In this document: in pieces, positions 1 through 64,000 of the stretch | Numbering within the stretch: the first letter of the stretch is position 1 | How the letters are laid out: every line of letters begins with the position of its first letter | From: Paenibacillus sp. MMS20-IR301 | GTDB lineage: Bacteria > Bacillota > Bacilli > Paenibacillales > Paenibacillaceae | Length of the DNA: 64,000 nt | Assembly (NCBI RefSeq): GCF_032302195.1 | Contig: NZ_CP135275.1 | Span: 7,213,001-7,277,000, forward strand | Reading direction: 5' to 3' | The notes under the pieces: model-generated | What the model saw: the letters and a program-made list of their open reading frames with translations, nothing else | Databases searched by the model: none | Told to the model about the DNA's origin: nothing | Translations under genes and position numbers: made by a program

Positions 1-1
1 C

Positions 2-199
2 GGCAAGTCGATGGTCACCTCGAAGCTGGATTCCATTCCGGGCATCGGGGAGAAGCGGCGGAAGGCGCTGCTGAAGCATTTCGGCTCGCTCAAGAAGATC
101 AAGGAAGCGTCCCTTGAGGATTTCCGCGCCCTGTCGATCGGCGAGAAGCTGGCCGGGCAGATTCTCGAAGCGCTCAGGGATGAAGAACCGTCATTATAG
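2..199 (+). CDS. uvrC: UvrABC excinuclease subunit C, C-terminal end (partial)
   Basis: Only the last 65 codons are present; the gene enters from the left edge in frame 2. They form the helix-hairpin-helix region of UvrC, with the motif IPGIGEKRRKALLKHFGS. This part binds DNA at the damaged site and supports the 5' incision in nucleotide excision repair. The short acidic tail and the TAG stop at 197-199 fit the normal end of the family. It is followed directly by a strong hairpin terminator. The catalytic GIY-YIG and endonuclease domains lie outside the window. Confidence 0.88.
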   Translation, partial: GKSMVTSKLDSIPGIGEKRRKALLKHFGSLKKIKEASLEDFRALSIGEKLAGQILEALRDEEPSL

Positions 200-228
200 C
201 TTTCATGAAATCACCTGCACCGCTCACA

Positions 229-275
229 GAAACGGCTGCGCTCCCTTGAGACAAGGAGGCGCAGCCGTTTCTATT
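229..275 (+). terminator. Terminator after uvrC
   Basis: A long inverted repeat pairs 229-244 (GAAACGGCTGCGCTCC) with 255-271 with one bulged base, and is followed by a short T-rich stretch. Its right arm plus the following bases are almost identical to a segment upstream of sdhC at 17346-17364, so it may belong to a dispersed hairpin family. Confidence 0.75.
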
Positions 276-349
276 TGTGTATGCATGGCATGAAGAACGG
301 ACGGTTGATCCAACGTCTGGAGCTGTGCCGTTCCGGCACTGCCCAATCC

Positions 350-2059
350 CTAATTCAGCGGCTGTACCGGCTGGGCCTGGTCCGGCTTATGCGGAGGATT
401 GAAACGGTAGACGATGTAGCCTACGATGAACGGCAGGATAATGGTGACAATCCCGGCACCGACATTTACCTTGTCCTGCATGAAGATCAGCGTGGCCCCC
501 ATCAGAATGCTGTCAAATACCACATGGCTGAACATGACGGCAATGAAGCCGTAGCGCAGGAAAATATAACTGAACAGCAGCCCGATTACGGTAAGCTCAA
601 TCGGCCGCGAGCTGATCGGATAGATCGGGTAGAGCGTATGCCCCAGCGCCCAGACCAGCGTGGTAATCAGTGAGGCGATAAAGGTACTCCGGACGAGCTT
701 CTTCACCATGCGGATGCCGAACAGGCGGTAGACCGCCTCTTCCGAGAGCCCGGCCAGCCAGGCGACAACCGGCAGCAGCCAGGCATATTTCATATTGTAG
801 GGCGACTGGCTGGCATCGGTGGTGGACCAGTTGTTCAAGGTAAGCGATAGGATAATGAACATGATTGTCTGTACTCCGAGCAGAATGAACGCCCATACAT
901 AACCCGCGCGGATACTGTCCAGTACATACTGGCCGTAGCCAGGCTCTTTGGCCCGCGGCCAAGGGTTAAGCCCCTCTTCCTTGCGCCACAGCCCGTCGCC
1001 TCCGACCAGGGAGAAGTAGAGGAGCAGCGACATCAGCAGACTGTACAGGACATAGATAATGAACATAATGACAGCGGTAACCCTCGCTTCGGCACTGCCG
1101 CTGCCCGATTCGGAGAGCACATTGTAGCTGCTGACCATCATAATCAGGAAATGGACGGAGCTCAAGAAGATCCCGCGTTTGAACGAAGTGTACTTTTGCC
1201 GAAGAATGCTGTAGATGAGTGCCAGAATACCTAGCAGCAATGTGGGCAGCCCGTACCCGAACAAGGTGAGCTTCTTGGCCAGGGAGGTCTGCTCATCAAC
1301 ATAAGTGTCATGCCAGGCAGGGGCCGAGAAGCCGGCCCGGTAATAGGAAACAGAGCTGCCGGTGAAGTTGAAGTTATAGTGCAGCAGGGATTCCCCAAGC
1401 TTCACTGAGCTGTCGGTATAGACAAGCCCGTAATTGCCGCTGTTTGCCTCAATCTGCAGGTTGGCCGGGTTCACATTCCATTGCTGCAGCCAGGGTGCGG
1501 CAAGCTTTTCTTTTTGCTCGAGGGAGAGGCCAGGTTCGCTGCTTGCAAGGTTTGCAGTACTGCCGCTCTTAACGGCAGCCTTAGCAGGCATTTCACCGTA
1601 ATCCAGTCCCGGGGCTGCTGCGGCATCTGCTCCCCGGGCGAAAGCAACGGCTTCACCTGTATACATATTGAGATCTACCGTGAGCAGGGCATCTACTTCC
1701 CCGGAAGTGTAGAGTGCGGCATGGTAGACATCAAAGGGATACCGCTGATCCAGCTTGTTCTTGGAATAATCCTCAAGCAGCTTCTCCCGTGACATATAGC
1801 CATAGAAGGAGGAGTCTGTCTTGTACAGAATAACCCATTCATCCCCAGGACTTGCTTCATAGCCGAGCCGGGAGGCTGCGAAAGCAGCGGCCTGGGCCTG
1901 GGCTTCACTTTTACTGATGATGGCTGTATTACCGCCTGAACCCGGCAGAAGCTGGGGCATGATCTGGAATAGGGCAAATACGATAAGTCCCACAATTCCG
2001 GCAAGGATTAATTTAGTGGTAAGGGGCCGCTGCTGCAGGGGCTGGCCGACGGAATTCAT
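350..2059 (-). CDS. CPBP-family intramembrane metalloprotease
   Basis: A 569-residue membrane protein. One membrane segment near the N-terminus is followed by a roughly 230-residue extracytoplasmic region, then a multi-pass C-terminal half. The C-terminal half has the three CPBP (CAAX protease / bacteriocin-processing) motifs: SEEAVYR (the EExxxR glutamates), WALGH with a zinc-ligand-type histidine, and FSHVVFD. The family cleaves within membranes, in roles such as self-immunity or protein processing. The ATG at 2059 was chosen over an in-frame codon 16 residues upstream because AAGGAGG lies at 2066-2072. A sigma-A-like promoter at 2110-2139 suggests it can be transcribed apart from the ABC operon upstream. 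The substrate is unknown. Confidence 0.8.
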   Translation of the reverse strand: MNSVGQPLQQRPLTTKLILAGIVGLIVFALFQIMPQLLPGSGGNTAIISKSEAQAQAAAFAASRLGYEASPGDEWVILYKTDSSFYGYMSREKLLEDYSKNKLDQRYPFDVYHAALYTSGEVDALLTVDLNMYTGEAVAFARGADAAAAPGLDYGEMPAKAAVKSGSTANLASSEPGLSLEQKEKLAAPWLQQWNVNPANLQIEANSGNYGLVYTDSSVKLGESLLHYNFNFTGSSVSYYRAGFSAPAWHDTYVDEQTSLAKKLTLFGYGLPTLLLGILALIYSILRQKYTSFKRGIFLSSVHFLIMMVSSYNVLSESGSGSAEARVTAVIMFIIYVLYSLLMSLLLYFSLVGGDGLWRKEEGLNPWPRAKEPGYGQYVLDSIRAGYVWAFILLGVQTIMFIILSLTLNNWSTTDASQSPYNMKYAWLLPVVAWLAGLSEEAVYRLFGIRMVKKLVRSTFIASLITTLVWALGHTLYPIYPISSRPIELTVIGLLFSYIFLRYGFIAVMFSHVVFDSILMGATLIFMQDKVNVGAGIVTIILPFIVGYIVYRFNPPHKPDQAQPVQPLN

Positions 2060-2109
2060 GAAACGCCTCCTTGAAATGAAATGCTGTGCTCTGAAGCCGT
2101 ACAGCATTT

Positions 2110-2139
2110 ATTATAGTATGAGTTGCCGGGCAGTTACAA
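2110..2139 (-). promoter_or_regulatory. Sigma-A-type promoter of the CPBP protease gene
   Basis: Read on the minus strand: TTGTAA (2134-2139), an 18-base spacer, then a perfect TATAAT (2110-2115), ending about 50 bases before the ATG at 2059. Confidence 0.6.
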
Positions 2140-2178
2140 AAAAAGCCGTATTATCCTTTTACGTGAAAGTGTCCGGGC

Positions 2179-3747
2179 TTATGCCTGATTTGTTGCGGAC
2201 TGCGCTTTATTTGTTGCCAGTGACAGATGAAAATATTTGGCCCCGAGAGCAGTACAGCCGGCGGCCAGCGGCAGACCGAGCAAAGCAATCCAGCCCAGCA
2301 GCGGCCATGACGGCTGTAGTGTACTGCTGAAGTGTGCGGGAAACAGGAACTTATTAACCAGCATACTCTGGAATCCCATGGCCATTGCCAGCGGAACAAT
2401 GAGCGGTGTCAGTATCTTGGATTTCATCAGGAAATAGATACTCGGCAGCAGTCCCAGTACAAGTGTCAATACCAGTGTGTACACAACAAAGGAGTAGAAC
2501 AACCAGGACAAATAAACGGCAATATCTTGTGTTCCGTTATTGCCTGCGGTGAGCCCGGCCAAAGTTCCGATCATTGCGGAGCAGGCCAGCACAGTATTAA
2601 TCCGCATTACGAATACCCATACTGCTGAACTTCCGGAGAATATAAGACTCAGCCGGCTTTGCGGGAACAAGAGCCACCAAGGCAGCTGCTTCTGTTCGAT
2701 GCCGCTCCTGCTCATCATCCACAAGGAACCGAATATGACCGGCAGCGTAAAGGGGATGCGGACAGTAGACTGGTATGCTTCCAGATCTCCGGTTAAGAAG
2801 TAGGCAGCTACAATCATAAGAACAGGTAAGGCAAGCTTCAGCACGGTTACGACCCGCAGCCGTTCGAACTGGCGCAGCCGGCTTGCATCCAGCCGGTACA
2901 GGGTGAGCAAAGGCGACCGGCTGCCGGCAGTACGGGGTAAAGAACGGGGCTTTGCATTCCTGGACGAGCTCTGCGGGAAGGCGAATACCTTGTTCTCCGG
3001 CTGGGCGGGTATGCTGAATCCCCTCTTTGCAATCAGGGGCAGCAGGAAATAGCAGGCGGCCAGATCCAGTATAAGCAATACGGCGCTGTACAGCATTACA
3101 AAGGGCGGCGATATGTATTTAAGCTCATAAATAGAGGATGCAGCCTTGGCATTATTCAACAGAACCCCGGCAAATATCGGTGCCAGTGAGAGCAGTGTGT
3201 AAGGAACCGTCAGCAGCAGAAGCAAGGAAAGGCTGCGGATAGACATCAGCACGCTGACCAGCAGGCCGGTTGTGATAACCAGCGGAAGCATGGCCAGAAT
3301 GAATAAGGCGTAAGCGGCAATCATGAAGGCCAGCTCTCCTGCAGGAAGCGGCTCATAGCGGCCGGATAAGACAGATAGGCCATATAACATAACGGCTGCG
3401 GCAGTGAGCAGCCCGGCAATCTTCAGACTCTGCTGCAGTAGGCTGATGAATTTGGCCTGGAGCAGTGTAAGCCGGGAATACGGGAAGGTGAGGAACCAGT
3501 CCTTATGCCGCTGACCATGAAAGCTAATCATATGTACAGCAGAAAAGATCATCACTATAATCCACAGCAGCAGTGCGGCTGAAAGAAATGGAGCCTCCGG
3601 GGAGGCAGAGGCCAGCGGAAGCGCCAGGCCGGCGATCATCAGGACGGCTAATGCAGCCAGCAGCAGGCCGATTCTCGGCAGTATACCCTGCGGCTTCAGG
3701 CGGTAACGGCTGCATTCCAGCTTGACCAGAACACTGAGCGCCGTCAT
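2179..3747 (-). CDS. ABC-2-type exporter permease
   Basis: A 522-residue integral membrane protein with about 10-12 hydrophobic segments in two halves, separated by a polar stretch around residues 245-285. It lacks the motifs of importer permeases. Its ATG overlaps the stop of the ATPase gene upstream (ATGA at 3744-3747), so the two are translationally coupled and probably form one transporter. Together with the GntR gene this matches GntR/YtrA-type modules, which often respond to cell-envelope stress or peptide antibiotics. The substrate cannot be read from the sequence. Confidence 0.75.
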   Translation of the reverse strand: MTALSVLVKLECSRYRLKPQGILPRIGLLLAALAVLMIAGLALPLASASPEAPFLSAALLLWIIVMIFSAVHMISFHGQRHKDWFLTFPYSRLTLLQAKFISLLQQSLKIAGLLTAAAVMLYGLSVLSGRYEPLPAGELAFMIAAYALFILAMLPLVITTGLLVSVLMSIRSLSLLLLLTVPYTLLSLAPIFAGVLLNNAKAASSIYELKYISPPFVMLYSAVLLILDLAACYFLLPLIAKRGFSIPAQPENKVFAFPQSSSRNAKPRSLPRTAGSRSPLLTLYRLDASRLRQFERLRVVTVLKLALPVLMIVAAYFLTGDLEAYQSTVRIPFTLPVIFGSLWMMSRSGIEQKQLPWWLLFPQSRLSLIFSGSSAVWVFVMRINTVLACSAMIGTLAGLTAGNNGTQDIAVYLSWLFYSFVVYTLVLTLVLGLLPSIYFLMKSKILTPLIVPLAMAMGFQSMLVNKFLFPAHFSSTLQPSWPLLGWIALLGLPLAAGCTALGAKYFHLSLATNKAQSATNQA

Positions 3748-4487
3748 GCGAACACTTCCCGGTAACGTGATTCCACGGATTGGCCGGAGCGCCGCAGTTG
3801 CTCTACATCTTCAATGCCCTGAATCGCTCCGCCGCCGATCAGAATCAGCCGGTCGAATAGCAGCTCCATCTCCCGGATATCATGTGTAGCAATCAGGAAG
3901 GTCCGGGTACCGTCTGCCATTTCACCTACAACGGTTGCAGCAATAACCTCCCTGGAGATCATATCCACACCGGTGAACGGTTCATCGAGGATGATCAGCG
4001 GCGCGCGGCGCGACAGGCACGTTAAGAGCTGCAGCCGGGCTTCCTCGCCGCGGGACAGGGTAGAGATCAGCGCATCCGCTGAGACGGACAAGCTGGCGAG
4101 CAGCTCTTGTGCTCTGGCCTCTTCCCAGTCCGGGTAGATACCTGCAGCGAAGCCCAGCCATTCCCGGACAGTCAGCCATCCGGGCAGGCTGCTGCGGTCC
4201 GGAAGCATCGACAGCTCTCCCAGCCGGGCTATGCCTGCGGGCTGGCCGTTTATAGATACAGATCCGGCTTCTGCTGGAGTCAGGCCGGTAATAATCCGCA
4301 GCAGAGAGGACTTACCTGCACCGTTGGGCCCAAGCAGCCCGGTGATGCTCCCCTGCGGAATAATGAAGCTGATATCATTCAGGATAACCTTGTGCTTGAC
4401 CTTGAAGCTTAGGCTGCGGCATTCCACGGCTGCAGGGGCATCGGGTACCTTAAGGGCCTGGCCCTCAACGTTATTTATCGTCATCAT
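3744..4487 (-). CDS. ABC transporter ATP-binding protein (GntR-linked exporter)
   Basis: 247 residues with a Walker A GPNGAGKSS (about residues 54-62), the signature region LSRGEEARLQLL, a Walker B LIILDEPFTGVD and a switch histidine in ATHDIREME. The signature is LSRGE rather than LSGGQ, as is common in ABC-2 exporter ATPases. The ATG at 4487 follows AAGGAGG by six bases, and that ribosome site lies inside the end of the GntR gene. It powers the permease encoded immediately downstream. Confidence 0.87.
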   Translation of the reverse strand: MMTINNVEGQALKVPDAPAAVECRSLSFKVKHKVILNDISFIIPQGSITGLLGPNGAGKSSLLRIITGLTPAEAGSVSINGQPAGIARLGELSMLPDRSSLPGWLTVREWLGFAAGIYPDWEEARAQELLASLSVSADALISTLSRGEEARLQLLTCLSRRAPLIILDEPFTGVDMISREVIAATVVGEMADGTRTFLIATHDIREMELLFDRLILIGGGAIQGIEDVEQLRRSGQSVESRYREVFA

Positions 4488-4488
4488 T

Positions 4489-4869
4489 TCATTCCTCCTT
4501 ATCGAATTGCAGCATTTGCTCTGCAGTAAGCCCCAGTGAGCGGGCGGTGTCTTTGAACTGCCGGACGGCCTGGCGGATAATGGCTCTGCGGGCCTCGGCG
4601 ATGATGCTTTCCTCCCGGGTTACAAAGGTGCCCTGGCCGCGGTAGGTAACGATCAGCCCCATCCGCTCCAGCTCCTGATATGTGCGTGCTGCCGTGGTCG
4701 GGTTAACCCCCCTGCCTGCGGCAAGATCCCTTACGGAGGGCAGGCGTGCGCCAGGCGGGATGATTCCGCTGACGATCCGCTCCCGGATTGCTCCGACAAA
4801 CTGCTCATAGATCGGAAGGGACGGATTGATCAGAAACGGCTCCGGTAATAGCTCGAAGGATGATTCCAC
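4489..4869 (-). CDS. GntR-family repressor, YtrA-like
   Basis: 126 residues: a winged helix-turn-helix (PIYEQFVGAIRERIVSG ... SVRDLAAGRGVNPTTAARTYQELE) followed by a short helical tail ending LTAEQMLQFDKEE. There is no large effector domain, which is typical of the YtrA subgroup that controls neighbouring ABC genes. The GTG at 4869 was chosen because AAAGGAGA stands six bases upstream; the longer frame starting at 5010 has no ribosome site and overlaps the promoter. It is the first gene of the GntR-ATPase-permease operon and probably autoregulates through the repeats at 4903-4943. Confidence 0.85.
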   Translation of the reverse strand: MESSFELLPEPFLINPSLPIYEQFVGAIRERIVSGIIPPGARLPSVRDLAAGRGVNPTTAARTYQELERMGLIVTYRGQGTFVTREESIIAEARRAIIRQAVRQFKDTARSLGLTAEQMLQFDKEE

Positions 4870-4902
4870 CGGCGGTCTCCTTTCGCGAATATTCATTATG
4901 GC

Positions 4903-4967
4903 GTGTATGGATACTGACCATACACTTTTATGACCATAGTGTACCACCTGACACCACACAATTTCAA
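4903..4967 (-). promoter_or_regulatory. Promoter and palindromic operator of the first GntR operon
   Basis: Minus-strand promoter TTGAAA (4962-4967), 18 bases, TACACT (4938-4943). Two inverted repeats overlap it. One is TACACT at 4921-4926 with AGTGTA at 4938-4943, which covers the -10. The other is GTGTATGG at 4903-4910 with CCATACAC at 4918-4925, just past the expected start. Both share the half-site GTGTA, as expected for a dimeric GntR repressor. Confidence 0.65.
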
Positions 4968-4994
4968 GCGGGATTTTTGCAGAAAAATGAGTCT

Positions 4995-5023
4995 TTGTGA
5001 AGTTGGGCAATTCCGTATATAAT
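4995..5023 (+). promoter_or_regulatory. Sigma-A promoter of the ktrB-ktrA operon
   Basis: TTGTGA (4995-5000), exactly 17 bases, then a perfect TATAAT (5018-5023). Transcription would start near 5030. This rules out the in-frame ATG at 5029 as the start of ktrB and points to a start at 5074-5083. Confidence 0.7.
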
Positions 5024-5082
5024 TTTGTATGTTTGTTCAGATAGGTTACTTACAATTATGGATACCTGAAAGGGTGAGGAGT

Positions 5083-6444
5083 TTGGCTTCAACGTTTCCC
5101 AAAATTACGAATTTCAGATTCCTCAAGCTTGCTCCGCCGCAGATTCTGGTGTTAAGCTTCGCTGCTGTCATTATCATCGGGACTCTGCTGCTCATGCTTC
5201 CTGTAGCGAGCGTATCCGGACTGCCGCTTAATTTCATGGATGCCCTCTTTACCGCAACCTCTGCGGCATGTGTTACCGGACTTGCTGTTGTGGACACCGG
5301 GACTTATTTCACCGGATTCGGACAGGCGGTCATTCTGGTGCTGATTCAGATCGGCGGGCTCGGCTTCATGACCATGGCCACGCTGTTCGCCCTGGTGTTC
5401 AAACGCAGAATCTCGCTCAGGGACCGGCTCATTCTCCAGGAAGCGATGAACCAGAGCTCCATGGAAGGGATCGTCCGGCTGATCCGTAAAGTGCTGATCT
5501 ATTCCCTGATTATTGAGGCTGCCGGGTCGCTCCTGCTGTCCATCCGCTTTGCTGTGGACATGCCGCCGGTGCGTGCACTCTATTACGGCTTGTTCCATGC
5601 GGTATCAATGTTTAATAACGCCGGATTCGATCTGTTCGGCGGCTACTATAACAGCTTGACGGATTATGTTGGTGATCCGGGAATTAACCTGGTTGTGATG
5701 TTCCTGATTGTATCCGGGGGCATCGGCTTCATCGTCATGTCTGACCTGGTGGAATTCCGCCGCAAACGCCGGCTGTCGCTGCACAGCAAGGTTGTGCTGT
5801 CGATGACCGCAGGACTGGTTCTGACAGGAGCACTTGTCATATTCATCTTCGAATTCACCAATGCGCGGACGCTGGGGCCGCTGAACCTCGGGAGCAAAAT
5901 ATGGGCCTCTCTCTTCCAGTCCGTAGCACCGCGTACGGCCGGAGCCAACACGCTGGAGCTGCCGGGCATGCGTCAGGCTACACAGTTCTTCATTGTCATT
6001 CTGATGTTTATCGGTGCCTCTCCCGGTTCAACCGGCGGGGGAATCAAGACAACGACCTTCACGCTGATGATCGGGGCGGTGATCTCGATGCTGCGCGGCC
6101 GGGAGGACATTGTGCTCTTCCGTTACCGGCTGGCCCAGGAGCGTGTTTTCAAGGCGCTGACCATTACCCTGCTGGCGCTGCTGCTGATTGTATCCGTCTC
6201 AATGATGCTCTCGACAACAGAGGAGCTGCCGTTTCTGATTCTTCTGTTTGAGACGACCTCCGCTTTCGCCAATGTAGGGTTAAGCCTGGAAATGACGCCG
6301 GAGCTGACCGGAGCCGGCAAAATTCTGATCTGCCTGACCATGTTCGCCGGGCGGCTTGGACTGCTGACGCTGGCCTATGCACTCGGTCCGAAACAGGGTA
6401 AACCATTGTATAAGTATCCGGAAGGCAAAATGATAATTGGATAA
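5083..6444 (+). CDS. ktrB: Potassium uptake channel subunit, TrkH/KtrB family
   Basis: The pore-forming subunit of a Ktr-type K+ uptake system: 453 residues (B. subtilis KtrB is about 445) and many membrane segments. The four selectivity-filter repeats are visible: SAACVTGLAV, FNNAGFDLFG, PRTAGANTLE and FANVGLSLE, followed by the C-terminal PEGKMIIG. The start is uncertain. The ATG at 5029 coincides with the predicted transcription start. TTG 5083 has GAAAGG nine bases upstream and gives a family-typical N-terminus; GTG 5074 is the alternative. It forms an operon with the RCK subunit 14 bases downstream. Whether it is closer to KtrB or KtrD cannot be decided by eye. Confidence 0.85.
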   Translation: MASTFPKITNFRFLKLAPPQILVLSFAAVIIIGTLLLMLPVASVSGLPLNFMDALFTATSAACVTGLAVVDTGTYFTGFGQAVILVLIQIGGLGFMTMATLFALVFKRRISLRDRLILQEAMNQSSMEGIVRLIRKVLIYSLIIEAAGSLLLSIRFAVDMPPVRALYYGLFHAVSMFNNAGFDLFGGYYNSLTDYVGDPGINLVVMFLIVSGGIGFIVMSDLVEFRRKRRLSLHSKVVLSMTAGLVLTGALVIFIFEFTNARTLGPLNLGSKIWASLFQSVAPRTAGANTLELPGMRQATQFFIVILMFIGASPGSTGGGIKTTTFTLMIGAVISMLRGREDIVLFRYRLAQERVFKALTITLLALLLIVSVSMMLSTTEELPFLILLFETTSAFANVGLSLEMTPELTGAGKILICLTMFAGRLGLLTLAYALGPKQGKPLYKYPEGKMIIG

Positions 6445-6458
6445 GGGGAAATCAAGTG

Positions 6459-7127
6459 ATGAAGGCACAGCAATTTGTAGTAATCGGCCTGGGCCGCTTC
6501 GGTTCAAGCCTGGCGCTTGAGCTGATGTCCATGGGCTATGAGGTGCTTGGAATTGACCATCAGGAGGAACGGGTGGAGGAAATGACCGGCAAGCTCACTC
6601 ATGCGGTAATGGCGGATGCTACGGATGAAGGGATTATGCGCTCGCTTGGCGTGCGTAATTTCGACTGCGGGATTGTGGCGATCGGCGACAATATGGAGCG
6701 GAGTATTCTGGCGGCCATCCTGCTCAAGGAGCTGGGGGTCAAGCAGGTGGTCGGCAAGGCGATCTCTATTCTGCACGGGCGTGCGCTGTCGAAGCTTGGG
6801 GTGGACCGGGTGATTTTTCCGGAGCGTGATATGGGAATCCGCGTGGCGCATCAGCTGGTGACACCGAACCTGCTGGACTATATTGAGATCTCCAAGGATT
6901 ATAAGATCGTAGAGCTGACGGTGCCTGCCTGCATGGACGGCAAAAGCCTCTCAGAGCTGAATACACGCGCCAAATACGGCTGCAGTATTATCGCACTCAA
7001 CCGCGAGGACGGCATTATCGTTGCCCCGACGGCTCATGACTATGTGCATAAGGGAGATATTATGGTGGTGATCGGCTCGAATGACAGCATCGGGGAGTTT
7101 GAAGATGAAGCGGTGAATGCGGAGTAA
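6459..7127 (+). CDS. ktrA: Potassium uptake regulatory subunit, TrkA/KtrA family
   Basis: A cytoplasmic RCK protein of 222 residues. The N-terminal Rossmann fold shows VVIGLGRFGSSLA and a downstream acidic residue (GIDHQEE) that would bind nucleotide. The C-terminal RCK_C domain (about 135-215) is the domain that binds c-di-AMP in the Ktr family. It gates the channel encoded just upstream. The ATG at 6459 follows AAGGGG; a GTG one codon earlier is possible. The order (channel first, RCK second) is the reverse of B. subtilis ktrAB. Confidence 0.88.
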   Translation: MKAQQFVVIGLGRFGSSLALELMSMGYEVLGIDHQEERVEEMTGKLTHAVMADATDEGIMRSLGVRNFDCGIVAIGDNMERSILAAILLKELGVKQVVGKAISILHGRALSKLGVDRVIFPERDMGIRVAHQLVTPNLLDYIEISKDYKIVELTVPACMDGKSLSELNTRAKYGCSIIALNREDGIIVAPTAHDYVHKGDIMVVIGSNDSIGEFEDEAVNAE

Positions 7128-7171
7128 GCTAATTCCTGCTTAGACAGCGGAGCCTCCCGAAGCGGAAAAAT

Positions 7172-7196
7172 AGGGGCACAAATGCCCCTGATTTTC
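7172..7196. terminator. Terminator between convergent ktrA and ABC permease genes
   Basis: A perfect 7-bp stem AGGGGCA / TGCCCCT with a CAAA loop, A-rich on the left and T-rich on the right, so it can act in both directions. The outer flanks (GAAGCGGAAAAA ... TTTTCCCGGAAGC) extend the dyad imperfectly. Confidence 0.65.
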
Positions 7197-7253
7197 CCGG
7201 AAGCGTCCCGGAAGTTACTCCGAGCTGGAATCGGTTGGTCTGCTATTGGTCTC

Positions 7254-7943
7254 CTACATCCGCACGTCTGTGCGCCGGTACACAAACCAGCCTGCTGTTA
7301 CGCACAGGGCAATGATTGCCCACATGAGCAGCGTGGTTCCGGGCCGGGTGAATTCAGACGGGGAGAAGATTACGGAATCCTGCATATATTCCAGTGAAGG
7401 GAACAGCCGCGCAATCAAAGCGATACTAAAGAAATACAGATTGGCGGAAATGATGCCAATGATGATTTTGAATCTGTAAAAGCAGCCGCCGATCAGGAAG
7501 GTCACCACAGAGATATCGAGCAGCGTCATTCCGAACTCATACGCGGAAGAGGCTAGCGGCCTGCCAACATCAACCGGAAGCCCGATTGCAGGCAGTACGG
7601 CCCGGCCAATCAGATAAATGGCGCTTTCTGCGAGTGCGGCCGTTATGCAGAAGGCCAGTACGGCCAGCAGCGAGCTGAAATAGAAATCACGGCGGGTTAC
7701 ACTGAAGCTGCTCATCAGCGGGAAGGTAATTGCAACCGTAACAATCATGCTGACAAGCATGAAGATAGACATAATATTCCGGTTGACGCTGAAGATGCTG
7801 TCCGCTGAGCCCATATCCAGGGCCGGAAAAAGCTTCATCAGCAGTACGAAAGCGATATCGACGCATACCAGGATGCTCAGCAAAATCAGCGCTCCCCTGC
7901 GGTAATCCTTCAAGTGGAATTTCATCAGACTCCGGTAACTCAT
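7254..7943 (-). CDS. ABC exporter membrane protein (second GntR module)
   Basis: 229 residues with about six hydrophobic segments, ending in a basic tail (YRRTDVRM). It has no catalytic motifs. Its ATG (AAGGAGG upstream) overlaps the TGA of the ATPase gene by ATGA, so the two are coupled. It is probably the permease half of a small ABC-2 transporter. It is not close in sequence to the 522-residue permease at 2179-3747, although the operon plan is the same. Confidence 0.7.
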   Translation of the reverse strand: MSYRSLMKFHLKDYRRGALILLSILVCVDIAFVLLMKLFPALDMGSADSIFSVNRNIMSIFMLVSMIVTVAITFPLMSSFSVTRRDFYFSSLLAVLAFCITAALAESAIYLIGRAVLPAIGLPVDVGRPLASSAYEFGMTLLDISVVTFLIGGCFYRFKIIIGIISANLYFFSIALIARLFPSLEYMQDSVIFSPSEFTRPGTTLLMWAIIALCVTAGWFVYRRTDVRM

Positions 7944-8881
7944 CGTTTTCCGCCTCCTTGCGTGTTCGCTGCATCGCGCAGCGTCAAATAGACGAACAGC
8001 TTTTGCAGGGGAACTGGGGACAGCTCTACACCCTGATCCTGCAGCATCCGGCGCTCAGCCGGGTCGGACAGCTGCTCCAGCGCGAGCAGGAGCTTGCCGC
8101 CCAGCCGTTCACTGTGCAGCAGCCGGGCATCAGTAAGCAGCTTCTCCAGCACTGTGGCTGGTCCGGAAGCATAGGAGGCACCCGGCGCAAACTCCTCTAC
8201 CGGGCCTTGGAAATCAACCCGGCCCCGGCGGAGGTAAATCATCTGTTCGAACAGATTCTCTGCCTCCTCGATTAGATGGGTAGTCACCACGAAGGTACGG
8301 GGAGCACTGCTGTAATCCTCAAGCAGTGTCCGGTAAAAAATTTCGCGCATCGAGGCATCAAGGCCGGTCACCGGCTCATCCAGCAGTGTGAGCGGAGCAC
8401 GGCTTGCCAGTCCTACGATGATTCCCGCCATCGACTGACCGCCGCGTGACAGCTGCTGGTAATTCTTCCGGCTGTTCAGCTGGAATCTGTCCAGCAGCTC
8501 GCGGGCCAGCTGCCCATCCCAACGGGGAAAGAGAATGGAGGCGAAGCTGAAAATTTCCTTCAGTGAATAATTGCTCCAGGAGCGCTCAGAGGTTTTGATC
8601 AGGCAGATTTGCTGCAAAGCAGCTGCCTGGTGCTGTATCTGCCCGCCGCCGTAGGTGATCAACCCTTTGTCCGGCAGCCGCTGTCCGGCGATGAGGGAGA
8701 GCAGGGTGCTTTTGCCGCTGCCGTTAGCTCCGATCAGTCCGTGAATGACCTGGGGCTCAAGGGTGAAAGACACATCATGCACGCCCTGGCCGCCGCGGAA
8801 TACCTTGCTGACATGGCTTAATTCGAGCGTTGCCTCCGGCTGGACTGCCGCCGCTTCAAGTTGATTCCCCGTACTCATCAT
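7940..8881 (-). CDS. ABC transporter ATP-binding protein (second GntR module)
   Basis: 313 residues. Walker A GANGSGKST (about 51-59), signature-like LSRGGQSMAGIIVGLAS, Walker B LTLLDEPVTGLD, and H-switch TTHLIEE. A C-terminal extension of about 90 residues lies beyond the usual ATPase core. The start overlaps the end of the GntR gene. It pairs with the downstream membrane protein. Confidence 0.85.
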   Translation of the reverse strand: MMSTGNQLEAAAVQPEATLELSHVSKVFRGGQGVHDVSFTLEPQVIHGLIGANGSGKSTLLSLIAGQRLPDKGLITYGGGQIQHQAAALQQICLIKTSERSWSNYSLKEIFSFASILFPRWDGQLARELLDRFQLNSRKNYQQLSRGGQSMAGIIVGLASRAPLTLLDEPVTGLDASMREIFYRTLLEDYSSAPRTFVVTTHLIEEAENLFEQMIYLRRGRVDFQGPVEEFAPGASYASGPATVLEKLLTDARLLHSERLGGKLLLALEQLSDPAERRMLQDQGVELSPVPLQKLFVYLTLRDAANTQGGGKR

Positions 8882-9249
8882 CGTTTCTCATCCCCCTTGG
8901 TAATCATTTCGGACAACTGCTCCGTAGTGATACCGAGCTTCGCAGCCTCCCGGATCATTGCCACTACATACTGCTCATAGAACTGCTGTCTGCGCTTATT
9001 GGTTAATTCCGAGCGTGCACCTGTTGCCACAAACATTCCAATCCCCCGTTTCTTATACAAGATTCCCTGCTCTACGAGCAGATTCACACCTTTCGCTGCC
9101 GTTGCCGGATTGATGCTGTAAAAGGCTGCGAACTGGTTCGTGGAAGGTACTTGTGATTCCTCAGGTACGGTTCCATCGATAATGTCATTCTCAATCTGCT
9201 CGGCAATCTGCATGAAGATCGGCCGGCTTTCATCCATTTGGAATCCCAC
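8878..9249 (-). CDS. GntR-family repressor (second module)
   Basis: 123 residues: a winged helix-turn-helix (PIFMQIAEQIENDII ... STNQFAAFYSINPATAAKG) and a short helical tail (KLGITTEQLSEMITKGDEKR), again of the YtrA type. The GTG at 9249 has AGGTGGTGA about five bases upstream; an ATG at 9237 is possible. It probably represses its own promoter at 9269-9316. Confidence 0.83.
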   Translation of the reverse strand: MGFQMDESRPIFMQIAEQIENDIIDGTVPEESQVPSTNQFAAFYSINPATAAKGVNLLVEQGILYKKRGIGMFVATGARSELTNKRRQQFYEQYVVAMIREAAKLGITTEQLSEMITKGDEKR

Positions 9250-9268
9250 TACTTCACCACCTAACTGG

Positions 9269-9316
9269 TTGATTACTTATGTAACTAACATTAGCGGATG
9301 AATCGCCGGCTGTCAA
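9269..9316 (-). promoter_or_regulatory. Promoter and operator of the second GntR operon
   Basis: Minus strand: a perfect TTGACA (9311-9316), 17 bases, then TAATGT (9288-9293). The inverted repeat TTGATTAC / GTAACTAA (9269-9288, core TTAC-N4-GTAA at 9273-9284) lies across the expected transcription start. Its half-site differs from that of the first GntR operon. Confidence 0.7.
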
Positions 9317-9481
9317 GGGACATGAGGGTATGAAATTAAATATTTTGATTTGTTTGCAAAAATTTCCTATGCACATATGTAAAATGTAATTTGTAATGTT
9401 AAAATAAAAATATTGAATTATCCGGACAGGCATGACGCTGCAAGATACTGAATATTTGTTCCAGGGGGTTGGAATATCGTT

Positions 9482-9496
9482 ATGTAAGCGGTAACG
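9482..9496 (+). promoter_or_regulatory. Candidate cre (CcpA) site upstream of the AraC regulator
   Basis: ATGTAAGCGGTAACG matches 14 of 15 positions of WTGNAANCGNWNNCW and lies 78 bases before the regulator's ATG. The 9250-9574 stretch is otherwise AT-rich, with no further clear element. Confidence 0.45.
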
Positions 9497-9574
9497 TATT
9501 AGTGCATCCATTTTATGTGCGGAAGGAAGCCAATTTCCAGGCAGAGAGATATATAATCCTTAGGGGGATACCAA

Positions 9575-11842
9575 ATGAAAAAAATACCGATGATCCTGCA
9601 GCTGGCATTGATTCTATTCTGCATCATGGCCATTCCCACAGCCATCCTGACCTGGTACAGCGGGTCACAGATCATTGAGAACTCAGAAGCGGCCATCGGG
9701 GAATCTACACTTGCCGGACTGAACGCCAACCGCAAGTTAAATGAGAATGCACTTGCGAATCTGGCCCAGGATACATCGCGCCTGGCGGCGACGAACATTT
9801 TTGACCGGATCCGCAGTTATGAGACCTATGACGAAATCAACTCCAACTATAACAGTGTGAGTCTGGCGCTTTCTGTTACGAAAGAGCTGCTGAATCTGAA
9901 CCGCCGGGTAGACGGGGTCTACTCCTCTTTCTTTTATCTGAATGATTCAGATTATGTGTTCAGTACCGACAACAGCATCACAACGCTGGAACGTTATGAG
10001 TCGATCAGCTGGATTACGGCAGCGCTTGAGGGGCGCCGGGGAATCAGCGGGGTATGGGTCCCCCGTAAGCTGGAGTCAGGCATCAATGTAGTGTCCTATG
10101 TATACCCGCTCAACCGTCTTTCCTCTACGACCAGCGGAATTATCGTAGTGAATATGAAAGAGAGCCAGATCGGTAAATATTTGCATGAAACAGAGGTCGG
10201 CGACAGCAACTATCTGCTGCTGGACGGCAGCGGCAAAGTGATATCCTACAGCGATCAGTCCCTGCTGCTCACTGACGGCCGGCAGCTCCCCTACCTTCAG
10301 GAGATTCTGAACCAGGAAGCAAGTGAAGGGTATACGTTCCGCGAGCTGGACGGCAACCGGATGGTCTATGCCTGGAGCCGCTCGTCCATATCCGGGTGGT
10401 GGAATGTCAGCTGGAGCTCTATGGATAAGCTGATGATGAAATCGCGGGATATGCAGGGGAATATTGTCTTGCTGACCAGTGCGATTATTCTGCTCGGGAC
10501 GGCTCTGGCGATCTTCCTGGCAACCTGGCTGTCCAGGCCGCTCAGACAGCTGGTGCGGACCATCCGCCTGAAGAGTGATCTGGGGGTGGTGAATAAGAAT
10601 GAGCTGGCCTTTCTGGATTTGGCGTTCAAGCGGATGCAGGAGGAGGAGGAAAGCCTGTTCCGGCTGCTGCAGGAGCGTGAGCAGGATACCCGCAGCCTGG
10701 CGGCCCACCGGCTGCTGCGCGGCGAGATTCCGCCGCGGATTACGGAGGCTTTTCCTGAAGCGTGTTACAGGATTGTTATTGTGTCTATTGACCAGTACAG
10801 GCGGTATGTGGGCAATACCAATGTGGAGACGCGCAGCTATCACCGGTATCTGCTCAATGCGAAATACGAAAGCTTCTTCCCGGAGGGGATACTGGCCCGC
10901 AGTGTCTATCATAACGATGGCTGTATTGTCATTGTCCTGAACTTTGCGCCTGAGGAGGAAGGGCAGAACCTTCTGCTGATCCGGCAGGCGCTGGAGAAGA
11001 TCCGTGATGAGTCGCTGGCCCTGCTGGAGCATTCGGTAACGATTGGGGTCAGTGATGCGGCGGATGCGCCTGAGCTGGTCACCCACCGGTTATTCGAAGC
11101 GATGGAGCTGATTAAGCAGCGGATGATCATCGGCGCCGGAAGTATTATGTACTGGGAGAAAGAGGCGGAGAATAACCGTAAATATATCGACCCGGAGAGC
11201 AGCGAACGGCGGATTCTGAATTATCTGGATGTCGGCAACCTGGACGGGATTTTCAAAGAGCTTCAGGGTATCCGTAATCTGATATCCTCCGAAGACAAGA
11301 TATCCTACGATAACATCATGTTCATCTATAATCAGCTGATGGGGGCAACCATCAAACATCTGCGCGAGAATCATATTGCTACAGGACGGATGATTATGGG
11401 GAAGGGCAATGTATACTCGAATCTCGCTGCGATGGATACGCTGGATGAACTGGAAGAATATCTGCATGAGTTTTACTGTGAAATCGTGCAGAGCCTGGAC
11501 CGCAGCACCCATGAGACGAACCACGGGGAGCGGATTATTCATTACTTGAAGGAACATTACCGCGAAGAGATTGTATTTGAGGATATGGCTAAGGAAATTG
11601 GCATCAGCTATTCTTATATGCGCAAAATTGTGTACGAGCAGACAGGTAAAAGCATGATCGATTTCGTGAATCAGCTGCGGATCGAGCAGGCTAAGGAGCT
11701 GCTGATGGATACCGAGCTGTCGATCAAGCAGATTGCCGCCGAGGTTGGCTATTATAATGTTCAGAGCTTTAACCGTTTTTTCCGCAAGTATGAGGGGATG
11801 CCGCCGAGCAGCTACAAATCAGCCAAGAGCAAGAGCTCCTGA
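9575..11842 (+). CDS. Membrane-bound AraC-family regulator with extracellular sensor domain
   Basis: 755 residues. One membrane helix (about 8-28), an extracytoplasmic cache-like sensor (about 30-290), a second membrane helix (about 297-318), a HAMP-like linker, a central region (about 395-510) with a degenerate nucleotide-cyclase-like look, and two C-terminal AraC helix-turn-helices (VFEDMAKEIGISYSYMRKI and IKQIAAEVGYYNVQSFNRFF). This architecture is common in Paenibacillus next to ABC sugar importers and probably senses a sugar or its bound receptor. AGGGGGAT precedes the ATG. It is the likely activator of the importer 350 bases downstream. Confidence 0.88.
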   Translation: MKKIPMILQLALILFCIMAIPTAILTWYSGSQIIENSEAAIGESTLAGLNANRKLNENALANLAQDTSRLAATNIFDRIRSYETYDEINSNYNSVSLALSVTKELLNLNRRVDGVYSSFFYLNDSDYVFSTDNSITTLERYESISWITAALEGRRGISGVWVPRKLESGINVVSYVYPLNRLSSTTSGIIVVNMKESQIGKYLHETEVGDSNYLLLDGSGKVISYSDQSLLLTDGRQLPYLQEILNQEASEGYTFRELDGNRMVYAWSRSSISGWWNVSWSSMDKLMMKSRDMQGNIVLLTSAIILLGTALAIFLATWLSRPLRQLVRTIRLKSDLGVVNKNELAFLDLAFKRMQEEEESLFRLLQEREQDTRSLAAHRLLRGEIPPRITEAFPEACYRIVIVSIDQYRRYVGNTNVETRSYHRYLLNAKYESFFPEGILARSVYHNDGCIVIVLNFAPEEEGQNLLLIRQALEKIRDESLALLEHSVTIGVSDAADAPELVTHRLFEAMELIKQRMIIGAGSIMYWEKEAENNRKYIDPESSERRILNYLDVGNLDGIFKELQGIRNLISSEDKISYDNIMFIYNQLMGATIKHLRENHIATGRMIMGKGNVYSNLAAMDTLDELEEYLHEFYCEIVQSLDRSTHETNHGERIIHYLKEHYREEIVFEDMAKEIGISYSYMRKIVYEQTGKSMIDFVNQLRIEQAKELLMDTELSIKQIAAEVGYYNVQSFNRFFRKYEGMPPSSYKSAKSKSS

Positions 11843-11994
11843 GAGCTTGAGTATGTACAGTGTTACACTATCCGGTGTAGTCCGGGGAATTATCCTTCAG
11901 TATCACGGGGCTATCCCAAGAGCCATGCAACGGCTGCCTGGGGTAGCTCCTTATTGTTTATGAACACTGTCCGGAAAAAGATGCTCCCCAACAA

Positions 11995-12009
11995 ATGAAA
12001 GCGTTTTAT
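11995..12009 (+). promoter_or_regulatory. Candidate cre site upstream of the first sugar importer
   Basis: ATGAAAGCGTTTTAT matches 14 of 15 positions of the cre consensus. A second candidate, TTGCAAGCGCTTCAC (12201-12215), lies just inside the first permease gene. The rest of 11843-12193 holds AT-rich TTGAT/ATCAA dyads around 12081-12097 that could bind the neighbouring AraC protein. No clear -35/-10 pair was found. Confidence 0.45.
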
Positions 12010-12193
12010 TTTTGGGAATGCCTATCAGTTTTGATCATAATGCTGCTGTAAAGCCCAATAAAACCGTGATTCAATCAATTTTGATATTGATCATCAATAC
12101 TCATGATTTTCAAGACGTGGCAAAGGGGATAGCATAGGAATCGGGCCGGTGATCAAAATCGGCGACAGAACATCCGGGCTAGGAGGTGAAAAT

Positions 12194-13150
12194 TTGAAAG
12201 TTGCAAGCGCTTCACAAACCAATCACAGTCCTCTATTAAGAAAGAAACAAGGGTTCACGCATTATTTGCAGCGGGACTGGCAGCTTTACCTGCTTGTTAT
12301 GCTTCCGCTGGCTTTTGTAATCGTATTCAAATATTTGCCGATGACCGGGCTTGTAATCGCTTTTAAGGATTATAAGATTGCCAGAGGCTTCTGGGGCAGT
12401 GAATGGGCCGGGCTGGAGGTCTTCCAGGAGTTATTCGCCAAGGCTGACTTCATCAAAGCCGTCCGCAATACGCTGCTGCTCAACGTGCTTGACCTCTGCT
12501 TCAGCTTCACGATGCCGATTGTGCTGGCCCTGCTGCTGAATGAAATCAAGAGCATAGGCTTCAAACGTGTAAATCAGACGATTCTCTACCTGCCTCACTT
12601 CCTGTCGTGGGTTATTATCGGGGCAATTGCCTACCAGCTGCTCAGCGAGGGCGGCGGTGTGGTCAACAATCTGATAGAACTGATGGGCGGTACCCGCGTT
12701 CCCTTCCTGCAGGAGGATACCAACTGGCTGATCAGCTATCTGGTCATTGGTGTATGGCAGAGTATGGGCTGGGGCACAATCATCTACCTGGCGGCGATGA
12801 GCGGGATTAACCCGGAATTGTACGAAGCGGCAACCGTTGACGGAGCCGGACGCTGGAGAAAGGTGTGGAATATCACGCTTCCTTCCATCCGTGCGACCAT
12901 TGTTACCTTGCTCATTATGGCTCTGGGTAAAGTAATGGACGGTTCCTTCGAGCGTATTTACTCCCTGCAAAATAAGGCGACCACTGAGTTCACAACCACG
13001 ATTCCGGTGCTGGTATACCGCTGGGGGATTGAGAGCGGCAATTTCAGCCGGGCGACAGCCATCGGCCTGTTCCAATCCGTCATTGGCATCATTCTGGTCA
13101 TCTCTGCTGACCGCATAGCCAAGAAGCTCGGTGAGGATGGAATTCTGTAG
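12194..13150 (+). CDS. Carbohydrate ABC importer permease, LplB type
   Basis: 318 residues with about six membrane segments and the importer EAA loop ELYEAATVDGAGRWRKVW, where the coupling helix docks on the ATPase. It is the first of three genes for a CUT1-family oligosaccharide importer. The TTG at 12194 was chosen because a near-perfect AGGAGGTGA sits at 12181-12189; the longer frame from 12149 would contain that site. No ATPase gene lies nearby, so a shared MsmX-type ATPase encoded elsewhere probably drives it. Confidence 0.87.
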   Translation: MKVASASQTNHSPLLRKKQGFTHYLQRDWQLYLLVMLPLAFVIVFKYLPMTGLVIAFKDYKIARGFWGSEWAGLEVFQELFAKADFIKAVRNTLLLNVLDLCFSFTMPIVLALLLNEIKSIGFKRVNQTILYLPHFLSWVIIGAIAYQLLSEGGGVVNNLIELMGGTRVPFLQEDTNWLISYLVIGVWQSMGWGTIIYLAAMSGINPELYEAATVDGAGRWRKVWNITLPSIRATIVTLLIMALGKVMDGSFERIYSLQNKATTEFTTTIPVLVYRWGIESGNFSRATAIGLFQSVIGIILVISADRIAKKLGEDGIL

Positions 13151-13164
13151 AAAGGAGAGGGACC

Positions 13165-14064
13165 ATGAAAGCAACAACCGCGGGTCCTGCCGCACCACAT
13201 AAAGCACGCATAGATATCTACGGCTTAATCATCGGCTTTGTCATTATCCTGGCTTCCCTGGTGTGTCTGCTGCCGTTCATTCATGTCGTAGCGAAATCCC
13301 TGAGCTCTGACTCCTTCGTCATTGCCAACAGAGTCTTTCTGTGGCCGCAGGGCTTCACTATCGAGGCGTACCGGAAAATCTTCGCTGATGCCAGTATCCT
13401 CCGGTCATTATACATCACGGTAATCGTAACCGTATTGTTCACCATCCTGGGGATGATTCTGACAATCTGTGCCGCATATCCGCTGTCAAGAACCCAGTTC
13501 AAGGGCCGCCGGGTCATCACCTTCATCTTCCTGTTTACGATGTATTTCAGCGGCGGGATCATCCCGGACTATATGAACATTAACAATCTGGGTCTGATGG
13601 ATACGATCTGGTCACTGATTTTACCGCTCTCGTTCAGCGTCTTCAATCTCCTTATTATGAAGACCTCACTAACGAGCAGCATTCCTGTAAGTCTGGAAGA
13701 ATCTGCACGGATCGACGGGGCCGGACATTTCCGGATCCTGTTCAGCATAGTGCTCCCGCTATCCAAGCCGATCATGGCGACACTTGCCCTGTTCTTCGCG
13801 GTTGGACGCTGGAATGCTTACCAGGATGCCTTATTCTATATTAAGCATGAGATTTCCCTGCGCCCGCTGCAGCTTAAGCTGTATTATCTCGTCATTCAGG
13901 CCAGTGAAAGCTTCCAGCTGGAAGCAACCCAGGTACAGCTCAGCAATCCGGAAGTTCTAAAAGCATCTGTTGTGGTATTTGCTACTTTACCTATTCTCTG
14001 CGTATATCCGTTCGTCCAGAAATACTTCGTTCAAGGTGTTATGCTCGGAGCGGTTAAGGAGTAG
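13165..14064 (+). CDS. Carbohydrate ABC importer permease, LplC/YtcP type
   Basis: 299 residues and about six membrane segments, with the EAA loop SLEESARIDGAGHFRILF. The C-terminus (KYFVQGVMLGAVKE) is the usual family ending. The ATG at 13165 follows AAAGGAGAGGG, 14 bases after the first permease stops. It forms the heterodimeric channel with LplB. Confidence 0.88.
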   Translation: MKATTAGPAAPHKARIDIYGLIIGFVIILASLVCLLPFIHVVAKSLSSDSFVIANRVFLWPQGFTIEAYRKIFADASILRSLYITVIVTVLFTILGMILTICAAYPLSRTQFKGRRVITFIFLFTMYFSGGIIPDYMNINNLGLMDTIWSLILPLSFSVFNLLIMKTSLTSSIPVSLEESARIDGAGHFRILFSIVLPLSKPIMATLALFFAVGRWNAYQDALFYIKHEISLRPLQLKLYYLVIQASESFQLEATQVQLSNPEVLKASVVVFATLPILCVYPFVQKYFVQGVMLGAVKE

Positions 14065-14125
14065 TCCTGCGCTCTAGTATATAGTAATACAATTGAATCC
14101 GAAAATTAAAAGTGGGGGAATTGCG

Positions 14126-15784
14126 ATGAAGACAAGACAAGTGTATTCGCTAATGATGGCCTCAGTTATGGCAGCCGGCCTGCTGTCCGGATGCTCCGGG
14201 GGAAATAACAACGCTAAGAATGCGAACGCTGAGGCGACCAAGGCTCCGGCTGCGACAGAAGCAGCTGCTACCAATCAGGCGGAAGGGGCTTTCCCGGATT
14301 ACTCCAAAGGCTTCGAGAAGAAGGTCTCGCTGGATATTCCGGTCTACGAACGGGCGTATGAGGGCTGGAATGTGTCCGACAACTACTATACCCGCTGGGT
14401 ACAGGCAGAATTCGGTGACAAGTATAATATCGAAGTCAATTATGTGCCGATCACCCGTCAAAAGGAAGTAACGGATTACGAGCAGCTGCTGGCATCGCAT
14501 AAGGCTCCTGATATCATCTTCCATTACGACATGCCGCAAGCGCTTACTTATTACGGTGAGGATGTCATGCAGCCGATCGACTATGCGGAACTTGAAAACT
14601 ATGCGCCAACCTACTGGAAGAACATGGGCTCTACTATCGAGCAGTACGGTACCGTTAATAACGAGAAAATTTTCTTCTTTGCTGCACGTCCTGAAGCCGA
14701 CAACTTTGTTAACATTATCCGCAAGGACTGGGTGGAGAAGGTCGGTATGAAGGTTGAAGATCTGACTTCGCTTGAGAAATACAATGAGATGCTGGCCAAA
14801 TGGAAAGCGGCCGGAATCGGTGTAACCGGCGGCAACCTGCTGCAGAACTTCTACAACTTTAACTATGCCTTCCGTGACTGGCCGGTCGATGCGAAATACC
14901 GTGCGCTTTACTCTGACCTTAGCGTAGCTGATCTGACTACGAAGGATACAGAAGCTTACCTGCGTAATCTGAACTATCAGTATAACAACGGCCTGATTGA
15001 TAAGGAATTCTATCTGCGCAACGATGAGCCTAAGGTTAAAGCTGAATTCGTTGCCGGCAAAACAGGGAACTTCGCCTTCTATCTGGCTAACAATACGGAT
15101 GTCTTTGCAGCTACCCTGCAGAACAACCCGGATGCTGAATTTGCCGTAATTCCTCCTGGTGCCTTTGTTCCGGAAGGTAAGCAGCCTCAAGGACGCGCTT
15201 ACTGGCCATTCGGCTTCATCATGGGCATTAACTATGAATCCACTCCTGAAGAACGGGCCGCGGTCTGGATGTATCTTGAATGGCTCAGCCAGCCGGAGAA
15301 CCTGTTCAAATTCCAGAACGGGATTGAAGGCGAGAACTATACGCTTGATGCAGACGGCATCGCGCTGAAGAATCCGGACTATAAAGGCGAATCTGTCCTG
15401 GCACAGAATAATAACAAAGACTATTGGGGCCTTGTAACGGAAATCGCCCAATATCCGGATGCTGCAAAAACACGCACGGCTAACCTGCGCAACTGGGCAC
15501 CTGCCGGTTATGAGACGCTCGCTGATGATCTGGTGAAGTACTATGACGAAGTAGCGGAATTCCGTACTCCGGATGCGCTGTTCAGCGTTGTACTTGAGAA
15601 GGTGAACGAATATAAAGCGGATCTGAACACATTGTTCCAGGAACTGTATGTGAAGGTTGTACTCGCTCCTGAAGCTGATTTCGATGCTACCTATGAAGCT
15701 GCCAAGAAAACTTATCTGGATGCCGGCTATCAGGAAATCCTTGATGAGAAGCAGGCTGCCATTGATGCAGGCAATTTCCGCTAA
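14126..15784 (+). CDS. Extracellular sugar-binding lipoprotein (family 1)
   Basis: 552 residues. The signal peptide ends in the lipobox LLSGC, followed by a low-complexity N/A/T/E-rich linker and a large bilobed binding domain. It captures the sugar outside the cell and delivers it to the two permeases upstream. The ATG at 14126 was chosen because GGGGGA precedes it and the signal peptide starts there; an upstream in-frame codon at 14093 would add 11 residues before the signal. The LipO/YtcQ-type length (about 550) is normal. The substrate is unknown. Confidence 0.88.
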   Translation: MKTRQVYSLMMASVMAAGLLSGCSGGNNNAKNANAEATKAPAATEAAATNQAEGAFPDYSKGFEKKVSLDIPVYERAYEGWNVSDNYYTRWVQAEFGDKYNIEVNYVPITRQKEVTDYEQLLASHKAPDIIFHYDMPQALTYYGEDVMQPIDYAELENYAPTYWKNMGSTIEQYGTVNNEKIFFFAARPEADNFVNIIRKDWVEKVGMKVEDLTSLEKYNEMLAKWKAAGIGVTGGNLLQNFYNFNYAFRDWPVDAKYRALYSDLSVADLTTKDTEAYLRNLNYQYNNGLIDKEFYLRNDEPKVKAEFVAGKTGNFAFYLANNTDVFAATLQNNPDAEFAVIPPGAFVPEGKQPQGRAYWPFGFIMGINYESTPEERAAVWMYLEWLSQPENLFKFQNGIEGENYTLDADGIALKNPDYKGESVLAQNNNKDYWGLVTEIAQYPDAAKTRTANLRNWAPAGYETLADDLVKYYDEVAEFRTPDALFSVVLEKVNEYKADLNTLFQELYVKVVLAPEADFDATYEAAKKTYLDAGYQEILDEKQAAIDAGNFR

Positions 15785-15833
15785 TCTAATCGCTAGGGGA
15801 AATAAACTGAATAGCCAGGAGAGTTAAAGCAAT

Positions 15834-15870
15834 CACCCGCCGGGTCCAGTGGACCGGCGGGTGTTCTGCA
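15834..15870 (+). terminator. Hairpin after the first importer operon
   Basis: CACCCGCCGGGTCC pairs with GGACCGGCGGGTG around a short loop, followed by a weak T-rich TTCT. It also lies downstream of the convergent LysR gene. Confidence 0.55.
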
Positions 15871-15950
15871 TACACTGTAGCTGACCGTGTATGCAGAGCA
15901 GCAAGCAGCAGACGCTGCAGCGGCATAGAAGCCCGGTGGATGAATGCCCT

Positions 15951-16850
15951 TTATTCCTGTCCGGACAGGAATACTTCTTCCGTCACCTGGACGAGACAGC
16001 GCGCCGCTGTACTGAGCCCTCCGCTGCCCTGATAGATCAGGCAGGTTGTCCGCTGCGTCTGCTCCAGCTCCTTGATATGCAGGGAGACGAGTCCGCCGCC
16101 GTTCAGCAGCTCGGGGCGGAGGTAGGAGTTCGGCAGCAGGGCCGCAGCCTTGGTAGTCGGCAGCAGCCGGACAATGGCTTCGAAGGAGTCGATCTCCATC
16201 CGTACATCGGGATCTACCCCGCAGCGCTGAAAGAGATCATCGGTAGTCCGGCGGTACCAGGTGCCCTTGGAGAAAAGAATCATCGGCAGCCGGGAGAGAT
16301 GCTCCATAGTAAGTCTTGGAGTAAGTGTCAGCGGGTGCTGCTCGGAGACAACCAGCCGCAGCTGATCCTCGAACAGCGGAATGCAGCGCAGGCCCGGCTC
16401 CTGAACCTGCGACGCAATAATGCCGACATCGCATTTGCCTTCGCTGACCGCGGTAACCATCTCATGCGTCTTCCCGGTGATCAGCTTCAGCTCGGCTGCC
16501 GGATATTTGTCCATATAAGCATTCACCAGCGGCGGCAGTGTGGTCTGCAGGGTAGTCAGACTGGCACCGAGCGTGACTACCTGCGGCTCGCCTTCCCTGA
16601 ACTTGGACAGCGCTTCCAGAAACTTGGTACGCTGCTGGCGCTGCTCCAGGGCGTAGGTATAAGTGAGGCGTCCCACCTCTGTAAGCTCGAGCCGCTTGCC
16701 GAACCGGTTGAACAGGGCAACGCCGAGCCGTTCCTCCAGCTTGGAGATTTTGCGGGACAGGGCAGGCTGGGACAGGTTGAGCTGGCGTGACGCCCGGTTC
16801 AGGCTGGAATGCTCCACAACCGCCGCAAAAGCATCTAAATCATCATACAT
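15951..16850 (-). CDS. LysR-family transcriptional regulator
   Basis: 299 residues: an N-terminal winged helix-turn-helix (SSLNRASRQLNLSQPALSRKISKLEERLG) and a two-lobed effector domain (about 90-290). GAAGGAGC lies upstream of the ATG. It is divergent from sdhC, so it may regulate the sdh locus, but no inducer can be inferred. The Fur box lies 133 bases upstream of its start. Confidence 0.87.
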   Translation of the reverse strand: MYDDLDAFAAVVEHSSLNRASRQLNLSQPALSRKISKLEERLGVALFNRFGKRLELTEVGRLTYTYALEQRQQRTKFLEALSKFREGEPQVVTLGASLTTLQTTLPPLVNAYMDKYPAAELKLITGKTHEMVTAVSEGKCDVGIIASQVQEPGLRCIPLFEDQLRLVVSEQHPLTLTPRLTMEHLSRLPMILFSKGTWYRRTTDDLFQRCGVDPDVRMEIDSFEAIVRLLPTTKAAALLPNSYLRPELLNGGGLVSLHIKELEQTQRTTCLIYQGSGGLSTAARCLVQVTEEVFLSGQE

Positions 16851-16982
16851 ACCTGGTGCTCCTTCACTCTAATATTCAAACAATTTCCAGTATCTATAGT
16901 GATAAAAGGCATAGCTGCTACATAAGCCAGACCTTGATTTATGCGGAAAAAAGCCCGGTATGATGACATTTCCTATTCTAAA

Positions 16983-16997
16983 TGAGAATTATTATCA
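16983..16997. promoter_or_regulatory. Fur box between lysR and sdhC
   Basis: TGAGAATTATTATCA matches 14 of 15 positions of the Bacillus 7-1-7 Fur box (TGATAATNATTATCA). It lies 133 bases from the LysR start and about 400 bases from sdhC. Which transcript it controls is open. Confidence 0.6.
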
Positions 16998-17031
16998 TAT
17001 TAAAAATATTCTTATGCGTTTATTGTATAAC

Positions 17032-17176
17032 GATTAATAATTAGATTGCAATTCCCTTATAAGTGAAAAAAGAGTAACATGAAAAGTGACACAAGATATT
17101 CACATATTGTGAATAATAAAGCAAAGTCCGGGAAATCAATGGAAAGTGGTGCAAATAGACTATTTGCGGGTTTTGT
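17032..17176 (+). ncRNA. Possible small transcript downstream of the Fur box
   Basis: After the Fur box comes a TATAAC -10-like element (17026-17031), then about 115 bases with no plausible gene, then a terminator-like stem: GCAAATA (17151-17157) and TATTTGC (17161-17167) followed by GGGTTTTG. The -35 is poor. A 7-base segment GCAAAGT (17121-17127) is complementary to ACTTTGC immediately before the sdhC ATG. A Fur-controlled sRNA acting on sdh is known in B. subtilis (FsrA), but no sequence homology is claimed here. Confidence 0.2.
17097..17115. promoter_or_regulatory. 19-bp perfect palindrome upstream of sdhC
   Basis: TATTCACATATTGTGAATA has 8-bp arms around TAT. The right arm contains TTGTGAAT, which resembles a ResD half-site (TTTGTGAAT), and a further TTGTGAA lies at 17360-17366 before sdhC. 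It may bind a redox-responsive regulator. Confidence 0.35.
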
Positions 17177-17229
17177 ACCCATGCCGCTGCCCTGTTTCAA
17201 CTGTATTCCCGGCGGTGTATGCTCTTTAA

Positions 17230-17275
17230 AAAGATAAGTATTTATTGCTTCACGCAATTAATACTCCTTATCTTT
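17230..17275. repeat. Long AT-rich hairpin upstream of sdhC
   Basis: AAAGATAAG and CTTATCTTT close the stem. Inside them TATTTATTGC pairs with GCAATTAATA with one mismatch around TTCAC, leaving a small CTC bulge. On the minus strand the stem is followed by TTTTTAAAG, so it could terminate leftward transcription; on the plus strand it has no T-run. Confidence 0.55.
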
Positions 17276-17281
17276 CCCGCT

Positions 17282-17356
17282 GAAACGGATACTGAAAGCG
17301 ATACGCAGTATCGTTGCTTCGGAAGCATTAGCCTTTAAAGGCACTGCAGCCGTTTC
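17282..17356 (+). other. Multi-stem structured leader before sdhC
   Basis: The outer stem GAAACGG (17282-17288) / CCGTTTC (17350-17356) encloses three small hairpins: AGCGATAC/GTATCGTT (17297-17315), TGCTTCGGAAGCA (17315-17327) and GCCTTTAAAGGC (17331-17342). The second matches, in reverse complement, the start of the 65-bp repeats that precede sdhA. Function is unknown; it may be a leader RNA or a mobile-type palindrome. Confidence 0.35.
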
Positions 17357-17371
17357 TACTTGTGAAAACGC

Positions 17372-17380
17372 TGTTATAAT
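17372..17380 (+). promoter_or_regulatory. Possible extended -10 promoter of sdhC
   Basis: TG-T-TATAAT forms a perfect extended -10 with no clear -35. Its predicted start (about 17387) would cut into the sdhC ribosome site, so an upstream promoter may be the main one. Confidence 0.35.
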
Positions 17381-17399
17381 CGGAAAGGGGACACTTTGC

Positions 17400-18065
17400 A
17401 TGAGAGGATTTTATTCCAGAAAGATTCATTCCTTGCTCGGCGTTATCCCGCTCGGGGCCTTCTTCCTTGAGCACATGCTGACGAACTTTGCAGCAGTTGA
17501 GGGGGGCGCTTCCGGTTTCACTGACAGTGTGCTGTGGCTGAACAGCCTGCCGCTCGTCTTCTTCCTGGAATTGTTCGGCATCTGGCTGCCGCTGCTGTAC
17601 CACGGCGTATTCGGCCTGTACATCGCGTACCAGTCGAAGCCGAACCTGAACCGCTACAATCTGGAGCGCAACTGGCGTTATACCCTCCAGCGCATCAGCG
17701 GGGTGGTCACCTTCATCTTCATCGTATGGCATCTGTACGATACCCGGGTCCAGGTGGCACTCGGCAATGTAGAGCATGATGAGCTTGGCGGGGTCATGCA
17801 CAACATTGTAACCCAGCCGCTGCTGATGGCCCTCTATATCGTCGGAATCATAGCCGCCTGCTTCCACTTCTCGAATGGCCTGTGGTCATTCCTGATCAGC
17901 TGGGGCATTACGGTCGGGCCGCGTTCCCAGCGGGTGTCCTCCATTCTGTGTCTCGGCTTGTTCGTAATTGTTACCTTCATGTTCGTGCTGTCACTGGTTA
18001 CCTTCCGTGACGATGAATTTCAAACTGCGGCAGCAGCGGTCCAGTCGCTGCGCAGCTTTATCTAG
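17400..18065 (+). CDS. sdhC: Succinate dehydrogenase cytochrome b558 subunit
   Basis: The membrane anchor of complex II: 221 residues and five hydrophobic segments, as in the di-heme Bacillus type. Candidate heme-ligand histidines include HSLLGVIP (near residue 11), HMLTNF, YHGVFGLY, WHLYDTRV and the histidine in CFHFSNGLW. It passes electrons from the SdhB clusters to menaquinone. The ATG at 17400 follows GGAAAGGGG, and the N-terminus fits B. subtilis SdhC. sdhA begins 217 bases later, a gap filled by repeats. Confidence 0.92.
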   Translation: MRGFYSRKIHSLLGVIPLGAFFLEHMLTNFAAVEGGASGFTDSVLWLNSLPLVFFLELFGIWLPLLYHGVFGLYIAYQSKPNLNRYNLERNWRYTLQRISGVVTFIFIVWHLYDTRVQVALGNVEHDELGGVMHNIVTQPLLMALYIVGIIAACFHFSNGLWSFLISWGITVGPRSQRVSSILCLGLFVIVTFMFVLSLVTFRDDEFQTAAAAVQSLRSFI

Positions 18066-18076
18066 AATATAGCGCA

Positions 18077-18268
18077 TATGCTTCCGAAGCGAGTTTTGTA
18101 CGATGAGAAATCAGGAAGCAGACGCTCACAAAACTTAAGTGTATGCTTCCGAAGCAAGTTTTGTACGATGAGAAATCAGGAAGCAGACGCTCACAAAACT
18201 TAAGTGTATGCTTCCGAAGCAAGTTTTGTACGATGAGAAATCAGGAAGCAAACGCTCACAAAACTTTT
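18077..18268 (+). repeat. Three tandem 65-bp hairpin repeats between sdhC and sdhA
   Basis: Copies start at 18077, 18142 and 18207 and are nearly identical. Each opens with TATGCTTCCGAAGC and contains AAGTTTTGT paired with ACAAAACTT, so each can fold into a hairpin. Each also contains ATG AGA AAT CAG ..., an 11-codon frame (18103-18138 and 18168-18203) with no ribosome site. The third copy runs straight into TTTTAGGAGG, the sdhA ribosome site, and its mini-frame loses the stop and reads on to 18331. Confidence 0.95.
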
Positions 18269-18282
18269 AGGAGGGAACAATC

Positions 18283-20025
18283 ATGGCATCAGCCGATATC
18301 ATCATCGTGGGCGGCGGTCTCGCCGGCCTGATGGCTACCATCAAGGCCGCCGAAGCCGGCGCGCATGTACATCTATTCTCACTGGTCCCTGTCAAAAGAT
18401 CGCATTCGGTCTGTGCGCAAGGCGGCATTAACGGCGCTGTAAATACAAAGGGTGAAGGCGACTCGCCCTGGGAGCATTTCGATGATACCGTCTACGGCGG
18501 CGACTTCCTGGCGAACCAGCCCCCGGTCAAAGCGATGTGTGAGGCTGCTCCGGGCATCATTCACCTGATGGACCGGATGGGCGTCATGTTCAACCGTACG
18601 CCGGAGGGGCTGCTCGACTTCCGCCGGTTCGGCGGGACGAAGCGCCACCGGACAGCATTCGCCGGGGCAACTACCGGCCAGCAGCTGCTGTACGCACTGG
18701 ATGAGCAGGTACGCCGCTGGGAAGCCGAAGGCCTCGTGACCAAAAGCGAGAACTGGGAGTTCCTCTCGGTCATTCTCGACGATGAGCGTGTCTGCCGCGG
18801 CATCAGCGCCCAGAATCTGAAGACGATGGAGATTCAGACCTTCCCGGCGGATGCGGTGATTCTGGCGAGCGGCGGGCCCGGGATTATTTTCGGCAAAACA
18901 ACGAACTCGGTCATTAACACAGGTACCGCTGCAAGCGCAGTATATCAGCAGGGTGTACATTATGCGAACGGCGAATTCATCCAGATTCATCCGACGGCGA
19001 TACCCGGCGATGACAAGCTGCGGCTGATGTCGGAATCTGCGCGCGGTGAGGGCGGACGCATCTGGACCTACAAGGACGGCAAGCCGTGGTATTTCCTCGA
19101 AGAGAAGTATCCGTCGTACGGCAATCTGGTTCCGCGTGATATTGCCACCCGCGAAATCTTCAATGTATGCGTGGATCAGGGACTGGGTATCAATGGTGAG
19201 AACATGGTCTATCTGGACCTGTCGCATAAGGATCCGAAGGAGCTTGACGTTAAGCTTGGCGGCATCATCGAGATCTACGAGAAATTCATGGGCGATGATC
19301 CGCGTAAAATCCCGATGAAAATCTTCCCGGCCGTGCATTATTCCATGGGCGGCATGTGGGTCGACTATAACCAGATGACCAATATCCCCGGCCTATTCGC
19401 CGCAGGGGAATGTGAATACCAGTACCACGGGGCGAACCGCCTTGGTGCGAATTCGCTGGTGTCGGCAATATATGGCGGCATGGTCTCCGGGCCGAAGGCC
19501 GTAGAATATATTAAAGGGCTGAAGAAATCGGTGCAGGATATCTCCTCCACAGTATTTGACAGCTTCCACAAGACACAGACGGATAAATATGAAGCTCTCC
19601 TCGGGATGACCGGTACGGAGAATGCTTACGTCATTCATAAGGAGCTTGGCGAATGGATGACGGCGAACATGACCGTGGTGCGTGAGAACAAGCGGCTTGA
19701 AGCGACCATCGGCAAAATTAAAGAGCTGAAGGAGCGCTACCGTAACATCAGCATGAGCGACACGTCGCGCTGGAGCAACCAGGGGGTGGCGTTCACCCGC
19801 CAGCTGTGGAACATGCTGGAGCTGTCGGAAGCAATGACCCTTGGAGCACTGCTGCGCAATGAGAGCCGGGGGGCGCATTACAAGCCGGAATTCCCGAACC
19901 GCAATGATGAGGAGTTCCTGAAGACAACCAAAGCCAGCTGGAGTGCCGACGGCCCGCAGATCTCTTACGAGGAAGTGGATGTATCGCTGATTCCTCCGCG
20001 GGTGCGGGATTACTCGAAGGACTAA
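18283..20025 (+). CDS. sdhA: Succinate dehydrogenase flavoprotein subunit
   Basis: The catalytic FAD subunit of complex II, 580 residues. Seen: dinucleotide-binding GGGLAGLMATIKAAEAG; KRSHSVCAQGGINGAV, which holds the histidine that carries covalent FAD; HPTAIPGDDKLRLMSESARGEGG of the active site; and the family ending with Arg/His substrate residues (HYSMGGMWVD, HGANRLGANSL). It oxidises succinate to fumarate. The ATG at 18283 follows TTTTAGGAGGG. Length and motifs match Bacillus SdhA. Confidence 0.95.
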   Translation: MASADIIIVGGGLAGLMATIKAAEAGAHVHLFSLVPVKRSHSVCAQGGINGAVNTKGEGDSPWEHFDDTVYGGDFLANQPPVKAMCEAAPGIIHLMDRMGVMFNRTPEGLLDFRRFGGTKRHRTAFAGATTGQQLLYALDEQVRRWEAEGLVTKSENWEFLSVILDDERVCRGISAQNLKTMEIQTFPADAVILASGGPGIIFGKTTNSVINTGTAASAVYQQGVHYANGEFIQIHPTAIPGDDKLRLMSESARGEGGRIWTYKDGKPWYFLEEKYPSYGNLVPRDIATREIFNVCVDQGLGINGENMVYLDLSHKDPKELDVKLGGIIEIYEKFMGDDPRKIPMKIFPAVHYSMGGMWVDYNQMTNIPGLFAAGECEYQYHGANRLGANSLVSAIYGGMVSGPKAVEYIKGLKKSVQDISSTVFDSFHKTQTDKYEALLGMTGTENAYVIHKELGEWMTANMTVVRENKRLEATIGKIKELKERYRNISMSDTSRWSNQGVAFTRQLWNMLELSEAMTLGALLRNESRGAHYKPEFPNRNDEEFLKTTKASWSADGPQISYEEVDVSLIPPRVRDYSKD

Positions 20026-20145
20026 GCGGGGTAGAATTCAAACTTCACTGGACTGGTCTTAACTTGACCTGACTTGAATTACACTAATTTCTCTTGCCGC
20101 TGGAATATGCCGGATGACTGGTTATGCTCTCTGGATGGAATTCGG

Positions 20146-20334
20146 TATAAGTGTATTTCGTGCAACTAATTTAGTCCTCTTTCGGTACAGGAGTTGTATA
20201 ACTGTATTCTGTGCAGCTAAAGTCTCCCGAACAGGCGGGAATAAGCTTATTCCGGAAGTATAATTGTACAGAATGCAGTTAAATCGCAAATTTAACAGAA
20301 TTCCCTGGTTTTAATTGTACAAAGTGCAGTTAAC
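20146..20334. repeat. Four degenerate repeats in the sdhA-sdhB gap
   Basis: In the 436-base gap, copies at about 20146, 20197, 20259 and 20310 share the pattern TATAAnTGTAnnnnGTGCAnnTAA. Spacings are 51, 62 and 51 bases. Copies 3 and 4 share TTAATTGTACA / TGCAGTTAA forms. No ORF or clear promoter was found. The end of the gap (CAAACTTTTAGGAGG) repeats the sequence before sdhA almost exactly. Confidence 0.7.
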
Positions 20335-20461
20335 GCGGGAAGCTTAAGCGGAAATTCTTCATGAATGATACAACTTAAAGCGCGGGCTTCCGGGGCCGGT
20401 ATGAATAAGCGGGTTCGGCGGAGGCTAGCAGTCCTATTCAAACTTTTAGGAGGTAACCGAT

Positions 20462-21226
20462 ATGGCGGAAACAGCAGCAGCTCCCAAAAACGTGAAATTT
20501 ATCATTACCCGCCAGGATGAACCGGAAACGAGCCCATATACTGAAGAGTTCGAGCTTGCGTACCGTCCGGGCATGAATGTGATCAGTGCGCTGATGGAGA
20601 TTCAGCGTAATCCGGTCAATGCGAAGGGTGACAGTACGGTCCCGGTCTGCTGGGAATCCAACTGTCTGGAGGAAGTATGCGGCGCCTGCTCCATGGTCAT
20701 CAACGGCAAACCCCGCCAGGCCTGTGCGGCACTGATTGATAACCTGGAGCAGCCGGTGCGGATTGAGCCGATGAAGACCTTCCCGGTTGTCCGGGACCTC
20801 GTGATTGACCGCAGCCGGATGTTTAATGCCCTGAAGCGGGTCAAAGCCTGGATTCCGATCGACGGTACTTATGATCTTGGTCCGGGACCGCGGATGCCGG
20901 AGAAGAAACGCCAGTGGGCGTATGAATTGTCCAAGTGCATGACCTGCGGTGTCTGCCTGGAAGCCTGCCCGAATGTCAACGAGAAGACCAACTTCATTGG
21001 TCCCGCTGCTATTTCCCAGGTGCGCCTGTTCAACGCCCATCCTACGGGTGAGATGAACTCCGACGAGCGCCTGGAGGCGCTGATGGAGGACGGCGGCATC
21101 GACGGCTGCGGCAACTCGCAGAACTGCGTGCGCGCCTGCCCGAAGGGCATTCCGCTGACTACATCCATCGCCGAAATCAACAAGCAGACCACAAAGCATA
21201 TGTTCAAGCGCTGGCTGGGTGTTTAA
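20462..21226 (+). CDS. sdhB: Succinate dehydrogenase iron-sulfur subunit
   Basis: 254 residues with all three cluster motifs: a plant-type [2Fe-2S] set (CWESNCLEEVCGAC ... RQAC), CMTCGVCLEACP, and CGNSQNCVRACPKGIP. It carries electrons from the FAD in SdhA to the heme anchor SdhC. The ATG at 20462 follows TTTTAGGAGGT. The wide gap to sdhA is unusual, because sdhA and sdhB are normally close. Confidence 0.94.
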   Translation: MAETAAAPKNVKFIITRQDEPETSPYTEEFELAYRPGMNVISALMEIQRNPVNAKGDSTVPVCWESNCLEEVCGACSMVINGKPRQACAALIDNLEQPVRIEPMKTFPVVRDLVIDRSRMFNALKRVKAWIPIDGTYDLGPGPRMPEKKRQWAYELSKCMTCGVCLEACPNVNEKTNFIGPAAISQVRLFNAHPTGEMNSDERLEALMEDGGIDGCGNSQNCVRACPKGIPLTTSIAEINKQTTKHMFKRWLGV

Positions 21227-21268
21227 CCCCGGCTGCAGTACTTGGTAATGCCTGGCAACAGTTAATAG

Positions 21269-21318
21269 AACCATCCCGCGGCTTAGGGTTTCCGCCCAGC
21301 CGGGGATGGTTTTTTTTG
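21269..21318 (+). terminator. Terminator after sdhB
   Basis: AACCATCCCGCGGCT pairs with AGCCGGGGATGGTT, followed by a run of eight or more T. Confidence 0.88.
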
Positions 21319-21574
21319 TATTTTCTGATCTTCGCCTGCAAATCCTGGTTTGCGGATTTACTTTTGCAATGCCCTGTTTTATTTAATATCGCCTTATGGT
21401 GGCTCCGTGTTGCCGGGAGGTATGCTAAAGGAAGTCAATCATCGCCAACGCGGCGGAAAGCGGGGTGAACAGGGGCTGCAAGCAGGCGGAGCACATCAGG
21501 AGCAGCACACTTCATCAGGTCTGCCTTCTTCCGGCCGGTCTGCAGCAGCGGCGAACTACGAATGGGAGGGTATC

Positions 21575-23260
21575 ATGATCAGATCCGCAGGTAACATAAG
21601 ACAGCGTTTTATGATGTGGCTTGGCATGGCTGTATTGATTCTGGCGGTCAGCCTGCCACTGGCTCCTGACGTTGTGTCGGCGGCTTCGGCCTTTACCCAG
21701 ACAGCGGCTTCCGGCTACAGCAGCCAATCCGGGATCCAGCTGGAGGCATCCAGTGAAGGTGGGCAGAATGTCGCATTTATTGACAACGGTGATTATATTG
21801 CTTTTAACAATGTGGAATTTGGCAGTGGTGCAGCTTCTATCGACGTCAGGGTGGCAAGCAATAACAGCGGCGGGACGATTGAAGTACGACTGGACAGCTT
21901 GAATGGAACGCTTCTCGGCACGGTTGCCGTTCCGGGCACCGGAGGATGGCAGGCATGGCAGACCCAATCGGCCACGGTCAGTCCTGTAAGCGGAGTGCAT
22001 ACACTGTACCTCAAATTCACAGGCGGAGCAGGTAATTTATTCAATGTGCTCTGGTTCAAATTCAATGCCCCGTCCGCCGGCGGGGATGTGGTAGGCAAGC
22101 TGTTCGCGGGCTATCAGGGCTGGTTCAATGCAGCCGGAGACGGCTCGCCGAACGGGGGATGGGTACACTGGTCCAAGAACAGCAGCGCACCCGCGGCCGG
22201 CAGCACCGTGAATTTCGATCTGTATCCCGATCTCCGGGAATACTCGAAGCTGTATCAGACCAGTCTGGCTAATCTGGGGAACGGAGCCGCGGCGAAGCTC
22301 TTCTCCTCCTATGATCAGGAGACGGTGAATAAGCATTTTGAATGGATGCAGACCTACAATATTGACGGGGCCGCCCTGCAGCGCTTCGGTGCGGATGAGA
22401 GCGATGCGCCAAATGGCTGGAAGAGTAACCGCGACAGTGTGGCCGTCAAGGTGAAGAGCGCGGCAGAAGCCTACAACCGCAAATTCTATGTAATGTATGA
22501 CATCACCGGCATGAATGCGGGCAACTGGGTGAACGCGGTTAAGCATGACTGGACGGTCAACGTCGTGAATGCCATGCACCTGCCATCCTCTTCAGCTTAT
22601 GCGAAGCAGAACGGCAAGACGGTGGTCTGCCTGTGGGGCATCGGCTTTACCGACCGCCCGGGGACTGCAGCTGAATCGGCAGAACTGATTAGCTGGTTCA
22701 AGAATCAGGGGATTTACGTGATTGGCGGAGTGCCCACCTATTGGAGGGATGGCATTAATGACTCCAAAACCGGTTTCCTGAACGTCTACAAATCACTGGA
22801 CATGATATCTCCCTGGTATGTGGGGCGCTTTGGAATGGCGGAGGCCGACAGCTTCAAGACCAATCTGCTGCAGCCGGATTATGCCTGGACCGGGCAGAAT
22901 GGAATCGCCTATCAGCCGGTAATCTTCCCGGGATTCTCCTGGGCCAATATGACCGGCGGCCCGCAGAATCAGATTCCCCGCGCACACGGCGACTTCATGT
23001 GGAGGCAAGCCTACAACATTAAGAGCTCCGGCATCAGCACCGGTTATATTGCCATGTTCGACGAGTATGACGAGGGAACAGCTATCGCCAAAGCGGCAGA
23101 GAACAGCTCGATGATTCCGGCGAACCAGTATTTTCTGACCCTGAATGCGGATGGTGTAGCCGTATCCTCAGACTTTTATCTCCGGCTGGCGGGTGACATT
23201 AACCGGCTGTTCAAAGACCAGATTCCGCTGACGGTGAACCATCCCACGAGTCATCAGTAA
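21575..23260 (+). CDS. Secreted glycoside hydrolase, GH99-like, with N-terminal CBM6
   Basis: 561 residues. A signal peptide (cleavage near VVSAASAF) is followed by a CBM6-type beta-sandwich (about 40-165: QLEASSEGG, IDVRVASNN, TLYLKFTGG) and a TIM-barrel-like catalytic region (LFAGYQGWFNAAGDG ... MFDEYDEGTA). FDEYDEGT resembles the acid-base motif NEWxEGT of GH99/GH71-like endo-mannosidases and alpha-glycanases. Identification beyond the superfamily is not secure. The ATG at 21575 follows GGGAGGG; the frame extends upstream to 21350 without a signal. It lies opposite an alpha-mannosidase operon, which fits mannan breakdown. Confidence 0.75.
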   Translation: MIRSAGNIRQRFMMWLGMAVLILAVSLPLAPDVVSAASAFTQTAASGYSSQSGIQLEASSEGGQNVAFIDNGDYIAFNNVEFGSGAASIDVRVASNNSGGTIEVRLDSLNGTLLGTVAVPGTGGWQAWQTQSATVSPVSGVHTLYLKFTGGAGNLFNVLWFKFNAPSAGGDVVGKLFAGYQGWFNAAGDGSPNGGWVHWSKNSSAPAAGSTVNFDLYPDLREYSKLYQTSLANLGNGAAAKLFSSYDQETVNKHFEWMQTYNIDGAALQRFGADESDAPNGWKSNRDSVAVKVKSAAEAYNRKFYVMYDITGMNAGNWVNAVKHDWTVNVVNAMHLPSSSAYAKQNGKTVVCLWGIGFTDRPGTAAESAELISWFKNQGIYVIGGVPTYWRDGINDSKTGFLNVYKSLDMISPWYVGRFGMAEADSFKTNLLQPDYAWTGQNGIAYQPVIFPGFSWANMTGGPQNQIPRAHGDFMWRQAYNIKSSGISTGYIAMFDEYDEGTAIAKAAENSSMIPANQYFLTLNADGVAVSSDFYLRLAGDINRLFKDQIPLTVNHPTSHQ

Positions 23261-23365
23261 GGCGGCTATGAACTTCAGAGCCTGCGGGAGGCACGGTTCC
23301 CCCGGGGGCTTTTGCCATGAAGCAGAACGTATCTTAAATGAATTCAAGGACTCCAGGAGGAACTT

Positions 23366-24658
23366 ATGAGCATGAGAAATATGAACCCTGCAATTACAAG
23401 TATTTATACCGCTGATCCCTCGGCACATGTATGGGAGGACGGCAGAATGTACATTTATGCTTCCCATGACACCGATCCGGCGAGAGGCTGTGATCTGATG
23501 GACCGGTATCATGTATTCTCGTCCGGGGATATGGTGAGCTGGCGTGACGAAGGGGAGATTCTGGGTTCAGCGGATGTGAAATGGGGCAGACCGGAAGGCG
23601 GCTTTATGTGGGCGCCCGACTGCGCCTATAAGAACGGCACCTATTATTTCTATTATCCGCATCCCAGCGGTTCGGATTGGAACCATACCTGGAAGATAGG
23701 AGTGGCAACCAGCACGGAGCCGGCCCGCGGCTTCACCGATCAGGGTTACATTGAGGGGCTTGGCGGGTTCTCCATGATCGATCCGGCTGTATTCGTGGAT
23801 GAGGACAACCGTGCCTATATGTATTACGGGGGCGGCGGGACATGTGAAGCCGGGGAAATGAACGGGGATATGATGTCCATCCGGGGCAGCATGCAGGAAA
23901 TGGAAGGCCTGGAGGACTTTCATGAAGCAGCCTGGGTCTTCAAAAGAAACGGCGTGTACTATCTGACTTATGCGGACAACCTGGAGGGCAGCAACCGCAT
24001 GCGTTACGCCACCAGTGATCAGCCGCTTGGTCCGTGGACATACCGGGGGATTTTTCTTGAGCCGACCGGCTGCCCGACAACCCACGGCTCTGTAGCAGAA
24101 TTTAAGGGCCAGTGGTATTTGTTCTACCATAACCAGGAGCTGTCGGGAGAGGAGACGCTGCGGAGTATATGTATCGACGAGCTGCATTTCAATCCGGACG
24201 GATCGATCCGGACGGTGGTGCAGACCCGTGAAGGTGTGAAGCCGGCGGGAGAAGCTCCGCAGCCGCACCCGGAGATGAAGGTCTATGCAGCAGCGGACAG
24301 CGAGGCTAGCGGCGGTGCAGTTATTATAGCTGCGGAGGGCGTAAGTGCTGTCGCCGGTCTGGAGGCTGCAGATGCCTGCTGCCAGTTCCATGAGGTGGAC
24401 GGCGGGGTACGGGGCGGCAGGGCCGAGATCCGGCTGCAGTATGCTGCGGCAGAGCCTCTTTCCAAGCTGCGGCTTACGGTGAACGGCAGGGACTACTCGC
24501 TGGTCAATGCGCCTTCCACTGGAGGAACCGCAGTCTTCACCGGCTGCACCGGACTTACCGTGAAGCTGGAGCCGGGCAGCGGCAACCTGATTACCTGGAC
24601 AGCCGGCAGGGGGGATATCCGGATCTGCAGAATGACGGTCAGCCCGCTGGGGGATTAA
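23366..24658 (+). CDS. Glycoside hydrolase family 43 protein
   Basis: 430 residues. The five-bladed beta-propeller of GH43 covers about 1-300, with the general base in TADPSAHVWEDG, the pKa-modulating aspartate in SMIDPAVFVDED, and a likely acid residue in TTHGSVAEF. A C-terminal domain (about 310-430) looks like a small carbohydrate-binding beta-sandwich. There is no signal peptide, so it acts inside the cell, probably on arabino- or xylo-oligosaccharides. CAGGAGG precedes the ATG. It probably follows the GH99-like gene in one transcript (105-base gap). Confidence 0.85.
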   Translation: MSMRNMNPAITSIYTADPSAHVWEDGRMYIYASHDTDPARGCDLMDRYHVFSSGDMVSWRDEGEILGSADVKWGRPEGGFMWAPDCAYKNGTYYFYYPHPSGSDWNHTWKIGVATSTEPARGFTDQGYIEGLGGFSMIDPAVFVDEDNRAYMYYGGGGTCEAGEMNGDMMSIRGSMQEMEGLEDFHEAAWVFKRNGVYYLTYADNLEGSNRMRYATSDQPLGPWTYRGIFLEPTGCPTTHGSVAEFKGQWYLFYHNQELSGEETLRSICIDELHFNPDGSIRTVVQTREGVKPAGEAPQPHPEMKVYAAADSEASGGAVIIAAEGVSAVAGLEAADACCQFHEVDGGVRGGRAEIRLQYAAAEPLSKLRLTVNGRDYSLVNAPSTGGTAVFTGCTGLTVKLEPGSGNLITWTAGRGDIRICRMTVSPLGD

Positions 24659-24677
24659 GGCCTGCGGCAGAATAACA

Positions 24678-24728
24678 AAGACCCGTGAGGCGAGGCAGCC
24701 AGGCTGCGACGCTCTTCACGGGTTTTGT
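24678..24728 (+). terminator. Terminator after the GH43 gene
   Basis: AAGACCCGTGA pairs with TCACGGGTTTT across a GC-rich internal hairpin, followed by TTTTGTTG. Confidence 0.75.
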
Positions 24729-24873
24729 TGTGGTACCGGAAATTCTGCAACTTGAAAGTGACGGCTGAAGAAATTTGGAACGGCCGGAGCGCTAGCGAAC
24801 AGGGGCCGGAGGTCCGATGTTCATCGTTGCGGGGGCTATGCTTAATGCTTAAAGCTTAGAGTTCGAGGCCGGA

Positions 24874-24971
24874 AGCCCGAAGCCGGAAGCCTGAAGCCCG
24901 AAGCCAAAAGCCAAAAGCCAAAAGCCAAAAGCCAAAAGCCAAAAGCTTAAAGCTTAAAGCTTCAAGCTTAG
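24874..24971. repeat. Fourteen tandem heptamers
   Basis: The unit is AGCCNNA in the first half (AGCCCGA, AGCCGGA, AGCCTGA), then six identical AGCCAAA and four AGCTTNR units. The array is unbroken at exactly 7-base spacing and non-coding. It probably grows and shrinks by slippage. Confidence 0.92.
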
Positions 24972-25118
24972 CTGCGCCTATCAGTGCCTGGATTGTCCGG
25001 TGCTCCTGAAATAAGTGGATTTTCTCCACTTGCTATGGAGCGGAGGGAGTGACTGCCGGATAACAGTTGGAAAAAGAGCACTTAATTTTCGGGAAATTCG
25101 TCCAAATAAGGCAAAGGT

Positions 25119-25206
25119 GATAAATTAAGTGACGTTTATCCAATTAAAATCCGAAATGGAGGAAAAATGATCAAATTAAGATGCATTTTTCCACTTAAAA
25201 TCTTAG
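25119..25206. repeat. Pair of AT-rich direct repeats
   Basis: Two related segments (25119-25154 and 25169-25206) share AAATTAAG, TTTnTCC and TTAAAATC in the same order, 50 bases apart. Together with the heptamers and the 23-mer array they fill a 750-base stretch without any credible gene. Confidence 0.5.
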
Positions 25207-25285
25207 TGGGGAGCGGACCGGCGTCATCCAAAGTGATGAAGCGGCTACTCACAAGGAGAGCCATCGCTGGAACAGTGAGTAGCAG

Positions 25286-25423
25286 CCGAGCTGCCGCATG
25301 CCGGCCAGCCGAGCTGCCGCATGCCGACCAGGCCAGCTGCCGCATGCCGACCAGGCCAGCTGCCACATGCCGACCAGGCCAGCTGCCGCATGCCGACCAG
25401 CCGAGCTGTCGCATGCCGACCAG
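25286..25423. repeat. Six tandem 23-bp repeats
   Basis: Six contiguous copies of a 23-base unit with core GCTGCCGCATGCCGACCAG and few substitutions. 23 is not a multiple of 3, so the reading frame changes at every copy and the ORFs across it are artefacts. There are no spacers, so it is not a CRISPR array. It lies at the 3' end of the epimerase gene on the other strand. Confidence 0.95.
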
Positions 25424-25476
25424 CCCAGCACGCCCGGAGGCGGATTTGCTCCGGCCGATTACAGCCTTATGCGGCG

Positions 25477-26328
25477 TCAGGTTTGAGATGCCTGACGTCC
25501 CTCCATCCAGGAGTAGCGCGGCTGCCAGTGCAAGGTCTCTTTAGCCAGCCGGTTGCTGACGACAGCTTCCCGGCCTTCGAACCGGCTGCGGCGGTCAAGC
25601 ACCTCCGGATAGAACTCATTCAGCAGACGATCTGTGGGCCAGGCGCTCAGCGTATCATCCGCTGTAATATTGAGATTGCCTGGCGCAGCTTCCCCATGCT
25701 TCAGGGCTGCAAGGCAGGCAGCTGCGGCATCGCGGATGTCGATATAGCTCCATAGTGTTCTTACATATCTTTCCGGCTGGGCAGGCTGGATATGAGCGTA
25801 TTCGGCTTCGGTCATCACGGTGGAGAAGCGCAGGGAGACCGTCTTCATTCCGCCCCTGCGGCTGAACATGGCGGCAGTCGCCTCATTGACCACCTTGGAT
25901 AAGCCGTAGCATTCCCTGGGCTGCTGGGGATGCTGCTCATCCACCGGCACATATTCAGGGGAGAAGGGCTGCGGTGCCCAGGCGAAGCCGTAGGAGGATT
26001 CGCTGGAGCCCAGCACCACCCTGCGGATACCCAGCAGCCCGGCAGCTTCCAGGACGTTATAGCCGGAGAGTACATTATTGGTGAAAATATGGGCCGGCGG
26101 GTACAGCAGCGGCGCCGGAATCGCAGCCAGATGGATGACTGCGTCAGCGCCTTGCAGGGCGCTTGCCAGCTGGCCGAGATCGCTGAGATCTACGATCAGC
26201 TGGCGGCAGGACAGCTCCCCTGATGTGCGGCGGTCAATGGATACGGCCCCGTATCCGGCGTGCTGCAGCGCCCGGATCACGGCAGAGCCGAGCTTGCCGC
26301 TGCCGCCTGTTACGGCGATGGTTTCCAT
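25477..26328 (-). CDS. NAD-dependent epimerase/dehydratase family protein
   Basis: 283 residues of the extended SDR fold. The nucleotide site is TGGSGKLGSAVIRA (residues 7-20), an acidic residue sits at the end of the second strand (SIDRR), and the catalytic pair is in ECYGLSKVV (YxxxK). It probably acts on a sugar or sugar-acid. The last gene of the GH38-ManD operon, its AAGGAGG lies just upstream of the ATG. Confidence 0.83.
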   Translation of the reverse strand: METIAVTGGSGKLGSAVIRALQHAGYGAVSIDRRTSGELSCRQLIVDLSDLGQLASALQGADAVIHLAAIPAPLLYPPAHIFTNNVLSGYNVLEAAGLLGIRRVVLGSSESSYGFAWAPQPFSPEYVPVDEQHPQQPRECYGLSKVVNEATAAMFSRRGGMKTVSLRFSTVMTEAEYAHIQPAQPERYVRTLWSYIDIRDAAAACLAALKHGEAAPGNLNITADDTLSAWPTDRLLNEFYPEVLDRRSRFEGREAVVSNRLAKETLHWQPRYSWMEGRQASQT

Positions 26329-26367
26329 AAGCTAGAACCTCCTTAAGATTAGTACAAGCCAGCGAAG

Positions 26368-27591
26368 TCAGGGACGGACCAGCGTCCCGTCTGCTTTGCG
26401 GTCCAGCGGATAGGGATGATAATAGGCTGATCGTTTCCAGCCGGAGTGCAGCAGCCCCTTCGCTTTCACTTCATCCAGCTCTATGCCGAGTCCCGGCTTT
26501 TCTGCGGGATACAGGTATCCGCCCGAGCGCCGGATATGCCCGGGGAAGGCTTCCAGCTCCTCTTCCCGGAAATGATTGATCTCCTGGATGCCGAAGTTCC
26601 AGGCAGCCAGGTCCAGGTGAACAGCTGCAGCCTGGTTCACGGGATCATTCTCGCCGCCTTCCTGCCAGGCCGTCCGCACGCCGAAGGCCTCACAGACAGC
26701 GGCGATCTTGCGGCAGGCGCTGATTCCTCCCGCCTTAGACACTCTCACGCGCAGGAAATCTATCAGCCGCTCCTGAACCAGCGGCAGCCATTCCTGCGGG
26801 TTCGTGAACAGCTCGCCGACAGCCTGCGGTGTTGAGCTCTGCGCGCGCAGCTGGCGGTACCAGCCAAGCTGCTCAGGCGGCAGGGCATCCTCAAGATAGA
26901 ACAGGGAATACGGCTCCAGCAATTTGGACAGCTGGATTGCGGCAATCGGCGACAGATGCTCATGCACATCATGCGTCAAGCCGACCGTACTGCCGAATTC
27001 GGCGCGGAGCTGCTCGAACATGTCAGGTACAGCCTGGAGATAGGCCTGCTCATCGAAGGCCCGCCCTTGAATCCAGGACGGCTCGGGCAGGCGGGTCTGC
27101 CCGCCGGGCACGAAGCCGCCCCCGCCGTAGCCGCCGAGCTGGCAGCGGATGACCGGGTAGCCTTCTGCCAGATAACGGTGAACCTCCTCCTTCAGTTCGG
27201 AGACGGTATGGCCGGAGGCATGCCCGTAGCAGGGAACGGCGGATCTGACCGCTCCCCCGAGCAGACGGTATACCGGCAGGCCCGCTTCCTTGCCGAGAAT
27301 ATCCCACAGGGCCATGTCGATGCCGCTGATGGCCGTCTGTGTAACCGAGCCGTTCCGCCAGTAGGCGCTGTGCTGCATGGTCTGCCACAGCTCCTCGATA
27401 TAGGCGGTATCCCGGCCGGTCAGCAGCGGGGCGAACAGCTGCTCAATAACCTGCACGACCGCTTCCGGGTTATAGAGATCAGAAGCGGAGCCAAGGCCGT
27501 ACAGCCCGTCGCAGTCAGTAAGGATCTGGACAATGGTCCAGCTTCCGTCCGCCCTTGTGCGGATACAGCGGATGGCTTTGATGATGGCCAT
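26368..27591 (-). CDS. Mannonate-dehydratase-like enolase superfamily protein (ManD/RspA type)
   Basis: 407 residues with the capping N-terminus and TIM barrel of the mandelate-racemase group. The metal and catalytic residues follow the ManD pattern: THDVHEHLSP, LEDALPPEQ, GELFTNPQEW and WQEGGENDPVN. The conserved tail (PYPLDRKADGTLVRP) is typical of RspA/ManD proteins. Family members dehydrate D-mannonate or D-gluconate, though many are weak or of unknown substrate. It begins 5 bases after the alpha-mannosidase gene, with AAGGGAGGT inside that gene's end. Confidence 0.82.
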   Translation of the reverse strand: MAIIKAIRCIRTRADGSWTIVQILTDCDGLYGLGSASDLYNPEAVVQVIEQLFAPLLTGRDTAYIEELWQTMQHSAYWRNGSVTQTAISGIDMALWDILGKEAGLPVYRLLGGAVRSAVPCYGHASGHTVSELKEEVHRYLAEGYPVIRCQLGGYGGGGFVPGGQTRLPEPSWIQGRAFDEQAYLQAVPDMFEQLRAEFGSTVGLTHDVHEHLSPIAAIQLSKLLEPYSLFYLEDALPPEQLGWYRQLRAQSSTPQAVGELFTNPQEWLPLVQERLIDFLRVRVSKAGGISACRKIAAVCEAFGVRTAWQEGGENDPVNQAAAVHLDLAAWNFGIQEINHFREEELEAFPGHIRRSGGYLYPAEKPGLGIELDEVKAKGLLHSGWKRSAYYHPYPLDRKADGTLVRP

Positions 27592-27596
27592 GAGGA

Positions 27597-30407
27597 TTAC
27601 CTCCCTTCCTGCCGGAGAGTGCCGGGAAACCCTACGGTAACGATCTTGAAGCCCTGGACAGCAAGGGCAGAGTCTATAGGAGTCCCCCCGGCCTCTCCCA
27701 GAATCGTAGTCTCATATGCTGCTGCCGAGTCCAGCTTGAGCTGCGTATCCGCTGCCGAGAGATTGTACCAGCGGGCGACGGCATCCCCGCTGTGCTCGGC
27801 AATGGTGAGGCTGGAGAAGGCCAGGCGCTCACCCGACCATGGCAGCCATCCGGCCTCCGGCGGGAGCTCTCCCTCATGCAGCGTTGCAGCACAGGTGAGG
27901 GCCGGGACCGGGAATGCGTAAGCATCCCGGTAGGCTGCATAGCGTTCAGCCGCTCCGCCGTGTGGAATGATCATCCATTCAGCTTCACAAGGGCCAAGAC
28001 ACTGGGCCTCAGGTGTCGGGAACACGCCCCAGTCCCCCAGCTCGCCCACGGAACGCAGCAGCGTTACAGCCATTGTCCCCTGTCCGTCCTGCAGCACTTC
28101 ATATTCATTGAGCCCTTTGCCGGCGATCACCAGCCCCCGGTCCGGACCATGTACATCGACGAATGTCTGCATGTGGTGGCAGTAGCTGGGATTCTTCCAC
28201 TCCGGTGCCGGAACGCTCTGACGCTCAGCCACCTCAAAGACCGAATCGGCATAATGCGTGTCCGCTGCAATACCGGCGGGGAAGAGCACACGCAGCCGGT
28301 GGTCACGGGCCTGATTATGGAAGGAAGCAGACACCTTCACTCCCCGGCCTGAACGCTCCAGGCTGACCCGGGTTACGATCCGCAGCGGTACGGTGCCGGC
28401 AGAGCGTCCCGCCTGGCGCTCATTAAAGAGCACCATGGTCCGTATCTCTTCGGCCAGCCGTTCGTCTGCCGCAGCCGGAATCTCGAGCTGATGCACAATC
28501 TCCAGGGTGGCCCGCCATGGCGTATCCTCGGCCAGGGTGATCTCGGCCGGAAGTCCTGCGGTTGTGACTGGGATATCGCCAAGCGGCTGGTAATAAATAT
28601 ATTCATTCCCTATATCTCCGGTATCCTCATAGACTCCCAGGCCTGTATACGTCCCGCCGGTCTTCTTGTCGAGGAGGTTCAGGCTTCCATCCGGCTGCAC
28701 GGTTACCCGCAGCAGGGCGTTCTCCAGTGTATTGGCGGCTGCCGCCAGGGAGCGGCGGCTGTCTTCACCGGCATCCCCAACGGCATGACTTTCCGGCAGC
28801 TCTCCCTCTGCAGCAGCCGCAATTTGGGCTGTTGCAGTACCGTCGCCGGACGCGCTGCCGTCAGAGGGAATCCAGGCGAAGGAACGGTAGCCCATTCCGG
28901 GCAAATCCTCCGCCTCAAATGTAATCCGTAGTGCCCGTGCCATATACGGCTGTCTGAACCTGTCGTCCGGCAGATCGTAGCCGAAGCGCACTCCGAGATC
29001 GGTGATTCCGGCGGCGAGCTTCATGCCGCAGGCATCGATCAGCATGCCTGCGGCATGAGAGCGCTGCTCCACCCCGGCGGCGATTTCCGCCGGATTCTCA
29101 CTCTGCTTGAAGTAGCGGCGGCTCCACTCCAGCTCGAGGGTTACCACCCGCGATTCCCTGTAGCCGCTGGTATTATAAACCGTGAACGGTACAGCATCAG
29201 CCCCGTAGGCGGAGAAGACGGAGGTATCGATGCGCGAGCTGATGAACTCCGCACTGCTCCGGGCAAGCTGCCGGCCGACCTCCATGCTCTTGGCGAACCG
29301 GGTGTCCATTTCCCGGTACACCTCGTCTACGCTGCAGCCGCAGATGCTGTCATGCGGGTGATTCTGCATCAGGGTCTTCCAGGCATAGCGGAAGAGGGCA
29401 TGCGGGTACGGAGAGCCCAGCGTATGGGCGAGGGCCGCCAGCGGTTCAGCGGTCTTCTCCAGCAGTGTCTGCGCCTGCTGGTTCAGCTGCTTGATCCATA
29501 CGCGCGCCGAAGCGGTGTTGACGAGCGAATACCAGCCGTCCGTGCGCTGGCCGCGTAATTCACCGCGGATGCGGGTCAGCTTCTCCGGCAGCTCCGCGCG
29601 CAGGCTGCGGATATAGGTATCATAGTCCGAGTGCAGGAACTCGGTCTCCGGATACAGCTCCCGGGCGGTGCGGAGCGCAGCGGACAGATTCTGCTGGACG
29701 GGCTGATGGTCACAGCCGTTCAGCAGCAGCAGATGCGGAGTGGAGGCGTAGCGTGCAGCCTGCTCCAGCTTCTGGTCCCAGTAGATCCTGGCTTCCGCAG
29801 GCTCCACAGGAATTTCCATGCCGTTGTTGTACCAGTTGGCGAAAAGGATGCCAAGCACTTCGGAGCCGTCCGGCGCTTCCCAGATGAGCTCCGAGAAGGG
29901 GGACTCGAGCTGGCCGCTGTCTCCGACCTGGTTATTGAACCCGGTCGCCTTCACGCCCCGGCCGAATACGGCAGTGCTGATTCCGGCCTGGCGTAGAATC
30001 TGGGCCGCCTGCCCCATATTGCCGAAGGAATCGGGAAAGTAGCCGAGCCTCGATACCGTACCGATCTCCTCAGCATCACGCAGGCCGATCTGGAGATTGC
30101 GGATATTGGCCTCGCTGCTGGTCAGGAATTCATCCTGCAGCACATACCAGGGGCCGGCAGCCAGCTTGCCTTCGCGGCTCAGCTGCTGCAGCAATTCTTT
30201 TTGCTCAGGGTGAACCTGCAGATAATCCTCAAAGACGATCGTCTGCCCATCCAGATAGAAGCTGCGGAAATCGGGATCACGCCCGAAGGTATCCAGTAGT
30301 GTGTTCATCGTTTCAATCAGCCGGACATGATGGGCTTCATAAGGCATATACCATTCCCGGTCCCAATGCGTGTGGGAAATAACATGAACCGTTTGTTTCG
30401 CTGTCAT
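27597..30407 (-). CDS. Alpha-mannosidase, glycoside hydrolase family 38
   Basis: 936 residues. The N-terminal catalytic domain begins VHVISHTHWDREWY, where H and D bind zinc. YFPDSFGNMGQ contains the nucleophile aspartate, and HPHDSICGC gives further zinc and active-site residues. A middle three-helix bundle and a large C-terminal beta domain follow. There is no signal peptide, so it is cytoplasmic. It removes alpha-linked mannose from imported oligosaccharides and heads the minus-strand operon. The ribosome site is weak (AAGAGG), and the divergent spacer 30408-30622 shows no clear promoter. Confidence 0.92.
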   Translation of the reverse strand: MTAKQTVHVISHTHWDREWYMPYEAHHVRLIETMNTLLDTFGRDPDFRSFYLDGQTIVFEDYLQVHPEQKELLQQLSREGKLAAGPWYVLQDEFLTSSEANIRNLQIGLRDAEEIGTVSRLGYFPDSFGNMGQAAQILRQAGISTAVFGRGVKATGFNNQVGDSGQLESPFSELIWEAPDGSEVLGILFANWYNNGMEIPVEPAEARIYWDQKLEQAARYASTPHLLLLNGCDHQPVQQNLSAALRTARELYPETEFLHSDYDTYIRSLRAELPEKLTRIRGELRGQRTDGWYSLVNTASARVWIKQLNQQAQTLLEKTAEPLAALAHTLGSPYPHALFRYAWKTLMQNHPHDSICGCSVDEVYREMDTRFAKSMEVGRQLARSSAEFISSRIDTSVFSAYGADAVPFTVYNTSGYRESRVVTLELEWSRRYFKQSENPAEIAAGVEQRSHAAGMLIDACGMKLAAGITDLGVRFGYDLPDDRFRQPYMARALRITFEAEDLPGMGYRSFAWIPSDGSASGDGTATAQIAAAAEGELPESHAVGDAGEDSRRSLAAAANTLENALLRVTVQPDGSLNLLDKKTGGTYTGLGVYEDTGDIGNEYIYYQPLGDIPVTTAGLPAEITLAEDTPWRATLEIVHQLEIPAAADERLAEEIRTMVLFNERQAGRSAGTVPLRIVTRVSLERSGRGVKVSASFHNQARDHRLRVLFPAGIAADTHYADSVFEVAERQSVPAPEWKNPSYCHHMQTFVDVHGPDRGLVIAGKGLNEYEVLQDGQGTMAVTLLRSVGELGDWGVFPTPEAQCLGPCEAEWMIIPHGGAAERYAAYRDAYAFPVPALTCAATLHEGELPPEAGWLPWSGERLAFSSLTIAEHSGDAVARWYNLSAADTQLKLDSAAAYETTILGEAGGTPIDSALAVQGFKIVTVGFPGTLRQEGR

Positions 30408-30622
30408 GGAGGAGCCTCTTTTCCTTGGGTTGTCGGATATACATCCCTCATTGTAGAAAGGGCAGGGGAGACGGACAAGGAGACGATCGCAAACTTTAGC
30501 GGGGATTATTGGCCTATTGCTGCGGACCGCTTGTTCGCCCAGGCGGGTGGAGGCTAAAATAAGGGCAACGGCTTTTGCCTTATAACAAGAAGATTAAAGA
30601 ACGAAATATACATCAGGGGACG

Positions 30623-32266
30623 GTGGCGTATTTGCTGGCACTTATAGTAGATGATGAACTGGAGATCAGGGAGGGGCTGCGCTCTGGTTTTCCCTGGTCT
30701 GACTATGGAATTGAAAGCGTTTTAACGGCTGATGACGGCGATACGGCACTCGAGCTGGCACTGGCCCGTAGACCTGATCTGATTGTGACTGATATCCGCA
30801 TGAAGCGTATGTCGGGGCTTGAGCTGATCGGGGCGCTTGCCAGAGAACAGCCGGACGGCTGGAAGGCCATTGTCATCAGCGGCTACGACGATTTCGATAT
30901 GGTCCGCCAGGCGATGAAGCTCGGGGCGATGGATTATATCCTGAAGCCGATTAACACAGCGGAGCTGGGAGAAGTGCTGGGACGCGGCATTTCCCGGCTG
31001 GAGCAGGAGCGGACCGACCGGAAGAACCGGCAGCTGCTCAATGATCAGGTCGACAGCGCATTGCCCAAAATCCGCGGTGAGCTGCTGCGCGAAATTCTGG
31101 AGCATGATTACGATCCCTACCGGGAGACCCGGCTTCTCCACCGGCTGCGGACGCTTCAGGCTGACTGGATTGCCTGCGGTCCTTCTGTGGTCCTGCTGCT
31201 TGAGGCCGACGATCTGAAGGCGGTGGAGAACCGCGAGGGGCTCCGCCGGGAGAAGGAGCTGATTCTGTTCGGCATCGGCAATGTAGTGAAGCAGACGCTG
31301 GAGGAGGATTATCCTGAGCCCTTCATCCTGTATGAGGATTCGAAGCAGCGCTGGGTGGCTGTGCTGAGAACCGCCAAGGGGGAAGGCACAGAACGGATCG
31401 AGGAGCTGGGCAATCTCTGTATTGAGCGCATCCGTGACTTTGTGAAGGTGAACGCCAGCGCTGCGCTGTGCACGGTTCCGGGTACGATGTCCGAGCTGCA
31501 TGCCCGGTATGCCGAGGCGGAGGAGATTCTGGAGCAGAAAGCGGTGTACGGGGGGCAGCGCCTTCTGACCAGCCGCGGCTGGGAGCTGGAGACGGAGCTG
31601 GACAATCCGCCGATCACGAACCCCGATGAAGTGCTGGACCTTATCCGTTACGGCAGCGAGGCTGACATCCGGGCGGCAATGAACCGTTTCTACGAATTGG
31701 TCCAATCCTGGTCCCTCGGCCAGATCAAAGATATCCAGCAGCATATTTTCGAGTGGCTGCTCGGCATCTTCAAGAAGGCAGCCCAACTGGGCTGGAGTGA
31801 GCAGGGCTGGCAGCGTAATCCGATGATTCTCTGGGACCGGCTGGAGCGCTATGACACCCTGGAATCGCTGCGCGGCCAGGCGGAGCTCTGCCTGCTGGAG
31901 ATGGCGCGCGATTTTGCCGAGCTGGCTGCATCCCCCGGACAAATCATTCAGGAGGCGGAGCGGTACATCCTGCAGCACTATGCGGATAATCTTACCCTGC
32001 AAAGCGTGGCAGCGGAGGTGCATGTAACTCCGGTCTGGCTCAGCAAGCTGTTCAAGAAGGAGAAGCACCAGACCTTTCTGGAATATCTGACTGAAGTGCG
32101 GATGAACAACGCCAAGAAGATGCTCGGCGAAGTGAAATATAAGATCTACCAGATTTCCTCGCTCGTGGGCTATAAGGACCCTGTTCATTTTACCAAGCTG
32201 TTCAAAAAACAGGCGGGCTGTACCCCGAAGGAATTCCGCAAGCTGCAGGGTATCGCAGATGAGTAA
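30623..32266 (+). CDS. YesN-type response regulator with AraC output domain
   Basis: About 547 residues. Receiver domain: acidic pair in LIVDDELEIREGL, phospho-acceptor aspartate in LIVTDIRMKRMSG, VISGYDDFD and the lysine in YILKPI. A long linker follows, then two AraC helix-turn-helices at the C-terminus (QSVAAEVHVTPVWLSKLFK, IYQISSLVGYKDPVHFTKLFK). The start is uncertain: GTG 30623 and TTG 30632 both follow AGGGG, with non-ideal spacing; the frame is open back to 30575. It is coupled to the kinase gene (ATGAGTAA overlap) and probably activates the importer and SLH protein downstream. Confidence 0.88.
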   Translation: MAYLLALIVDDELEIREGLRSGFPWSDYGIESVLTADDGDTALELALARRPDLIVTDIRMKRMSGLELIGALAREQPDGWKAIVISGYDDFDMVRQAMKLGAMDYILKPINTAELGEVLGRGISRLEQERTDRKNRQLLNDQVDSALPKIRGELLREILEHDYDPYRETRLLHRLRTLQADWIACGPSVVLLLEADDLKAVENREGLRREKELILFGIGNVVKQTLEEDYPEPFILYEDSKQRWVAVLRTAKGEGTERIEELGNLCIERIRDFVKVNASAALCTVPGTMSELHARYAEAEEILEQKAVYGGQRLLTSRGWELETELDNPPITNPDEVLDLIRYGSEADIRAAMNRFYELVQSWSLGQIKDIQQHIFEWLLGIFKKAAQLGWSEQGWQRNPMILWDRLERYDTLESLRGQAELCLLEMARDFAELAASPGQIIQEAERYILQHYADNLTLQSVAAEVHVTPVWLSKLFKKEKHQTFLEYLTEVRMNNAKKMLGEVKYKIYQISSLVGYKDPVHFTKLFKKQAGCTPKEFRKLQGIADE

Positions 32267-34070
32267 GGTACGGATCACGCTGGGCTCGCTGCGCAATAAG
32301 ATCATTCTGATTTTTTTTGCCATCCTGATCGTGCCGTTTCTCCTGTTCGCCTATTACACTCATGTCAAAGCGATCGAAGGGATCTCCAACGCCAATACCT
32401 CCGCCTCCCACAGCTTTCTGATCCAGGCGCGCAAGAGCTTCGAGGTCTACCTGTCGCAGCTGAACAGCCAAATGAACGACTTGATCGGCAATAAGCAGCT
32501 GCAGGAGCTGCTGAAGACGGCACCGGCAGGCTGGGAGGAGGAAGAGCAGTTCACGGTCAATATGCTGACGCTGCTTAACAATCAGGCCCCTGCAATCGAT
32601 GCGTTCCGGGTCCATGTCTATCCCGTTGATCCAGCCGGCTATACAGACTACATGAACACCATCGGAGAACCTGATCTTGCGCTCCGGGAGGAATGGTTCC
32701 GCGAGGCCCGGGCTTCGATCAGCCCGGCCTGGCATCTGTCGATGCCGAGCAGCGGCCGTTATGCCAAACCGCTTCTGACCTATACCAAGCGGTTCACGGG
32801 CCTGTACGACCGTCATCCGCGGGGGATTATTGCTGCAGATGTATCAGAGGATCAGCTTGCGCGTTATATCTCCCCGTCGGGGAATATCGCCGGGCAGAAG
32901 CTGCTGCTCTTGAACGGGGACGGGAGCGTCCTGTACGATTCCTCTGCCAATGAATGGACGGGACGGCCTGAAATGGCGGGCCGTTTCCACAATCTGACGA
33001 GCCGCCCGGAGCTTTCACAGACAATAGTAATCGGAGGGCAGAAATACCTGGCCTCCAGCCTGAAGCTGGACAGCCGGCCCTGGTATCTGGTCAGCCTGTC
33101 ACCGCTAAGCGAATTAACCGGAACGATCGACGAGATCAACAGGGTGATGCTGATCTTTCTGGTGCTCTATCTGCTCTGCAGCCTGGGTGTGGTCATCTAC
33201 TTCACGGTTCATTTCACCCAGCCGGTCCTCCGGCTTGTAAAGCTAATGCGCAAGGCGGAGAAGGGGGATTTCCGCAACTACTCTGTGTGGTCGAAGCGCA
33301 ATGACGAGGTCGGCTGGCTGTACCGCGGCTTTGCCAGTCTGACGAGCCAGATTGAAACCTTGATTGAAGAGGCTTCGCGTTCGGAATGGAAGAAGAAGGA
33401 GCTGGAATTTCAGGTGCTGAGCCACCAGATTAATCCCCATTTCCTGTACAACACGCTGGAATCGATCCGCTGGAAGGCGGAGACCCACGGCCGCAGCGAT
33501 ATCAGCGAGATGGTCGCGGCGCTTGGCAACCTGCTGCGGCTCAGCCTGAACCAGGGCAAGGAGATTACCACCCTGCGGCGTGAAATCGAGCAGCTTCAGG
33601 CCTATGTGCAGATTGAACAGGCCCGGATGGGCCAGACTATCCGCATATTGTATGCCATTGACCCCGAACTGCTCCCGCTGCCGTTCATGCGCCTGCTGCT
33701 GCAGCCGCTTGTGGAGAATGCGATCCAGCACAGCATCCGTGACAATTTCGAGCAGGGCAAGATTCTTGTGTCCGCCCGGAGCGAGAAGGAGGATATCGTC
33801 ATAGACATTATCGACAACGGCAAGGGAATCCCGCCGGAGATTCTGGATAAGCTGAACCGGGATATCCGGGAGGAATCCGGCCAGTCCACCGGCAGCAAAG
33901 GGGTAGGCCTCAGGAATGTCAACGAACGCCTGCGGCTGTATTTCGGGGATGCCTACCGGCTGCAGATTGAATCCGGCCCTGCCTACGGCACGAAGATCGC
34001 GCTGCGCCATCCGGTTATGAAGCAGGAGGAACCCGGCCCTGAACCTAAGGATGCGGCTGCAGGCGGGTAA
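32259..34070 (+). CDS. YesM-type sensor histidine kinase
   Basis: 603 residues: a membrane helix (about 15-35), an extracytoplasmic sensor domain (about 36-285), a second helix, HAMP, then a His_kinase domain with the phospho-acceptor in SHQINPHFLYNTLESIR. The ATP-binding region has LLLQPLVENAIQHS, DNGKGIPPE and GVGLRNVNERL. The ATG overlaps the end of the regulator gene. It probably senses a cell-wall-derived or plant-derived sugar and phosphorylates the YesN-type regulator. Confidence 0.9.
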   Translation: MSKVRITLGSLRNKIILIFFAILIVPFLLFAYYTHVKAIEGISNANTSASHSFLIQARKSFEVYLSQLNSQMNDLIGNKQLQELLKTAPAGWEEEEQFTVNMLTLLNNQAPAIDAFRVHVYPVDPAGYTDYMNTIGEPDLALREEWFREARASISPAWHLSMPSSGRYAKPLLTYTKRFTGLYDRHPRGIIAADVSEDQLARYISPSGNIAGQKLLLLNGDGSVLYDSSANEWTGRPEMAGRFHNLTSRPELSQTIVIGGQKYLASSLKLDSRPWYLVSLSPLSELTGTIDEINRVMLIFLVLYLLCSLGVVIYFTVHFTQPVLRLVKLMRKAEKGDFRNYSVWSKRNDEVGWLYRGFASLTSQIETLIEEASRSEWKKKELEFQVLSHQINPHFLYNTLESIRWKAETHGRSDISEMVAALGNLLRLSLNQGKEITTLRREIEQLQAYVQIEQARMGQTIRILYAIDPELLPLPFMRLLLQPLVENAIQHSIRDNFEQGKILVSARSEKEDIVIDIIDNGKGIPPEILDKLNRDIREESGQSTGSKGVGLRNVNERLRLYFGDAYRLQIESGPAYGTKIALRHPVMKQEEPGPEPKDAAAGG

Positions 34071-34103
34071 GCCCGGGATGGTCCTCCGCACAGCTGTATC
34101 TGT

Positions 34104-34133
34104 ACTGCCGTCCGCCTGCCGGACGGCAGTTTG
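34104..34133 (+). terminator. Hairpin between the kinase and importer genes
   Basis: ACTGCCGTCCG pairs perfectly with CGGACGGCAGT around CCTGC, followed by TTGCC. The T-run is weak, so it may only attenuate read-through into the transporter genes. Confidence 0.5.
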
Positions 34134-34269
34134 CCGTATACGGGACCAGGCGGAGGCTCTTTGGGCAGAAGCCAATTTTAGACGGGGAAAGAACAAGATC
34201 GGCTCATGGTGCTTCCCCTGGAAGCGGCGGTATCATTAAAGCATCACCTAAACAGAAAGGTACATGCTA

Positions 34270-35247
34270 ATGAAAACAATAACAGCGACTTCACGCGGGC
34301 AGTCCAGCCGCATCTCTGTCCGCAGGAAATCAGGCGTGCTGAGGGATCTCTACAAGAACCGGTCCCTGCTGGCAATGTTTCTGCCGTTCGCGTTCCTGCT
34401 GCTGCTGTTCAACTACCTGCCGATGGCCGGGCTGGTCATTGCCTTCAAGGATTTTGATTTCAGCAAAGGGATCTTCGGCAGCTCATGGATGAGCCCGCTG
34501 CTCAGCAACTTTGAATACCTGTTCTCCTCCGATGCCGCTTTCCGGGCGATGCGCAATACGGTCCTACTCAATATTCTGTTTATTACAGTCGGACTAGTAT
34601 TCGAAGTGGGCTTCGCGCTGATCCTGAATGAGCTCCGCCACAAGCTGTTCAAAAGAGTCACGCAGTCGATCACCTTTCTGCCGTTCTTCATCTCCTGGAT
34701 CGTCGTCGGCGTATTCTCTTATAATCTGTTGAACTATGAGAGCGGATCCATCAACCGGCTGATAGAGTGGCTGGGCTTCTCCGGGATCGACTTCTACAGC
34801 AGCTCCGGACTGTGGCCGCTGATTCTGACGGTTGCTATCCGCTGGAAGGCTACAGGCTATGGAACCATTATTTATCTGGCTGCGCTGACCTCCATTGATC
34901 ATTCCTACTACGAGGCGGCGGCCATTGACGGTGCTTCCCGCTGGCAGCAGATCCGGCATATCAGCCTGCCGATGCTCCGGCCGACGGTCATTATCCTGAC
35001 GCTGCTTGCGGTAGGGCGGATCATGAATGCGGACTTCGGCATGTTCTACGCGATGGTCGGCGACGCTTCCCTGCTGTTCCCGACAACGGATGTTATCGAT
35101 ACCTTCGTGTACCGCAGTTTGCGCAAGACCGGTGATATCGGAATGGCCTCGGCTGCAGGGTTCCTGCAGTCAACGGTGGCCTTCGTGCTGGTGCTGAGCA
35201 GCAACTATGCCGCCCGCAAAATTGACAAGGATTCGGCCATTTTCTAA
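34270..35247 (+). CDS. Carbohydrate ABC importer permease, LplB type (second system)
   Basis: 325 residues, about six membrane segments, with the EAA loop SYYEAAAIDGASRWQQIR. ATG 34270 has AGAAAGG about nine bases upstream; ATG 34264 is two codons longer. It belongs to an operon with the LplC-type permease and a binding lipoprotein, but no ATPase. Confidence 0.87.
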   Translation: MKTITATSRGQSSRISVRRKSGVLRDLYKNRSLLAMFLPFAFLLLLFNYLPMAGLVIAFKDFDFSKGIFGSSWMSPLLSNFEYLFSSDAAFRAMRNTVLLNILFITVGLVFEVGFALILNELRHKLFKRVTQSITFLPFFISWIVVGVFSYNLLNYESGSINRLIEWLGFSGIDFYSSSGLWPLILTVAIRWKATGYGTIIYLAALTSIDHSYYEAAAIDGASRWQQIRHISLPMLRPTVIILTLLAVGRIMNADFGMFYAMVGDASLLFPTTDVIDTFVYRSLRKTGDIGMASAAGFLQSTVAFVLVLSSNYAARKIDKDSAIF

Positions 35248-35270
35248 TCTGCCAAGGAGGTTCTACCGGC

Positions 35271-36155
35271 ATGACAGCCAAAAAATTCTCAATCAGTCAG
35301 CTGATCCTCATGCTCATAGTAGCCTTGTTCAGCGTAACCTGCCTGTACCCGTTCATCATGGTCATCTCAGGCTCGCTCAGCAATGAGCAGGATATCGCCG
35401 CTTATGGCTACACCCTTTTGCCCAAACATGTCACCTTTGATTCCTACCGTATTCTGCTGCTGGGCTCTCACCGGATTGTGAATGCCTATGGGGTCAGCTT
35501 GCTTGTCACCAGCGTGGGCACAATTCTTTCGCTGCTGCTCACCGCAATGGCCGCCTATTCACTGTCAAGACGGTCTTTTAAGCTTCGCGGTGTGCTGTCA
35601 GTCTACGTCATTATCACGATGCTGTTTAACGGCGGGCTGGTGCCCTGGTACATCATTTGTGTGCGGTACCTGGATTTGAAGGATACGCTCTGGGCGCTGA
35701 TACTGCCTTCACTGGCCAATGCGTTCAATCTGTTCCTCATCCGCAATTTCATGCGCTCGATCCCTGAAGAAATTCATGAATCGGCCAAAATCGACGGTGC
35801 CGGCGAATTCCGCATCTTTTACCGGCTGATTGCCCCGCTGGCACTGCCTGTGCTCGCAACGGTGGGGCTGTTCATGGCCCTTGGCTATTGGAATGACTGG
35901 TTCCTCGGGCTGATGTTCGTCGACAAGCAGGAGCTTCAGCCGCTGCAGCTGCTGCTGCGCACCCTGATCTCTAACGTCGATTTTCTGCGGAATTCCGGCA
36001 ATGCAGCGGCGATGCAGCGGATTTCGGCACAGATTCCTTCGGAGTCTATGAAGATGGCCCTGACTGTCGTCACGATCGGCCCGATTGTTTTCCTGTATCC
36101 GTTCCTGCAGCGTTATTTCGTCAAAGGCCTGATTGTAGGCGCTGTCAAAGGCTGA
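35271..36155 (+). CDS. Carbohydrate ABC importer permease, LplC/YtcP type (second system)
   Basis: 294 residues and about six membrane segments, with the EAA loop IHESAKIDGAGEFRIF and the family C-terminus RYFVKGLIVGAVKG. AAGGAGG precedes the ATG. It partners the LplB-type permease 23 bases upstream. Confidence 0.88.
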   Translation: MTAKKFSISQLILMLIVALFSVTCLYPFIMVISGSLSNEQDIAAYGYTLLPKHVTFDSYRILLLGSHRIVNAYGVSLLVTSVGTILSLLLTAMAAYSLSRRSFKLRGVLSVYVIITMLFNGGLVPWYIICVRYLDLKDTLWALILPSLANAFNLFLIRNFMRSIPEEIHESAKIDGAGEFRIFYRLIAPLALPVLATVGLFMALGYWNDWFLGLMFVDKQELQPLQLLLRTLISNVDFLRNSGNAAAMQRISAQIPSESMKMALTVVTIGPIVFLYPFLQRYFVKGLIVGAVKG

Positions 36156-36230
36156 AGCACCCGTTCACCGGCTTTACCGGCTCCGGCCGTGAAAGGCATA
36201 TACATTAACGATCAAGGGGAGAGGTTCTAC

Positions 36231-37790
36231 ATGCGTAAAAGGAAACAGGGGTTATTCCTGCTTACTGCCATCCTGCTGCTCAGCTTCACATTATCGGCCT
36301 GCGGAGGGGGCAATAATTCCGGAAATGCGGCAAATAGCAGCACCGGCGGCAACACCAGCGGCGAGCAGAACGGCGGTACTAAGTCAGCTGAACCGGAAGT
36401 GACGCTTAAATTCTACTTCGGCGGCGATAAAAAAGCGGCTACAGACGAGGTATGGACGCAAATCAGCGACTACGTCAAGGAGAAGGGGCTGAATGTGAAA
36501 TTTGATATCAATACGATTCCCTTCGGTGATTTCAAGGACAAAATGCTGGTCATGGCGGCTTCCGGCGACAGCTGGGATATGAATTTTGACGGCGACTGGC
36601 TGTCCTACAAGCAAATGGCGGCTAAAGGCTCCTATATGGCGCTGAACGATCTGCTGCCCAAGTATGCTCCGAACCTGTACAAAAAATATGAAGAGCAGGG
36701 CACCCTGTCTGCCGCAACGGTAAACGGGGATATCGTAGGCCTGCCGTGGACCATGAAGATGAATGAACGCAAATTCGCCGGCTGGCGCTCCGATCTTGCC
36801 GAGAAGGCAGGACTTCAGCTGGAGGCCAATTCCGTGAAGACGATTGAAGATGTCGACAAGCTGCTCCGTGCATTCAAAAAAGCCTATCCGAATGATAAGC
36901 TGTCCCGCACTACCCCGCTGTCGATCTATATGATCCGTGATGAATGGGTGGATCTCAATTTCCATGGCCTCGGCTTCTATCTCAGCGATCCGAAGGTAAC
37001 GGTTCAGCCGGTCGAGCAGCAGCCGTTCTATCTTGAATCCGCCAAGCTGTCCAAAGTCTGGTATGACGATAATCTGATCAACCGGGATGCCATGATCGAC
37101 AAGGAAGGTGAAGAGGTACAGTGGAGAAACGGCAAGAAGTTCTTTACGATCACTTCGCATGAATGGGCATATGCCGATCCCGGCTTCGTAGATCCTTCCT
37201 ACAAACAAGAGATGTCCCTGCTCTATCCGGATAAAAAATATGTCAACCGCACCGCGCTGGCCAATGTGCTGGCGATCAACCGGAACTCCGAGCATCCTGA
37301 TCTTGTGCTCCGCTTCCTTGATATGGTTGAGACCGACAAGACACTGTATGATCTGCTGCAGTACGGCATTGAAGGCAAAACCTACAAGCTGGACGGTGAA
37401 ATGGCAATCTATCCGGAGGGAATGGAATCCTCCACCAGCAACTATATGGAATGGGGCGGGCAGTGGGCCTTCTGGAAGCCGCAGTTTATGCGGCCGACGC
37501 AAACCTACGGCGCAGGCTTCTGGGAAAGTGAGGCTGCTTTTGCCAGCGAGCCGAATAATGTGAATTCACCTGTCGACGGGCTGTTCATCGCGGAAGACAA
37601 TGTGAAGAATGAAATTGCCAAACGCGACCAGGCCTCCGATGAATTCAGCCGCCCGATTGAATTCGGTGTCGTTAAAGATGTTGAGAAATCGGTTAGCGAT
37701 TACATCGGCATGCAGCAGAAGAACGGTCTGGATAAGCTGCTCGCTGAAACGCAAAAACAGGTGGATGCCTACCTCGCTAATCAACAATAA
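36231..37790 (+). CDS. Extracellular sugar-binding lipoprotein (second system)
   Basis: 519 residues: a signal peptide with lipobox LSACG, a G/N/S-rich linker, then a family-1-type bilobed binding domain. AGGGGAGAGG precedes the ATG at 36231; the longer frame from 36189 adds only residues before the signal. It probably binds oligosaccharides released by the neighbouring pectate-lyase-like surface protein. It ends before a strong terminator. Confidence 0.88.
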   Translation: MRKRKQGLFLLTAILLLSFTLSACGGGNNSGNAANSSTGGNTSGEQNGGTKSAEPEVTLKFYFGGDKKAATDEVWTQISDYVKEKGLNVKFDINTIPFGDFKDKMLVMAASGDSWDMNFDGDWLSYKQMAAKGSYMALNDLLPKYAPNLYKKYEEQGTLSAATVNGDIVGLPWTMKMNERKFAGWRSDLAEKAGLQLEANSVKTIEDVDKLLRAFKKAYPNDKLSRTTPLSIYMIRDEWVDLNFHGLGFYLSDPKVTVQPVEQQPFYLESAKLSKVWYDDNLINRDAMIDKEGEEVQWRNGKKFFTITSHEWAYADPGFVDPSYKQEMSLLYPDKKYVNRTALANVLAINRNSEHPDLVLRFLDMVETDKTLYDLLQYGIEGKTYKLDGEMAIYPEGMESSTSNYMEWGGQWAFWKPQFMRPTQTYGAGFWESEAAFASEPNNVNSPVDGLFIAEDNVKNEIAKRDQASDEFSRPIEFGVVKDVEKSVSDYIGMQQKNGLDKLLAETQKQVDAYLANQQ

Positions 37791-37804
37791 AGGCAAGACA
37801 ACGA

Positions 37805-37846
37805 AGAGCGCCCATAAGCGAATTACGCCAGGGGCGCTTTTTCTTT
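37805..37846 (+). terminator. Terminator after the second importer operon
   Basis: AGCGCCC pairs with GGGGCGCT, followed by TTTTTCTTT. It separates the importer from the giant SLH gene. Confidence 0.75.
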
Positions 37847-37884
37847 GAACCTTTACTTACTAAATGAATGGAGGCACAGAATTG

Positions 37885-40800
37885 ATGGGACAACGATGGA
37901 CGACAAGGCTCAAGCGTCTGACTTCTTCTCTGCTGGCTGCGGCGCTTGTGACTGCAGGCTTGTATATGCCCGCTGCTTCAGCGGAGACAGGTGCTGAAGC
38001 TGGTATAAGCGTGATGCTGGGGGAAACCCCGGTAACAGACGGCATCAGCCCCCGGGCCGGAGATAACCCCGGCGGACTGCAGACCGGCACCCTGGACGGC
38101 AAAACCTATTGGGAGACGAACAAGGCGGAGGACGGCCCGCAGACCGTATATTTCTATATGGATGCTGATGACCAGTACCTGTATGAGAATAAGGAATACT
38201 CGGTATCCGTTACGATGGAGTACTACGATGAAGGCAACGGCTCGGCAGTGCTGCAATATGACAGTGAATCGGGGGCTTTCAAGGATGCGCCGCTCTTCAC
38301 TTATACGGATACCCGTGCCTGGAAGACCCACACGTTCGAGCTGAATGATGCCTGGTTCGGCAACCGCACGAACGGCGCTGACTTCCGGCTCGGCATCGAA
38401 GGCGGGGGAGCGAGTGCGGGAACCAACAGGGATTTGAAGCTGGCCTCGATCCGCATCACCAAAACCTTGAAACCGCTGCCAACTGATGAGGCTGGTATTA
38501 CGCTTGGCGCAGCACCGGTAGCGCAGGGCATCACCGCCAGAGGAGGCGATTATGAACCGGGCGTGCTGACCGCCACCCTGGCCGGCAGGGGGTACTGGTC
38601 GACCAACCGTACGGCTCCTGAGGGCGGGACACTCTATCTGTACATGAATGTTGCGGATGATTACCTGTACGATAATACAGATCAGGATGTATATGTTACG
38701 GTGGATTATTATGACGAAGGCAGCGGCAGCATGGTGCTGCAATATGACGCCGTCTCTGCACCGTTCAAGGATGCTGCCCTGTTCACCTATACGGACACGC
38801 AGCAGTGGCTTAGCCATACGTTCAAGCTCAGTGATGCGAAATTTGCCGACCGCACGAACGGCGCTGACTTCCGGCTCGGCATCAGCGGGGCAGGTGCGCC
38901 GGATAACAATCCGGATCTTAAGGTGGCAAAGGTCACGGTGAAGAAATCGCCGCGGATTATAGCGCCTTCCCGGACCGCTGTTGTGCAGACGGTCTACGAA
39001 ACGAAGGATATTGTAATTGCCAATATCAGCGTTAAGGATTACGGAGCTAAGGGAGATGGGACCGCCGATGATACGGCTGCGGTCCAGAATGCGCTGAATG
39101 CGGCTTCGGTCCAGGGCGGCGGGGTAGTATTCGCACCTGCAGGAACCTACCGGCTGAACGGGCATCTTGTTATTCCGACTGGAGTGACACTGCGGGGTGA
39201 CCGGCCTGAACCGGCTGCCGGAGATTATACGGTCCGGGGCACCGTTCTGGCCGCTTATGAAGGACGGGGGGAGGAGAACGGGACCAGCCTGATCCGCATG
39301 GAGCCGGTCAGCGGAATTACGCATCTCTCCGTGTGGTACCCGGAGCAGTCGCTGGATCATCCGGCAGCCTATCCCTGGACCCTGGAGCAGCTGTCCGGGG
39401 ACAGTGCCACCATCAGCAGCGTTACGCTCGTTAACAGCTATAACGGGATTAAGATCGGCCCGGTCTGGAACGAGCTGCACTATATCAGGGATGTGTACGG
39501 GGCATCACTGAAGACAGGCATCTTCCTTGATTTCACCACCGATATCGGACGTCTGGAGCGGGTGACACTGGCTCCGGAGATCTGGTCCGGCTCAGGTCTG
39601 CCCGGTGCACCGGAGCAGCCCGCGCTGTTCGGTTATATGACCAGCAACGCTGAAGGTGTGGTCATGGGACGCTCAGACTGGGAATATATTTCTGAGCTGT
39701 CCGTCTCCGGCTACAAGACCGGCCTGCGGGTGACCACCCGGACGAATTCGCTGGAGACGGCCAATGCGCAGCTGTACCGGGTCCGCATTAAGGACTGTAA
39801 CGTGGCGCTTAAGATTGAGGGCGTCAATGACTATGGCCTGCTCATCACGGACAGCAGCTTTGAGGCAGGAATAGGAGCGGCGCCGGTGGCTATTCATGCC
39901 ACCAAGGGCTTCCATTCCATCGTCCAGTTCAATAAGGTGACCGCCGGCGGCAATCCGCTGTATGCGGTGGTGAATGAAGGCAGCGGAGTGCTGTCCTTTG
40001 AGAACAGCAGCTTCGCGGCCTGGAACGGGGAAGCGGGCGGTTATGCCATCAGGGCCGACAGCGGTTCCCTGCTGCTCGGCCAGTCGTCCTTCGCCGGACC
40101 CGGCAGGCATGTATGGCTGGGAGACGGCGTGCGTACAGTGAATGCCGTCAATTCCGGCTATGACGGCAAGCTTGAAATTACAGATGACAGCATGGCTGCG
40201 GAAGTGAAGGTTCATCAGGAGGAAGCTTACGCACTTGAGGTGCTTCCGGAGGGGATTGTTACCGATAAGGCGGTCTATCCGAAGCCGGCGGGCAGTCTGC
40301 TGTTTGATGTGACCGCCGGTCCCTATAATGCCGACAGAAGCGGCCTGCTTGATGTATCTGCGCAAGTGCAGCAGGCGCTGAACGATGCCGGAGCAGCCGG
40401 CGGCGGAACCGTGTATCTCCCGGCCGGCACTTACCGGATCAGCACCAGACTTACGGTTCCGTCTGGTGTTGAATTAAGAGGCTCCTGGGATGTGCCGCAT
40501 CATACCATTGGCGGCGGAACGGTAATCTTCACGGATTACGGCGAGGGCAAGCCTGAGGACGAGGCGCTGATTACACTGGAGGCCTCAGCGGGAATCCGCG
40601 GAATATCCGTCTATTACGACCAACAGAACTGGAGTGAGATCAAACCGTACGCCTGGACCGTCCGGGGCAAGGGGCATGGTGTATATGCCATTGATGTTAC
40701 GCTGGTAAATCCTTATCAGGGCATTGACTTCGGCAGCTACGATACCAGCGGGCATTATATTGATTATGTTGCCGGTTCTCCGCTGAAGGAGGGGGTCTTC

Positions 40801-43800
40801 GTCGGCGGTGGGGCTGCCGGTGGGTTCGTGCGCAATGTGCAGTTCAACCCGCATTATTACGGCAGAAGCACCTATCCGAACCATCCGGATAACGATGCCG
40901 CCTTCAAGCTGGTATGGGACTACCAGAAGGACAATCTGGATGCGTTCCGGATTGCCGATGTCAGCGGAGAGACTGTATTCAATACCTTCGTCTACGGCTC
41001 AGAGTACGGCATTCATTTTGCCGCGCAGGCCGGCCGGGGGCCGCAGGCGGTTGTGATCGGACACGGAACGGACGGCAGCAAAAAAGGGGCGGTTCTGAAC
41101 AGCGCAGCGCCCGGAGGGCTGACACTGATCAATACCGAGCTGGTCTCCCTCAGCGCTTCAGATAAAGTGTATGTAACGGTAGGCCGGGATTTCAACTCCA
41201 AGGCCACGCTGTTCAATTCCTCCATGTGGGGCGATACAACCCGGTCATTTGATATTTCCGGCGGTACCATAAACATCCAGCAGGCCAATGTCACTACAGT
41301 GGGTGAACGGGGACTGGGGGCCCTTGGCGGCGATATCGCCCTGTATAATTCCTATTTCCAGCAGGCGCGGACGACCCATGTCTATGCGGACCCTGCAGTC
41401 GGGCGGCTGATCCTGACAAATAACCTGTACAGCGGGGGGCTGCAGCTGGATAACCGCGCGCCGTCCAAAGTGACGGGCACCGATCTCGTGCCGGTGTCAC
41501 TGCAGCTTGCTGTGGCGCCGTTTGATGAAACGGGAGGACAGCCGAATGCGGTGCTGACCCTCACCAATCTGTCCCTGCCGCAGCCGCTGAAGGGCCGGAT
41601 CGAGCTGCTGGAGCCTGCTGTGTATCAGGGTATCCTGCAGCCGGTACGCTTCGAAGGGCTGACGCTTGGCGGCAGCACCGATGTCCCGCTGCCCTTCCTG
41701 GCCAGCGACTCGCTGAAATTCAGGATTACGCTTGATGGCGGAGAAGCCTACGTAACCTCCGTCAAGCTGGGGCAGTCCTTCGCCGCCTCTGGTGCGGACG
41801 GTGCCGGAGCCGGGGCGGCCCCTCCCGTTACCGTGGCTGATGCCGGGCATTATTTCAGCCTGGGCGGCCAGTGGGAAGGTGCCGGCGATCTCAGCGCTGA
41901 AGCGAAGCTGCGGTGGGATGAGGAGCGTCTGTACGTAACGGTGTCCGTGCGTGACGATGTTCATGCGCAGAGCTGGACGGGCGGGGATATCTGGCAGGGC
42001 GACAGCCTCCAGCTCGGAATTGATCTGTCGCGGAAGGACGGCAGCGCGAGTACCGATGTCAGTGAGCTCGGCTTCGCCCTGAACGGGCAGGGGACTATAA
42101 GCTCCTGGCGCTGGAGAGCGCCGCAAGGGCTGAGCACCGGAGCTCCGGCTGGAGTACAGGCGGAGATCAGCCGTGATGCAGCGGAAGGTGTGACCCTATA
42201 CGAGCTTGCTATTCCGTTTACGCAGCTTCACGCTCCCGGCACTGTGTTCACACCGGGGGACGCTATCGGCTTCACGCTGCTGCTGAACGAGAATGACGGA
42301 GCGGGCCGGGCCGGCTTCATGGAATACAATCAGGGCATCGGCACAAGTAAGGATGCTACTCTGTACGGCGATTTGTATCTGCTGCAGGGAACCTTTGCCG
42401 AAGCTCTTGCAGCGTCGGCGGCAACGGCAGTGGCTGCTGCGGAAGCTGCAGCAACAGTAACAAACGTGGATGCTGCAGCCAATTTCGTTGTCCTGCTGCC
42501 GGAAGGCAGCGTGAAGGCCGGGCTGGAGCAGCGGCTGGCACTGCTGGATTCCGGCACGGCTGTGCCGACTCCGACCCCGACCCCGACCGTTACGCCTGCG
42601 CCCTCATCTGTCCCGACCCCGGCGCCGACTGCAGCACCTGCGCCGGCAGCAACGCCTGCGCCAACTTCGGCGTCCGGAGCTGCAGTTCTGCCGGCTGCAC
42701 CTGCAATTGCTGTCAACGGGGATGGAACGGCAGTGATTACAGCGGAGGCAGTGGCTGCTTCCGGGTCACAGACTGCCAGAGTCCCGCTCTCCGCTGAGCT
42801 GCTGGAGAAGGCATTCGGACTGGCTGCAGAGATTGGCGGAGTCCGGAAAGTAAGCGTTCAGTTTACCGGATCGCCGGGATTGCAAGGCTACGGCATGGAG
42901 CTGCCTTCGGTTCTTCTTGGCCGCTCCGGACCGGACAGGGTTATTGAACTCATAACCCCTGCGGGCACACTTATACTGCCCGGCAATATGCTGGACGCAG
43001 CAATGCAGGCTGAGGCCGGTCCCGTTCTGACGGTGTGGCTCCGGGAAGCAGACCGGCAGGGCTGGGATGTTAAGCTGCTGGGGCAAAATGCCGGACGCCC
43101 GGCGATAGAGATAAGCCTCACAGCCGGTGACCGGAAGCTGGACTGGCACAATAGCGGTGCGCCGGTGACCGTATCGCTTCCTTACACACCTGCAGCCGGC
43201 GAAGAACCTGAACTGCTGGCTGTCCGCTATATTAAGGATGGCGGACAGGGGACTGCTGTGGCGAGCGGCCATTACAATGTTCAGGCCGGCCGGATCAGCT
43301 TCCGTACCGCTCACTTCGGCGAATATGCAGTAGTCTCTGCTGCCCCGGCTTTCGGTGACCTGCACCTGGCTCCTTGGGCGAAGCAAGCCATCGGGGCTCT
43401 GGCGGCCAAAGGCATTATACGCGGCCAGTCGGAGACCGTATTTAATCCGAAGGCACTGGTCACAAGGGCGGATCTGGTCATGCTGTTGTCAGCGGCTCTG
43501 GAACCGGAGCCTGCACCGGCCTCCGGCCAGGCGAAGGCTTATGCGGATGTACAGCCGGATGCTTATTACGCGCAGGCTGTCGGCAGCTTCCGGGCACTGG
43601 GAATCGCTGAAGGGCCGGGCGGCAACCGCTTTGAGCCGGAGAAGCCGGTCAGCAGGCAGGATGCCGCCGTGCTGGCTCAGCGCGTGCTGGATTTGAAGTC
43701 CGGTATAACCGCGGTGCGGTATGCACCGGAGCAGCTGTCCGCTTTTGCCGACGGGAAGGAAGTCCCGGAGTATGCCCGTGACAGCATCAGCCGGCTGCTT

Positions 43801-43914
43801 GAAGCCAAGCTGCTCCAAGGAGATCAGGGCAGGCTTCATCCTCAGGCCCGTTTGACCCGTGCAGAGGCTGCGGTTCTGGTCTATAACATTTACAATTATA
43901 TTTACAATCCGTAA
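37885..43914 (+). CDS. Giant SLH-anchored protein with two pectate-lyase-like domains
   Basis: 2009 residues. In order: signal peptide (1-33); two copies of a 150-residue beta-sandwich (about 40-195 and 202-354) sharing TYTDT and RTNGADFRLGI; two Pectate_lyase_3-type beta-helices (about 382-790, from DYGAKGDGTADDT; and 806-1198, with GGGTVYLPAGTYR in the same role); a CBM9-like sandwich (about 1318-1505); a P/T/A linker (about 1560-1605); a domain of unknown type (about 1609-1818); and three SLH modules (about 1822-2009) that bind cell-wall polymer. The ATG at 37885 follows GGAGG and starts the signal peptide. The GDG/DD pattern supports the beta-helix assignment, but the catalytic residues are not certain. 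Confidence 0.82.
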   Translation: MGQRWTTRLKRLTSSLLAAALVTAGLYMPAASAETGAEAGISVMLGETPVTDGISPRAGDNPGGLQTGTLDGKTYWETNKAEDGPQTVYFYMDADDQYLYENKEYSVSVTMEYYDEGNGSAVLQYDSESGAFKDAPLFTYTDTRAWKTHTFELNDAWFGNRTNGADFRLGIEGGGASAGTNRDLKLASIRITKTLKPLPTDEAGITLGAAPVAQGITARGGDYEPGVLTATLAGRGYWSTNRTAPEGGTLYLYMNVADDYLYDNTDQDVYVTVDYYDEGSGSMVLQYDAVSAPFKDAALFTYTDTQQWLSHTFKLSDAKFADRTNGADFRLGISGAGAPDNNPDLKVAKVTVKKSPRIIAPSRTAVVQTVYETKDIVIANISVKDYGAKGDGTADDTAAVQNALNAASVQGGGVVFAPAGTYRLNGHLVIPTGVTLRGDRPEPAAGDYTVRGTVLAAYEGRGEENGTSLIRMEPVSGITHLSVWYPEQSLDHPAAYPWTLEQLSGDSATISSVTLVNSYNGIKIGPVWNELHYIRDVYGASLKTGIFLDFTTDIGRLERVTLAPEIWSGSGLPGAPEQPALFGYMTSNAEGVVMGRSDWEYISELSVSGYKTGLRVTTRTNSLETANAQLYRVRIKDCNVALKIEGVNDYGLLITDSSFEAGIGAAPVAIHATKGFHSIVQFNKVTAGGNPLYAVVNEGSGVLSFENSSFAAWNGEAGGYAIRADSGSLLLGQSSFAGPGRHVWLGDGVRTVNAVNSGYDGKLEITDDSMAAEVKVHQEEAYALEVLPEGIVTDKAVYPKPAGSLLFDVTAGPYNADRSGLLDVSAQVQQALNDAGAAGGGTVYLPAGTYRISTRLTVPSGVELRGSWDVPHHTIGGGTVIFTDYGEGKPEDEALITLEASAGIRGISVYYDQQNWSEIKPYAWTVRGKGHGVYAIDVTLVNPYQGIDFGSYDTSGHYIDYVAGSPLKEGVFVGGGAAGGFVRNVQFNPHYYGRSTYPNHPDNDAAFKLVWDYQKDNLDAFRIADVSGETVFNTFVYGSEYGIHFAAQAGRGPQAVVIGHGTDGSKKGAVLNSAAPGGLTLINTELVSLSASDKVYVTVGRDFNSKATLFNSSMWGDTTRSFDISGGTINIQQANVTTVGERGLGALGGDIALYNSYFQQARTTHVYADPAVGRLILTNNLYSGGLQLDNRAPSKVTGTDLVPVSLQLAVAPFDETGGQPNAVLTLTNLSLPQPLKGRIELLEPAVYQGILQPVRFEGLTLGGSTDVPLPFLASDSLKFRITLDGGEAYVTSVKLGQSFAASGADGAGAGAAPPVTVADAGHYFSLGGQWEGAGDLSAEAKLRWDEERLYVTVSVRDDVHAQSWTGGDIWQGDSLQLGIDLSRKDGSASTDVSELGFALNGQGTISSWRWRAPQGLSTGAPAGVQAEISRDAAEGVTLYELAIPFTQLHAPGTVFTPGDAIGFTLLLNENDGAGRAGFMEYNQGIGTSKDATLYGDLYLLQGTFAEALAASAATAVAAAEAAATVTNVDAAANFVVLLPEGSVKAGLEQRLALLDSGTAVPTPTPTPTVTPAPSSVPTPAPTAAPAPAATPAPTSASGAAVLPAAPAIAVNGDGTAVITAEAVAASGSQTARVPLSAELLEKAFGLAAEIGGVRKVSVQFTGSPGLQGYGMELPSVLLGRSGPDRVIELITPAGTLILPGNMLDAAMQAEAGPVLTVWLREADRQGWDVKLLGQNAGRPAIEISLTAGDRKLDWHNSGAPVTVSLPYTPAAGEEPELLAVRYIKDGGQGTAVASGHYNVQAGRISFRTAHFGEYAVVSAAPAFGDLHLAPWAKQAIGALAAKGIIRGQSETVFNPKALVTRADLVMLLSAALEPEPAPASGQAKAYADVQPDAYYAQAVGSFRALGIAEGPGGNRFEPEKPVSRQDAAVLAQRVLDLKSGITAVRYAPEQLSAFADGKEVPEYARDSISRLLEAKLLQGDQGRLHPQARLTRAEAAVLVYNIYNYIYNP

Positions 43915-43935
43915 GTAACTCAGAGTGCATCTCCG

Positions 43936-43972
43936 GGCCTGTCAGGGAATTCTGGCAGGCCTGTTTACTATT
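43936..43972 (+). terminator. Terminator after the SLH protein gene
   Basis: GGCCTGTCAG pairs with CTGGCAGGCC (one G-T pair) around GGAATT, followed by TGTTTACTATTTTT. Confidence 0.75.
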
Positions 43973-44132
43973 TTTGAAATTAATATTAATGATAAAGTAT
44001 CCACATTATCCCTTTGCGGGAATGTTTCTTTCTGACCTTAAAAAGGGTACATTCTTAGACAACCTCAAATGAAGCACGTGGGAATACATAGAGTGGACAG
44101 AGACCTGATTTTCCAATAATTACAGGCGGATA

Positions 44133-44141
44133 TGTTATAAT
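44133..44141 (+). promoter_or_regulatory. Extended -10 promoter before the DUF3891 gene
   Basis: TG-T-TATAAT is a perfect extended -10 with no strong -35, 50 bases before the GTG start. The rest of 43973-44192 is AT-rich and without other clear signals. Confidence 0.5.
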
Positions 44142-44192
44142 CTACGTAGCTAAAAGCCGGATTCAGGCAGCGGATAACGGGGAGGAATTACT

Positions 44193-45035
44193 GTGATTTG
44201 TCGTGAGCAGGATGGAGCGTTTGTGATGGTGAAGCAGCATGAGCACGGGCTGCTGGCCGGGGAATTTGCGAAGTGGTTCAAGGAGCAGCATACACCGGCG
44301 GAAGGCCGCAGGGCTGAGGTGCTGCGGGCGGTGGGCAATCATGACCGGGGCTGGATTGACCTGGATGAGACACCGTTCTGGAATGATGCGGAAGGAGCGC
44401 CGTACAGCTTCATTGACTTCCCCGTTGTGCCGAAGCTGACATTCTACAGACGGGGCATTGACGAGGTGGAGGCGGATACCCCTTACGGGGCGCTGCTGTG
44501 CAGCGCGCATTTCGAGCGGCTGATTGAGGTGTCGGGCGAGGAGGGCCCGGAGCTGGCGCAATATCTGCAGGATGAGGCGGAGCGCAGAGCCCGTATCCAC
44601 CGGGAGCTGGAGCAAAGCAAGCCGCTTGGTGAAGGTGAGCTGTATTATGATGCCAGGCTGCTGCAGTTCTGCGATGACCTGTCGCTGTTCCTCGCGCTGA
44701 GCGAGCCGGGAAGCGCCGAGTCCGAGAAGCATCCATGGTTTGCAGACGGCTTCTCCGGCAGCGGGGATTTCAGCTTCACCTCCGGCCGTGCAATTGAGGC
44801 CCACTGGCAGGACCAGTCTACGCTGACGCTAAGCCCGTTCCCGTTCACGCAGGAGATCGAAGTCAGCTTCAAGCTGCGCCGGGTCAGCCGGAAGGAGATT
44901 GAACAGAAGGGCCTTGCCCGGGCATACCGGGAGACGCTGGAGGAAGAGTGCCGGATTACTGTGACCCATGGACCGGATGAAGCACCGCAGGCGAAAGCTG
45001 ATGCCGGTGAGCGGAGCGCGGGTCAAGGCGTGTAG
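44193..45035 (+). CDS. DUF3891 family protein
   Basis: 280 residues, soluble, no signal peptide. The N-terminal half has conserved features of the family: HEHGLLAGEFAKWF, VGNHDRGWIDLDE and SAHFERL. The repeated His/Asp residues suggest metal binding, but the reaction is unknown. The GTG start follows GGGGAGGAATTACT. Confidence 0.7.
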   Translation: MICREQDGAFVMVKQHEHGLLAGEFAKWFKEQHTPAEGRRAEVLRAVGNHDRGWIDLDETPFWNDAEGAPYSFIDFPVVPKLTFYRRGIDEVEADTPYGALLCSAHFERLIEVSGEEGPELAQYLQDEAERRARIHRELEQSKPLGEGELYYDARLLQFCDDLSLFLALSEPGSAESEKHPWFADGFSGSGDFSFTSGRAIEAHWQDQSTLTLSPFPFTQEIEVSFKLRRVSRKEIEQKGLARAYRETLEEECRITVTHGPDEAPQAKADAGERSAGQGV

Positions 45036-45207
45036 TGAATAAATTGTAAGATTTATAGACAGGCCGGAATCCGGGGACAGGAGTACAAAGCCTTGGCATG
45101 GTGGATGCGGATCTTTAATGTTGCTGTAATCCTGCTGCAGAGGTTCATTCATCCAGATGAAACCGGCATAGCAGGAAGCGTGATAGGGGCAGCAGCGGCG
45201 AGCTTAC

Positions 45208-45382
45208 GGACAGGAGAGCCTTTATTTCCTGCATTAGCCCTGTTTTTTCATGCTAAAGGACACCAGAGCCTTTATTTACTGACAATCGCCAGGTAAAGTC
45301 GCGCTGTAGCCATAATAAGAGCGCTCATGTCCGTTAGCCCGGATAAATACGCCAAATTTCGAAAATAAGCGCTGTGATGTCC
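45208..45382. repeat. Four related 20-mers in two opposing pairs
   Basis: GGACANSAGAGCCTTTATTT occurs at 45208-45227 and 45258-45277. Related AATAAG(A)GCGCT...ATGTCC segments lie in the opposite direction at 45314-45332 and 45363-45382. The 390-base gap 45036-45425 has no other credible gene. Confidence 0.6.
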
Positions 45383-45425
45383 GTATAGAATTCCAGATTC
45401 ATAATACAGAAAGGAGAATCTCCCA

Positions 45426-46325
45426 ATGAGCAGAAAGCCGTTCGGGGACTCTCCCGGCCCGGGTGTTCCGGTTGAAGCAAGCGGCCGCCGCCCCATGACC
45501 CGCCGCCAGTTCCTGAAGCGGGGAGCAGCAGCTGTGTTCGGCGCAGGCCTGCTTGCCGGCGGCTACGCCTGGAAAGGCGAGCCGAACCGGCTGGAGATTA
45601 CGCGCAGAGAGCTGCCGCTGAAGGAGCTTCCGTCATCATTTGCCGGGACTAAGCTGGTGCATTTCAGCGATGTCCACTTAGGCTTCAATAAGGATACCCG
45701 TGATCTGGCCCGGCTGGTGAAGCACATCCGGGAGGAGCAGCCGGATCTGATCTGCTTCACCGGAGATATCGTGGACAGCTATGCAGAGGATTTGACGGAC
45801 TCGGTATCCATACTGGCTGAGCTTGAAGCTCCGCTCGGCAAATATGCGATCCTTGGTAATCATGATTATAAGAACACGGAGCTGTTGACCAGTCTGCTGG
45901 CGAAATCCGGGTTCACTGTGCTCCGCAACCAGTCGTACCTGATCAAGCAGGGCGGCGCAGTAATTGCTGTAGCCGGGCTTGAGGATCTGCTGCACGGCAA
46001 GCCTGATCCGGTAGCAGCGCTCAAAGGCGTGCCGGACGGCTGCTGTACACTGCTGCTGATGCATGAGCCGGATTACGCCGATACGGCGGAAGGGTATCCG
46101 TTCCATCTGCAGCTCTCCGGCCACAGCCACGGCGGACAGATCCGCCTGCCGTTTATCGGTGCGCCATTCACGCCTTACGGTTCACATAAGTACATAGAAG
46201 GGCTGTACTACACAGAGAATAAGGCGATGCCGGTCTATGTGAACCGGGGGTTCGGGGAAACCTCGCTGCCGCTGCGTTTTCTCTGCCGGCCCGAGCTTAC
46301 CGTCCTGACGCTGCGCCGGGAATAA
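45426..46325 (+). CDS. Tat-exported metallophosphoesterase, YkuE-like
   Basis: 299 residues. The N-terminus has the twin-arginine motif TRRQFLK and a hydrophobic stretch (AAAVFGAGLLAGGYAW). The calcineurin-type phosphoesterase domain shows HFSDVHLG, FTGDIVDS, LGNHDYKN and GHSHGGQI (metal ligands D, H, D, N, H, H). B. subtilis YkuE is a Tat substrate that sits in the cell wall; the same role is likely here. AAAGGAG precedes the ATG. Confidence 0.85.
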   Translation: MSRKPFGDSPGPGVPVEASGRRPMTRRQFLKRGAAAVFGAGLLAGGYAWKGEPNRLEITRRELPLKELPSSFAGTKLVHFSDVHLGFNKDTRDLARLVKHIREEQPDLICFTGDIVDSYAEDLTDSVSILAELEAPLGKYAILGNHDYKNTELLTSLLAKSGFTVLRNQSYLIKQGGAVIAVAGLEDLLHGKPDPVAALKGVPDGCCTLLLMHEPDYADTAEGYPFHLQLSGHSHGGQIRLPFIGAPFTPYGSHKYIEGLYYTENKAMPVYVNRGFGETSLPLRFLCRPELTVLTLRRE

Positions 46326-46560
46326 CCCGTGATGTGCCCCCTGGAAGAGAGGTCCACGGAACTCCTGCCGTAAGCTGCAGCTGAATCTGAATTCCGCGGC
46401 CCGGGAACGGCTGGTTCTCCGGTGCTCACCGCAGGCAGTGCCACGCTTCAAGTTCAAGGCTTAAATCAGACTTATCAATGCTTTAATCTGTTGTTATCGC
46501 AGAGAGAACCAAGGGCGCAAGCCTACAGGGAAGAAGGTGGGTAAGACGGGGACATACGGA

Positions 46561-47088
46561 ATGGTTATGGGACTTAGGCTGCAGGGAACAGCGGTGGAGC
46601 TGAAGACGATGGCGCCTGGTGACGGAGCGGTGCTGAAGACGCTGCTCTCCCACCCGGAGGTGAAGCCGCATATTCAGCTGCGCCAAGGAGCAGCTTCACA
46701 GCAGGGCGTACCGGATCAGCTGGTGAAGCGGATGCTGCACGGCTATGATCCCTGCGCGCTGCATGCGGGAATCTATATGAAGGACCAGCCGGAGCTGATC
46801 GGTACGGTCTCCCTGCAGAACTGGAACCGGCATGAGGGCAAGGCCTTGCTGGGCTATATGCTGAATCCGTTATGGTGGGGAAGAGGCTTCGCCACGGAAG
46901 CAGTGGGACTGCTGCTGGCCTACGGCTTCCGTGAGCAGGGGCTGTTAAAGGTGGAGGGGCGCTGCCGCGGGGATAACAGCAGATCGGAGAAAGTGATGCT
47001 CCGCAGCGGCCTGACCCTGGAACGCATCCTGCCGATGCCGGGCAGCCCGGACGATGTAATGAAAGTATTCACTTTGTTACACAATTGA
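46561..47088 (+). CDS. GNAT-family N-acetyltransferase
   Basis: About 175 residues of the RimJ/RimL-like GNAT fold. NPLWWGRGFATEAVGLLLAYGF is acetyl-CoA-binding motif A, and ENSRS-type DNSRSEKVMLRSGL follows. The start is uncertain: ATG 46561 has GGGGA upstream, with GTG 46537 and ATG 46567 as alternatives. The acceptor is unknown. Confidence 0.75.
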   Translation: MVMGLRLQGTAVELKTMAPGDGAVLKTLLSHPEVKPHIQLRQGAASQQGVPDQLVKRMLHGYDPCALHAGIYMKDQPELIGTVSLQNWNRHEGKALLGYMLNPLWWGRGFATEAVGLLLAYGFREQGLLKVEGRCRGDNSRSEKVMLRSGLTLERILPMPGSPDDVMKVFTLLHN

Positions 47089-47167
47089 AATAATGCCGAA
47101 ACCTAACTCTAACAGTGTCCGGTTAAACTAAGTACATGACCCCCTTTTGAAAATATAACTGCTGCTG

Positions 47168-47196
47168 GGACCCGATGATTCGGGTCCATTTTTTTT
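47168..47196 (+). terminator. Terminator after the GNAT gene
   Basis: GGACCCG and CGGGTCC around ATGATT, followed by a run of nine T after one A. Confidence 0.88.
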
Positions 47197-47306
47197 GTGC
47201 TCTGCCGCATGGCGGCGGAACTACTGCTGCTTCTGCTGGCGGTCTCCAGAGACATTAAGCTATGATAGATATACATAACGAGCATCTTACGAGGAGGATA
47301 TGATTC

Positions 47307-48053
47307 TTGAACGAAGTAATCAGATTACTTACCAGTCACCGCTCCTACCGGCAGTATACGAAGCAGACAGTAGAACCGGAGAAGCTGAAGGCAATTATTG
47401 AAGCGGCTCAAGCCGCCCCGTCCTGGGTGAACGGCCAGCAGGTATCCATTGTGGCGGTGCGCAGCGAAGAACGGAGGCAGCAGCTGTCGGTGCTGAGCGG
47501 GAACCAGAAGCATGTAGCGGAAGCGCCGGTATTTCTGGTGTTCTGCATGGACTTTCACCGGGCCCGCCTGGCGGCAGAGCTGGAAGAACAGCCATTTGAA
47601 GCGGCCGGGGATATAGACGCGCTGCTTGTCGGTGCTACAGATGTGGGCATTGCCTTATCGAATGCGGTGGCTGCCGCAGAGTCGCTGGGACTAGGGATTA
47701 TTCCGATCGGCGGCATACGCCGCAACACAGCGGAGGTCATTAAGCTGCTGCAGCTGCCGGAATATGTATTCCCGGTTGCCGGGCTGTGCATCGGTTATCC
47801 TGCTGGGGAGCTGCCGCAGAAGCCGCGCCTTCCGCTGGAGGCTGTATATCATGAGGAGGTATATAATCCCGATCAGAAGGGTCTGATCAGGAACTATAAT
47901 AAGCTCCACCGTGAATCACTTAAGGCTCAGGGAGTAACGGAACGGGACTGGAGCAGCACGATTGCCCGCTTCTATGCCCTCAATCCGCAATACGGCGACG
48001 CCGGGCGGACGCTTCCGCGGCAGGGGTTTACCAGCAGTAATCTGGAGAATTAG
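47307..48053 (+). CDS. NfrA-like flavin-dependent NAD(P)H oxidoreductase
   Basis: 248 residues of the nitroreductase / flavin reductase P family. HRSYRQYTKQTVEPEKL, AAQAAPSWVNGQQVSIVAV and GLGIIPIGGIRRN form the FMN-binding motifs. It probably reduces quinones, nitro compounds or flavins under stress. The TTG at 47307 is the only start in this frame near AGGAGG (47290-47296 region); an ATG at 47300 is better placed but out of frame and stops after 33 codons. Confidence 0.83.
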   Translation: MNEVIRLLTSHRSYRQYTKQTVEPEKLKAIIEAAQAAPSWVNGQQVSIVAVRSEERRQQLSVLSGNQKHVAEAPVFLVFCMDFHRARLAAELEEQPFEAAGDIDALLVGATDVGIALSNAVAAAESLGLGIIPIGGIRRNTAEVIKLLQLPEYVFPVAGLCIGYPAGELPQKPRLPLEAVYHEEVYNPDQKGLIRNYNKLHRESLKAQGVTERDWSSTIARFYALNPQYGDAGRTLPRQGFTSSNLEN

Positions 48054-48152
48054 TGCGCTGTCAGATTAAGTGTGGAGATAACTATACAAATCAGCTGAAT
48101 TTACAGCAAAGTTTGTTATTTAAATGCACAGATTACAGCTATTCATGGTAGC

Positions 48153-48197
48153 TAAAAAAAAGGACGCTCGAAGCCATATAAGGCTTTCGGGACGTCC
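48153..48197 (-). terminator. Terminator of the histidinol phosphatase gene
   Basis: On the minus strand GGACGTCCCGAAAGCC pairs with GGCTTCGAGCGTCC (small mismatches), followed by eight T. Confidence 0.7.
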
Positions 48198-48222
48198 CTC
48201 TTTACATTACGCATTATGCAGG

Positions 48223-49032
48223 TTACAGCGCTACGGTCTGCTTTTCTTTCCGCTTGTAATATACCCAGTGCCTGAAGCCGATCTCCCGGAGCCGTGCGGC
48301 AACCTGCTCACGCTGGTCGGCTACCCGTGAAGGCAGATGGGCATCGGAGCCGAAGGTGACCTCCACGCCGTAGTGCAGCGCCCGCTCCAGAATCTCATCC
48401 GACGGATACCAGCCGCCGCACAGCTTCGTGCCGCCGGAGGTGTTGATCTCGATGGCCTTTCCGCACTCGCCAATTACGCGTAAGGCCTCGTCAATTTCAC
48501 CGGAAGCGGGAATTTGCGAGAACTGCGGATAATTGCCTTTCATCGCATCGATATGCCCGAGGATCTGGAACATGCCGCTGCGTGCCGATTCCGCAATCAG
48601 CCGGTAGTACTCGGCTTTGGCGGCCAGCTTCTGCTCCGGGCCGAGGCCCTTCCAGCGGCTTTTATTGAAGATGCTGACTTCATCCACGCTATGAACCGAA
48701 CCGATTACATAGTCAAACGGATACGCGGCCAGTGTACTCCGGTACAGCTCCGTATGCTGCGGGAAATAGTCCGACTCAATCCCGAGCAGGACATCAATCC
48801 GGCCGGCATATTCCCGCTGCAGCGACAGCACCTCTTCTACATAGTGGACGAATTCGGACTTGGCCATGGCAATCCGCGGAAAAGCATGTTCGGACGGGCT
48901 CCCGAAATAGGGTGTATGATCGGAAATGCCGATCACATCAAGACCGGCGGCGATTCCGGCTTCAATATAATCCCTGATGCTGCCGTCAGCATGACCGCAG
49001 CGGAAATGGTGGGTATGCAGGTCGAAATTCAT
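48223..49032 (-). CDS. Histidinol phosphatase, PHP family (HisJ-like)
   Basis: 269 residues. The PHP metal-site residues are visible: DLHTHHFRCGHADG, GISDHTPYF, GIESDYFPQH, GSVHSVDE and FGSDAHLPSRV. It removes phosphate from histidinol phosphate, the eighth step of histidine synthesis, though it stands alone here. The ATG at 49032 follows AAAGGAG; an upstream TTG at 49056 has no ribosome site. Confidence 0.83.
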   Translation of the reverse strand: MNFDLHTHHFRCGHADGSIRDYIEAGIAAGLDVIGISDHTPYFGSPSEHAFPRIAMAKSEFVHYVEEVLSLQREYAGRIDVLLGIESDYFPQHTELYRSTLAAYPFDYVIGSVHSVDEVSIFNKSRWKGLGPEQKLAAKAEYYRLIAESARSGMFQILGHIDAMKGNYPQFSQIPASGEIDEALRVIGECGKAIEINTSGGTKLCGGWYPSDEILERALHYGVEVTFGSDAHLPSRVADQREQVAARLREIGFRHWVYYKRKEKQTVAL

Positions 49033-49092
49033 AGTGGGAACATCTCCTTTGGCCAATATGGCAGAATGGGGTAAGGCTATTTACACGGCAGC

Positions 49093-49995
49093 TTATTCCG
49101 AGCCGATGAACTGGGTTTCGGGCATCCCCTTCAGGTCGCTCAGAAACTGCCTCATCGCTGAATTGACGTACTTCCCGGACTTCGTAATGACACCTACGGG
49201 ATGGGTAACCTCCAGTTCGATAATCGGGACGATTTTGAGCGTGCCGCTGCGGACTTCGGCGGTTATGGACTGCTTGGAGATGACAGCTGCCCCAAGATCA
49301 AGCTCAACCATGCGCTTCACTTCCTCGCTGCTGGTCAGCTCCATGATCACCTGGGGCTGGATGCCGTGCCTCGCAAGCACCTCATCGACGAATTTCCGTC
49401 CGACTGTGTCCGGCGAAAGCAGGATCAGCGGTGTTTTGCCTAATGCTTCAATTCCCGCTGACTTGACCTGGGCAAGGGGATGCCGGGGGGAGACCACCAG
49501 CTCAAATGTGTCATAATACAGCACGGAGGTCGTCATACCCGGACTGCGGCCGATCAGATAGCCGATGCCGACATCAACCAGCCCGCTTTCGACATGCTGA
49601 TAGATCTGGGAGGAGGACATGGACGAGATCGATGTTTTGATATGCGGGAACTGGTCCTGGAAATAAGACAGAATCCGCGGCAGGATCTGAATGGCAATAG
49701 AGGTCGTCGTACCGAGAATAATATGCCCCTGGGGATTCTCCTCGAGATCCGCAAGACGCTGCTTAAGCTCTTCAACGATTCCTACGATCTGCTCTGCATG
49801 CGTGAGGAACACCCGGCCCCTGTCGGTCAGTGTTACCGGCTGGTTCCGGTCAACAAGCTGGGTCTTGAATTCTTCCTCGAGACTTTTGATCTGGGCTGAT
49901 ACCGCAGGCTGGGTCAGGTTGAGCAGTTCCCCAGCCTTACGGAAGCTCATGGTCTTGGAGATGGTAATCAGTGTTTCGAGTTGGCTGATGTTCAT
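49093..49995 (-). CDS. LysR-family transcriptional regulator
   Basis: 300 residues: a helix-turn-helix (MSFRKAGELLNLTQPAVSAQIKSLEEE) and an effector domain (about 90-295). The second of two nearby ATGs (49995) was chosen because AGGGGGA is seven bases upstream; the first (50001) is too close. The regulated gene is not clear. It is divergent from cheX. Confidence 0.86.
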   Translation of the reverse strand: MNISQLETLITISKTMSFRKAGELLNLTQPAVSAQIKSLEEEFKTQLVDRNQPVTLTDRGRVFLTHAEQIVGIVEELKQRLADLEENPQGHIILGTTTSIAIQILPRILSYFQDQFPHIKTSISSMSSSQIYQHVESGLVDVGIGYLIGRSPGMTTSVLYYDTFELVVSPRHPLAQVKSAGIEALGKTPLILLSPDTVGRKFVDEVLARHGIQPQVIMELTSSEEVKRMVELDLGAAVISKQSITAEVRSGTLKIVPIIELEVTHPVGVITKSGKYVNSAMRQFLSDLKGMPETQFIGSE

Positions 49996-50288
49996 GGACA
50001 TTCCCCCTAATGGCTACCGGATGGTGCCGCCGTATATTTGTATATGCTGATCAAAGCAGCTGTTTTAAAGAGGATGTTTGTGCATGGGCCTGCTTCAGAA
50101 GGTTGGAGCCGGTACTGCGGACGATGGGCAGGGAATAGGGAAAGTGAGTGTCAATGAGTGCTGTACCCGAGGGTTGTGCGCTATATAACTTACGCTTCAT
50201 GTCGGTATTTTATTAAATTATAGGAGATTACTCCCGGGAGGGCAATGCAGCCGTCCAAACTATCTTGTGAAATCATTCGACAAGACCA

Positions 50289-50315
50289 TTAATTTTTGGT
50301 GAATAATGCCGATAT
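50289..50315 (+). promoter_or_regulatory. Sigma-D (motility) promoter of cheX
   Basis: TTAA (50289-50292), exactly 15 bases, then GCCGATAT (50308-50315). The -10 is a perfect match to the B. subtilis sigma-D consensus TAAA-N15-GCCGATAT, and the -35 has 3 of 4 bases. The remaining part of 50002-50392 shows nothing else clear. Confidence 0.7.
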
Positions 50316-50392
50316 ATGAAGTATAATTAATCATTATTGCTTAGGACTTTTGGTGTATGACTAAAGCCTGGTCAAGGGGGGACAGCACTTTC

Positions 50393-50848
50393 ATGAAAGC
50401 AGAAGTAATTAATCCGTTTCTAGAGTCTGCGCGAATTGTAATTGAACAGGTGATTCAAGTCTCGCCATCCACCGGTATGCTGGGAGTTAAGGATATTGAA
50501 CTGATCGATAATCATATATGGATACAGGTGGGAATGACAGGTCAGCTCAGCGGGAATATTATTTTCGGAATAGCCGAACAGGTGGCGCTTAAGATGGTTT
50601 CGGCGATGATGGGCGGCTATGCCATTACCGAAATGGATGAGATGGGCCAGAGTGCAATTTCTGAGCTGGGCAATATGATCAGCGGCAACGCCAGTACTAT
50701 CCTTTCCAATCAAGGGGTGTCGGTAGACATTACCCCGCCGAAGCTGGTGAAGACAGAGGGCATGTCTGTACTGCCGCGCAAGGCGCTGAGCATTCCGCTG
50801 CTGATGGAAGGTATCGGTGAGCTGGATATTCAGGTTATGATCTCATAG
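50393..50848 (+). CDS. cheX: Chemotaxis phosphatase CheX-like protein
   Basis: 151 residues, matching the CheC/CheX family in length and fold. The catalytic ExxxN motif is SELGNMISGNA. CheX removes phosphate from CheY-P and so tunes flagellar switching. The ATG at 50393 follows AAGGGGGGA, and a sigma-D promoter lies upstream. No other chemotaxis gene is nearby. Confidence 0.8.
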   Translation: MKAEVINPFLESARIVIEQVIQVSPSTGMLGVKDIELIDNHIWIQVGMTGQLSGNIIFGIAEQVALKMVSAMMGGYAITEMDEMGQSAISELGNMISGNASTILSNQGVSVDITPPKLVKTEGMSVLPRKALSIPLLMEGIGELDIQVMIS

Positions 50849-50876
50849 GCGGATAATCAGGAGCTGAGAAGATTTC

Positions 50877-51653
50877 ATGGCACTACAGGGTAAAGTGGTT
50901 GTGATTACAGGAGCTTCGAGCGGAATCGGTGCCCTAACGGCGCAGATGCTCAGCCAGCGTGGGGCTATCCCCATTCTGCTGGCCCGTTCGGAAGACAGGC
51001 TGCAGGAGACGGCTGCCGGAATTCCGGGCGAATACGGGCTGTTCGTCTGTGATGTGACGGATGAAGCGGCGGTTGACGGTGTATTCAAGTCGATTGTTGC
51101 CCGCTACGGAAGAATCGATATTCTGCTTAACAATGCCGGATACGGCAAGTTTGCCGGTTTCACCGAGATGGAATCCGGGGAATTCGCGGATATGATGGAT
51201 GTGAACTATATGGGAATCGTCCGCTGCACGAAGGCGGTAGTTCCGCATATGCTGGAACGCGGCAAGGGTCAGATTGTAAATGTGGCCTCCATGGCCGGCA
51301 AAATCGGCACAGCCCGCTCGGTTGCCTATACGGCTACCAAACATGCGGTCCTCGGCTTCACCAATGCGCTTCGCCAGGAGCTCCGCAAGAGCGGAATTAT
51401 TGTCTCCGCCGTTAACCCCGGACCTATCGCTACCGAATTTTTCAAGACCGCCGATCCTTCTGGCAACTATGAGAAAAGCGTAAGCCGGATCATGATGACT
51501 CCGCAGTATGTCTCTGCAAAGATTGTGCAGCTGATGGAAAAGGGCAAGGAGGAAGTCGATCTTCCCCGCCTGGCCGGCTTCGGGATCCGGCTGTACGGAC
51601 TGTTCCCGCGTCTCGCGGATAAGCTGACCTATAACGCTATGAACAGGAAATAG
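50877..51653 (+). CDS. Short-chain dehydrogenase, YqjQ-like
   Basis: 258 residues of a classical SDR. The N-terminus has VVVITGASSGIGALTA, then NNAGYGKFAG, and the catalytic S...YxxxK in ASMAGKIGTARSVAYTATKHA. It is probably NADP-dependent; the substrate is unknown. 28 bases follow cheX and it may share that transcript. Confidence 0.85.
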   Translation: MALQGKVVVITGASSGIGALTAQMLSQRGAIPILLARSEDRLQETAAGIPGEYGLFVCDVTDEAAVDGVFKSIVARYGRIDILLNNAGYGKFAGFTEMESGEFADMMDVNYMGIVRCTKAVVPHMLERGKGQIVNVASMAGKIGTARSVAYTATKHAVLGFTNALRQELRKSGIIVSAVNPGPIATEFFKTADPSGNYEKSVSRIMMTPQYVSAKIVQLMEKGKEEVDLPRLAGFGIRLYGLFPRLADKLTYNAMNRK

Positions 51654-51705
51654 GTGTAAGCAGGCAAGCTGCATAGGACTTTATGGCTTGAAAATTGGAA
51701 TTTGC

Positions 51706-51735
51706 GGCCTTCCATTTGGTGGAGAGGCCTTTTTG
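51706..51735 (+). terminator. Terminator after the SDR gene
   Basis: GGCCTTCC pairs with GGAGAGGCC (one bulge), followed by TTTTTGG. It overlaps the helicase promoter spacer. Confidence 0.6.
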
Positions 51736-51744
51736 GCATATAAT
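51716..51744 (+). promoter_or_regulatory. Sigma-A promoter of the helicase gene
   Basis: TTGGTG (51716-51721), 17 bases, perfect TATAAT (51739-51744), about 40 bases before the ATG. Confidence 0.6.
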
Positions 51745-51782
51745 GAACATATTATCTTAAGCGAAAAGGATGAACTACTATT

Positions 51783-53269
51783 ATGAATAAAGCTTCTTTT
51801 GCAGCCATCGGCATTCAGGAAGATCTTGTTGCCCGATTGTCTGAATTCGGCATCACCGAACCATCCCCGGTCCAGGAGCAGACGATCCCGCTTCTGCTGG
51901 CGGGCAGAGATGTGCTGGCCGCCTCCCAGACAGGAACAGGCAAAACGCTCGCTTACCTGCTGCCGCTGCTGCAAGGGATCAATCCGGAGCAGAAATCGCT
52001 GCAGAAGCTGGTGCTGGCTCCGACCCAGGAGCTGGCGATGCAGATTCTCCGCGAAGCCGAGCGCTACGGGGAGCACCGGGGAATCAAAGCGATGGGGCTG
52101 ATAGGCGGAGCCGCAGTCAAACGCCAGATTGATAAGCTGCGCGAGCATCCCCAGCTCGTTGTCGGCACACCGGGACGCATCCGGGAGCTGATCGGCCTGC
52201 GCAAGCTGAAGATGCATGAGGTGACGACGATCGTGCTGGATGAAGCGGATCAGATGTTCCAGCTGAGCGGCGCCGGTGAAGTAACGAAGATTGTCAGCAG
52301 TGCACTGCGTACCCGCCAGCTGGTCATGCTGTCGGCCACCATCGGACCGGAGACTAGGCTGCTGGCAAACCGGGAGATGAAGAATCCAGCGGAGGTGGGC
52401 ATTGATCCCGGCATGATGACCGCGCATACGCTTGAGCATCACTATGTGGTGGCTGAGGAACGGAACAAAATCGATATGCTGCGCCGGGTCATCCGCCACT
52501 ACAAGCCGGAGCGGTCGATTGTGTTCGTGAATGCCACCGACGATATTGCCGAAGTGACGGCCAAGCTGAACCATCTCGGCCTTCCGGCCGCAGCGCTGTA
52601 CGGTGATGCCGATAAGGTTACGCGGGCGAACGTGCTGGCCCGCTTCCGGGACGGCAAGATCAAGGTGCTGGTCGCCAGCGATGTGGCGGCCAGGGGCCTC
52701 GACATTGAGAATCTGACGCTTGTCGTCAGCTTCGATCCGGCCTTTGACTCCGAGCACTATGTCCACCGTGCCGGACGGACGGGGCGCATGGGCAAACGCG
52801 GGCTGTCCGTAACGATTGTTACGGAGCAGCAGACGTTCATCATGCGCAAATTCGCCCGCGAGCTGGATATCCAGCTGGACGAGCGGGAGATGGCCTTCGG
52901 CAAAGCGCTCACGGAGAGTGAGCGCGGTGAATACCGCGGCGGCGGGGGAGCAGCCCGCCGCGAAGGCACTGCCCCGCGCGGCAGCGAAGCTGCGCCGCGC
53001 AGCGGCAAGCCGCAGGCGCGGACCTCGGCGGCTGGCACAGCCGGGGGAGCAGCGGCGCAGCTCCGGCACCGCAGCCGGGCGCAGCGGCTGCCGGCGGTAA
53101 CGGCGGCGCGCGGCGTGAGCCGCAGCACCGCCCGGGCATCGCCGCCGGCACGCGCAGCGCGGCTCCGGCCGGCAAGGCCCGCAGCAGCAGCGAGCGGGAT
53201 AAGGACCGCAAGAACAAGGGAGCCCCGAAATGGCTCAAGAACAAAACCCCGAGAGGTGACGGTCAATGA
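51783..53269 (+). pseudogene. DEAD-box RNA helicase with an apparent one-base frameshift near its C-terminus
   Basis: The core (about 1-380) is intact: Q motif, ASQTGTGKT (motif I), PTQELAMQ, VLDEADQM (DEAD variant DEAD), SATIG (SAT), ARGLDIENL and HRAGRTGRMGKRG. It unwinds RNA, probably in ribosome assembly or cold adaptation. As sequenced the frame runs on to 53339 with an Arg/Ala-rich tail. Adding one G to the five-G run at 53043-53047 restores a frame ending GAPKWLKNKTPRGDGQ, with TGA at 53267-53269 overlapping the ecsA ATG. This is probably a sequencing error or a phase-variable run rather than decay. Confidence 0.72.
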
Positions 53270-54012
53270 ATACAGCTCCCGTATTGCAAATTACGGGCTT
53301 AAGCGGAGGCTACAGCCTGAACAAGCCGGTGCTTCATGACATCGGCCTGCAGGTGCAGCCCGGCGAAATGGTCGGGCTGATCGGACTGAATGGTGCGGGC
53401 AAAAGCACCACCATGAAGCATATTCTTGGACTGATGTCCCCGCATAAGGGCGAGATCACCGTCCAGGGCAAGACGCGCAGCAGCGATCCCGAGAGCTATC
53501 ACAGCGCATTAACCTTCGTGCCGGAATCACCTCTGCTCTATGAAGAGATGACCGTCCGGGAGCATGTTGAATTCACTGCCAGAGCCTACGGCGTGGAGCG
53601 CAGCGATTATGAATCGCGCACCGGCCAGCTGGCCGCACTCTTTAACATGGAAGACAAGATGGATACCCTGTCCTCCCATTTATCCAAGGGCATGAAGCAG
53701 AAGGTGATGATTATGTGCGCCTTCGTGGCCCGTCCGGCGTTATATGTAATCGATGAGCCGTTTCTGGGGCTTGATCCGCTGGGCATCCGGTCACTGCTTG
53801 ATTTCATGCTTGATCTGAAGAAATCCGGGGCGTCGATCCTGCTCAGCTCACATATCCTCTCTACCATCGAGAACTACTGTGACCGGTTCATTGTCCTGCA
53901 CCGCGGAATGGTCATCGCGGAGGGAACCCTCGCCGAGATGACCGCAAAGGCCGGGCTGCAGGGCCTCAATTTGGAGCAGCTGTTCTATGAACTGGTTCAG
54001 GGAGGGAAATGA
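53266..54012 (+). CDS. ecsA: ABC transporter ATP-binding protein EcsA
   Basis: 248 residues. Walker A GLNGAGKST, signature LSKGMKQKVMIMCAF, Walker B LYVIDEPFLGLDP and H-switch SSHILSTIE. These closely resemble B. subtilis EcsA (about 247 residues), including the KGMKQKV signature. EcsAB is a membrane exporter linked to protein secretion, competence and lipoprotein processing. Its ATG overlaps the restored stop of the helicase gene. Confidence 0.88.
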   Translation: MNTAPVLQITGLSGGYSLNKPVLHDIGLQVQPGEMVGLIGLNGAGKSTTMKHILGLMSPHKGEITVQGKTRSSDPESYHSALTFVPESPLLYEEMTVREHVEFTARAYGVERSDYESRTGQLAALFNMEDKMDTLSSHLSKGMKQKVMIMCAFVARPALYVIDEPFLGLDPLGIRSLLDFMLDLKKSGASILLSSHILSTIENYCDRFIVLHRGMVIAEGTLAEMTAKAGLQGLNLEQLFYELVQGGK

Positions 54013-54013
54013 T

Positions 54014-55234
54014 ATGGATTTGAAGGAGCTGCGCCGGCAGCGGCGCAGCCGGTTCACAGGAAGCCTGATTCCCTATATGGGGTATATCATCCAGAGTGGT
54101 GTAGCGATGGTGTTCCTGCTGGTGCTGATCATCTTCTCCGCCTGGTACACTTCACTGCTGCGCGATATTCCGGCAGGGATTCCGATCCGCTGGATCATGC
54201 TTGTTCTGCTGGTGCCTGCGGCGGTGCACAGCAGCTTCCGGACTTATCTGCAGACGCCGGATACGATCTTCCTGCTGCCGCAGGGCCACCGGATGAAGGA
54301 GTATTTCGCCCCGTCCTGGATCAGCGGCAATGTGTGGAAGATTCTGCGGCTGGCTTTTGTACTCATTACGTTATGGCCGCTGTACATACGCACGGACGAT
54401 GCCCATAAGGGACTGCTGGCTTCGCTGCTGGTCCTGATCCTGGTCAAGCTGCTTGCCAGCTACGGGTTATGGCGGGAGACGGCGATGCTCTCCCGTCCGG
54501 CTGCCGCAGGCTACCAGCTGCTGCGCTGGGCCGTGGGTGCCCTGATGATTGCCGCCTGGATCTGGCAGCCTTCGCTCCGGGCTATCCTCTTCAGCTTAAT
54601 TCTGGGAGCAGCCTACTGGGTGGCACTGGCTGTTCCCGGCCGGCATTCCGTTCCGTGGGAACGCCTGATCACTATGGAGAAGAATCAGGGAACACGGGCG
54701 CTGATGGTGCTCGGCTGGTTCGTCGATGTTCCGGGACGGGAGCAGCGGGTCTACGCCCGGCGTTACCTGTCTAAGTGGGGACGCGGAATTGCCTGGCAGC
54801 GCAGCAGCGCTTACCGCTTCCTCCTGACCAAGAGCTTCGCCCGCGGCGACATCTTCGGCATCGTGCTGCGGATAGCCGTTCTGGACCTGTTTCTCGTCTG
54901 GTGGAACCAGGCCAGCTACACCGGCAGCGGTATCTATATATTCTTCCTCTTCCTGATGGGCGTGCAGCTGTCAGCGCTGCGCAAGCTGCACAGTGAGTCC
55001 TTCTGGCTGACGGTGTACCCGCTGCCGGAGGGCAGCCGGAGCAAGGGGACGATCCGGTTTATTTACCGGGCCCAGCTGGTGCTGGCCCTGCTGACCGGCC
55101 TGCCGCTTCTGCTTCAGCTCGGCAGCCGGCCGTTGCCGGTGCTCGGAACATTTGCCTGCGGGTTCCTGCTGGCCTATCTGTTCCGGGCCTACTCCACGCG
55201 CAAGGACGCGCAGCTGGATGAGGATGACCTGTAG
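54014..55234 (+). CDS. ecsB: ABC transporter permease EcsB
   Basis: 406 residues and about 8-10 membrane segments, beginning MDLKELRRQRRSRF. The ATG at 54014 follows GGGAGGG and is 2 bases after ecsA; a codon nine residues upstream would overlap ecsA. It forms the membrane half of the EcsAB exporter. Confidence 0.87.
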   Translation: MDLKELRRQRRSRFTGSLIPYMGYIIQSGVAMVFLLVLIIFSAWYTSLLRDIPAGIPIRWIMLVLLVPAAVHSSFRTYLQTPDTIFLLPQGHRMKEYFAPSWISGNVWKILRLAFVLITLWPLYIRTDDAHKGLLASLLVLILVKLLASYGLWRETAMLSRPAAAGYQLLRWAVGALMIAAWIWQPSLRAILFSLILGAAYWVALAVPGRHSVPWERLITMEKNQGTRALMVLGWFVDVPGREQRVYARRYLSKWGRGIAWQRSSAYRFLLTKSFARGDIFGIVLRIAVLDLFLVWWNQASYTGSGIYIFFLFLMGVQLSALRKLHSESFWLTVYPLPEGSRSKGTIRFIYRAQLVLALLTGLPLLLQLGSRPLPVLGTFACGFLLAYLFRAYSTRKDAQLDEDDL

Positions 55235-55245
55235 CATCCGCAAAC

Positions 55246-55295
55246 AAATGACCTCAAACTCCGCCTGGCGCGGTGCTTGAGGTCATTTATGTTTT
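55246..55295 (+). terminator. Terminator after ecsB
   Basis: AAATGACCTCAA pairs perfectly with TTGAGGTCATTT, followed by ATGTTTTG. Confidence 0.85.
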
Positions 55296-55413
55296 GCGGG
55301 GGTATTTTACAGGGCGCTAACGGCCCTTACGAATGCCGCATGGAGCAGGGAATGCTGTAACTCGGGGAGTGGGGAGAGAGCGCGGGGCTCCCTCCGGACA
55401 ACTCAGGTCCCGG

Positions 55414-55524
55414 TTAGACAAAGAGTGAACGGCTGATGATAACCAGCAGGATAAAGAGAACCAGAATCGCACCAGTACTTGTGAATGGACCGTATCCGTA
55501 TCCGCCTCTAACTTCTTCGCTCAT
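55414..55524 (-). CDS. YjcZ-family small sporulation protein
   Basis: A 36-residue peptide. A Gly/Tyr-rich N-terminus (EEVRGGYGYGPF) is followed by one hydrophobic helix (about 18-30) and SRSLFV at the end. This is the pattern of YjcZ/SscA-type small spore proteins. AAAGGGGAATGAAC precedes the ATG at 55524. A sporulation-type promoter lies 47-76 bases upstream. Confidence 0.85.
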   Translation of the reverse strand: MSEEVRGGYGYGPFTSTGAILVLFILLVIISRSLFV

Positions 55525-55570
55525 GTTCATTCCCCTTTCGCGTTTGTGTTTGTTGTACTTGAGTACATCG

Positions 55571-55600
55571 TATTGTATGTGCGGAGGGAACAACGTGTAT
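55571..55600 (-). promoter_or_regulatory. Mother-cell sporulation promoter of the YjcZ gene
   Basis: On the minus strand CATACAATA (55571-55579) matches the sigma-E -10 (CATACANT) and the sigma-K -10 (CATANNNTA). ATA/AC lies 15-18 bases further upstream (55595-55600). Which of the two sigma factors is used cannot be decided. Confidence 0.5.
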
Positions 55601-55623
55601 AGGCCATTGCCATACAGCAGGGC

Positions 55624-55657
55624 AAAAAAAATCAGCCCGGCCGTCCGGAGCTGATTA
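55624..55657 (-). terminator. Terminator of the AraC gene
   Basis: AATCAGC / GCTGATT with inner CCGG/CCGG pairs, followed on the minus strand by a T-run of eight. Confidence 0.7.
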
Positions 55658-55663
55658 TTTGCG

Positions 55664-56524
55664 TCATTCCTTGTTGTATATACCAGGCGTATGACTATTA
55701 CGAAATTTGCTGGGGGAGATTCCGATCACTCTGGTGAACAAAATAGAGAAGTAGTTGGGATTGTCGTATCCGACCAGCTTGGCTACCTCCCAGATCTTCT
55801 TATCCGTTGTAGCAATCAGCCTCATCGCTTCTCCCATCCGGCGCTGAATTAAATAACTGATGGGGGCGATACCAAAGTTATTCTTAAACATGTGGACCAG
55901 GTAATAGGAGTCAATGTGAAATAGCTGTGCCAGACCGGTAAGAGTCAGCTTTTTTCTGTAATGGATATCTAAATATTCTTTAATTTCGCTGGCTAATGAA
56001 GCTTTCTGCTCTTTCTCCGTCCGGTTCTGCAAGAAAATCATTCGTTCAAGCAGCAGCAGGATAGCTTCCAGCAAATGCTGGGAGATCAGCTGATACCCTC
56101 TGTTCCGCAGGGAGAATTCATTGAACAGGGCTTTCATCAGCACCGAGAACTCCTCTGAGAAATAATTAGGACGGATTACAGGCTCCCGCTCTCTGGGTAT
56201 GAGCCAATCCCGCTGCTCCGACACCGGGGGGAGGAAGCGGAAACCGCAGGAGTAGGTGACCAGCGGATCTTCGGGATTGGACTGCTCCTGATGCAGAATG
56301 CCCTGATTATAGATGAGAATATCCCCTTTTCGCGCAGTATACTCCTTGCCGTCAATGACAAAGAAGCCTTCCCCGTCTTCAATGTAAATAATCTCGTGCA
56401 GATCATCGTGCTTGTGAAGCGCAAATTTCCATTCCGGATTATCCCTCACTGTACCTGCGTAGATTAACTGGCAGTTGAATGCCCCCGTATTTAAGTTCAT
56501 CAGTGAATCCGCGCTATCCTTCAT
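55664..56524 (-). CDS. AraC-family regulator with N-terminal cupin
   Basis: 286 residues: a cupin-type ligand domain (about 20-110; HKHDDLHEIIYIEDGEGFF) and two C-terminal helix-turn-helices (LTGLAQLFHIDSYYLVHMFK; WEVAKLVGYDNPNYFSILF). It is divergent from the MFS exporter and may control it. The ribosome site is weak (AGGA). Confidence 0.85.
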   Translation of the reverse strand: MKDSADSLMNLNTGAFNCQLIYAGTVRDNPEWKFALHKHDDLHEIIYIEDGEGFFVIDGKEYTARKGDILIYNQGILHQEQSNPEDPLVTYSCGFRFLPPVSEQRDWLIPREREPVIRPNYFSEEFSVLMKALFNEFSLRNRGYQLISQHLLEAILLLLERMIFLQNRTEKEQKASLASEIKEYLDIHYRKKLTLTGLAQLFHIDSYYLVHMFKNNFGIAPISYLIQRRMGEAMRLIATTDKKIWEVAKLVGYDNPNYFSILFTRVIGISPSKFRNSHTPGIYNKE

Positions 56525-56657
56525 GTCAATCCTGCTTTCATCTTTAGTTCCGCAATATATATCATTATTTGCTCAAAGGCAGCAATAACCTTTATTGTTG
56601 CCCGGAGGGTTTATTTATAAAATTAATTCAAAAATAGGATAATGGAGAAAATGAAAC

Positions 56658-57869
56658 ATGAAAACAGTAAACGAACGCGGTCTGGTTTTTGCTTTTACAT
56701 TTATGGCCTTTGTACTGGGAACAACTGAGTATATCATCGTCGGCTTGCTGTCCGAAATTGCGGCTTCTTTGCAGATCACACTGGCGGTTGCAGGCAGCCT
56801 TGTTTCGGGGTTTGCCATCGCTTATGCAGCCGGAACGCCAGTGCTGATGGTGCTTATAGCCCGGTTTCCGAAGAAACAGACGATTCTGGCGGCCATTTGT
56901 CTGATTATTCTGTTTAACCTGTTAAGTGCAGCTTCAGGAACTTACGGAATGATGTTATTTACCCGGGTCGTCACCGCCGTGCTGTGCGGACTAGCCATCT
57001 CTCTTTCCTTGTCGGTGGTAAGTGAAATTGTGACTCCTGCCCGCCAGGGGCGTTCCGTCTCTTATATTCTTGGGGGGTTCGGAGTCGCTAATGTACTCGG
57101 TGTACCTGTCGGCACCTTTGTAGGCCAGCATTTTGAATGGCAGGCTGCCTTTATTTTAACGGCATTGCTCGGCGGGTTAGCCTTTGTGTTTAATCTGTTT
57201 GTCATTCCCGCCCATCTGCAGAACCGCAAGGGCTCCCTGAAGAAGCAGCTAAGCCTGTTAACGAACGGCCGTATTCTGCTCGCTTTTCTGATTCCGGTAT
57301 TCGGGACTGGGGCGGTGTTCAGCATCTATACGTATATAAGACCGGTAATGGATAAAGTAATGTCGATTCCCGTGACCTCGGTAAGCTGGATTCTGCTTGG
57401 ATATGGCCTTGCTACTATATTCAGTACATGGATCGGCGGCAGAATTGCTTCCGGTAATGCTCTGGGCAAATTAAGAATTGCCTTTCTGATTCAGATGGGT
57501 GTCTACATCCTGTTCTTCTTTGCTGCACCTGTTCCCGTTCTCGGGGTAATCTTTCTGATACTCAGCGCGTGCATGTCCAATATTCTGAATGTTACTGCAC
57601 AGCTATACCTGATTGAGCTGGCTGTAGAGCAATCTGCTGAGGCCCGGGATTTTGCCGCTTCACTGAATCCGGTGGCAGCCAATACGGGAATCGCAGGCGG
57701 GTCAGCCATCGGAGGCTTCGTAGTGGCCACGAGCGGCTTATCCGCATTATTCTGGACGGCCGCTGCGATTGCCCTGGCCGCCTTCGCGGTTACCGCAATC
57801 AGCTACCGGCTGAAGCGCCGCAGTAAACCTCTGCTGATGCATGAAGAAGCCGGCCAAGTGTCTGCTTGA
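56658..57869 (+). CDS. MFS transporter, DHA1 drug/sugar efflux type
   Basis: 403 residues with twelve predicted membrane helices. The N-terminus shows the DHA1 pattern (FVLGTTEYIIVGLLSEIAASL), with motif-A-like ARFPKKQ after helix 2 and the antiporter motif region LGGFGVANVLGVPVG. It resembles arabinose or chloramphenicol exporters. Its stop lies within the stem of its own terminator. The regulator is probably the divergent AraC gene. Confidence 0.83.
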   Translation: MKTVNERGLVFAFTFMAFVLGTTEYIIVGLLSEIAASLQITLAVAGSLVSGFAIAYAAGTPVLMVLIARFPKKQTILAAICLIILFNLLSAASGTYGMMLFTRVVTAVLCGLAISLSLSVVSEIVTPARQGRSVSYILGGFGVANVLGVPVGTFVGQHFEWQAAFILTALLGGLAFVFNLFVIPAHLQNRKGSLKKQLSLLTNGRILLAFLIPVFGTGAVFSIYTYIRPVMDKVMSIPVTSVSWILLGYGLATIFSTWIGGRIASGNALGKLRIAFLIQMGVYILFFFAAPVPVLGVIFLILSACMSNILNVTAQLYLIELAVEQSAEARDFAASLNPVAANTGIAGGSAIGGFVVATSGLSALFWTAAAIALAAFAVTAISYRLKRRSKPLLMHEEAGQVSA

Positions 57870-57882
57870 CCGGCTTTATTGT
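57847..57882 (+). terminator. Terminator overlapping the end of the MFS gene
   Basis: AAGCCGGCCAAG pairs with CTTGACCGGCTT (one mismatch), then TTATTG. The TGA at 57867-57869 lies inside the right arm. Confidence 0.7.
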
Positions 57883-57951
57883 CAGGGTACGATAAAGAAT
57901 AGGTGTACTCTTCAGCTTACAATTTACAGCTTACTTGCACTCTATACAGAA

Positions 57952-59253
57952 TCAGGCTTTCTCCAGATCACGGATGCCGGCATAGATCAGATCGAACAGA
58001 TCCTCCAGCTGGTCCTCCTCGATACAGGAGAAGGCCACGCGCAGATCGCTCTCGCCGAGGGCGATGGTGCCGAGGCCGTAAGTATGAATCAGGTGAAGCC
58101 GCAAATCTTCAGCCGGTACGGTAAGCAGCTTCAGGCACATGAAGTACCCGGAGTTGAACGGATAGTAGGTCCAGACATCGTCGCCGTATTTGCCGCTGTC
58201 CAGCAGCGCCTTCACTTTGTTGGCCCGGCCCTTCATGATCTGGAATTTCTCTTCCTTCTGCGCGGCGAACTCCGGCGCTTTCAGGGCATCGAGGACAAAG
58301 GTCTGTGACGGATGTGCTCCGCTGGAGATGGTGGCCCGGATAATGCCGAGTGTTTTCTGCTCCAGGGCAGCCAGCAGCTCCTTGTTCTCGGAAGCATAAG
58401 TGATGAAGCCGACGCGGAAGCCCCAGACAAATTCCTCTTTGGTGGCTCCGTCAATCTTGACCGCCAGCACGCGCGGGTGCAGACCGGCCAGCTTGCCGAA
58501 CAGCGATTCCTTCAGGGAATCCTCGAAAAAGAGTCCGAAATAAGCATCATCGCTGACCACCACGACATTAATGCCTTCTTCGGCGGCACGCAGAATGGCA
58601 GCCACGATAGCGTCGCCTTCCTGGGCACCCGGTGTATAGCCGGTCGGGTTATTCGGGAAGTTAAGCAGGACAATCGCTTTGCCGCGGTCCTTCTGGGACA
58701 GCAGCGCATCCAGCAGGCCGTCGCTGTTGAAGCTTTGATCCTCGGCGAACAGCGGGTAATTCACAGTTTCAGTCAAACGGCGGATTCCGAAGGTCAGCTC
58801 GTAATTCTCCCAGTTTTTGTCCGGATAGATGACAGCATCGCCTTGTTCCGCGAACAAATCGGCAACTATGCTAAGCCCGTGGGTCAGGGCATTCGTTACA
58901 ACAGGATTACTGAAGGATTTGCCTTCAAGCGACGGGTTCTCGCGCAGCATCTTCTCCCGCCATACGGTGCGCAGCTCAGGTTTGCCTGCCGGAGGCGCAT
59001 AGCCGTAGAGGTCCTTGGGGCTGTAAGCGGAAAGCTTATCCTGGATCACACCAAGATGCATCGGAATGCCCTTCTCGGTGGCAATACCGATTGTTGCATT
59101 GTACTTCTTGGCATGAGCTGTTGCTTCTGCGGATTGGCTCAGAATTCCCTCTTTGGGGAAATAGATGGCCTTGCCGAGATTAGAGAGCATATCATACACA
59201 TGTTCATTGCCTGCCTTGATGCTGTCGTTCAATTGTCCAGCCAGTGGATTCAT
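57952..59253 (-). CDS. PLP-dependent aminotransferase, class I/II
   Basis: 433 residues. Seen: NFPNNPTGYTPG, VVSDDAYFGLFFED and KIDGATKEEFVWGFRVGF, where the lysine of DGATKE would bind PLP and the arginine of FRVG the substrate carboxylate. It is unlike the short aspartate aminotransferases in having an N-terminal stretch (about 30 residues) and a longer body. ATG 59253 was chosen because GGAAGG is nine bases upstream; an ATG three codons earlier abuts that site. Confidence 0.82.
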   Translation of the reverse strand: MNPLAGQLNDSIKAGNEHVYDMLSNLGKAIYFPKEGILSQSAEATAHAKKYNATIGIATEKGIPMHLGVIQDKLSAYSPKDLYGYAPPAGKPELRTVWREKMLRENPSLEGKSFSNPVVTNALTHGLSIVADLFAEQGDAVIYPDKNWENYELTFGIRRLTETVNYPLFAEDQSFNSDGLLDALLSQKDRGKAIVLLNFPNNPTGYTPGAQEGDAIVAAILRAAEEGINVVVVSDDAYFGLFFEDSLKESLFGKLAGLHPRVLAVKIDGATKEEFVWGFRVGFITYASENKELLAALEQKTLGIIRATISSGAHPSQTFVLDALKAPEFAAQKEEKFQIMKGRANKVKALLDSGKYGDDVWTYYPFNSGYFMCLKLLTVPAEDLRLHLIHTYGLGTIALGESDLRVAFSCIEEDQLEDLFDLIYAGIRDLEKA

Positions 59254-59312
59254 CAGTTTCATCCTTCCGGTATTCTTCTGGGATATATACGCTAACATTG
59301 CCTAACATTATA

Positions 59313-59888
59313 TCACCGTGCACTGCCGCCGTCACTGAGGAAAGCCTCGTTTTCATAAAATGTTTTGGAAGGGGCCGGAGGCTCCTCCCAGACCTGAACC
59401 TCTATATAACGCTCGGGGCCGAAGGCGCCGGTGGCGTTCCAGTGCTGCGGCAGCCCGTATTCCCGGATGAGGCCGCGGATTTCCTCCAGCGTATATACCT
59501 GGCCCCTGTAAGGCTTGCCGTCCGGGTAACGCATAGTGGGGAAGAGGTCGCCGTAGGTAAAGCTGATCCGCTCCGGGGAAAAGGCCGTTACCGGAATCTT
59601 CAGCACGCGGCCATCCGGATACCAGTCCAGCAGCCAGGGGCAGCTGCCGAAGGTCATATAATGCGGCTGCTGCCGGAGCGGCCGGCCGCCTTTGGCAATG
59701 AACATGGCTCTGGCGCGTTCCTCCAGCCCCCGGCGGATCTCCAGATAGTCCGGAGAGCGCTTGCTCGCAAAGCCTTTATTCTGCTCCCGGATACCGCTCA
59801 GCACCGACTCTGCGGCTGCGGGGGCGAGGTCCGAGAGATTCCGGAAAGGCCCGGTAGATTCATCATAATAGTGATAGAGACAGTCCAT
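59313..59888 (-). CDS. Hypothetical protein
   Basis: 191 residues, soluble, no signal peptide or known motif. Visible features are YHYYDESTGPFRNLSDL near the start, PHYMTFGSCPWLLDWYPDG in the middle and W/Y-rich stretches. No family is recognised. It ends 60 bases before the aminotransferase begins and may share a transcript with it. Codon use is like its neighbours. The ribosome site is weak (GCGGGAAGC). Confidence 0.65.
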   Translation of the reverse strand: MDCLYHYYDESTGPFRNLSDLAPAAAESVLSGIREQNKGFASKRSPDYLEIRRGLEERARAMFIAKGGRPLRQQPHYMTFGSCPWLLDWYPDGRVLKIPVTAFSPERISFTYGDLFPTMRYPDGKPYRGQVYTLEEIRGLIREYGLPQHWNATGAFGPERYIEVQVWEEPPAPSKTFYENEAFLSDGGSAR

Positions 59889-60143
59889 CTGCTTCCCGCC
59901 ATTCCTGTTTAATTAACTATACTTTAGCATCTGCGGATGCGGCGGGGAAGATGTACAAACGGGAACCTGACAAGGTATTATGAAAGGTAAGCATAACGTG
60001 TATACTTAACGGGGAAAAAGGAATAATCCGCAGGCTTACCGTGAAATGCTCTGTTACGCATTAATCATATGCTGTTTCCGCGGCAGATTGTGCACACAAT
60101 ACTCCCGGAGGCTACGCTCATAATAGTTATAGGAGGGAAACGT

Positions 60144-60929
60144 ATGCTGCATGCATCGCCATCCTCGTTTGTCATTCTGCCTGCACTGGCGAAGATTGTC
60201 TGTGAACCGGGCTGGAAATGGCAGAAACGGGAGAAGCCGCTGCAAAATTATGATTTGTTCTATGTGTGGAGCGGGGAGGGGACCGTTGTACGCAATGGCG
60301 TTCCGTATCAGGTTGGCAAGGGAAACTGCTTCCTGTTCCGTCCGGGTGACCATACCAGCGCTACCCACAATCCGCAAAAACCGCTTGTCCTTACATATAT
60401 TCACTTCGATGTTGCCGAAGAGGTGACGGATATTCCGGCGCCTTACCATGAGCTGAGCGAGACTGTAGAGTTCGAGCATCTGCTGGCCCGTTACGTCAGG
60501 CTGTTCCTTGTGCAGACCTATGCCGCTGAGGAGGAGGGCCGCCTGATTCTGAAGCAGCTGATGATCCATCTGCTGCGGCAGGATCAGGTCATGCCGGTCG
60601 AGCGGCATGTCAGCAACCAGCTGGCTGAGGTGATTCATGAGGTCGCCAACTATGTCAGCCAGCATCCCGGTGCGGCGCACCGGGTAGAGGATCTGGCCGC
60701 CCGCGCCGGACTGTCGCCGCGTTACTTCTCGATCAAGTTTAAGGAGATTACCGGCTCATCGGTCCAGTCCTATGTCATCCGCACCCGGATTGAACGGGCT
60801 CAGCATCTGCTGCTGTATGCAGGCATGAATGTGACCGAGGTGGCGGATGCGCTTGGCTACCGGGATATCTTCTTCTTCAGCCGCCAGTTCAAGCAGCACA
60901 CCGGCAAAAGCCCGTCGGAGATCCGCTGA
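60144..60929 (+). CDS. AraC-family regulator with N-terminal cupin
   Basis: 261 residues: a cupin-like sensor (about 10-100; DLFYVWSGEGTVVRNG) and a C-terminal pair of helix-turn-helices (VEDLAARAGLSPRYFSIKFK; VTEVADALGYRDIFFFSRQFK). ATG 60144 was chosen because GGAGGG precedes it; the frame extends upstream to 60069. Target unknown. Confidence 0.85.
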   Translation: MLHASPSSFVILPALAKIVCEPGWKWQKREKPLQNYDLFYVWSGEGTVVRNGVPYQVGKGNCFLFRPGDHTSATHNPQKPLVLTYIHFDVAEEVTDIPAPYHELSETVEFEHLLARYVRLFLVQTYAAEEEGRLILKQLMIHLLRQDQVMPVERHVSNQLAEVIHEVANYVSQHPGAAHRVEDLAARAGLSPRYFSIKFKEITGSSVQSYVIRTRIERAQHLLLYAGMNVTEVADALGYRDIFFFSRQFKQHTGKSPSEIR

Positions 60930-61017
60930 GACCCCCTGAAGTTGAAGCGGAAGCCCGGCTGTGACAAAATATAAGTATGAAGCAGCTAAATACACATGCG
61001 GGAGAGGGAGATAGCTT

Positions 61018-61767
61018 ATGTACGAAATAGTACTGATACGGCATGGAGAGAGTGAATACAACCGGCAGAATCTGTTTACGGGCTGGAGTGATCCCGATCT
61101 GACGGACAAGGGTGTGGAAGAGGCCAAGAAAGCAGGCAAGCTGCTGAAGGATGCGGGGTATACGTTCGACCTGGCTTTCGCCTCCGTGCTGAAGCGTTCC
61201 ATCAAGACACTGAATTATGTGCTGGATGAAATGGATCTGCTGTGGATACCGGTGCAGAAATCATGGAAGCTGAATGAGCGCCATTACGGTGCGCTGCAGG
61301 GACTGAGCAAGTCGGATACCGCGTTAAAATACGGCGAGGAGCAGCTCCATATCTGGCGCCGCAGCCTGTCCGTCCGTCCGCCGCTGCTTACACCGGATGA
61401 TCCGCGTTATGCCCGCCATGATATACGCTATAAGGAAGTCCGCCCCGGCGATATTCCGCGCGGGGAGAGTCTGGAGGATACGGTGCACCGGGTCGGAGAT
61501 TTCTGGGGCAACCGGATTGTGCCGCTGATCCGCAAGAAGGAGCGGGTGCTGATCTCGGCGCACGGCAACACGCTGCGGGCGCTGATCAAGTACATGGAGG
61601 ATATGGATGAGACCGAGCTGCTTGATCTCAACATTCCGACCGGTGTTCCGCTGGTTTATAAGCTGGACGATGATGTGAAGCCGATCAGCCGCTTCTATCT
61701 CGGCGAACCGGAAGAGGTACAGGAGAAAGCCCGTGAGGTGGCCAATCAGAGCAAGGTCACGGAGTAG
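61018..61767 (+). CDS. gpmA: 2,3-bisphosphoglycerate-dependent phosphoglycerate mutase
   Basis: 249 residues, the usual length. The phospho-acceptor histidine is in IRHGESEYN (consensus has W in place of Y), with NERHYGALQG and SAHGNTLRAL, which supplies the second catalytic histidine. It interconverts 3- and 2-phosphoglycerate in glycolysis. GGGAGA precedes the ATG. Confidence 0.92.
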   Translation: MYEIVLIRHGESEYNRQNLFTGWSDPDLTDKGVEEAKKAGKLLKDAGYTFDLAFASVLKRSIKTLNYVLDEMDLLWIPVQKSWKLNERHYGALQGLSKSDTALKYGEEQLHIWRRSLSVRPPLLTPDDPRYARHDIRYKEVRPGDIPRGESLEDTVHRVGDFWGNRIVPLIRKKERVLISAHGNTLRALIKYMEDMDETELLDLNIPTGVPLVYKLDDDVKPISRFYLGEPEEVQEKAREVANQSKVTE

Positions 61768-61796
61768 CTGCCCGCGGTTCCAGTGATTTGCGATTC

Positions 61797-61827
61797 AGCC
61801 CTGCAGAATGATCTGCAGGGCTTTTGG
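61797..61827 (+). terminator. Terminator after gpmA
   Basis: AGCCCTGCAG pairs perfectly with CTGCAGGGCT around AATGAT, followed by TTTTGGAT. Confidence 0.85.
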
Positions 61828-61831
61828 ATAT

Positions 61832-62737
61832 TTACGTGACCCCATTTTGGCTTAAAAATTTCGATAGATCCTTATTAAGCTGCACAATTTCCTTGTTTGC
61901 ATTATTCGCATAAGCCGGCAGAAGCATATCCTTAACCATATTAGTCCGCAGCCATATCATAAAGAACAAATCCAGAATCAGGTTTGGACATAGAAGCACA
62001 AATTTGAATACAGATGGATTAATGGCAACGCCCGCCTTTTGAATTTTCTTTAAATACGTTTTTAAAGTGACTGTGATTTGGTGTGCCGTTTTCCGGGTTC
62101 TGGCTGTTTTTTCGTCAATGATCTTATGTCCAGCATGTAAACTGCCAACGAGTGCAATGTCCGATACTGAATGTGTGATTAGATACGCCTTCATATCCTT
62201 ATGAATTGAGCAGGGGAGCTCTGCTGTTCTAAATAATTTTGTGAGGTTTTCTACACGTTCTGTCACTACACCGTTTACTTCACCAAACACAGTAGCCACC
62301 AGAAACTTTGGCGGAAACCGGGCATACAAAACCTCCTTTTTAATCTGTCCGCCGGCACCCGGAAAAGCCGGTAACAGCCTGTTTCCCACAATGTCCTGCC
62401 ACGCAGAGAAGCCGATTGAATTATTAGTCATTGTAACAATGGTTTTGCTCTGATTGTCTTTTAGCGCTGGCAATGCGGATCCGGCTTGATCGTAACGCAC
62501 GGTAACGAAAATAAAATCATATACATCATCATTTTCAAGTGTATCAATAACCTTTACTTTCAAAGATTTAACCGTACCTTTGTCGTTATACTGCAGGCCC
62601 TTTTCCTGCAATGTTCTAAATCTGCCGGAACGTGCAAACAGGGTGACGTCAGTCCCTGCCTCCATGAATTTGATTGCGTATGCGCTCCCTATCACACCTG
62701 CGCCAAAAATTAAAATCCGCTGCTGTTTCCCTGACAT
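61832..62737 (-). CDS. Ketopantoate-reductase-like oxidoreductase (ApbA/PanE family)
   Basis: 301 residues with an N-terminal Rossmann fold (LIFGAGVIGSAYAIKFMEAG) and the usual NADP-linked C-terminal domain. The middle has VTVRYDQ and TMTNNSIG. The active-site lysine, if present, cannot be placed with certainty. A second copy of panE outside a pantothenate operon suggests another substrate. The gene is visibly AT-richer than its neighbours and may have been acquired. AGGGGTGA precedes the ATG at 62737. Confidence 0.75.
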   Translation of the reverse strand: MSGKQQRILIFGAGVIGSAYAIKFMEAGTDVTLFARSGRFRTLQEKGLQYNDKGTVKSLKVKVIDTLENDDVYDFIFVTVRYDQAGSALPALKDNQSKTIVTMTNNSIGFSAWQDIVGNRLLPAFPGAGGQIKKEVLYARFPPKFLVATVFGEVNGVVTERVENLTKLFRTAELPCSIHKDMKAYLITHSVSDIALVGSLHAGHKIIDEKTARTRKTAHQITVTLKTYLKKIQKAGVAINPSVFKFVLLCPNLILDLFFMIWLRTNMVKDMLLPAYANNANKEIVQLNKDLSKFLSQNGVT

Positions 62738-62768
62738 GAAAATCACCCCTGTGTTTTCTTCTTTTCTC

Positions 62769-62805
62769 TTGACTATCAGACAACGTGTTGTATGATGTGA
62801 TCATA
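62769..62805 (+). promoter_or_regulatory. TetR promoter with a 22-bp operator
   Basis: TTGACT (62769-62774), 16 bases, TATGAT (62791-62796). An inverted repeat with arms ATCAGACAAC (62775-62784) and GTTGTATGAT (62787-62796), matching in 9 of 10 positions, fills the spacer and the -10. A second perfect dyad, TATGATGTGATCATA (62791-62805), overlaps it. This is a typical TetR autorepression layout. Confidence 0.72.
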
Positions 62806-62883
62806 AAGCTTTACTATCCCTTCATCAACCAGCAGATTCTCAGGATTTGTCGGATGGTATCCTTGTTTGCATAGGAGTATACA

Positions 62884-63435
62884 ATGAAAAAGCAGCCCGA
62901 AATTACGGATAAAACAAGACGGATTTTTATAGGTGTTTTTTGTGAGTTATATAGTCAAAAGCCGATCGAAAAAATCTCGATTCAAGAGATTGCGAATAAG
63001 TCGGGGTATAACCGCAGCACATTTTATCAATACTTTACGGATATCTACGATTTGCTGGACTTTGTTGAAAATGATTTATTGAACTACATCAAAGAAGGTT
63101 TGGCGGATAAAGAGCTGTCAACCTACACGGTGCAGAATGCGCTTCATTGTCTGGAGGATAAAGAACATTTCTCGGCGCTGCAGGCCCTTTTGGGCGATTA
63201 TGGGAGCATCCGTTTTCTGGAACACCTGAAAAGAGAAATGACCCTGGATAGCCTGGCATTGAACTTTCCGCAAAATGATCCCATCACGCCATACTTAATT
63301 GAGTTTCACATCTCCACATCGCTTTCTTTATTCCGGCTTTGGCTTCAGCGGGAGAAGGATTTACCGCCGGAAGAATTTTTCAAGCTGATGGATAGCCTGT
63401 ACACAACGGGGGTAACGCCATATACTAAAAAATAA
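62884..63435 (+). CDS. TetR-family repressor
   Basis: 183 residues. The N-terminal helix-turn-helix is IQEIANKSGYNRSTFYQYF, followed by a variable helical domain that binds the unknown inducer. TAGGAG precedes the ATG. It is AT-rich like its divergent neighbour and probably controls both through the operator at 62775-62805. Confidence 0.87.
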   Translation: MKKQPEITDKTRRIFIGVFCELYSQKPIEKISIQEIANKSGYNRSTFYQYFTDIYDLLDFVENDLLNYIKEGLADKELSTYTVQNALHCLEDKEHFSALQALLGDYGSIRFLEHLKREMTLDSLALNFPQNDPITPYLIEFHISTSLSLFRLWLQREKDLPPEEFFKLMDSLYTTGVTPYTKK

Positions 63436-63480
63436 TTTGGCTCAGGGTGCATTCCAATGTGCTATGGCTGGTATATAATA

Positions 63481-63528
63481 AAAACCCCGCTTAAGGTACA
63501 CTCACGTGTCCTTAAGCGGGGTTTTGTC
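63481..63528. terminator. Bidirectional terminator between tetR and psd
   Basis: AAACCCCGCTTAAGG pairs perfectly with CCTTAAGCGGGGTTT, with T-runs on both sides. Confidence 0.88.
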
Positions 63529-63583
63529 TTTCCTATGGTTTCATCTTATGTGGATTCGTCTGAAACGGGATACGGCTAGTCTC

Positions 63584-64000
63584 TTAAGTAGCCCGCCGCA
63601 TTTCCCCCAGCAGACTGCCCATCTTCACCTTGGTATCTGCTTTAAGGCCGGGAGCCGGTGTAAAGGTTCCGCTCTCCAGTAACAGGACTACGGTGGAGCC
63701 GAATTCGAAATAGGCCAGATCGTCACCCCGCTGCCACTCCCGGGCAGCTTCATCCGTATAGCGGATGCTGCTCACATTCATTGCGCCAACCTTGACTACG
63801 GCTGCTTCTCCGCAGCTGCCGGCAATATAAGTAATCAGCCGTTCGTTGCGGCTTAGTACAGTCTTCATGTTCCGCATTCCGAAATCATTCACGGGATAGG
63901 CGCGTCCGCGGATATAATCACTCTCTCTCAGCTGGCCGGTCAACGGTGAATGAATCCGGTGATAATCGGTCGGACTCAGGTAAAGGACGAAAAAGTAGCC
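63584..64000 (-). CDS. psd: Phosphatidylserine decarboxylase, C-terminal part (partial)
   Basis: The last 138 codons; the start lies beyond the right edge. The family motifs SPTDYHRIHSP and the pyruvoyl cleavage motif FGST in EFGSTVVLLLE are present, as in B. subtilis Psd. The serine of FGST becomes the pyruvoyl cofactor after self-cleavage. The enzyme makes phosphatidylethanolamine in the membrane. Confidence 0.87.
   Translation of the reverse strand, partial: GYFFVLYLSPTDYHRIHSPLTGQLRESDYIRGRAYPVNDFGMRNMKTVLSRNERLITYIAGSCGEAAVVKVGAMNVSSIRYTDEAAREWQRGDDLAYFEFGSTVVLLLESGTFTPAPGLKADTKVKMGSLLGEMRRAT

Follow-up and report, generated by a model that had tools for sequence, protein, structure and literature searches.

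Shine-Dalgarno sequences as a possible landing pad for a dispersed palindromic repeat in Paenibacillus

The hairpin array that separates sdhC from sdhA in the window (the whole stretch of DNA that was analysed, 64,000 nucleotides) is best read as one member of a leader repeat that behaves like a mobile element, would use the Shine-Dalgarno sequence (SD) as docking homology and would be transcribed as hairpins. At all 48 loci at which the repeat was found in this genome, the array lies on the coding strand with an SD and a start codon directly 3' of it. The sequence evidence leans towards a dispersed, SD-docked repeat that spread onto other SDs by template switching of stalled DNA synthesis and exerts a mild effect as a spacer. 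The notion of the ribosome-binding site as a landing pad, at which a palindromic array is copied in by template switching at the SD, leader hairpins are placed before any gene and operon coupling is altered, is put forward tentatively.

The array at the sdhC-sdhA junction

The array lies 11 nt downstream of sdhC (Sdh_cyt; 17400–18065, plus strand; Pfam) and precedes sdhA, which extends on the same strand from its start at 18283 to 20025 and was identified by the NCBIfam succinate dehydrogenase flavoprotein models (L001 copy) and Pfam. An exact 65-base period with three repeats before sdhA, as originally predicted, was confirmed by alignment of the copies (18077–18141, 18142–18206, and 18207–18271; 65 nt each, with copies 2 and 3 being 98 and 91% identical to copy 1) and by Tandem Repeats Finder (18077–18266, period 65, 98% matches, score 366), for which it was the top of nine rows for the window. 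The layout is the same in each copy and consists in unit 1 (18077–18141, plus strand) of the palindrome GCTTCCGAAGC, the arm AGTTTTGT, a 28-nt middle, the complementary arm ACAAAACT, and a linker. A palindrome and a stem had been claimed for every copy, which holds for copies 2 and 3, where the palindrome TGCTTCCGAAGCA is found and the AAGTTTTGT/ACAAAACTT stem has 9 bp, but not for copy 1, whose palindrome ends in G and whose stem is therefore only 8 bp long. Copy 3 shares homology with the other copies up to 18266, so that the terminal unit (18207–18266, plus strand) ends at CAAAACTT, whereas 18267–18331 consists of TT, the SD, a spacer and sdhA coding sequence. The shared sequence stops 2 nt short of the SD of sdhA (AGGAGG, 18269–18274, plus strand, assigned from the sequence), the docking point of the array, and the last copy leads into TTTTAGGAGG, which represents this SD. 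A covariance model of the repeat matched units 1 to 3 (unit 2, 18142–18206, plus strand) at genome positions 7231078–7231135, 7231143–7231200, and 7231208–7231265, respectively, and these were the only matches listed in the 64-kb window. Promoter- or terminator-like sites were sought inside the array and none were found.

The 11-codon reading frame MRNQEADAHKT* was found in copies 1 and 2, and copy 3 carries a change from GAC to AAC and has lost the stop codon. The original prediction was accurate in these details, but its view of the mini-ORF as a conserved feature was not upheld, as only 4 of the 59 units from this genome have an ATG at the mini-ORF position, and three of these four are the copies of the sdhA array. 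A translated leader, in which the mini-ORF of each copy regulates sdhA, agrees with the intact frames of copies 1 and 2, but was rejected by this census of ATG codons; since the unit middles also differ in length irrespective of the reading frame, it is given virtually no credence. The mini-ORF is a coincidence and no feature of the family.

Repeat units, docking and neighbouring genes

BLAST of 18070–18340 against its own genome (7.69 Mb, one contig) retrieved 40 places including the window's own. The family unit comprises the palindrome GCTTNCGAAGC and the arms AGTTTTG...CAAAACT. A strict arm pattern (AGTTTTGN{18,45}CAAAACT) matched 56 units in the genome and a reversed control pattern none, and chance is excluded because this many exact-arm units recur while the control has no match. 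The covariance model was built from 58 units of 41 loci and ends at the 3' arm, so it contains neither SD nor start codon. It yielded at least 74 matches at E ≤ 0.001 (150 scored out of 2433 first-look candidates), which according to a count of the listing represent 46 loci, 41 of them known and 5 new; the total of 48 is reached with L081 (a tail fragment) and L084, both obtained from other searches only. All five new loci were SD-docked as well, and since the model had been trained on the other 41 they constitute an independent test of docking.

For the other 43 loci docking was established by reading, with the SD and start codon located by script in 42 and by eye in L068, where the script chose a wrong site. 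The distance from the arm to the SD was 3 nt in 35, 2 nt in 7, and 4 nt in 1 of these 43 loci, and the start codon behind the array was ATG in 41 and TTG in 2. Each array has at most three tandem units of 60–66 nt with palindromic arms, and frequently an incomplete unit precedes them on the left. On the right the array ends at a fixed 2–4 nt from the SD, and on the left its end is variable. One, two, and three units were matched by the model at 22, 20, and 4 of the 46 loci, respectively. L083 (genome 4679965–4680150) has the usual arms, but the middle between them is unrelated and forms a hairpin by itself, and the gene behind this array has a borderline match to a GTPase domain. In the array L358 of this genome, a long hairpin (about 21 bp, one bulge) just before position 837 replaces the small palindrome and is followed by short AGTTTTGCTTCACAAAACT-type hairpins.

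The proteins encoded downstream of 43 arrays, a set assembled before the five later loci, were scanned with NCBIfam (10), Pfam (40), or both (7), and Pfam assigned no family to four of them (L018, L024, L066, and L084). The families include sdhA, cdd, xylB, nifB, dapF, cysW, ilvD/edd, spoIIIAH, sspI, yycI, and ylbF, as well as a response regulator, cardiolipin synthase, a methionyl-type tRNA synthetase, a ketoacyl synthase, and a cytochrome c whose gene follows that of cytochrome b and is named qcrC here; some of the gene names were derived from family and context. A common pathway among the 43 proteins was sought in the NCBIfam and Pfam assignments and none was found, and neither was a riboswitch-like association with a single pathway. 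When the 43 proteins were combined with 99 from other genomes, the resulting 142 fell into 89 clusters (the array L119, which precedes an ORF of 41 codons, was excluded). Because the same unit precedes unrelated genes, a dedicated role in setting the sdhA:sdhC ratio, which the original prediction had considered, is unsupported as the reason for the existence of the repeat; an effect of the sdhA array on this ratio is possible. Ten upstream genes were scanned, two of which had no family, and an operon is likely for several arrays (yycH-yycI, cytochrome b-cytochrome c, ABC permease-cysW, histidine kinase-response regulator, and dgkA-cdd). At L069 (1183–1451) a T-box leader (Rfam match) is followed by the array and the methionyl-type tRNA synthetase gene, so that this array lies downstream of another regulator and adjoins the SD.

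Selection for a regulatory function is the main rival to the template-switching account. The arrays would then be cis-regulatory RNAs through which a trans-acting protein, a small RNA or a general signal controls a diverse regulon, and the docking would be a product of selection. SD docking at every locus read is in line with this reading, and the fixed position could equally be explained by selection for function, but the genes concerned, from nifB and the methionyl-tRNA synthetase gene to sspI and dapF, share no common pathway.

Predicted RNA structure

The predicted fold of 18066–18300 was more stable than all 200 shuffled sequences (z −3.2). Single units were barely more stable than shuffles (mean z −0.4 for 41 terminal and −0.7 for 18 internal units), which speaks against a cis-regulatory RNA and also counts against the preferred reading. 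Arm pairing was analysed in an alignment of 58 units, which had been chosen without requiring paired arms but were trimmed at the 3' arm. The fraction of arm cells that pair was 95.8%, compared to 94.8% in shuffles. Two-sided changes occurred in 6 cells versus 1.0 in shuffles, and none of 500 shuffles reached this number, but when pairs instead of cells are counted only two have such changes, a value reached by 82 of the 500. Sliding the partners by −1 gave 7 two-sided cells against the 6 observed, but with only 48.8% of cells pairing. Where both arms of a unit were shortened (L033, L073, L077, and L078), gap placement caused them to be scored as broken, and two-sided changes recognised by eye include ATTTTTG/CAAAAAT (L255, L257), GTTTAG/CTAAAC (L397, L399), and AGTTA/TAACT (L357). 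Some arm changes thus appear to be compensatory, with a weak predicted stability and one control that is not clean. Such arms would suit a cis-regulatory RNA, as would conserved bases beyond them, for instance the CGAAG that follows the 5' arm and the CG in the loop of the palindrome. Because the units vary in length, mutual information calculated on fixed columns gave a blurred signal.

Since the pattern used to pick units of the named loci keeps the 5' arm and CGAAG constant, the palindrome alone was tested in these units. Among the palindrome changes in 292 units, 110 keep a G-U pair in the mRNA strand, whereas 2 would keep one in the antisense strand alone; with one unit per locus (179 units) the counts were 65 and 1. 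This asymmetry points to a role of the repeat as RNA, with the caution that the units are related and the GCTT half is nearly invariant, and it could also be explained by GCTT being held constant for some other reason. At one palindrome pair, 45 of the 292 units have a U-U mismatch.

The arrays might also act as switches of the RNA thermometer or riboswitch type, in which CTTCC of the palindrome sequesters the SD by pairing with GGAGG and formation of the GCTT/AAGC hairpin sets it free. Many isolated terminal units show the sequestering pair in their minimum-energy fold, and in the fold of the window array the SD pairs with the palindrome of the first unit. However, the SD-complementary pentamer is found in 143 of 179 terminal and 94 of 114 internal units (p 0.65), although the latter have no SD, and the predicted accessibility of the SD in 43 arrays was 0.449 versus 0.384 with shuffled upstream sequence (p 0.012), which makes it slightly more open. 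The comparison of terminal and internal units and the predicted accessibility thus lend no support to a conserved helix holding the SD, and a switch of this kind is considered very improbable.

Pairing between units (the 3' arm with the 5' arm of the next unit) is conceivable but was rejected, as in L006, L033, and L075, whose adjacent units have different arms, the changed 5' arm fits the 3' arm of its own unit. For an H-type pseudoknot between CUUNCG of the palindrome and CGAAG, 92.4% of the cells pair, but the helix cannot be distinguished from a local hairpin because none of its pairs is changed on both sides. Rfam 15 contained no match in the window, the array included, at the gathering score; below this threshold, 17200–18400 had only weak matches to snoRNAs and sRNAs.

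Distribution, spread and comparison with known repeats

A search for the 65-mer repeat in this genome and its relatives, as proposed with the original prediction, recovered it at the 48 loci described above and in its strict form (AGTTTTGN{18,45}CAAAACTTTTAGGAG) in 86 of 100 congeneric genomes. Across the family, the same pattern was present in 108 of 295 genomes, covering 9 of 19 genera, and the reversed control had no match in the rows of either set. A scan of named genomes returned 114 stretches, and 79 of the 80 matches listed belong to Paenibacillus and the remaining one to Paenibacillaceae. The genomes G006 and G040 contain 27 and 26 strict units, respectively. As judged from these patterns, the repeat family is typical of Paenibacillus and its relatives.

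At individual genes the distribution is patchy. By the strict rule, 13 of the 98 sdhA loci read from the 100 congeneric genomes have an array, and in 38 of the 98 sdhA starts within approximately 17 nt of the sdhC stop codon without any insert. Inspection by eye revealed altered or decayed units in L099, L244, L245, L250, L252, L255, and L257, and a plain hairpin in L105, L106, and L108–L111. Two unit types are ordered A-B in L092 and L093 and B-A in L094, so that arrays are not only patchy but also rearranged between close relatives. At ylbF, an array was recognised by eye in 10 of 30 loci, and L398 additionally has the tail only. The lack of the array at many close orthologues of sdhA, qcrC, and ylbF is a further argument against a cis-regulatory RNA, which on balance appears rather unlikely.

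The sole clean comparison of filled and empty sites is offered by qcrC, for which 30 genomes were searched, one of them without a match, and 17 upstream regions were read in a second pass after the script. An array was found in 4 of 29 relatives, and the other 25 are empty, with a gap of about 10–17 nt that contains an SD. The four carriers are most alike in QcrC (100 and 92%, others 90% or less) and by SdhA identity are not the four nearest genomes; a single gain of the array is the simplest reading, albeit not a proved one. The insert starts within a unit and extends to the SD, and at this fixed junction the SD (TAGGAGG in the nearest of the empty sites) is what filled and empty sites have in common. 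As all 25 empty sites have an SD, the simplest account is that the array was copied in before an SD already in place, and the element seems to dock at this sequence rather than to carry it. The original prediction of a spreading element that carries a ribosome site is therefore borne out with regard to the dispersed, SD-docked and patchy occurrence, but not with regard to the SD as cargo.

Because qcrC sites with and without an array have the SD in common at this junction, we infer from the junctions alone that copying involves template switching at the SD. DNA synthesis would stall at the palindromic array, and the new strand would pair again at the SD of another gene, whereby a stretch of the array would be copied in just upstream; slippage would create tandem copies and deletion would remove them. 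Unit identity averages 92% within arrays (22 pairs, range 74–100%) and 75% between loci (1689 pairs), and three cross-locus pairs of 92–93%, which come from the two locus pairs L007/L071 and L033/L078 (0.93), suggest copying between genes. In the mRNA, the array would form a spacer of hairpins. Its most likely effect would be mild, namely to separate the SD from upstream sequence and thereby uncouple sdhA translation from sdhC, which would give sdhA an independent start at a junction that was coupled before; possibly it also shields the downstream message from nucleases.

The short, dispersed, palindromic and patchily distributed units would also be compatible with a MITE or REP/BIME-like element that is mobilised by a transposase. 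However, the left end is variable, the right end lies at the SD, only a single orientation occurs, and no duplicated flank was visible by eye between filled and empty qcrC sites. Y1 (RAYT-type) transposases, the sole transposase family searched, were absent from this genome, G006, and G040; PF01797 (Y1, TnpA-REP) had 0 matches in this genome and matches in 56 of the 100 congeneric genomes. RAYT/REP mobilisation was rejected since this genome has no Y1 transposase, and mobilisation by a transposase in general is regarded as improbable.

Short dispersed palindromic repeats are a known kind of element, and it is the docking at SDs that sets the Paenibacillus repeat apart, as dispersed bacterial repeats usually spread over intergenic space. 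REP/BIME elements are short palindromic units that form tandem arrays throughout genomes and are associated with RAYT transposases. The Paenibacillus repeat resembles them in its short, palindromic, tandem and genome-wide units, but differs by its one orientation, its position 5' of genes at the SD, and the lack of a Y1 match. RiboJ-type constructs are designed insulators in which a hairpin precedes the ribosome site; like the array, they have a hairpin that adjoins the SD and would isolate it from upstream sequence, but the array is natural and its insulating effect is putative. The bcr1 repeat has larger single units that are not known to dock at SDs, unlike the tandem, SD-docked repeat in Paenibacillus. 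According to a reference title in PMC2267715, bcr1 of the Bacillus cereus group was described with characteristics of a mobile element, and in this respect and as lineage-specific dispersed repeats of Bacillales the two would be alike.

The available part of PMC3049150 describes BOX of Streptococcus pneumoniae as a dispersed element that is predicted to fold when transcribed and whose internal boxB is absent or present in multiple copies; as background, it mentions that downstream expression can be stimulated by boxA and boxC and inhibited by boxB, and also refers to BIME effects. By this description, BOX and the Paenibacillus repeat are both dispersed, predicted to fold in RNA, and variable in the number of an internal module, here as one to three tandem units at the 46 loci. 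BOX is composed of boxA, boxB, and boxC, however, whereas the Paenibacillus repeat has one unit type with a variable left and an SD-fixed right end; no constant flanking module like boxA or boxC was seen in the 43 loci read, and SD docking of BOX is not described in that part of PMC3049150. The name Paenibacillus has 0 occurrences in the main text of PMC6429828 and PMC2267715. A description of the element was sought in full-text literature, including literal sequence strings, and none was found; since this covered mostly non-subscription papers, novelty is unproved. A repeat limited to SDs and to one orientation would amount to a natural genome-wide experiment on pre-SD sequence and translation, and would reveal how core genes, sdhA and qcrC among them, can rapidly change in operon spacing and translational coupling. 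The filled and empty orthologous sites are ready for testing how a short repeat can spread without a known transposase.

Several other repeats were observed. A second dispersed repeat lies upstream of sdhC in the window (17225–17292); BLAST of 17215–17380 hit the genome at 15 places, its own among them, and most hits cover about query positions 7–78, and the sdhC-sdhA gap of L090 contains a stretch resembling this repeat. Also upstream of sdhC, TTGCTTCGGAAGCAT (17314–17328) matches the palindrome region of copies 2 and 3 exactly in reverse complement. Tandem Repeats Finder detected further tandem repeats in the window at 24864–24970 (7-bp units, e.g., AAGCCAA) and 25283–25429 (23-bp unit, 6.4 copies). 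In other species, a different dispersed repeat, GGACTTTTTGAACAACCTCTTAAAGGAG, is located at the sdhA SD (L280, L281, L293, and L295; L313–L324). Compared with the consistent docking of the hairpin arrays, this repeat was less regular, although it was searched with an SD-like end inside the pattern: of the 12 loci read only 6 were at a clear gene start (sdhA in 4 cases), 2 preceded short doubtful ORFs, and 4 had neither.
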